DNA of 22,601 nt from positions 1 to 22,601 of IMG/VR virus record IMGVR_UViG_3300037961_003996; one strand, written 5' to 3'. Origin of the DNA: a virus. The notes beneath the pieces were generated by a model, which saw only the letters and a list, made by a program, of their open reading frames with translations, had not been told where the DNA came from and did no database searches. The translations under genes were made by a program, and so were the position numbers. Positions within the stretch are counted from its first letter, which is position 1; each line of letters starts with the position of its first letter. Shown piece after piece: positions 1 through 22,601 of this stretch.

Positions 1-509
1 TCCAGTACTTCATTGCGTACAGGTATATAGAACACAAAAGTGATTTCATCAAGCTCTGGATATTTTTGAAAAGCTCCGACCGTGTAAGCCCTTGCTTGCC
101 AGTTACTTCTAGGTGGATCTATTTCACTGACCCCTGTTTTGTAATCTGCTAATATAGCTTTGTTACCAAAGGTAAGTAGTCTATCACAAGTTCCCCACGT
201 ATTTGTAGAGTCAAGATCAACATCTAGAAGGATCTCATTCTCTTCCTTGTACTCCTGCCCTTTAGCATAATTCTTGGTATACTCATCCTCTTGCTTGACG
301 ATTGCTTCATAGATCATGACTTCGTCTTCATCGTGCAGGGCAGAGGGATCACGAACTTCTAAGGCTTCGTGGATACGAGTACCTTTTTCAGCAGCAGCGT
401 TTGTACCTGATCGACCTTCGTAGCCAGAACAACCTGCTACGTACTTGAGACTTGATGGTGAGAAAGGAGCGTGTCCTCTGCTGCTATGATCGGGTGTATT
501 AGACTCCAT
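1..509 (-). CDS. PD-(D/E)XK nuclease, Cas4/RecB-like (3' end cut by window edge)
   Basis: Partial gene; 169 N-terminal residues are visible and the reading frame runs off the left edge. Conserved pieces read directly: GTRIHE with His47, GTCD ending in Asp109, then ADYKTG with Asp122 and Lys124, and WQARAY with Gln138. This His / Asp / Asp-x-Lys / Gln order is the signature of the Cas4/RecB branch of PD-(D/E)XK nucleases (PDDEXK_1 / DUF2800-like), which act as metal-dependent DNA exonucleases in phage recombination. The ATG at 509 is the only usable start, because an in-frame TAA lies four codons upstream. The start overlaps the last 11 bases of the helicase gene, with no clear Shine-Dalgarno, so translational coupling is likely. 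Sitting behind a helicase and a RuvC-like gene, it probably acts in DNA end processing. The family call is firm; the substrate is inferred. Confidence 0.85.
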   Translation of the reverse strand, partial: MESNTPDHSSRGHAPFSPSSLKYVAGCSGYEGRSGTNAAAEKGTRIHEALEVRDPSALHDEDEVMIYEAIVKQEDEYTKNYAKGQEYKEENEILLDVDLDSTNTWGTCDRLLTFGNKAILADYKTGVSEIDPPRSNWQARAYTVGAFQKYPELDEITFVFYIPVRNEVL

Positions 510-1794
510 GTAGTTCAGTTAGGTTATTTATTTTTCTTTCTATTGAGTCTATGACATTTTCTTCTATAGACCCTGAAGTAACTAAAACTTTTTGTATAGC
601 GTCCGACTTTGCACCATTACGGTGAATGCGTCCTAAAGTTTGGAGGTAGTCTTTAGCATTGAAAGAAGGGCAGATCAAACTAACTCTTGGTCTATCCCCA
701 TTACAATCATGTAATGATAGTCCAGTACCCCCTGCTGCAATGTTAGCAACCACAATAGTTGATTCATCATTTTGAAATTCGTCTACGATTGCTTGTCGTT
801 CTTCTACTGTTTGACCTCCCTCAATAGATTTGCATTTCAGTTGCTCACATAGTGTTACTACAGTGTCTCTGAAGTTAACAAACAACACTACAGAGTTACC
901 TTGTTCTTCTAAGTCTTGTGCGTATGTAACTAAGTCAGGGACTTTCATCGCTTCTGTTAGTTGTCTTGCACGTAGGATGTTAACGATCACATGGTCACTA
1001 TTCCCAACAGAACCATTCTCGATAAGTTCTGTTATTATTTGTGGTGTTAGACCTAACTTTTCATAAGTCTTTATAATCTTATTAGAATCAGCAAATTGCA
1101 TAGGCTCTATGAAAACTCTGTTATTTCTGAATGAATCAGGGAAATCCGCTACAGTTAACTTAGCCCCCATAACCCCATAGATCTTTTCGTGTATCTTTTT
1201 GAGGTTACTCTTTGATCCTAAGTGCCAACCATTCCACTCATCTTGGTAACACCCATTAGCTTTCATCCAACTGAACCAGTTATATAAACCGTTTTCTGTT
1301 TTAGCTAGGCTGTGTAGTCCCAACATATACCCAATAGACCTCATCTCTGTAGGATCTTCACACGCTGTTGCTGACATCCCATGCACTAGAAAACCTTGTT
1401 TAACTAGGCTTATAATAAGCTGTGCATTTTGTGTGTATGGGCCTTTACATTTATGTATCTCATCTACTAAGAACAAAGTGTTTTTAGGGACTTTCCAGTT
1501 CATTATCTTCTTACCCCTCTTAGACATATGTGGGGTATTACCAGTCCTTACCTTTTCAAAATTAAGTACGAATATAGGATCAATACCTACTTCTTTTAGC
1601 TCCCTTTCCCATGAAGGGATCACTGCTTTAGGACACATAACAGCTACAGGGCGTTCTAACCGCAAAGCTAAATGTGCTGCAACTACTGTTTTTCCAGTAC
1701 CAACAGAGCTAGAATCTAGGGTATTTTTATTTTCTCTTAGCTTTTCTTCAAAGAAGTCAGCCACTTTGGACTGAGCGGGGAATAGGTTTTTCAT
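499..1794 (-). CDS. SF2 (SNF2-like) DNA helicase/ATPase
   Basis: A 431-aa protein with the helicase superfamily 2 motifs in order: Walker A VGTGKT at residues 31-36, a CPKAVIPSW segment near 54-62 typical of SNF2 motif Ia, Walker B DEIH at 111-114, SAT at 141-143, a GGTGLSL segment near 355-361 (motif V), and QTLGRIHR at 385-392 (motif VI, arginine finger). It is short for the superfamily, with both RecA-like lobes but no accessory domain visible, as in many phage SNF2/DEAD-type helicases. It would be an ATP-driven DNA translocase or helicase used in replication or recombination. It is transcribed after the RuvC-like gene, from which it is separated by 45 bases, and its end overlaps the nuclease start by 11 bases. 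Start ATG at 1794; no convincing ribosome site. Fold is certain; exact DNA substrate unknown. Confidence 0.92.
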   Translation of the reverse strand: MKNLFPAQSKVADFFEEKLRENKNTLDSSSVGTGKTVVAAHLALRLERPVAVMCPKAVIPSWERELKEVGIDPIFVLNFEKVRTGNTPHMSKRGKKIMNWKVPKNTLFLVDEIHKCKGPYTQNAQLIISLVKQGFLVHGMSATACEDPTEMRSIGYMLGLHSLAKTENGLYNWFSWMKANGCYQDEWNGWHLGSKSNLKKIHEKIYGVMGAKLTVADFPDSFRNNRVFIEPMQFADSNKIIKTYEKLGLTPQIITELIENGSVGNSDHVIVNILRARQLTEAMKVPDLVTYAQDLEEQGNSVVLFVNFRDTVVTLCEQLKCKSIEGGQTVEERQAIVDEFQNDESTIVVANIAAGGTGLSLHDCNGDRPRVSLICPSFNAKDYLQTLGRIHRNGAKSDAIQKVLVTSGSIEENVIDSIERKINNLTELHGV

Positions 1795-1839
1795 TTAGGA
1801 CATAGTAAAAGAACTTGAATTGAAGGCAAGAAAAACTTT

Positions 1840-2346
1840 CTACAATTTATCATACCCTACTAAAGCATGACCTTTCCGTATGTATCTAGCTATTAGAAAA
1901 GCGTCTATCATACCATCGTGAGGTTTAGAACAGCGTTTACTTTTCAACCAACATTCTTCAGGAGCTAACATATTAGCCACTCCTAATGCAGCTTTCTTTG
2001 TATCATATGGCGGAGCCAAGTGACCTAACATAGCTTTTTGCCAGTTACGTACTTTAACGCATTGCACATCCCACTGCCTACTCTCAGCTAGTCCTAACAA
2101 TTTACCAAATGATATTGCCATAGACCTAACAGCCTGTGAACTCTTTGCATGGTGTAGGGGTTCTTCGATAGCAAATATAAACTCTGACTCAAGTGCCATC
2201 ACCCACTCATATACTTTACGAGTATCAGTTTCTCGTTTCTTACAACGATGGAGTGTAGGCATCACTGTCTTATCAATGACAGCTCCTGTTGTTTTTGATA
2301 TGGCGACTAACCCACCGTTGAGTCCGTTATCAACTCCTATAATCAC
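1840..2346 (-). CDS. RuvC-like Holliday junction resolvase
   Basis: A 168-aa protein with an RNase H-fold resolvase pattern: IIGVDNG at the N terminus with Asp6 on the first strand, AIEEP with Glu61, and a C-terminal HDGMIDAFLIARY with Asp144 and Asp148. These four acids match the catalytic quartet of RuvC, and the length is near that of bacterial RuvC (about 170 aa). It would cut four-way DNA junctions, clearing recombination intermediates or branches before packaging. Start is GTG at 2346, with no ATG near the conserved Asp. The start lies inside the end of the preceding gene (17-base overlap), so coupled translation is likely. Phage RuvC-like enzymes often differ from RuvC in substrate range, so strict junction specificity is inferred. 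Confidence 0.85.
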   Translation of the reverse strand: MIIGVDNGLNGGLVAISKTTGAVIDKTVMPTLHRCKKRETDTRKVYEWVMALESEFIFAIEEPLHHAKSSQAVRSMAISFGKLLGLAESRQWDVQCVKVRNWQKAMLGHLAPPYDTKKAALGVANMLAPEECWLKSKRCSKPHDGMIDAFLIARYIRKGHALVGYDKL

Positions 2347-2599
2347 AATGTTCTATGGCTTTAGCAGAAAGTATTATACCGTCTCCTTCTTCTGGTATTA
2401 AAGCATCTATGTTTGGGACAAGCATCTGTATATAAAATACTTCTCTTGCTGAGTTAGGTATAACTCTGTAGTAAGTACCCGCCCTACGTTCTACAATATA
2501 GGTAAAGTCTTTACCCATTTCCTTTCGTACCATGACACAGGGATTTTCTACAGGTTCCCTGTCTTCAAACATTACTCCGATAGATCGTCTAAGAAACAT
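2330..2599 (-). CDS. Small protein of unknown function (89 aa)
   Basis: I do not recognise this protein. The sequence is a compact, probably beta-rich 89-residue chain (for example DFTYIVERRAGTYYRVIP) with no signal peptide, membrane helix or Cys cluster. I place the start at the ATG at 2599 because GGGAGGG lies six bases upstream; a longer reading from a TTG five codons earlier would put that ribosome site inside the gene. It overlaps the gene before it by 28 bases and the RuvC-like gene after it by 17 bases. Its position between the terminase small-subunit candidate and the resolvase suggests a role in DNA metabolism or packaging, but nothing in the sequence proves that. Confidence 0.7.
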   Translation of the reverse strand: MFLRRSIGVMFEDREPVENPCVMVRKEMGKDFTYIVERRAGTYYRVIPNSAREVFYIQMLVPNIDALIPEEGDGIILSAKAIEHCDYRS

Positions 2600-2844
2600 G
2601 GTGTACCCTCCCAAAAGTTTGTTTGTAGGTATTCATATTCATACCTTTCATAAGCTTGTTGCTTTGTAAGGTTATAATTTTTTTGTAGTAAATCTATTGT
2701 CATTTGCTTTGAGTAACAAGCAACAGGTGGTCTGCCATACTGTTCTACTGTGCCTATGTAAGCATCTTCTAAACCACTAAATAAGAGGACAGGCTTGTCT
2801 ATATCTTCTTTTGTTTCAGGATTTATCATCGTCTGGCTCAACAT
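2572..2844 (-). CDS. Small protein of unknown function (90 aa)
   Basis: Unknown protein of about 90 residues, with a Tyr-rich central stretch (YERYEYEYLQ) and an acidic end (LDDLSE). A GRPPVACYS segment near the middle and the predicted helix around KQMTIDLLQ suggest a folded soluble protein. Two starts are possible: ATG at 2844, or ATG at 2829 (MINPETKED). Neither has a clear Shine-Dalgarno. Both overlap the end of the small-terminase candidate, so coupling to that gene is likely. The gene overlaps the next one by 28 bases. No family assignment is offered. Confidence 0.7.
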   Translation of the reverse strand: MLSQTMINPETKEDIDKPVLLFSGLEDAYIGTVEQYGRPPVACYSKQMTIDLLQKNYNLTKQQAYERYEYEYLQTNFWEGTPCFLDDLSE

Positions 2845-3436
2845 CTATTATTTTATCTTTGTTTATTTTGACAGCTCCATCACCACGATCTGCCTTTGCA
2901 TTATTTAAAATACTAATATCTATCTGCAACTTACCTGAACCCCCTGCTGTACGTGCGTTTAATCCTAAGTTCCTACGTATTAACTGATCTAGCTCAGACA
3001 GTTCTTTAACTGTACGTGGCCCTCTAAGGTTTTTAATACTGTCCCGCAGAAGTTTGATAGCAGAAGCAGCTACATAAGATTGATACTTCTCTGCTGGAGA
3101 TGACTGCGATTGTGCGATCTCCATAAGTTTCTTGTCTTCATCTATACGAGCTTCCAGTTTAGCTTCTTTTATAGCCTCATCTGTTTTACCTTCTAGGTTA
3201 TCATCAAGTGATGCTTGTAAAGGGTCTTTGTTTTCTTTTACTTCTTCATCTTCTTTTAAAGATGGGTTGTTTGCATGTGGGTCTTTCTTTGGTTTTGCAC
3301 CCTCATCCCTTAACCATCTACGGAGTGTAGAGACATTGATTCCTAACTCCTTCGCAATAGTAACAAGTTTATATTGCTGCTCGTACATTTCGAGAGCATG
3401 TTTAAGCAGCTTAGATTTTTTAGATTTATAAGCCAA
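2816..3436 (-). CDS. terS: Putative terminase small subunit (HTH DNA-binding protein)
   Basis: A 206-aa protein. Residues about 12-45 form a helix-turn-helix (TIAKELGINVSTLRRWLR), like the DNA-binding head of many small terminase subunits. A charged Glu/Lys-rich linker follows (about 50-110), then a helical region, and a Gly/Ala patch (LNARTAGGSGKLQID) before an acidic tail. Small terminases bind the packaging site and feed DNA to the large subunit. The assignment rests on the HTH plus the large terminase starting only 43 bases away on the opposite strand; an HTH regulator is the main alternative. Start is TTG at 3436: the frame is closed by a TAG upstream, and the next Met (residue 17) would cut off part of the first helix. 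The divergent arrangement is unusual for terminase pairs. Confidence 0.65.
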   Translation of the reverse strand: MAYKSKKSKLLKHALEMYEQQYKLVTIAKELGINVSTLRRWLRDEGAKPKKDPHANNPSLKEDEEVKENKDPLQASLDDNLEGKTDEAIKEAKLEARIDEDKKLMEIAQSQSSPAEKYQSYVAASAIKLLRDSIKNLRGPRTVKELSELDQLIRRNLGLNARTAGGSGKLQIDISILNNAKADRGDGAVKINKDKIIDVEPDDDKS

Positions 3437-3445
3437 AGCACTTAA

Positions 3446-3474
3446 TATATACTATATATTTACATAGCTTTCAA
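3446..3474 (-). promoter_or_regulatory. Possible sigma70-type promoter, leftward
   Basis: On the minus strand, TTGAAA (3469-3474) is followed after 17 bases by TATATA (3446-3451). The -35 matches consensus at five of six positions, the -10 at four. It would start RNA only a few bases before the TTG start of the small-terminase candidate, giving an almost leaderless message. The region is AT-rich, so chance similarity is possible. I see no comparable promoter for the large terminase on the other strand. Confidence 0.35.
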
Positions 3475-3479
3475 ATTAA

Positions 3480-5249
3480 ATGACGCAGACCTTACGGATA
3501 TATGAACCACGGATAGATGAAAAGACATCTAAAATGGATGTGGGTGGGATGAGTATTGATGCAACAAACACAGTGACAGGTTTGTTGTATGGGTTGGCTA
3601 ACCACAAAAGTAATAAGGCAAGAGAGTATTACTTCTGGAGGTTATGTGATGAACTATGGAACCATGAAGAACTCCCTGAACCTCTGATGGTTAAGCATCC
3701 TTGGGCAGAAAGTATGATACAAGCTGTTATACAAAATAAGTATGTGTCTATTGGTGGTGCTGCATCATCTGGTAAGTCACACACTATGGCTGCATGGGGA
3801 ATCCTGAACTGGTTAGCTGCTCCAAGAGATACTCTTGTTCTACTAACATCGACTACGTTACGTGAAGCGAGAAAAAGAATATGGGGTTCTGTCATCAGTT
3901 TACTAACAGTGTTAGAAGGCGCACCATTTAAGATAAGAGATTCTATTGGTAACGTCGCTTATGTAAATGAGAATGGAACTCTGATAGAGAAAGCGGGTTT
4001 GAGTTTGATTGCAGCGGAGCGTAGTAAGACTAGAGAAGCTGTTGGTAAGTTTATCGGTATCAAACAAAAGAATGTTATCTTAATTGCAGACGAGCTTTCA
4101 GAACTATCAACAGCAATACTACAAGCAGGTCTATCTAACTTATCGAAAAACCCATCATTTAGTTTGGTTGGGTTATCAAACCCTGCTTCTCGTTGGGATG
4201 CTTTTGGTGAGTGGAGTGAACCAGCACAAGGCTGGGATTCTATTGATCCTAACATAGATGAAACTTGGAAAACAAAATGGGGTGGTCTTTACAAAAGATA
4301 TGATGGGGAAAGATCCCCTAACATAATTGCTGGTGAAACAGTGTTCCCTTGGTTGCCTACAGAAGAAAAGATAGAGGAAGACAAAGCACTGCTGGGTCAA
4401 GAGAGTAGGGGGTACTACCGAATGGTACGTGCTGTATTCTTTGATTCTGATGAAACCGATGGAGTTTACACAGATGCTGAATTAGTTAAGTCAGGTGCTA
4501 TGGGTAGTATAGAATGGGAGGGAACCCCCACACCTATTGCTGGCTGTGACCCTGCCTTTACTAACGGAGGTGATAGAACAATCCTTTATACTGGCCATGT
4601 TGGTTATGATAAATCTGGTCAGTTTGTTTGCCAGCTAGGTGAAGCGATAGCTCTTACTGACGATGCCACCAACAAAGCCGTCCCCCGATCTTATCAGATT
4701 GTTCAGCAGATAAAGGACGAGTGCAACAAGAGGAAGATACTCCCAGCCAATTTAGGAATCGACTCCACAGGTGCGGGTAGTCCTTTGGCTGATATTCTCG
4801 CTGCTGAGTTTGGTGATGATATTCTTCGTGTTTCATTCGGTGGAAAAGCATCTGACAAGCGAGTCAGTACTAATAGTAAACTGGTAGGTAATGAACTGTA
4901 TGTCAATCGAGTTACTGAACTTTGGTTTGTGGGTAAGGAATTCTGTAGAACTAACCAGTTATTTGGGATTACTAATGAGTTAGCCCAAGAAGTTGTAGGT
5001 CGTAAGTACGATATGGTCAAAGGTTCTACCCTTAGAATGAAGCTAGAATCCAAGCCAGATTATAAGAATCGGTTAGGAAAATCTCCTGACTTAGCTGATG
5101 CTGCCTTTATTTGCATCGATGTCGCAAGGCAACGTCACGGTCTTGTAGCTGTAGAGCCTCTTGATTTAGGAAACAAGACTCAGGGATCAAGGCGCAGAAG
5201 GTCTATAAAACAGCTTACAGGCGTACTAACAAATCAACCTTTAGGTTAG
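3480..5249 (+). CDS. terL: Terminase large subunit (packaging ATPase-nuclease)
   Basis: A 589-aa protein with both terminase domains. ATPase: Walker A GGAASSGKS at 92-100, Walker B VILIADE at 199-205 with catalytic Glu205, and a coupling motif LSNPAS at 232-237. Nuclease (RNase H-like fold): AGCDPAF with Asp357, GIDSTGAG with Asp428, and SPDLADAAF with Asp537 and Asp540. This is the motor that pumps DNA into the procapsid and cuts it at start and finish. Length and motif order are normal, and the gene looks intact. It starts at ATG 3480 without a visible Shine-Dalgarno and opens the rightward block. A small-terminase candidate is divergent next to it. Portal and capsid genes, often nearby, are missing from the window. 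Confidence 0.96.
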   Translation: MTQTLRIYEPRIDEKTSKMDVGGMSIDATNTVTGLLYGLANHKSNKAREYYFWRLCDELWNHEELPEPLMVKHPWAESMIQAVIQNKYVSIGGAASSGKSHTMAAWGILNWLAAPRDTLVLLTSTTLREARKRIWGSVISLLTVLEGAPFKIRDSIGNVAYVNENGTLIEKAGLSLIAAERSKTREAVGKFIGIKQKNVILIADELSELSTAILQAGLSNLSKNPSFSLVGLSNPASRWDAFGEWSEPAQGWDSIDPNIDETWKTKWGGLYKRYDGERSPNIIAGETVFPWLPTEEKIEEDKALLGQESRGYYRMVRAVFFDSDETDGVYTDAELVKSGAMGSIEWEGTPTPIAGCDPAFTNGGDRTILYTGHVGYDKSGQFVCQLGEAIALTDDATNKAVPRSYQIVQQIKDECNKRKILPANLGIDSTGAGSPLADILAAEFGDDILRVSFGGKASDKRVSTNSKLVGNELYVNRVTELWFVGKEFCRTNQLFGITNELAQEVVGRKYDMVKGSTLRMKLESKPDYKNRLGKSPDLADAAFICIDVARQRHGLVAVEPLDLGNKTQGSRRRRSIKQLTGVLTNQPLG

Positions 5250-5295
5250 ATTTGAGCGGTTGCGATTAACTGAAAAAGCAGTAAATTTATAGGAT

Positions 5296-7536
5296 ATGGC
5301 TACTAAGGATTCTTCTACTTTTTATCCAGTGCTGGATATAGGGCAAGGTTTGAAAGTACCAGATTTTTCAAAAATACCTAAAAAAGATTGGAAGAGAGTC
5401 GTAGACGATTTAAACAAAAAACGAGAAGAAAAGTATAAGAACCTACCGACACAAGTTTTAAGTTCTCCTAATGCAAACCTTAGAGCAGGGATAGACTATA
5501 AAGCACCAGAAAAACCAGACAAAAAAGAACTAGCTAAAAAATTTGCTGACTCAAAACGAAAAGAAACCATGATGATGGTAGAGGCTGCGTCCCTTCCATT
5601 TACTTTTTCAGGGTTGCCATTAAAAGCTGCTGGGAAGCAAGTAATAAAACAAAAAGATAATATGATAAATCTAATTAGAAATCTAACAAAAGCGAAAAGC
5701 GGAGCCTCAAAGGTTCCTAAGACAGCACCTAAGACAATGGCTCCAGCACCTCAAATAGTTAAGGGAGGTGGAAAACCACAAGAAACACTTACTGAACTTG
5801 AAAAAATAGCCAAACAAAAAGGAGTTACTAAACAAGAAGCTGCTACAGGAACGTCTAAAAAAATAAAAGAGTTAAGGGAGAAAAAAGTAGCTCTAAATAA
5901 GAAGTTAGCAGAAGATAAAAAGAAACAAGCTAGAGAAGCAGCCGATAAAGCAAAAAGTTTAGGTGAACCTAAACCACAACCCCCTACTAAAAAAGCCACC
6001 AATGAGCAAATCAATAAAGGTAGGATGGCTGCGTATGAAAAAGAGTTGAAAGAAGTACGAGCAGTTAGGAAAAAAATTGTAGAGCAAAATAAGTATAACG
6101 CAAAAGTTTTAGATGAAGCTCAAAAAAATTATAAAACTAAAATACTACCTAACTACAAAAATAAAGTACTGCCTCAGTATAAAAAAGATTTAGCAGCTTA
6201 CAACAAACGTAAGGCTGACATGGAAGCTTATAAGAAAGCAGTCAAAGAAAATGAATCTAAAGGTATATTTACTAATGAGCTTAAAAGGCCAGCACCAGTT
6301 GGTAAACCACCAAAAGAGCCTAAGCCTCCTACCCCTCCAGCTTTAGGTAGTCAACAACTACCAGACTTACCTAGAAAGCCTGATCTGTTACCACCAACAC
6401 CAAAAGCAAAACCAAAAGAGGTGAAAACACAAGAGGTGAAAACACAAGAGGGTAGACCACAAACCCCTATGAATGAAGGGAAGCAACCTACCAAAGTGGA
6501 TACTACTAAAGGGGGTACTACTAAAGCGGATACTAAAACAGATACAACTAAAGCGAGTACTACTAAAGCGGAGACTACTAAAACAGACACAACTAAAACA
6601 GACACAACTAAAACGGAGCCATCTAAAACTACCGCACAAACAGATGAGGTAGCTGCAACAACTAAAGAGGGTACTGGTGGTCTAACACAAGAACAGATGA
6701 ATAGATTCTTCCCACCTGCTCCTCTTAGAGAGGCAACCGAAGAAGTTGCTGAAGGGGTAGGAAAGAGATCATTTAACCCAGCTACAAACGAAGGGTTTGG
6801 TAATATAGCTAAAGAGGTAGGGGAAGTATCTGCTAAAGTAGGGGGTAAAGTAAAAGAGGGAACCAAGGCAGCTTCCGATGTTGCATTTAAAAAAGTGTTA
6901 CCTACAACAGTAGTCTTAGGTGGTGGAGGACTTGGAGCTACTGGTTATATGTTAGGGCGTGGTGGTGATGATGAAACACCCAAACCAAAAGAGGGTGAAC
7001 CACCTAAACCAAAAGATATTGCATCTAATAAACAAAAAGATAAAAAACCTTCTGACACTGTTGTCATAGGAACAACTGATGCTAAACAAACGATTGATAC
7101 AGACATACCTTTAAAAGACACTGAGCTTTCTAAAAAGAAAAAGTCTATGCCTATGAGTGACTTTTTAAAGCTCGCTAGGAAAACTGCAAATAAGGCTGCT
7201 AAAGTAGCTGCTTCTGAATCTAAAGATAAACTAGATCCTACTAGATTTAATAATCTTGATGAAGTACCTACTGACGATCCTAATGAAGGTAAGGCTGTTG
7301 CTGGTGGTGTAGGTACAGGTGCAGGTACAGGTACGGGTACAGATGCTATGAGTTTCCGACAAGCTATGGACATAGCTAGTGAAACAAAAGAAAGAGAAAT
7401 GCTTCAAAACTTAGGAGGCACTACTCCTACAGGGTTGGATTATCTTAGATCTGCTCCAGAAGTAGAAGCCCAAAATGTTGTTCGTAGAGAACTTATGGAG
7501 AGAGAAAGAAAAAGAAGAAAGCAAAGAGTAGCTTAA
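5296..7536 (+). CDS. Lys/Pro/Thr-rich low-complexity protein, probable virion protein (746 aa)
   Basis: I do not recognise a named family. The protein is strongly basic and disordered-looking. Residues about 180-330 are Lys/Ala/Glu-rich helical (coiled-coil-like), about 335-400 are Pro/Lys-rich, 402-445 form a pentapeptide array of the type xTTKx, and 534-557 form one Gly-rich hydrophobic stretch (VLPTTVVLGGGGLG). A GTG-type dipeptide run lies near 671-682. The C terminus is Arg/Lys-rich (ERERKRRKQRVA). Its place between the large terminase and two other long genes suggests a structural or ejected protein. The basic, disordered composition would suit DNA contact inside the capsid, but that is inference. 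AGGA lies too close to the ATG at 5296 to be a good ribosome site. The next gene begins one base after its stop. Confidence 0.85.
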   Translation: MATKDSSTFYPVLDIGQGLKVPDFSKIPKKDWKRVVDDLNKKREEKYKNLPTQVLSSPNANLRAGIDYKAPEKPDKKELAKKFADSKRKETMMMVEAASLPFTFSGLPLKAAGKQVIKQKDNMINLIRNLTKAKSGASKVPKTAPKTMAPAPQIVKGGGKPQETLTELEKIAKQKGVTKQEAATGTSKKIKELREKKVALNKKLAEDKKKQAREAADKAKSLGEPKPQPPTKKATNEQINKGRMAAYEKELKEVRAVRKKIVEQNKYNAKVLDEAQKNYKTKILPNYKNKVLPQYKKDLAAYNKRKADMEAYKKAVKENESKGIFTNELKRPAPVGKPPKEPKPPTPPALGSQQLPDLPRKPDLLPPTPKAKPKEVKTQEVKTQEGRPQTPMNEGKQPTKVDTTKGGTTKADTKTDTTKASTTKAETTKTDTTKTDTTKTEPSKTTAQTDEVAATTKEGTGGLTQEQMNRFFPPAPLREATEEVAEGVGKRSFNPATNEGFGNIAKEVGEVSAKVGGKVKEGTKAASDVAFKKVLPTTVVLGGGGLGATGYMLGRGGDDETPKPKEGEPPKPKDIASNKQKDKKPSDTVVIGTTDAKQTIDTDIPLKDTELSKKKKSMPMSDFLKLARKTANKAAKVAASESKDKLDPTRFNNLDEVPTDDPNEGKAVAGGVGTGAGTGTGTDAMSFRQAMDIASETKEREMLQNLGGTTPTGLDYLRSAPEVEAQNVVRRELMERERKRRKQRVA
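6418..6630 (+). repeat. Coding tandem repeats: EVKTQ pair and xTTKx pentapeptide array
   Basis: Within the 746-aa gene, a 15-bp unit encoding EVKTQ occurs twice in tandem (6418-6447). About nine units of 12-15 bp follow (6499-6630), encoding DTTKG, GTTKA, DTKT, DTTKA, STTKA, ETTKT, DTTKT, DTTKT and EPSKT. Neighbouring units are near-identical at DNA level, so unit number could change by slippage without shifting the frame. Confidence 0.9.
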
Positions 7537-7537
7537 A

Positions 7538-8908
7538 ATGGGAACTAAAGATTTTACATCACGATCTCGTCAGTCAATTAGGCGTGTCGGCCCTGATTCT
7601 AGTAGAACTAGAAAGGTTCTAGAAGAGGTAGCACCCTTTAGCCAAAAGGCTGCTGATATATTAGCTGTTCAATTTGCTAATGAAAAACTTTCTGAGTCAG
7701 GTGTTGATAGCCCTTTACAACAAAAGGCAAGGGATAACTTTAAACAAGCGTTAGCTGTAGGCGAGCAAGTAGCAATGCAGGGAGACTTTGATCCTGTTAA
7801 TGCGATTGCCCCTGTAAAAATGCAGAACTTTGGAGCTAACCTTCCTTTCGACCAAAGGATAGATTTGATTAATCGTTTTGCACCTCAAGCAAGGCAGCAA
7901 AGAGTAAACAACTTAAAAGAGCATAAACTGTTTTTTGATTTAAAAGAGGCACAAAGAAAAGCCAAAGTATTTCAAGAAGCAGATGCTGTTAAGATTCAAG
8001 TACAACAAAGGCTTGCTAATATAGATCCATTAGCAAAACCTCAAGAGCAGCTTGATAGCATGGTGGATATTATTACAAAGTCACCTGAAGCGTTGGGAGA
8101 TCCTAGATTAGCACAGTCGATAAAGTTTAAGTGGGACGATACTTTCAATAGAGTTAACAAAGCTGAAAGTAGAAAGTATGCTAGAAAACAAACAGAGTTA
8201 AATTTAGCACTCGCAGCAGCCAAGGCAGGAGATAAAAATCTTGTGCTTTCTATATTTAAAAAAGGTAAGAAAGGTCAGGAAGGACTAAGTAAATTAGGGC
8301 AGACTGCTGTAGGATTGGCAGAAGCTACTCAGTCTAAGCAACAAAGTGAAGTTTTAGGTAAGACTAATGAATCTATTTTAAATGAATTAGAACAGTCAGG
8401 AACTACTTATGATCAGCTACTTACAATAGAGCCAATGATATCTGGTACTTTAGATGGCAGTCAAAAGTTTCGTTTTGATATTATCAAAAAATTAAAAGAG
8501 AAAAAAGCTAACGGAGAAATTGTAGATGATAAAATAAATGAACTCCAAGTCCGTAGTACTTCATTAGCTAGTATACCTAAAGAGGCAGTAAATGAAACTA
8601 TAATTAAATCTTTCTTAGATGTTTTATTTGATGCTTTCCAAACATCGCAGGTCGGAGGAGCAAAAAATATAGTAAGTTTATTCCCCAACGATTTTAAGTT
8701 TATGGGAATTACTAATAAAGATGTAGCACTCACTGAAGAAGATTTAAGAAAAAAGATAACTAATAGTATAAGCGTGAGTGATCCAGAACAGGCTGTCGCT
8801 AATTATAAAACTTTTGCGAATGTTATCCAACAACTTTTACTTAATAAACAAGACGACGAAACTCTTGAACAAAAAGTTAATAGGTTCAAAGGTAAACTTC
8901 CTGAATAA
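7538..8908 (+). CDS. Helical protein of unknown function, probable virion protein (456 aa)
   Basis: Not recognised. The 456 residues look almost wholly alpha-helical, rich in Gln, Lys, Ala and Leu, with no signal peptide, membrane helix or Cys cluster. Helical stretches such as RQQRVNNLKEHKLFFDLKEA suggest coiled-coil or bundle structure. It begins MGTKDFTSRS, and the gene before it begins MATKDSS; this may be a shared N-terminal signal or chance. The ATG at 7538 follows the previous stop by one base, so the two are surely co-translated. Sitting just before the giant gene, it may be an internal core protein like the T7 ejection proteins gp14/gp15 in position, but I see no sequence match to them. 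Confidence 0.85.
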   Translation: MGTKDFTSRSRQSIRRVGPDSSRTRKVLEEVAPFSQKAADILAVQFANEKLSESGVDSPLQQKARDNFKQALAVGEQVAMQGDFDPVNAIAPVKMQNFGANLPFDQRIDLINRFAPQARQQRVNNLKEHKLFFDLKEAQRKAKVFQEADAVKIQVQQRLANIDPLAKPQEQLDSMVDIITKSPEALGDPRLAQSIKFKWDDTFNRVNKAESRKYARKQTELNLALAAAKAGDKNLVLSIFKKGKKGQEGLSKLGQTAVGLAEATQSKQQSEVLGKTNESILNELEQSGTTYDQLLTIEPMISGTLDGSQKFRFDIIKKLKEKKANGEIVDDKINELQVRSTSLASIPKEAVNETIIKSFLDVLFDAFQTSQVGGAKNIVSLFPNDFKFMGITNKDVALTEEDLRKKITNSISVSDPEQAVANYKTFANVIQQLLLNKQDDETLEQKVNRFKGKLPE

Positions 8909-8946
8909 CCTTAGTGTAAAAACTAACTAACATAACCCGAACTGCT

Positions 8947-11900
8947 GTGACAGAAGATATTAATGAACTAACAGGGAGATCTTTATCTCAAATTTTAAGT
9001 GCTGGTGGTGCATCAGCGAATGATAATTCACTAGACTTCGATACTTGGGATAAAACTTCTGCGGAACACATCGATAATAAAATTGATAAACTTAGGGGGT
9101 ATGGAAATTATTTAAGGGAGTATGAACTAGATAGAGGATTTCTTGATGGTCAAACAGAGTATACAATCAATGAGGTTATAAAAGATAGTATAAGAAAAGT
9201 TGATCCTGATTATGAACTGCCAGCTTACGGAGGATCTGTAGATTCAGATGCAGCTATGTTAGGAATGGCTTTTGGGGAGGAGAGAAAACAAAACTACTAT
9301 GATGCAATATCAAATGGTGCTTCTAGGGATGATTTTATTGACGTACTTAATGACGCTAAAACTTATCTTGTAGAAACAGACCAATTAAAATTAGCTTCTC
9401 TGCAAAGGACTAATGAAGATGGGGAAACTTACTTTGAGATTATAGGTAATGGTAACGCAGGTGAAAGAGATACAGCTATTAAAGAATCTTTAAACTTAGG
9501 TGCTTTACGTTATAGAGATCTATGGCAAACCCCTATTGGATATGGAGAAGAGTATGAGGGAGTCAATAGATTCCAAGCAGCTCGCTACGCTAAAATTCAA
9601 ACTGAGCTTGCTAATTCTTCTCAAAGTAGAAACGATGAAAAGCTTTATGATGAAGTAGTTCAAGAGGCAAAAGATTACTTTGATAAAAAACCTCAAGATA
9701 GAGATGATCCAGCAGCCTTGGTAACGAAGGCACGAACCCTGCTAGGAAATAATTTTGCTAAAGGGAAAGAGGTTCCCTCTGATGTTGCAAGGAACAGGTT
9801 TCAGGATGCAGAGATTATTGATGTACTAGAACAAGTAGCTGTATATGACAAGTATCAAAAAGGAGAAGTTAAATATATTACTGATGACCAAAGGCTACAT
9901 GAAAACATTAAGGTAACTAATAACAAGGTTGCTGTACCACACCTTAGACTGTTAACAAACAGAACTGAATTTCAATTAGCTGTCGAACAAAAAATACAAA
10001 AAGGAGATTTAACTGAAAGGCAGAAAGATTTCTTAGAAAATAACCGAAGACTTTACCTCACAAATAACTACGAAGCTTATGATGAGTTATTTAAAGGGGA
10101 GGCTTTAGGTGATAAGTGGGTAGCAGCTAAAATTGAGGGGGCACAAGCAGGTAAAGATAATGTACAAATACTAGATGACTTTCTAGATAACCCACAAGTA
10201 TATAGTTCTATTGGTAATAAGTTTAGGGCTATAGCTGATTCTGTGGGGGACTCCTTTTCAGGATTAGCTTTCGTTCTTCCAGCTTTATTCGGAAATAAAA
10301 ACGCTATAGATTTTCTTGTAGAACAAGAAGAGAGAAGGGTTAATAGAAGACAGGTCGCTCAAATATATGGTGATAAGTTTGGCATAGGGATGGATGTTGC
10401 AACAACATTAACCCCTGCCTTAGTTGATATTGGAGCTACTGCATTAGCAAGCTCTGCTACTTTCGGAGCAGGTGGGGTATTATATCTTGGTTCAAAGCAA
10501 GGAGCTAAGATAACAGCAAAAGGATATGTGAAAAGTATTGTAGGAACTGCCTTTCTTAGGCAGTTTGGAGAGACTGGAGAACAAGCTGCTTTACGTTTAG
10601 CTACTAAAAACAAAGTACTAAAACTATCAGAGGAGGGCGTTGTATCAAAAGGGGTTGCTGATGCTATTGATTCGTACAATAACATGATAGCTAACAAGAC
10701 GATAGTCAATCGAGTACAGAACTCAGCTATATTTGTAACTTCGGCAAACAGATCAGCAGGTAGTACTTATGCTACTGTATACAGTAATCTTGATGGTGAC
10801 CACGCAGAAAAACATGATAAGGCTTTAGGAGCTGCTTTAATGGCAGGTGCAGCTACAGGATTAATAACAACTGGTTTTAGTGCTATAGGAAAAGGTGGTT
10901 TTGAAAATGCTTTGTTAAGAGGACTAACTTTTAACCAACAGAAGTTTGCTTTGGAAAGATTATCAAGATCAAAGCTGACGAGGCTAGATGCTGAAAACCT
11001 TATAAGAGAAACTGTTGGTACTAGGATTAAAGAAATAACAAGGACTGGTTTTGGTGACCTATACCAAAGATTTGTTAAAGCTGGTACAGAAGAATTTGTT
11101 GAAGAGGCTATAGATGAATTTGTAAATAGCTTCATTGTAGATGCTGCACTAGATAGGAACACACCAATGATTGAAAAAATTAGTGGTTCTTTATACGCTG
11201 GTCTGATTGGAGGAATCATAGGTCAGGGTGCATCAGCAGCTCGTGCTATAAAAGATAGAAGAGATTCCGCAGTTGTAGGTCAACTAGCTGAATTTCAAAA
11301 GCAGGAAGAAACTAAAATCATTGAAGCTTTAAGAAAAAATAAATCTCCAATAACGGCTGCTTTGGTAGAGGATCGTGTACGATCTTTACTTAGAGGGCCA
11401 GCAGGGACAGCGATATCACCAGAAGATGAAGTCGCTGTGCAAGAAGCGAGAGCTGAACTAAAGGGCGTAAATCCTGATGAGATATATGTAGGAGATGAAG
11501 GAGTTGAAATTTCTTCTGAGAGAATGGAGCAGTTGATTCCAGAAGTCGATGTTGCTCAGATGGCATCTAATCTAGAAAATTTAAAGTCAGCCCAAGAGAC
11601 AGAAGTTATTGAAGAAGCATTAAACACAGAGAGTTCAACTATAGACGACGAAGAATTTATTAATACAAATGCGATCAAGATTTCTGTACGCCAAGATAAA
11701 AATCTTGAGGCTACTGAAGATAAAGTATTTACGTTTGCTAATGAAGAAGAATTAAATAAGGAAATAAAAAACTTAGAAGAACAATTAATCCCATATCGAG
11801 ATTGGGCAAGAACACAAGAAGCCAAAGACAAATTAAAATCAGAAGGGGAAAATCCTGATACAGTTAGTTTCTTTGATACGAAGTTTAACTTAGAACAAAA

Positions 11901-14900
11901 ACTAAAAAGCTTACAAGAATTTCAAGATAAAGCTAATCAACAGATACTTAAATCACAGATAGAAGAAATACCAGAAAGTGATTTTGATTCTAGAGGTTTA
12001 GACAAAGCTGATGAAGCTTTGAAAACAAATGTCCAAGGTATCTTAGGTGACCTTATAAAAAGAGCGGAGTCTTTTGATGTTGAAGTTCGTTTGGTAGATC
12101 AGAAAGCTAGGGATGATGCAAAGGAAAGGGGTGATGAATTAAAAACTTTCCAACTAGTTACCAGTACAACAGGTTCTTACATACTGATTGACCCCATTGG
12201 AATAGCTGCTTTTGCAGAAGGGCGATCAACCTTCAGTACAAAGAGTTTAACTAGGGCTTTGATGTCAGAAGAAATAGCTCACGCAGCAGTTTTCAACGAG
12301 CTATCTCGTAATGAAATAAAAGATCTTTATAATACTCTCCCATCTTATGTAATTCAAAAGACTATAGATACTTACTATACAAATGAAGCTGACAGGGCTT
12401 CAGCTAATGAACGACTAAATAGTACAGATGCTAATGTAGTAGCAAAAGAAGTAAATACTATAACTCAAGAGTTACTAAGGATGGAGACACAGAAAGCCTT
12501 ACGTGGTTTTACATCTGAAGAAGACTACGCTTTCTATAGAAACAACCCAAGCATTCTAAGTATTCTTTTAAGATACTTCAAAGGTATGGTACGTAGATTG
12601 AGTAACGCTTTAAAACGTGATCCTAATAATCCTAGTTTATCTATGGCTATAAACAGGATTGTTAAGACACACACTCACATGAGGAAAGGAGGTACTAGAG
12701 ATATACTACCTTCTTTTGATCCTAACAATCCAAAAGAAAATATAGCTATATTTGCTTCACAGATTAATACTAACAAGGATGAACCACTAGAACCAACAGA
12801 GGGCATAAATGATTTTATAGAATCTCAAGTTGATCCAGAAGAAGAGACTAAGTCTAAACTACTCATGAGGTTTGGAGACTTAACAGGTATGCTAGAACTA
12901 CCTATGCTATACTCTGGTAGGTACAGAGGTAAGTACGAGAAATCAAGAAAGTGGTTAAACACCATAGTTGGTTCTGAAGATCCTAGACTCAGGAAACTTT
13001 ATGAGAATGAGATACAATTAAGGAATGCTGTCTTCGATGAGATAGAGTTATATAGGGAAAGATTAGAAGAACTAGTCCAAAAAGAATACCCAGATGGTAA
13101 TCCTCCCGTAGCTTTATTCAAAGCAATCACAGGAGAAGAAGCATCTACGAGATTAAATTCAAAAAACGTAGAACAGATAGAGGGATTCTTTAGAAAGAGA
13201 GCAGAGGAATTAGACATTCTTAAACAGAATGAAATGAAGACTGCTACAACTAAAGAGGCTCAAGAAGATATAGCTTTAAAATACAAAGCTTTATTTGAGA
13301 TACTAGATGCTAGAAAGACTGACACTTACAACAACGCATTTGAAGAGCAAAGAGCTAGATTAAATTCAGAGAGGATTGATGCCATAGAACAGATGGGTGG
13401 GTTTGTAGAGGATGGTGTAACAGAACCAAAGAGGACACCCAAAGGAGAACTAGCTGCTCACTTACTTTCTTTAAGGGAAAAGGTAGATGCCTTTTCTAAA
13501 AAGATTAAAGAGCTTTATCCTAATGACCCAGAAGCTTCTCAAGGGTTAGGAGCTACCATTGATCAAAACCTTGGTATATACATTACAAGATCGTATAAAC
13601 TTTTTACTGAGGCAGGGTACGCTCGTAAAGTTATGGAGAACGAGGAGTATGCTTTGGTCAGAGAAAATGCTGTTAAGTTTTTTACAGATGAGTATGTAAC
13701 TAACCGAGGGCGTATACTATATACACAAGGTAACTACAATAAAAACGGAGAGGTTATTAAGATAAGTTCTTTAGCAGATGCGGAAGCTATTGCTAGAGCA
13801 GAACTAACTCAGTCTGCAAAAGGTGAACAAGGAATGCCAGCCATAATTGAAAACATCATGGTCGATTATCTTGCTTCATTCGCACCAAACGATTCTCAGT
13901 TTGACCTTCCAATACCTTCTAACGAATGGAAGAAAAACTCAACTAGCGTTAGTAAAATAGTTAGAGAAAAGCTGATGCAAAGAAAAGATGTTCCATCAGT
14001 TCTTAGGGATTTGTTAGGGGAAGAAAAAGATGCTACAGGATACAACGGAGTAATGCGTACTTATATGCACGTTAGTATAATGGCAGCTCACCAAGCGTTT
14101 CTAAGAAACGTATTTCAATTCGGCAGGGCTGAAGAAAACAAATGGATTCTAAGTGAGGACGAACTTAGAAACCTCCCACCAGAAGAGAAATATAAGAACC
14201 CAGATGCTGCTGATCTCGCTAGTAAAGAACCTCTTTGGGAAGTTATCACAGCTTCTAGTTCAAAAGGGGATGCAAGGTTTGACCCTTTCTTGAGTGAGGG
14301 AACTCGTTTGTATGCACCTAGAGATTTAATTACCTCGATAAGAAACATAGCAGATAGCATGAGTTACTCTTTGAACGATGCCGACGTAGTGGTTTCAAAT
14401 GTTACTAAAGCTATGGCTCAATTAACAGGTGGTTCAATGGCACTCAAAACATTAGGCTCTGTAGGTTTCTACATGAGAAACGCTTTGGGTAACGCCCTGT
14501 TCTTTGCTCCCGCCCAAGGGATGTTACCCACAGTCAAGATGGCTAAGACATGGTTTAAAGAGATAGGCAGGAAAAAAGGATTCTTTCTTAAAGGTAAGCT
14601 AGGACTTCAGAGAGAAGCAGTAGATGCGTACTACTCTGAACTATCTGCTCTAGGTATACTTAACGATGAAGTCCGTCCTAAAATGATAGACGAGTTATTG
14701 TTGGGAGAAACTACTCCTCAAGGAATGATGGATAAGATATCAGAAAACATCGGGGTGTTGGCTAAGAAGAATCCATCTAAGGCACAATTAGATGACCCTA
14801 ACTCAACTATTGGTAAATTATATTTAGCTGTTAGAGAGATGTCAGCAGCTATGGATACTTACTACAAGATATATTATTTTGAACACGAGCTTGATGTTTT

Positions 14901-16194
14901 AAAGAAAGCTAAAGCAAAACAGAATGGAGATAAGTATGAAGCTATGTCAGAGTATGATCTGAAAAGAGCTGCTTCTGATATAGTAAAAGCTACTGCTCAG
15001 TCTTATAGTCAGGCAGTTCCATTAGTGAGGGGTCTTGCTAAATCCCCATATGGTGTAATGTTTGCACCTTTCATACGATTCAAAGGAGAGGTTGTAAGGA
15101 TTGTAGTTAATACACTTAGAATAGGAGTTAAGGAAATAAGAGATTCTAATCCAGTCATTTTCTGGAGAGGTGTTAAAAGGTTAACAGGTCTTTCTAGTGT
15201 TATGATCATTGGGTCAGCAGGAATTTCTACTGTCCTAAGAAAAGTTGCAGGGATGACTGAGGAAGATGAGATGGCACTACGGAGATTAGTTCCAGAATAT
15301 CTTAGGAGCCATACTTTCTGGTTTGCTAGGAATGAGAAAGGAGGGATATCAACTTATGATATGACTTATATAAATCCGTTCTCCCAATTAGCAGACCCTT
15401 TCCTAAGAGCGTACACAAAAGCATTCGCAGGAGAATCTGTTGCTTCTATTACTTCTCAGTTTGTAAAGACCTTAGTTATAGATGAATACTTTGATGAGCA
15501 GATATTCTCAGGAGCTTTCATAAGTGTTATAAAAAACAGAGATCCACAAACAGGTAAGAAGATAGTCGAGGATAGAGAAGATCCTCTAGATGCTTTTGGA
15601 AGACAAGCTCAGTATATACTGGAAGAAGCTTTTGAACCAAGGACTTTAAAAGCTATGCGAGATATATCTGCTATGGTCGGAGCAGATATGACTATGAAAG
15701 ATATCTTCAACAGGATAGGTAAAGAATTCAAACCAGTCTCAGAGTATGAGATTGATTTTTATCAGAGACTTCAAGGATATCTCCATGCTGCTAGACTTGA
15801 AGGACAACAGATATCATTAAGAAAAAATATCGCTTTAAGAGACATCCCTTTGTCTAACTCACAACTAAGGCAGTTAGTTTTAGATGAGATGGATCACAAG
15901 AGAAGAATAGATAAAGAGATAATGCAGACAGTGAATTCGTCTATGGGTATGGGAAATCTTTCCCAAGAACAAATAGACGATGCTGTAAGGAGAGCTAAAT
16001 TTGGTCAGCGTAGGTGGGGTAACTTAAAGAAAGGTTTAACTGAAACTCCTCTTGAAACTATCAAGGGTCTGAAAGATAGACTAAATGAAAAAGCCGAAAG
16101 AACAGGACAAGCTGTGTTCGCACGTAGAGCAAAGTATCTTGATGCTATGTACAGAAGTTTACCGAGGACATACAAGTTTGATACCAAGTATTAA
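8947..16194 (+). CDS. Giant virion/ejection-type polyvalent protein (2415 aa)
   Basis: One uninterrupted 2415-aa frame, starting at GTG 8947. Hydrophobic Gly/Ala-rich stretches occur near 435-450, 484-515, 626-650, 745-767 and 2079-2102, suited to membrane insertion. Residues 1060-1130 resemble a phage zincin-like domain, with SEEIAHA (Glu1108, Glu1109, His1112) where a metalloprotease would have HExxH, so the first metal-binding His is replaced by Glu. Residues about 1350-1500 and 1860-2000 look helical, and FYMRNALGN at 1841-1849 resembles a motif I associate with large polyvalent-protein domains (LPD38-like; from memory). Such proteins, and T7 gp16, travel in the virion and enter the host with the DNA. 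Size, membrane segments and position fit that role; no transglycosylase motif is obvious. Its stop shares TTAA with the convergent gene. Confidence 0.88.
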   Translation: MTEDINELTGRSLSQILSAGGASANDNSLDFDTWDKTSAEHIDNKIDKLRGYGNYLREYELDRGFLDGQTEYTINEVIKDSIRKVDPDYELPAYGGSVDSDAAMLGMAFGEERKQNYYDAISNGASRDDFIDVLNDAKTYLVETDQLKLASLQRTNEDGETYFEIIGNGNAGERDTAIKESLNLGALRYRDLWQTPIGYGEEYEGVNRFQAARYAKIQTELANSSQSRNDEKLYDEVVQEAKDYFDKKPQDRDDPAALVTKARTLLGNNFAKGKEVPSDVARNRFQDAEIIDVLEQVAVYDKYQKGEVKYITDDQRLHENIKVTNNKVAVPHLRLLTNRTEFQLAVEQKIQKGDLTERQKDFLENNRRLYLTNNYEAYDELFKGEALGDKWVAAKIEGAQAGKDNVQILDDFLDNPQVYSSIGNKFRAIADSVGDSFSGLAFVLPALFGNKNAIDFLVEQEERRVNRRQVAQIYGDKFGIGMDVATTLTPALVDIGATALASSATFGAGGVLYLGSKQGAKITAKGYVKSIVGTAFLRQFGETGEQAALRLATKNKVLKLSEEGVVSKGVADAIDSYNNMIANKTIVNRVQNSAIFVTSANRSAGSTYATVYSNLDGDHAEKHDKALGAALMAGAATGLITTGFSAIGKGGFENALLRGLTFNQQKFALERLSRSKLTRLDAENLIRETVGTRIKEITRTGFGDLYQRFVKAGTEEFVEEAIDEFVNSFIVDAALDRNTPMIEKISGSLYAGLIGGIIGQGASAARAIKDRRDSAVVGQLAEFQKQEETKIIEALRKNKSPITAALVEDRVRSLLRGPAGTAISPEDEVAVQEARAELKGVNPDEIYVGDEGVEISSERMEQLIPEVDVAQMASNLENLKSAQETEVIEEALNTESSTIDDEEFINTNAIKISVRQDKNLEATEDKVFTFANEEELNKEIKNLEEQLIPYRDWARTQEAKDKLKSEGENPDTVSFFDTKFNLEQKLKSLQEFQDKANQQILKSQIEEIPESDFDSRGLDKADEALKTNVQGILGDLIKRAESFDVEVRLVDQKARDDAKERGDELKTFQLVTSTTGSYILIDPIGIAAFAEGRSTFSTKSLTRALMSEEIAHAAVFNELSRNEIKDLYNTLPSYVIQKTIDTYYTNEADRASANERLNSTDANVVAKEVNTITQELLRMETQKALRGFTSEEDYAFYRNNPSILSILLRYFKGMVRRLSNALKRDPNNPSLSMAINRIVKTHTHMRKGGTRDILPSFDPNNPKENIAIFASQINTNKDEPLEPTEGINDFIESQVDPEEETKSKLLMRFGDLTGMLELPMLYSGRYRGKYEKSRKWLNTIVGSEDPRLRKLYENEIQLRNAVFDEIELYRERLEELVQKEYPDGNPPVALFKAITGEEASTRLNSKNVEQIEGFFRKRAEELDILKQNEMKTATTKEAQEDIALKYKALFEILDARKTDTYNNAFEEQRARLNSERIDAIEQMGGFVEDGVTEPKRTPKGELAAHLLSLREKVDAFSKKIKELYPNDPEASQGLGATIDQNLGIYITRSYKLFTEAGYARKVMENEEYALVRENAVKFFTDEYVTNRGRILYTQGNYNKNGEVIKISSLADAEAIARAELTQSAKGEQGMPAIIENIMVDYLASFAPNDSQFDLPIPSNEWKKNSTSVSKIVREKLMQRKDVPSVLRDLLGEEKDATGYNGVMRTYMHVSIMAAHQAFLRNVFQFGRAEENKWILSEDELRNLPPEEKYKNPDAADLASKEPLWEVITASSSKGDARFDPFLSEGTRLYAPRDLITSIRNIADSMSYSLNDADVVVSNVTKAMAQLTGGSMALKTLGSVGFYMRNALGNALFFAPAQGMLPTVKMAKTWFKEIGRKKGFFLKGKLGLQREAVDAYYSELSALGILNDEVRPKMIDELLLGETTPQGMMDKISENIGVLAKKNPSKAQLDDPNSTIGKLYLAVREMSAAMDTYYKIYYFEHELDVLKKAKAKQNGDKYEAMSEYDLKRAASDIVKATAQSYSQAVPLVRGLAKSPYGVMFAPFIRFKGEVVRIVVNTLRIGVKEIRDSNPVIFWRGVKRLTGLSSVMIIGSAGISTVLRKVAGMTEEDEMALRRLVPEYLRSHTFWFARNEKGGISTYDMTYINPFSQLADPFLRAYTKAFAGESVASITSQFVKTLVIDEYFDEQIFSGAFISVIKNRDPQTGKKIVEDREDPLDAFGRQAQYILEEAFEPRTLKAMRDISAMVGADMTMKDIFNRIGKEFKPVSEYEIDFYQRLQGYLHAARLEGQQISLRKNIALRDIPLSNSQLRQLVLDEMDHKRRIDKEIMQTVNSSMGMGNLSQEQIDDAVRRAKFGQRRWGNLKKGLTETPLETIKGLKDRLNEKAERTGQAVFARRAKYLDAMYRSLPRTYKFDTKY

Positions 16195-16418
16195 ACCATC
16201 GCAAAACTTCTGAAAGGTATCGTTGCTGATACAGACCCATGCTTATGGGCGAGGTACTTAAAAGTATCTATGCTCTTTTGTTTGTCTTTATTTCTATACA
16301 GAAGGACTCTTGAATCTTTGATGCTTGCAACAATCTCGTATGAGTTTTGTTTTTCCAACATCGCAATCCAATCATATCTACTATCTGCATCCGTTTGTAT
16401 GTAGCGTTTAACACTCAT
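16191..16418 (-). CDS. Small protein of unknown function (75 aa)
   Basis: Unknown soluble protein of 75 residues (MSVKRYIQTD...), basic, with a central helix-strand pattern (YEIVASIKDSRVLLYRNKD). The ATG at 16418 is chosen because it overlaps the stop of the preceding gene by 11 bases, as expected for a coupled operon; a longer frame would run through much of that gene in another frame. This is the last gene of the leftward operon. Its TAA lies on the same four bases as the stop of the giant gene coming the other way. Confidence 0.65.
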   Translation of the reverse strand: MSVKRYIQTDADSRYDWIAMLEKQNSYEIVASIKDSRVLLYRNKDKQKSIDTFKYLAHKHGSVSATIPFRSFAMV

Positions 16419-16614
16419 GGAAATATTGCTTCGGCAGTAGTGCCTTGGCAGATCCCAGAGGCATAAAGATTTCAGCCCCAACTCTGGGGTTGTTACCATC
16501 CTCATCTCGGAAGATAGGATAAACTTTAAATGTCTCTGGCATTACTTTGTGGTTCTTTGTTTGCATGGACATAAGGAGTTCATACTCTTCAAAGTATATT
16601 CTCAAAACATTCAT
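16408..16614 (-). CDS. Small protein of unknown function (68 aa)
   Basis: Unknown 68-residue protein starting MNVLRIYFEEYELL. I use the ATG at 16614; a TTG four codons upstream is possible but has no better ribosome site. The acidic N-terminal helix, the middle (KVYPIFRDEDGNNPRVGAE) and the tail (LLPKQYFHEC) show no known motif. The gene follows the structured intergenic region 16663-16785, so that RNA would lie in its leader and might affect its processing or translation. Confidence 0.6.
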   Translation of the reverse strand: MNVLRIYFEEYELLMSMQTKNHKVMPETFKVYPIFRDEDGNNPRVGAEIFMPLGSAKALLPKQYFHEC

Positions 16615-16662
16615 GGTCTTTAACAATATTTCTAAAATGATTTAAAATCAAGACAGAAAATA

Positions 16663-16785
16663 CCCTGACCCCTGTAGTCTGAACTAGGTGTTCATCAAAG
16701 ACGCATTAAACAACTATGCAAAAAGAACGCCTCATCTAGAGTTCTCCTCTAGCTTTATTCCTAGCTCAGAGTACAGGAGTCAGGG
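16663..16785 (-). ncRNA. Candidate structured RNA: 26-nt terminal inverted repeat with inner hairpins
   Basis: The 166-bp gap 16627-16792 contains a large imperfect inverted repeat: arm 16663-16688 pairs with arm 16760-16785 at 23 of 26 positions by Watson-Crick rules. On the minus strand, two of the three mismatches become G-U pairs, leaving one C-C mismatch, so 25 of 26 positions can pair. This argues that RNA from the minus strand, the strand of both flanking genes, is the functional form. Inside lie CTAGAG/CTCTAG (16736-16741 with 16747-16752, five-base loop), GCAT/ATGC (16703-16706 with 16716-16719), and GTTC/GAAC (16690-16693 with 16725-16728), giving a three-way-junction-like fold. I recognise no known family. 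It could be a free small RNA, an RNase III processing site or a leader element. Confidence 0.6.
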
Positions 16786-16792
16786 TTCATGG

Positions 16793-17014
16793 TTAATTTA
16801 TATCAAACTCACTCTTCTCGTAGTACATCCCACACGCACTACACTTAATAGACTCCCACTCTAAATGATATACTTCGTTGACATGACCACAGGGACATTT
16901 GGTTTTATACACACGCCCTTCGTAAGTCTTGCTGATCTCAGCAGAGACAGCGAAGAATCTTAACACAAGGTAGATCAACGCAAACCAGATAACTATTCCT
17001 GTTAGTAGCATCAT
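16793..17014 (-). CDS. Membrane-anchored zinc-ribbon protein (73 aa)
   Basis: A 73-aa protein with one N-terminal membrane helix (residues 2-24, LLTGIVIWFALIYLVLRFF) followed by a soluble zinc-ribbon-like segment: KCPCGHVNEV and KCSACGMYY give two Cys pairs (C-x-C and C-x-x-C), the usual knuckle layout for one zinc ion. No enzyme function can be assigned. The ATG at 17014 overlaps the previous stop as ATGA, so coupling is likely. It may sit in the host inner membrane and present the metal-binding head to the cytoplasm or periplasm; topology is not settled by the sequence. Confidence 0.7.
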   Translation of the reverse strand: MMLLTGIVIWFALIYLVLRFFAVSAEISKTYEGRVYKTKCPCGHVNEVYHLEWESIKCSACGMYYEKSEFDIN

Positions 17015-17346
17015 GTTGTAACTTGGTTAAGAAGTTTTACCACAGATTCTTGTGTACTGAGATAGTGATAGACTTCACACTCCGCTTCTCCGTCAGGTAA
17101 ACACCCATATTCCTCAAGGAACTTTAGGCGTAAAGCTCTAAGAATTGCGGGAGCCTCTACACAAAAACTGTCTGCGGTGGAATGGAACTCACGTTCTCGT
17201 TTCTTTAGTTTTATAAACTTGCGGTTGAACTTATCTACGTGGCGAGTCGCTTCGTATTTATTTTTATACCATATGGTTTGTGTACCATCTGTTGGGTAGT
17301 CATCCCCATCCATTTGGTTAGTTGTTACTTTATATATTGTATTCAT
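17011..17346 (-). CDS. Protein of unknown function (111 aa)
   Basis: Unknown soluble protein of 111 residues. It has a Thr/Asp-rich N-terminal part (YKVTTNQMDGDDYP), a basic helix (FNRKFIKLKKREREF) and a C-terminal helical part with two nearby Cys (FLEEYGCLPDGEAECEVYHYL). No family is recognised. Start and stop both overlap neighbours by four bases (ATGA at 17343-17346 and 17011-17014), so it belongs to a coupled string of genes. The ribosome site is weak, which fits re-initiation from the gene upstream. Confidence 0.65.
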   Translation of the reverse strand: MNTIYKVTTNQMDGDDYPTDGTQTIWYKNKYEATRHVDKFNRKFIKLKKREREFHSTADSFCVEAPAILRALRLKFLEEYGCLPDGEAECEVYHYLSTQESVVKLLNQVTT

Positions 17347-17603
17347 AATTCTAAATCTATCTCAGGTTCTATTGTGTCTGTGTGTTCTAGTGCTTCTTTA
17401 AAACACCCTGACTCTCTAGCTTCTTTGATCCTCTTGAATAGGTAAGCTACTAATACTTCATCGCTAATCATCCAAGGATCAAGGTGCAGGGAATCAACGG
17501 AGAATGATATGTTGAAGTCATGCGTAAACAATTTTGGTTTGCTACGGATGACATCCCTCAACCATTCGTGATAAGGTTCATTTGATACGTGATCGCTCGG
17601 CAT
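17343..17603 (-). CDS. Protein of unknown function (86 aa)
   Basis: Unknown 86-residue protein, probably helical, with a very acidic C terminus (TIEPEIDLEL). The ATG at 17603 has a strong GGAGG about eight bases upstream, lying inside the end of the gene before it, which decides this start. It overlaps that gene by 26 bases and the next by four. No motif, membrane helix or Cys cluster. Confidence 0.68.
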   Translation of the reverse strand: MPSDHVSNEPYHEWLRDVIRSKPKLFTHDFNISFSVDSLHLDPWMISDEVLVAYLFKRIKEARESGCFKEALEHTDTIEPEIDLEL

Positions 17604-17775
17604 CGTTTAGTTCCTCCATTCTTTCTGATAGTGAATTGATTCTTCTTTTGTATTCTAAGATACGCTCGTTGTGTATACGTATCTCATCTGCCTGTTCGTG
17701 CAACTTCTGTAGCAGTCGCAGACAGATGAGAACGATCCCAACATATACTCCTATGATTAAAATTGTGTATATCAT
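17578..17775 (-). CDS. Small membrane protein with coiled-coil tail (65 aa)
   Basis: A 65-aa protein: one strong N-terminal membrane helix (IYTILIIGVYVGIVLICLRLL, residues 2-22) and a charged heptad-like helix (residues about 25-60, including RIHNERILEYKRRINSL). This layout, short N-in anchor plus coiled coil, is that of phage inner-membrane spanins (Rz-like), but those are usually near 100-150 aa, and no outer-membrane lipoprotein partner overlaps here. It could equally be a membrane-anchored host-interaction factor. The ATG lies seven bases after the previous stop with only a weak purine run before it. Confidence 0.65.
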   Translation of the reverse strand: MIYTILIIGVYVGIVLICLRLLQKLHEQADEIRIHNERILEYKRRINSLSERMEELNDAERSRIK

Positions 17776-17782
17776 TTTCTTT

Positions 17783-18172
17783 TTACTCTGGTCTAATTGC
17801 TATTTCTATCGAGCCGTCTGTATGCCACAGGATATCGGCTAGTTGTTTCTTTCTCACGACGGACTGGTACTCATTCCATGCGTCCTTAAACTTTGGATAG
17901 CTGTACTTTGCCCACATCTTGAGATCGCTCGGATGAATATAATCTATATCAGATGGTTTGTAATTACCGATTGAATCCCAATCCCTTTGAGTCATCTGAG
18001 TTTCTCTTTCATCTACTTCCAGTAAATCTGCAAGGGCGGTTTCATTGGCTAAGTTCTTATGGCGTTTCTTTCGGAGAGTCACCCTCGGTGGGTTCGGCTC
18101 CAATGAAACAATATAAGATTCACCATTTAATTCTACAGCTCTGTGTATTGCTTTGTTTAAATCTGTAGCCAT
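17783..18172 (-). CDS. Protein of unknown function (129 aa)
   Basis: Unknown soluble protein of 129 residues. It has an N-terminal helix and strand (AIHRAVELNGESYIVSL), a basic patch (VTLRKKRHKN), and a Trp/Tyr-rich C-terminal half (MWAKYSYPKFKDAWNEYQ). No family recognised. The ATG at 18172 follows a perfect AAGGAGGT and shares one base with the previous stop (TAATG). It is the last of the four genes introduced by the repeated start cassette. Confidence 0.7.
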   Translation of the reverse strand: MATDLNKAIHRAVELNGESYIVSLEPNPPRVTLRKKRHKNLANETALADLLEVDERETQMTQRDWDSIGNYKPSDIDYIHPSDLKMWAKYSYPKFKDAWNEYQSVVRKKQLADILWHTDGSIEIAIRPE

Positions 18173-18357
18173 TATGATACCTCCTTAATATAATCTTCCC
18201 ATTGGGATGCTTCTTCTACTTTATAAATCAAATCATCTATAACATCTCCGATAGTAAAACCAGATCCGTTATTATCCTTTGGTTCATCCATCAATTTGCG
18301 TAGCTCTAAGAACTCCTTGATGTCATTTAAATCACATAGGGTTTCTGATACGTTCAT
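18172..18357 (-). CDS. Small acidic protein of unknown function (61 aa)
   Basis: Unknown 61-residue acidic protein, mostly helical by composition (DLNDIKEFLELRKLMDE and VIDDLIYKVEEASQWEDY). It ends KEVS because its last codons are the ribosome site of the next gene. The ATG at 18357 follows GGAGGTATCAAA and overlaps the previous stop as ATGA. Such short acidic phage proteins often bind host enzymes, but nothing here proves it. Confidence 0.68.
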   Translation of the reverse strand: MNVSETLCDLNDIKEFLELRKLMDEPKDNNGSGFTIGDVIDDLIYKVEEASQWEDYIKEVS

Positions 18358-18749
18358 TTTGATACCTCCATTTCATCTACGATTACTTCACAGGCATCTT
18401 GTATTTCTTCCACAATAGATCCTATATCAACCTTACCTCTGTTGAATCGACCGACACACTCTAGCCATTGGGCATCTGTTAATTCATTGTCAGGATCTAT
18501 ATCTTCTTTACGTAAGACAATTCCTATCTCGTTCTTAGGTTCGTAGGTGTAATCATAATGATCGTCCCTCCATTCTAGCTTGTCTGGTTCGGGGAGATCA
18601 ATGATAGATGAATCATCATGCGGATGATCATATATCATAATCCTGCCGTAGGCATCTTTCTTATATTCCCCATATGGGTTTGTTAAAGCATAGGATAAAT
18701 CCCATACACGAGAATAACAAAAGTTCTCTCTGCTCATGTGTTTTTTCAT
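18354..18749 (-). CDS. Acidic protein of unknown function (131 aa)
   Basis: Unknown 131-residue protein, strongly acidic and rich in Tyr and Asp (IMIYDHPHDDSSIIDLPEPD; DDHYDYTYEPKNE). No motif recognised; no membrane helix. It ends EMEVSK, again because the following gene's ribosome site is encoded in its tail. Start ATG 18749 sits seven bases after a perfect AAGGAGGT inside the previous gene and overlaps that gene's stop as ATGA. A later Met (residue 5) is possible but lacks such a site. Confidence 0.68.
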   Translation of the reverse strand: MKKHMSRENFCYSRVWDLSYALTNPYGEYKKDAYGRIMIYDHPHDDSSIIDLPEPDKLEWRDDHYDYTYEPKNEIGIVLRKEDIDPDNELTDAQWLECVGRFNRGKVDIGSIVEEIQDACEVIVDEMEVSK

Positions 18750-18940
18750 TTTGATACCTCCTTACTTGCAAAATGTTTACCTTCCTCAACTTCTTTCTGA
18801 CAGCTATCAGGCATATCTTCTTCACAATATCCGCAGATATTGCATTCAAGTGATTCAGATTTTTTGTGGATATATTTGTCAGGACATTCACAGTCCCAAT
18901 ACAAATCATTTGTGAACGGATAGTATATAGGTTTTTTCAT
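18746..18940 (-). CDS. Small Cys-rich, probable zinc-binding protein (64 aa)
   Basis: A 64-residue protein with seven Cys: CECPD near 17-21, ECNICGYC near 32-39 and DSC near 45-47. The C-x-C ... C-x-x-C-x-x-C spacing suits one zinc ion in a ribbon or rubredoxin-like fold, though the exact ligands cannot be fixed from sequence. The cassette AAGGAGGTATCAAAATGA introduces it, and its own tail (ASKEVSK) carries the next copy. No partner is evident; small phage zinc proteins often act as inhibitors or adaptors (inference). Confidence 0.7.
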   Translation of the reverse strand: MKKPIYYPFTNDLYWDCECPDKYIHKKSESLECNICGYCEEDMPDSCQKEVEEGKHFASKEVSK

Positions 18941-19146
18941 TTTGATACCTCCTTATCTGCTTTAGTTCTGAACCACCAGTTGTCTATACTGAAGTCATCA
19001 TCAGAACTCCTATCGTTTAGAAAATCAAGGAACTGTTCAATAGCCTCTGATTTATTTCCACTAGCAATGGTTTCCCATTTATGATCCTGACTAGGACTGC
19101 TACAATATCTATCTGTTTGGGATACTCTCCCCATTTGAATTTGCAT
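18937..19146 (-). CDS. Small protein of unknown function (69 aa), first gene of operon
   Basis: Unknown 69-residue protein with an acidic middle (NDRSSDDDFSIDNWWFR) and a KEVSK tail. It is the first gene after the strong leftward promoter at 19248-19276, with an expected leader of about 95 bases holding two hairpins. Start ATG 19146 has no Shine-Dalgarno; a second Met four codons in (19134) has none either. This contrasts with the perfect sites of the genes that follow and suggests that the leader structure or an unusual initiation mode sets its expression. Confidence 0.62.
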   Translation of the reverse strand: MQIQMGRVSQTDRYCSSPSQDHKWETIASGNKSEAIEQFLDFLNDRSSDDDFSIDNWWFRTKADKEVSK

Positions 19147-19174
19147 ATAGTTTATTTTATTTAGAGTTAATGCC

Positions 19175-19211
19175 CCCTCAGATAGAAGCCGTATAAGAAA
19201 CTATCTGAGGG
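19175..19211 (-). promoter_or_regulatory. Leader hairpin (11-bp stem)
   Basis: CCCTCAGATAG (19175-19185) and CTATCTGAGGG (19201-19211) are perfect inverted copies with a 15-base loop. On the leftward transcript this stem lies between the promoter and the first gene. No T-run follows it in that direction, so it is not a standard terminator. A second stem, CATTACT/AGTAACG (22-28 and 34-40 of 19200s, i.e. 19222-19228 with 19234-19240), sits at the expected 5' end of the RNA; its one mismatch is a G-U pair on the minus strand. They may protect the message or be RNase III sites. Confidence 0.6.
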
Positions 19212-19247
19212 AGCTGTGTTTCATTACTGTTTGAGTAACGGAAATTC

Positions 19248-19276
19248 ATTATAGCATCGAGTGAATATTGAGTCAA
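19248..19276 (-). promoter_or_regulatory. Strong sigma70-type promoter, leftward
   Basis: On the minus strand, TTGACT (19271-19276) is followed after exactly 17 bases by a perfect TATAAT (19248-19253). The -35 differs from TTGACA at one base. Transcription would start near 19241 and run into the operon 19146-16191. It sits in the only long non-coding gap, just after the terminator of the operon upstream, which strengthens the call. It implies transcription by the host primary RNA polymerase. Confidence 0.85.
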
Positions 19277-19375
19277 GATATTTTCTTCAATTATTTTCTC
19301 TCAGTACATACCTTTTTTTCATGACTTATGCCCGCTAAAAACTATCTCTCTATTCATGAGTCAGGGTGCAGGGTG

Positions 19376-19417
19376 AAAATCGCTCTGAAGTCTGACAAAA
19401 ATCTCTCTGATGTCTGA
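19376..19417. repeat. Tandem direct repeat, 20-bp unit at 22-bp period
   Basis: AAAATCGCTCTGAAGTCTGA (19376-19395) and AAAATCTCTCTGATGTCTGA (19398-19417) match at 18 of 20 positions. The 22-bp period is about two helical turns, which would place both copies on the same face of the DNA. They lie 100-140 bp upstream of the leftward promoter, so binding sites for an activator or repressor are plausible. Confidence 0.8.
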
Positions 19418-19440
19418 TTTTTAGGGTTCGCTCTTCTGTG

Positions 19441-19475
19441 AAAAAAAAAGTACCAGTCTGTTACAACTGGTACTT
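19441..19475 (-). terminator. Rho-independent terminator, leftward
   Basis: On the minus strand, AAGTACCAGT and ACTGGTACTT form a perfect 10-bp stem with an 8-base loop (19448-19475), followed at once by a run of T (nine A on the plus strand, 19441-19449). It starts five bases after the stop of the GP88-like gene and would end the operon coming from the right edge. Confidence 0.92.
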
Positions 19476-19479
19476 AGTG

Positions 19480-20169
19480 TTATAGATTTACGGTGAATCC
19501 TGTTTGATCATTGATGGCATCACCTTTAGCTTTGAGAGCTATGATTCTATTTTTACCATCTAGGAATCTTAGGTCGTGTTTATCTCCGTTTATTGTTCGC
19601 ATACCTTCCCACCATTTGTCTGCTTTTTTATTGAAGACTACAGCTACGTTTACTCCATATCCTACTAAGGCTTGTATTAGTTGTACGTTGTGGTCTTCTG
19701 ATTTAGAGAAAGTGAGATGGTAGTTCTCAGGGAATCTGTATTCTCCACTGGCAGCTTTGACAGCTCTGACTTGATTCTTTGTGTAGTCATAGAATTGTAC
19801 ATCTGGGTTGTTTTGAATGATGCCATATCTTTCCCATGATATATCACTGGTTAGGTTTAGTCTGAAGCATGGTGTAAGATATTCTCTTTTAGCTTTGCGT
19901 TTAGCCATATCAATATCTTTTTGTAGGAACTGTAAGAAGTTATTTTTGCCTTCTTTGAACATTTTAGTTTTACGTATTCTAGCATTTTGTACTACGTCCA
20001 TACGTCCTCTACCTGCTGTGTTAAGACATGCTGCTGCACATCCTTTACTTGCGTGTGGGCATACATTGTATCCTGATACTGTATGCGGAGCTAAGTGTAA
20101 ACCGAATGTCATCCATCCGTATTTTTTGTTCTTTTCTATTTTTGAGTTGTCTAGTGTAAGTAATCTCAT
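19480..20169 (-). CDS. GP88/DUF7227-like Cys-motif protein (229 aa)
   Basis: A 229-aa protein with a conserved N-terminal stretch VCPHASKGCAAACLNTAGRG, giving Cys37, Cys44 and Cys48, followed by ARIRKTKMF. This resembles proteins I know as phage GP88 / DUF7227; the match is from memory, not a search. Function is unknown. The three Cys could bind iron-sulfur or zinc, and a distant likeness to radical-SAM-type phage proteins (Gp37/Gp68 family) is possible, but the CxxxCxxC spacing is absent. The C-terminal half looks like an alpha/beta fold. It starts at ATG 20169 with no Shine-Dalgarno at normal distance; a G-rich site lies beyond a hairpin instead (20173-20195). A strong terminator follows the stop, so it ends its operon. 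Confidence 0.78.
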   Translation of the reverse strand: MRLLTLDNSKIEKNKKYGWMTFGLHLAPHTVSGYNVCPHASKGCAAACLNTAGRGRMDVVQNARIRKTKMFKEGKNNFLQFLQKDIDMAKRKAKREYLTPCFRLNLTSDISWERYGIIQNNPDVQFYDYTKNQVRAVKAASGEYRFPENYHLTFSKSEDHNVQLIQALVGYGVNVAVVFNKKADKWWEGMRTINGDKHDLRFLDGKNRIIALKAKGDAINDQTGFTVNL

Positions 20170-20172
20170 TTT

Positions 20173-20195
20173 GAAAGTGGGGGACTTTCACCCCC
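20173..20195 (-). promoter_or_regulatory. Two-state hairpin at the GP88-like gene start
   Basis: The RNA reads GGGGG (20195-20191), TGAAAGT, CCCCC (20183-20179), ACTTTC (20178-20173), AAA, ATG. GGGGG can pair with CCCCC, or GAAAGT can pair with ACTTTC; the two stems exclude each other. GGGGGTGA can pair with the 16S anti-Shine-Dalgarno, with one G-U pair. In the first fold it is hidden; in the second it is free and the hairpin brings it close to ATG. Confidence 0.55.
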
Positions 20196-20201
20196 GATGT
20201 A

Positions 20202-20525
20202 TTAGTCTCTAATTAAGTATTCTAGATGAAATCCGTCGTCGTTGTCTTCAACGTCTTCAACTGGATTTACAGAGTTGTGTACGCCAAATGCATACCCTTC
20301 GCTTATCTTGATATACCAGTCGTCTGGATATTCTTCTTGTACTTCTTTTAGTGATTCGAAGTGTGTGAATTCGATAAGTGAGTCATGTAGATCTATTGGT
20401 CTACGTTCATATCTTTCCCATTCTCTCTCGAATAGTTTGACGAGTGCATATTTTGGCCATCCTTTGGCAATGTGCCAGTCTTTAGCTAATTCGTATGCTT
20501 CTTCTATTGAAACTTTGATTGTCAT
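20202..20525 (-). CDS. Acidic protein of unknown function (107 aa)
   Basis: Unknown 107-residue protein: an N-terminal helix (IEEAYELAKDWHIAKGW), a basic-aromatic middle (LFEREWERYERR) and a very acidic end (PVEDVEDNDDGFHLEYL). No family recognised. I start it at ATG 20525 (MTIKVS); a longer frame to 20615 would read through the intergenic hairpin and over the 24-aa gene. It lacks a normal ribosome site but is preceded by the same type of G-tract/C-tract element as its downstream neighbour, which suggests shared control. Confidence 0.7.
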   Translation of the reverse strand: MTIKVSIEEAYELAKDWHIAKGWPKYALVKLFEREWERYERRPIDLHDSLIEFTHFESLKEVQEEYPDDWYIKISEGYAFGVHNSVNPVEDVEDNDDGFHLEYLIRD

Positions 20526-20553
20526 GATAAATGTGGGGGGATTTTCACCCCCC
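20526..20553 (-). promoter_or_regulatory. G-tract/C-tract hairpin, second copy
   Basis: The RNA reads GGGGGG (20553-20548), TGAAAAT, CCCCCC (20540-20535), ACATTTATC, then ATG at 20525. The 6-bp G-C stem has a 7-base loop nearly identical to that at 20184-20190. A weaker competing stem AAAT/ATTT is possible. It lies between the 24-aa gene and the 107-aa gene. No T-run follows on the leftward strand, so it is not a typical terminator. Confidence 0.55.
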
Positions 20554-20560
20554 TTGGGTT

Positions 20561-20635
20561 TTATTTTACGACTATGAATGCGATTATTACTATAATGAAC
20601 CATGTAACGGTCCATGCCATTAGTGCTTGATCCAT
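20561..20635 (-). CDS. 24-aa single-membrane-helix protein
   Basis: A tiny frame of 24 codons, MDQALMAWTVTWFIIVIIAF followed by IVVK. Residues 6-23 form one strongly hydrophobic helix. Its ATG shares one base with the stop of the DUF932 gene (TAATG at the junction), the usual sign of coupled translation, and it fills the gap exactly up to the next regulatory hairpin. No ribosome site of its own. It could be a small membrane toxin-like, holin-like or regulatory peptide; size alone cannot decide. Confidence 0.5.
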   Translation of the reverse strand: MDQALMAWTVTWFIIVIIAFIVVK

Positions 20636-21807
20636 TAGCTGATAAGATTAGCGAATTGTTTTGGGTTACTGTAGGTAGCTGGTAGCGTTTCTACTTTAGT
20701 ATTGAGTAGTTGTCTACCTTTCTCAGCTTCTGCATGTAGTTGATTGTCATCTATGACTTTGTATAACCATGATGCAAATCCTGCTTTCGCATCTGCTCCA
20801 GCTCCGAATTCACTTGATGTGTATTTCTTCCATGCTCTGTCTGTAGTACCATTGTCATGACCTGAACCATCACCGCTTGTGTAGTACTCAGTAACTGCAT
20901 TGAATAAATCATAGAGTGTTTCACCTTTGTTGCCTTGACCGTTTTTGTGTAGGTACGCAATGTCAATGATTTGATTGAATGCTCTTGTAGATACGATTGT
21001 GTTTGGATCTACTTTGATACCTTTGTATGCAGACATAAGGGCTTCTGCTTTTTGTGTATCACATGCTACTTCAGCAAAGCGTTTCATCATGTAGACGAAT
21101 TGATCTCTGCCTTTGTATATGTTAGCAATCGTACGTCCTGCTTCATCAAGTCTTAGATCTGCATTAGATGTTTTCTTGATCTTGATTGCAAGGTCACCTT
21201 GATCTCCAAGTGCATACTTGAATGTGTTAGCACATACTACTCTTGTGTTTGAATCAAACATTGTCATAGCATATGAACCATCATGTGACTGAAGTAAGTT
21301 GAGATAGAATAGGAAACTATCTCCATTGATTAGTCGTTGAGCATCATCTGCAATCTCAAGTGATGAGAAGAATAGTTTACCATTTTTTAGAGTACCCAAT
21401 GTTTCGATATTGTAATCAATACCTTCATCATCTAGTGAATTGCATACAGCTTGTACTAGTTGTTGGTTAGGTATTGATTTGTATCTTGCTGATGGTACAC
21501 CAAGTCCATATCGTATACCTTCAAACTGTCTGGTGAGTATCTTGTTTTCAGGACACTCTGACCATGTGTTGATTAGTTCTACGATTGATGCATGTGGAAG
21601 ACCACCTTGCCTTGCTGATATATCTATCAGTTCGTTTCTGAGGTCAGGGTTTACATCCGCATATGCAGTGCCTTCTTCAATGTCGAAGTACACATTGCGG
21701 TGATCACTATCAATGATTTCTTTTGATAGTTCTGGCTTTATGACTTGAAGGTCATGCCATTCTTTTTTAGTGGATATTACGGTATCGGTATGTTCGATTT
21801 CGTGCAT
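20635..21807 (-). CDS. DUF932 family protein (phage/plasmid type, 390 aa)
   Basis: A 390-aa protein with the family's most conserved core: QSHDGSYAM at 173-181 and TRVVCANTFKYAL at 188-200, preceded by SIPNQQLVQAV near 111-121 and LGTLKNGKLFFSSLEI near 137-152. These match DUF932 (phage/plasmid-like protein family), whose members are common beside replication and early genes of phages and plasmids; their biochemical role is not known. Length is typical. Start ATG 21807 has no Shine-Dalgarno but is preceded by an AT-rich stretch with two TATAAATA copies on the same strand. The 24-aa gene starts on its stop codon. Confidence 0.85.
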   Translation of the reverse strand: MHEIEHTDTVISTKKEWHDLQVIKPELSKEIIDSDHRNVYFDIEEGTAYADVNPDLRNELIDISARQGGLPHASIVELINTWSECPENKILTRQFEGIRYGLGVPSARYKSIPNQQLVQAVCNSLDDEGIDYNIETLGTLKNGKLFFSSLEIADDAQRLINGDSFLFYLNLLQSHDGSYAMTMFDSNTRVVCANTFKYALGDQGDLAIKIKKTSNADLRLDEAGRTIANIYKGRDQFVYMMKRFAEVACDTQKAEALMSAYKGIKVDPNTIVSTRAFNQIIDIAYLHKNGQGNKGETLYDLFNAVTEYYTSGDGSGHDNGTTDRAWKKYTSSEFGAGADAKAGFASWLYKVIDDNQLHAEAEKGRQLLNTKVETLPATYSNPKQFANLIS

Positions 21808-21842
21808 GTTATTTATATTTTGTATTTATATGTTGTTGATTA
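21805..21842 (-). promoter_or_regulatory. AT-rich 13-bp tandem repeat before the DUF932 gene
   Basis: On the plus strand, TATTTATATTTTG (21810-21822) and TATTTATATGTTG (21823-21835) match at 12 of 13 bases. On the minus strand each gives TATAAATA, the form of T4-type late promoter -10 boxes, but no sigma factor of that type is seen here. No consensus -35 is evident. A -10-like or binding-site role is possible. Confidence 0.3.
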
Positions 21843-22013
21843 TGATGAAGTTGTATCATCATAAAATTCTGTTGATGACGATGTATCATCATTATCATCA
21901 TCATCAAATTCTGGGAAGTTGAGTGTGTTGTTGCAGTATAGCTCGAATAATTCGTATGCTATCTCTGGTGTTGTTTTTGTTGCTGAGTTTGTGAAAATGA
22001 ACATGTTAGTCAT
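21840..22013 (-). CDS. Small Asp/Ser/Thr-rich protein (57 aa)
   Basis: A 57-residue frame, MTNMFIFTNSATKTTPEIAY onward, with a helical middle (EIAYELFELYC) and a low-complexity acidic tail (DDDDNDD, then Ser/Thr and YDDTTSS). The tail is encoded by a run of GAT codons. Start ATG 22013 comes two bases after the previous stop. Reading density and spacing match the neighbours, so I take it as a real gene. Function unknown; the acidic tail might mimic DNA or bind a basic partner (speculative). Confidence 0.6.
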   Translation of the reverse strand: MTNMFIFTNSATKTTPEIAYELFELYCNNTLNFPEFDDDDNDDTSSSTEFYDDTTSS

Positions 22014-22015
22014 GA

Positions 22016-22330
22016 TTAGTCTTTGTTAAGTGGATCAAGTTTGAATTGTTTAGCGTATTTTTTTTGAAGAAGTGGGCTGAAGAAGTATGAATCTTCGTCA
22101 CTGAATCGTATACCTACTTCTATGTAGTTAGTTTTTACATCTTTTGTTGTGTAAAATCTGTAGGCATCAATGTCTACACCATGTTGAGTGTAATGATCTA
22201 TTCTATTTTTGATACCTTCTTTAGTAAGTTTTTTACCCTCATTGCATTGTAATTCTAGTGCTTTGACTAGTTCATAAAAGTCAATGGGTACTGCATTTGG
22301 ATAGTGTTCTGTTGTCCAGTAAGTTTTCAT
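22016..22330 (-). CDS. Protein of unknown function (104 aa)
   Basis: Unknown soluble protein of 104 residues, with an aromatic N terminus (MKTYWTTEHYP), a helical middle (ELVKALELQCNEGKKLTKEG) and a strand-rich C-terminal half (YIEVGIRFSDEDSYFF). No family recognised. Its start comes two bases after the stop of the gene before, through the junction GACTAATCATGA, and the same junction follows it before the 57-aa gene. No Shine-Dalgarno at either. Confidence 0.68.
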   Translation of the reverse strand: MKTYWTTEHYPNAVPIDFYELVKALELQCNEGKKLTKEGIKNRIDHYTQHGVDIDAYRFYTTKDVKTNYIEVGIRFSDEDSYFFSPLLQKKYAKQFKLDPLNKD

Positions 22331-22332
22331 GA

Positions 22333-22601
22333 TTAGTCTTGATCTAATATATGGTTGATGTGATTAGCGATATAGATACCGAAGTCATGTAGATTTCTTA
22401 GATGTTTGAGTCTTTGGTCATATGCTCTTGAGAAAGCATTGTCATCCATCAGTGCATCTTTGATAGGATCTTCATCTTGTGGATAGTAATCTCTACCATG
22501 AAATGTAGCTTCTGATATTGTTTTAGTTAGTTTTTCTATTGCTATTGCTATTTGATAGTAGCTATCTAGCAATTCATTTTTTGGTGTACCATTTAGATGG
22601 A
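22333..22601 (-). CDS. Unknown protein, 5' end cut by window edge
   Basis: Frame open to the right edge, reading HLNGTPKNELLDSYYQIA into a helical region (IAIEKLTKTISEA) and ending HINHILDQD. The only in-window start is TTG at 22572 (79 aa), but the codons before it are open and contain no stop, so the true start is probably beyond the window. No motif recognised. It is joined to the next gene by the repeated GACTAATCATGA junction. Confidence 0.6.
   Translation of the reverse strand, partial: HLNGTPKNELLDSYYQIAIAIEKLTKTISEATFHGRDYYPQDEDPIKDALMDDNAFSRAYDQRLKHLRNLHDFGIYIANHINHILDQD

Follow-up and report, generated by a model that had tools for sequence, protein, structure and literature searches.

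A predicted three-way-junction RNA on the minus strand of a phage genome belongs to a family reached by no Rfam 15 model

The locus and the fold of the element

The DNA analysed here (the window) is a whole virus record of 22,601 bases carrying phage genes for a terminase large subunit, a phrog_62 helicase, a Holliday-junction resolvase, GP88 and DUF932. A structured RNA lies, with near certainty, at 16662-16786 on the minus strand (RNA 5' end at 16786), in a gap that is the second longest of the window after 19147-19479 (judged by eye from the ORF lists), as the initial annotation had described it. Read from its 5' end, the folded RNA consists of the 5' strand of the closing stem P1 (16760-16786, placed by arm pairing and P1 covariation), the linker J12 (AAUAAAG, 16753-16759; AAUARAR in the family), P2, a 6-bp hairpin with a GAGAA loop (16736-16752; GAGAR in the family), the two-base linker J23 (AU, 16734-16735), in which the U and the fifth J12 base covary, forming an A-U pair in the window, P3, a hairpin of varying length and loop (16698-16733), the linker J31 (UGAUGAACA, 16689-16697; ending in UKAACA in the family) and P1', the 3' strand of the closing stem (16662-16688), which pairs with P1. 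P2 and P3 were placed by fold and covariation, and one C-G to U-A double change was seen in P3 in three of nine close relatives.

All the neighbouring features considered here are encoded by the same strand. A spacer (16615-16661), conserved in the alignment of near relatives, separates the RNA from gene A (16408-16614, 68 aa, no clear Shine-Dalgarno), which is followed by gene B (16191-16418, 75 aa, with four strands and a helix in its predicted structure). Neither gene had a match in Pfam or PHROGs, the model of gene B had no PDB match at E ≤ 0.001, and the structure prediction for gene A was poor (pLDDT 58). Upstream of the RNA lies an ORF of 73 aa with paired cysteines (16793-17014). No terminator-like site was found on the minus strand between 16400 and 17100 in a scan limited to loops of 3-8 nt. 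Three small minus-strand genes of the window are preceded by the translation start context GGAGGTATCAAAATGAA, repeated at 18353-18374, 18745-18766 and 18936-18957, from which gene A differs.

The pairing described in the initial annotation was reproduced. On the plus strand, 23 of the 26 positions of arms 16663-16688 and 16760-16785 are paired (failing pairs C/A, G/G and A/C); on the minus strand the same arms form 23 Watson-Crick and 2 G-U pairs, with C/C as the sole failure, and an extra A-U pair lengthens the stem to 16662/16786. The inner hairpins and the three-way junction proposed there were also recovered in the minus-strand fold (hairpins 16736-16752 and 16698-16733). Over 143 nt, the free energy was -62.7 kcal/mol for the minus strand (z -6.43) and -49.4 kcal/mol for the plus strand (z -6.04), and none of 200 dinucleotide shuffles equalled either value; both strands fold far below their shuffles, so the strand is not decided by energy alone. 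The longest gap, 19147-19479, was structured too (z -3.0 minus, -3.8 plus), with strong hairpins near 19173-19213 and 19449-19476, and has the 10-mer ACCCTGACTC in common with the 5' arm of the RNA.

Homologues and covariation

Close relatives were collected with a 5'-arm pattern (six viral contigs), a two-arm pattern (L009) and an alignment of gene A (L017), and in each of the eight the full element precedes genes A and B. Three of 11 stretches found with a 17-mer pattern (L025, L027, L028) were discarded as chance. In L002-L005, the block from the stop codon of a large gene to about the RNA 5' edge shares 92.6-94.2% identity with the window (blastn), and the adjoining end of the large protein merely 37-47%; in L003 and L004, DNA similarity to the window ends at the RNA 5' edge, and the sequence upstream of the RNA is unlike that of the window. 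Judged from these alignments, the RNA and genes A and B appear to move together as a module. Seven relatives differ from the window at 3-15 of 138 positions of the RNA and at 8-17 of the 68 third-codon positions of gene A; since the RNA changes are not clearly fewer, identity within the group is no proof of selection, and the case for selection on the RNA rests on the covariation described below. Two coding interpretations were rejected: a short peptide (MNPDSCTL..) in the 5' arm, where the differences between close relatives were all nonsynonymous (by eye), and an ATG past the P2 loop, which a 1-nt indel between close relatives puts out of frame. An insertion of about 80-90 nt with a hairpin (GUCAGGU...ACCUGAC) precedes the RNA in L005, L006 and L017.

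A covariance model (R1) built from nine sequences, the window among them, scored 154-175 bits on the RNA strand of its training sequences (167.7 bits for the window, 16656-16793) vs. 37-45 on the opposite strand, and was searched over 33 sources. It matched L031/L055 (111.5 bits, E 5e-25), where part of the outer stem is swapped for other complementary bases and the C-C mismatch is replaced by U-A (by eye). Gene A accompanies the RNA both in the window group and in L031 (54% identity to the L031 version), with a spacing of 43-44 nt between RNA and gene in the window, L009, L017 and L031. Weaker matches lay just past the large gene in L045 (33 bits), L058 (23 bits) and L043 (18 bits, E 0.16), with the same junction and different helices, and a hairpin scan added L041. 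Thirty-two loci were reached through the large protein: the RNA was present in 14 and absent in 16, the contig of L057 ends inside gene A, and L059 remained doubtful (R2 match of 29 bits at the locus, none in its whole record). R2, the second model described below, gave no support to the weak R1 matches in L053 and L051.

The viral collection was then scanned with a pattern fixing junction and loop bases and leaving pairing free, a stretch being counted as folding if no more than one of the six P2 pairs was missing and P1 had six or more pairs in a row. Among the matches listed there were 75 stretches; 61 fold, 13 of them on contigs already known and 48 new, and the other 14 were discarded. 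A near-identical pattern (differing by one position in loop and gap), run over bacterial and archaeal genomes totalling 257 billion bases, found 24 stretches, none of which folds (Fisher p 1.6e-13), a value that overstates independence because some viral contigs hold identical elements. The second covariance model (R2), run over 91 sources, gave 58 matches at E 2.6e-6 or better, mostly its own training rows or their duplicates, the only additions being L043 and a further copy in L108. Scores of 17.8 bits were reached by four pattern loci that do not fold, and the top score among the 24 control loci was 20 bits. The window, itself in the R2 training set (16675-16772, 80.6 bits, E 2.8e-16), meets the family features (three-way junction, AAUARAR, 6-bp P2 with a GAGAR loop, J31 ending in UKAACA), and independent support for its membership comes from the R1 chain to L031, L045, L058 and L043 together with the pattern scan.

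The final alignment comprised 39 distinct rows, with the window group represented by the window, L009 and L017. Removed beforehand were the 14 stretches that do not fold, contigs present in duplicate, 16 loci whose cores were identical, and any row in which fewer than five of the six P2 pairs form. P2 pairing is consequently in part selected; P1 and P3 pairing were unfiltered at this step. In the family fold, P1, whose length varies (6 to about 30 pairs), leads into AAUARAR and a 6-bp P2 capped by a GAGAR loop; a 2-nt link, a P3 of varying size and nine bases ending in UKAACA follow. Conservation of AAUARAR, GAGA and UKAACACY is by construction in rows found with the pattern, and is displayed independently by L031, L041, L045 and L058, which were found by model or position, and only partly by L043. 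The 26-nt stem on which the initial annotation had centred is present in the window and is not diagnostic of the family, as P1 has only 6-10 pairs in 26 of the 39 sequences; junction, P2 and loop are retained even there.

Twenty-two pairs were assessed (10 in P1, 6 in P2 and 6 in P3), and 89.1% of 837 cells were paired (90.0, 95.3 and 80.8% for P1, P2 and P3 respectively). Changes on both sides occurred in 21 of the 22 pairs (297 cells), and in all 19 pairs free of any pattern-fixed base. The covariation score was 0.843 vs. 0.231 in shuffled alignments (none of 500 reached the observed score) and no more than 0.172 with partners slid. Two contacts within the junction also covary: the fifth J12 base with the second J23 base (columns 18-39; G-C in 33 rows and A-U in six, i.e. 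the window, L009, L017, L031, L074 and L102) and the seventh J12 base with the first J23 base (columns 20-38; G/A in 36 rows and A/G in three, L041, L045 and L069). It is inferred from the sequences that P2 would extend via a G-A step to a Watson-Crick pair abutting P3. On the RNA strand, the 22 pairs included 66 G-U vs. 21 A-C cells, ten of the latter at the loop-closing pair of P2; 16 helix-interior pairs, chosen by the author, had 32 vs. 0, and the alignment of close relatives 50 vs. 2. This excess of G-U over A-C identifies the minus strand of the window as the RNA strand, and the strand bias claimed from the window alone is therefore real across homologues. Comparative analysis thus shows the predicted P1/junction/P2-GAGAR/P3 fold, kept by compensatory changes as expected for the unclassified minus-strand RNA of the initial annotation, and a chance or local feature was rejected on the strength of homologues and covariation.

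Known RNA families, copy number and neighbouring genes

The absence of a recognisable family, as first noted from the letters, held: the window had no Rfam 15 match at gathering score, the only match in 13 carrier loci was a tRNA (L123), and five matches in 20 carrier loci searched at E up to 5 all fell short of their gathering scores. MIR9486 reached 20 and 26 bits over the element vs. a gathering score of 100, which reflects the long hairpin, and was rejected. The phage-encoded packaging RNA of phi29 is also about 120 nt long, with a three-way junction and a long closing helix; the window differs in having no Rfam match, and its phage has a TerL-type terminase. In the available portions of the literature, which included parts of PMC2864571, PMC8040213, PMC3088659 and PMC10879173 and left out most subscription journals, no description matching this fold was noticed. 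According to PMC2864571, manA (RF01745) and wcaG (RF01761) are structured RNA motifs of marine samples and cyanophages, wcaG typically regulating exopolysaccharide or high-light genes. Both resemble the present RNA as structured RNAs known from comparative genomics of marine samples and phages, but both are in Rfam and neither was matched, and no single type of downstream gene goes with the present RNA. The sbcD RNA (RF01757), tabulated for Burkholderiales in PMC2864571, is linked by name only, through SbcD/Mre11-like nuclease genes downstream of the RNA in two lineages, and had no match in L109, L111, L112 and L122.

R2 was searched against 89 whole records, of which 62 matched at E < 1e-6, 61 with a single copy and one (L108) with two; a second match in the L041 record (E 0.09) was not counted. 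The L108 copies (3601-3684 and 4511-4613, minus strand) are divergent and about 0.9 kb apart, and the weaker one and L043 have common changes in J12, the P2 loop (GAGAU) and J31 (AUCA), which may be coupled. No carrier was found in the phage collection by blastn with the window region and three single elements, nor by tblastn/blastn with neighbouring genes and loci, which returned only distant gene relatives and a tRNA. Eight matched phages scanned whole with R2 had no match, which shows little in the absence of a positive control and of first-look candidates.

P1 begins no more than 75 nt past a same-strand upstream ORF in 30 of the 39 sequences (mechanical ORFs). The upstream genes vary between lineages, which supports autonomy of the RNA: an O-like replication protein in L066 (PHROGs) and in L062, L074, L097, L102 and L109 (47-93% identity), a phrog_33218 protein in L064, L065 and L070 (PHROGs) and in L063 and L122 (by identity; 39-57%), a phrog_62 helicase in L069 and a sugar transferase in L089. 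Downstream genes vary as well: an Mre11/SbcD-like nuclease (L064, L065, L066), a protein whose SMC match falls below the Pfam cut-off (L095), an HNH protein (L069), terminase genes (L089, L114) and, at other loci, small unknown genes. In L074 and L102 a convergent gene ends at the RNA, and in L041, L045, L058 and L043 the interval from the RNA to the convergent large gene holds nothing but hairpins and a terminator-like stem.

Other conserved features were observed at these loci. A second hairpin around AGGUAUUCCCC precedes the terminator-like stem (about 7420-7550, minus strand) just past the large gene in nine related contigs (L038, L039, L040, L041, L042, L043, L045, L046 and L058), five of them without the three-way junction RNA. 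UCCUUUC recurs upstream of the RNA in L063, L064, L065, L067, L068, L070, L090, L100, L112 and L122, with varying predicted structures, and is possibly a second domain. A second large closed structure lies directly upstream of the RNA in L058 (about 7700-7940, minus strand). A conserved ORF of 27 codons with paired cysteines and without a Shine-Dalgarno follows the RNA by 8-11 nt in L073, L083, L107, L117 and L119.

Possible roles of the RNA

In our reading, the element is a stand-alone folded RNA that a partner probably binds, and not a leader switch, an RNase III site or a terminator. Our preferred but tentative interpretation, held at somewhat less than even confidence, is that of an autonomous RNA domain in a minus-strand operon, recognised by a partner and acting in trans or as a decoy. 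The RNA would be transcribed along with the operon and would fold stably on its own; the junction and the P2 loop, which we take to be GNRA-like, would offer a recognition surface for a host or phage protein or another partner; and the RNA, still part of the operon transcript or trimmed out of it, would serve as a noncoding RNA acting in trans or as a decoy, without P1 opening and shutting to control the next gene. Everything beyond the fold, transcription and partner recognition included, is inference, as no transcript, partner or phenotype has been seen. A bolder reading, which we regard as less likely than not, is a new class of phage RNA whose junction core either cleaves the RNA itself or captures some host factor, for instance a nuclease, the ribosome or RNA polymerase, acquired repeatedly by uncultivated lineages as a one-copy tool of host takeover.

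Somewhat less probable still, the RNA may be a cis element controlling translation or transcription of the next gene, as an internal ribosome-loading structure or as a leader operated by a ligand or protein. An AUG without a clear Shine-Dalgarno lies 8-11 nt past P1' in L069, L095, L123 and the L073 type, where the RNA looks cis-acting, and 2 nt past it in L079 (Shine-Dalgarno not scored); these starts, together with the fixed distance and continued linkage to gene A in the window group and L031, speak against autonomy. The translation-initiation idea nevertheless ranks only as a rival, since a Shine-Dalgarno score of zero was also found for 21 of 95 background ORFs. Moreover, eight of 23 loci (L058, L064, L068, L074, L089, L100, L102 and L108) lack an ATG-started same-strand ORF of at least 40 aa within 150 nt (L062, whose contig ends after 144 nt, was set apart), the sole nearby ORF in L041 and L045 (61 aa, about 140 nt on) overlaps terminator-like hairpins, and in L063, L064, L065, L070 and L122 the distance to the downstream gene is 46-460 nt vs. 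55-70 nt for the upstream spacing. The constant type of downstream gene that marks leader riboswitches is not met, these genes being varied or absent. Leader control, one of the options raised by the initial annotation, is unlikely as a general role because several lineages show nothing downstream to control and because the P1 of the window group is so long that its opening as a switch is implausible; a ligand-dependent alternative structure is also unlikely there (P1 of at least 26 pairs; no alternative structure was searched for). Leader control remains possible at loci where the RNA is followed, within about 11 nt, by an AUG with no clear Shine-Dalgarno.

A self-cleaving ribozyme of an unrecognised class, with a conserved junction core, variable helices and mixed neighbourhoods, is improbable. 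Hammerheads are also three-way junctions, with a core of CUGANGA and GAAA; the first string (CTGANGA in DNA) occurred in 0 of 42 elements and GAAA, anywhere, in 5. The conserved unpaired core and the covarying junction contacts fit a ribozyme, as does the usually single copy at a phage intergenic site, where hammerhead and HDV-like theta ribozymes, likewise small structured RNAs, are described in PMC3088659 and PMC10879173. However, no Rfam model reached its gathering score, and there are no data on self-cleavage.

No better placed is an RNase III processing site, an mRNA-stabilising stem or a terminator within the operon. The position of P1 close behind the upstream ORF would suit such a role, as would its 26-32 pairs in the window, L009, L017, L031 and L091 (a minority of the 39) and the U-rich tract at or after the P1' end in L064, L067, L080, L091, L095 and L114 (picked by eye and not counted overall). 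The short P1 of most sequences does not, and a simple stem needs neither conserved junction and loop bases nor covarying junction contacts. Members with a long stem may be cleaved by RNase III, but as the shared role, another of the options first suggested, such cleavage is unlikely and unsupported. A palindrome with a role at the DNA level (as a cruciform or as a site of recombination or packaging), or a hairpin due to chance, is scarcely tenable: the similarity of L003 and L004 to the window stops at the RNA 5' edge as at an exchange boundary, but the one-strand G-U excess, the covariation and the far lower R1 scores of the opposite strand all stand against it.

The novelty thus lies in a new RNA family, defined by sequence comparison and reached by no Rfam 15 model; a new mechanism is not shown. 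Structured RNAs with a conserved unpaired core often prove to be riboswitches, ribozymes or protein-binding RNAs. The structure model and the two covarying junction contacts allow exact loss-of-function and rescue mutants to be designed. The presence of the RNA, usually once per genome, in many different uncultivated phages, with neither an Rfam match nor a folded match in the bacterial and archaeal control scan, points to an unexplored RNA function in infection.
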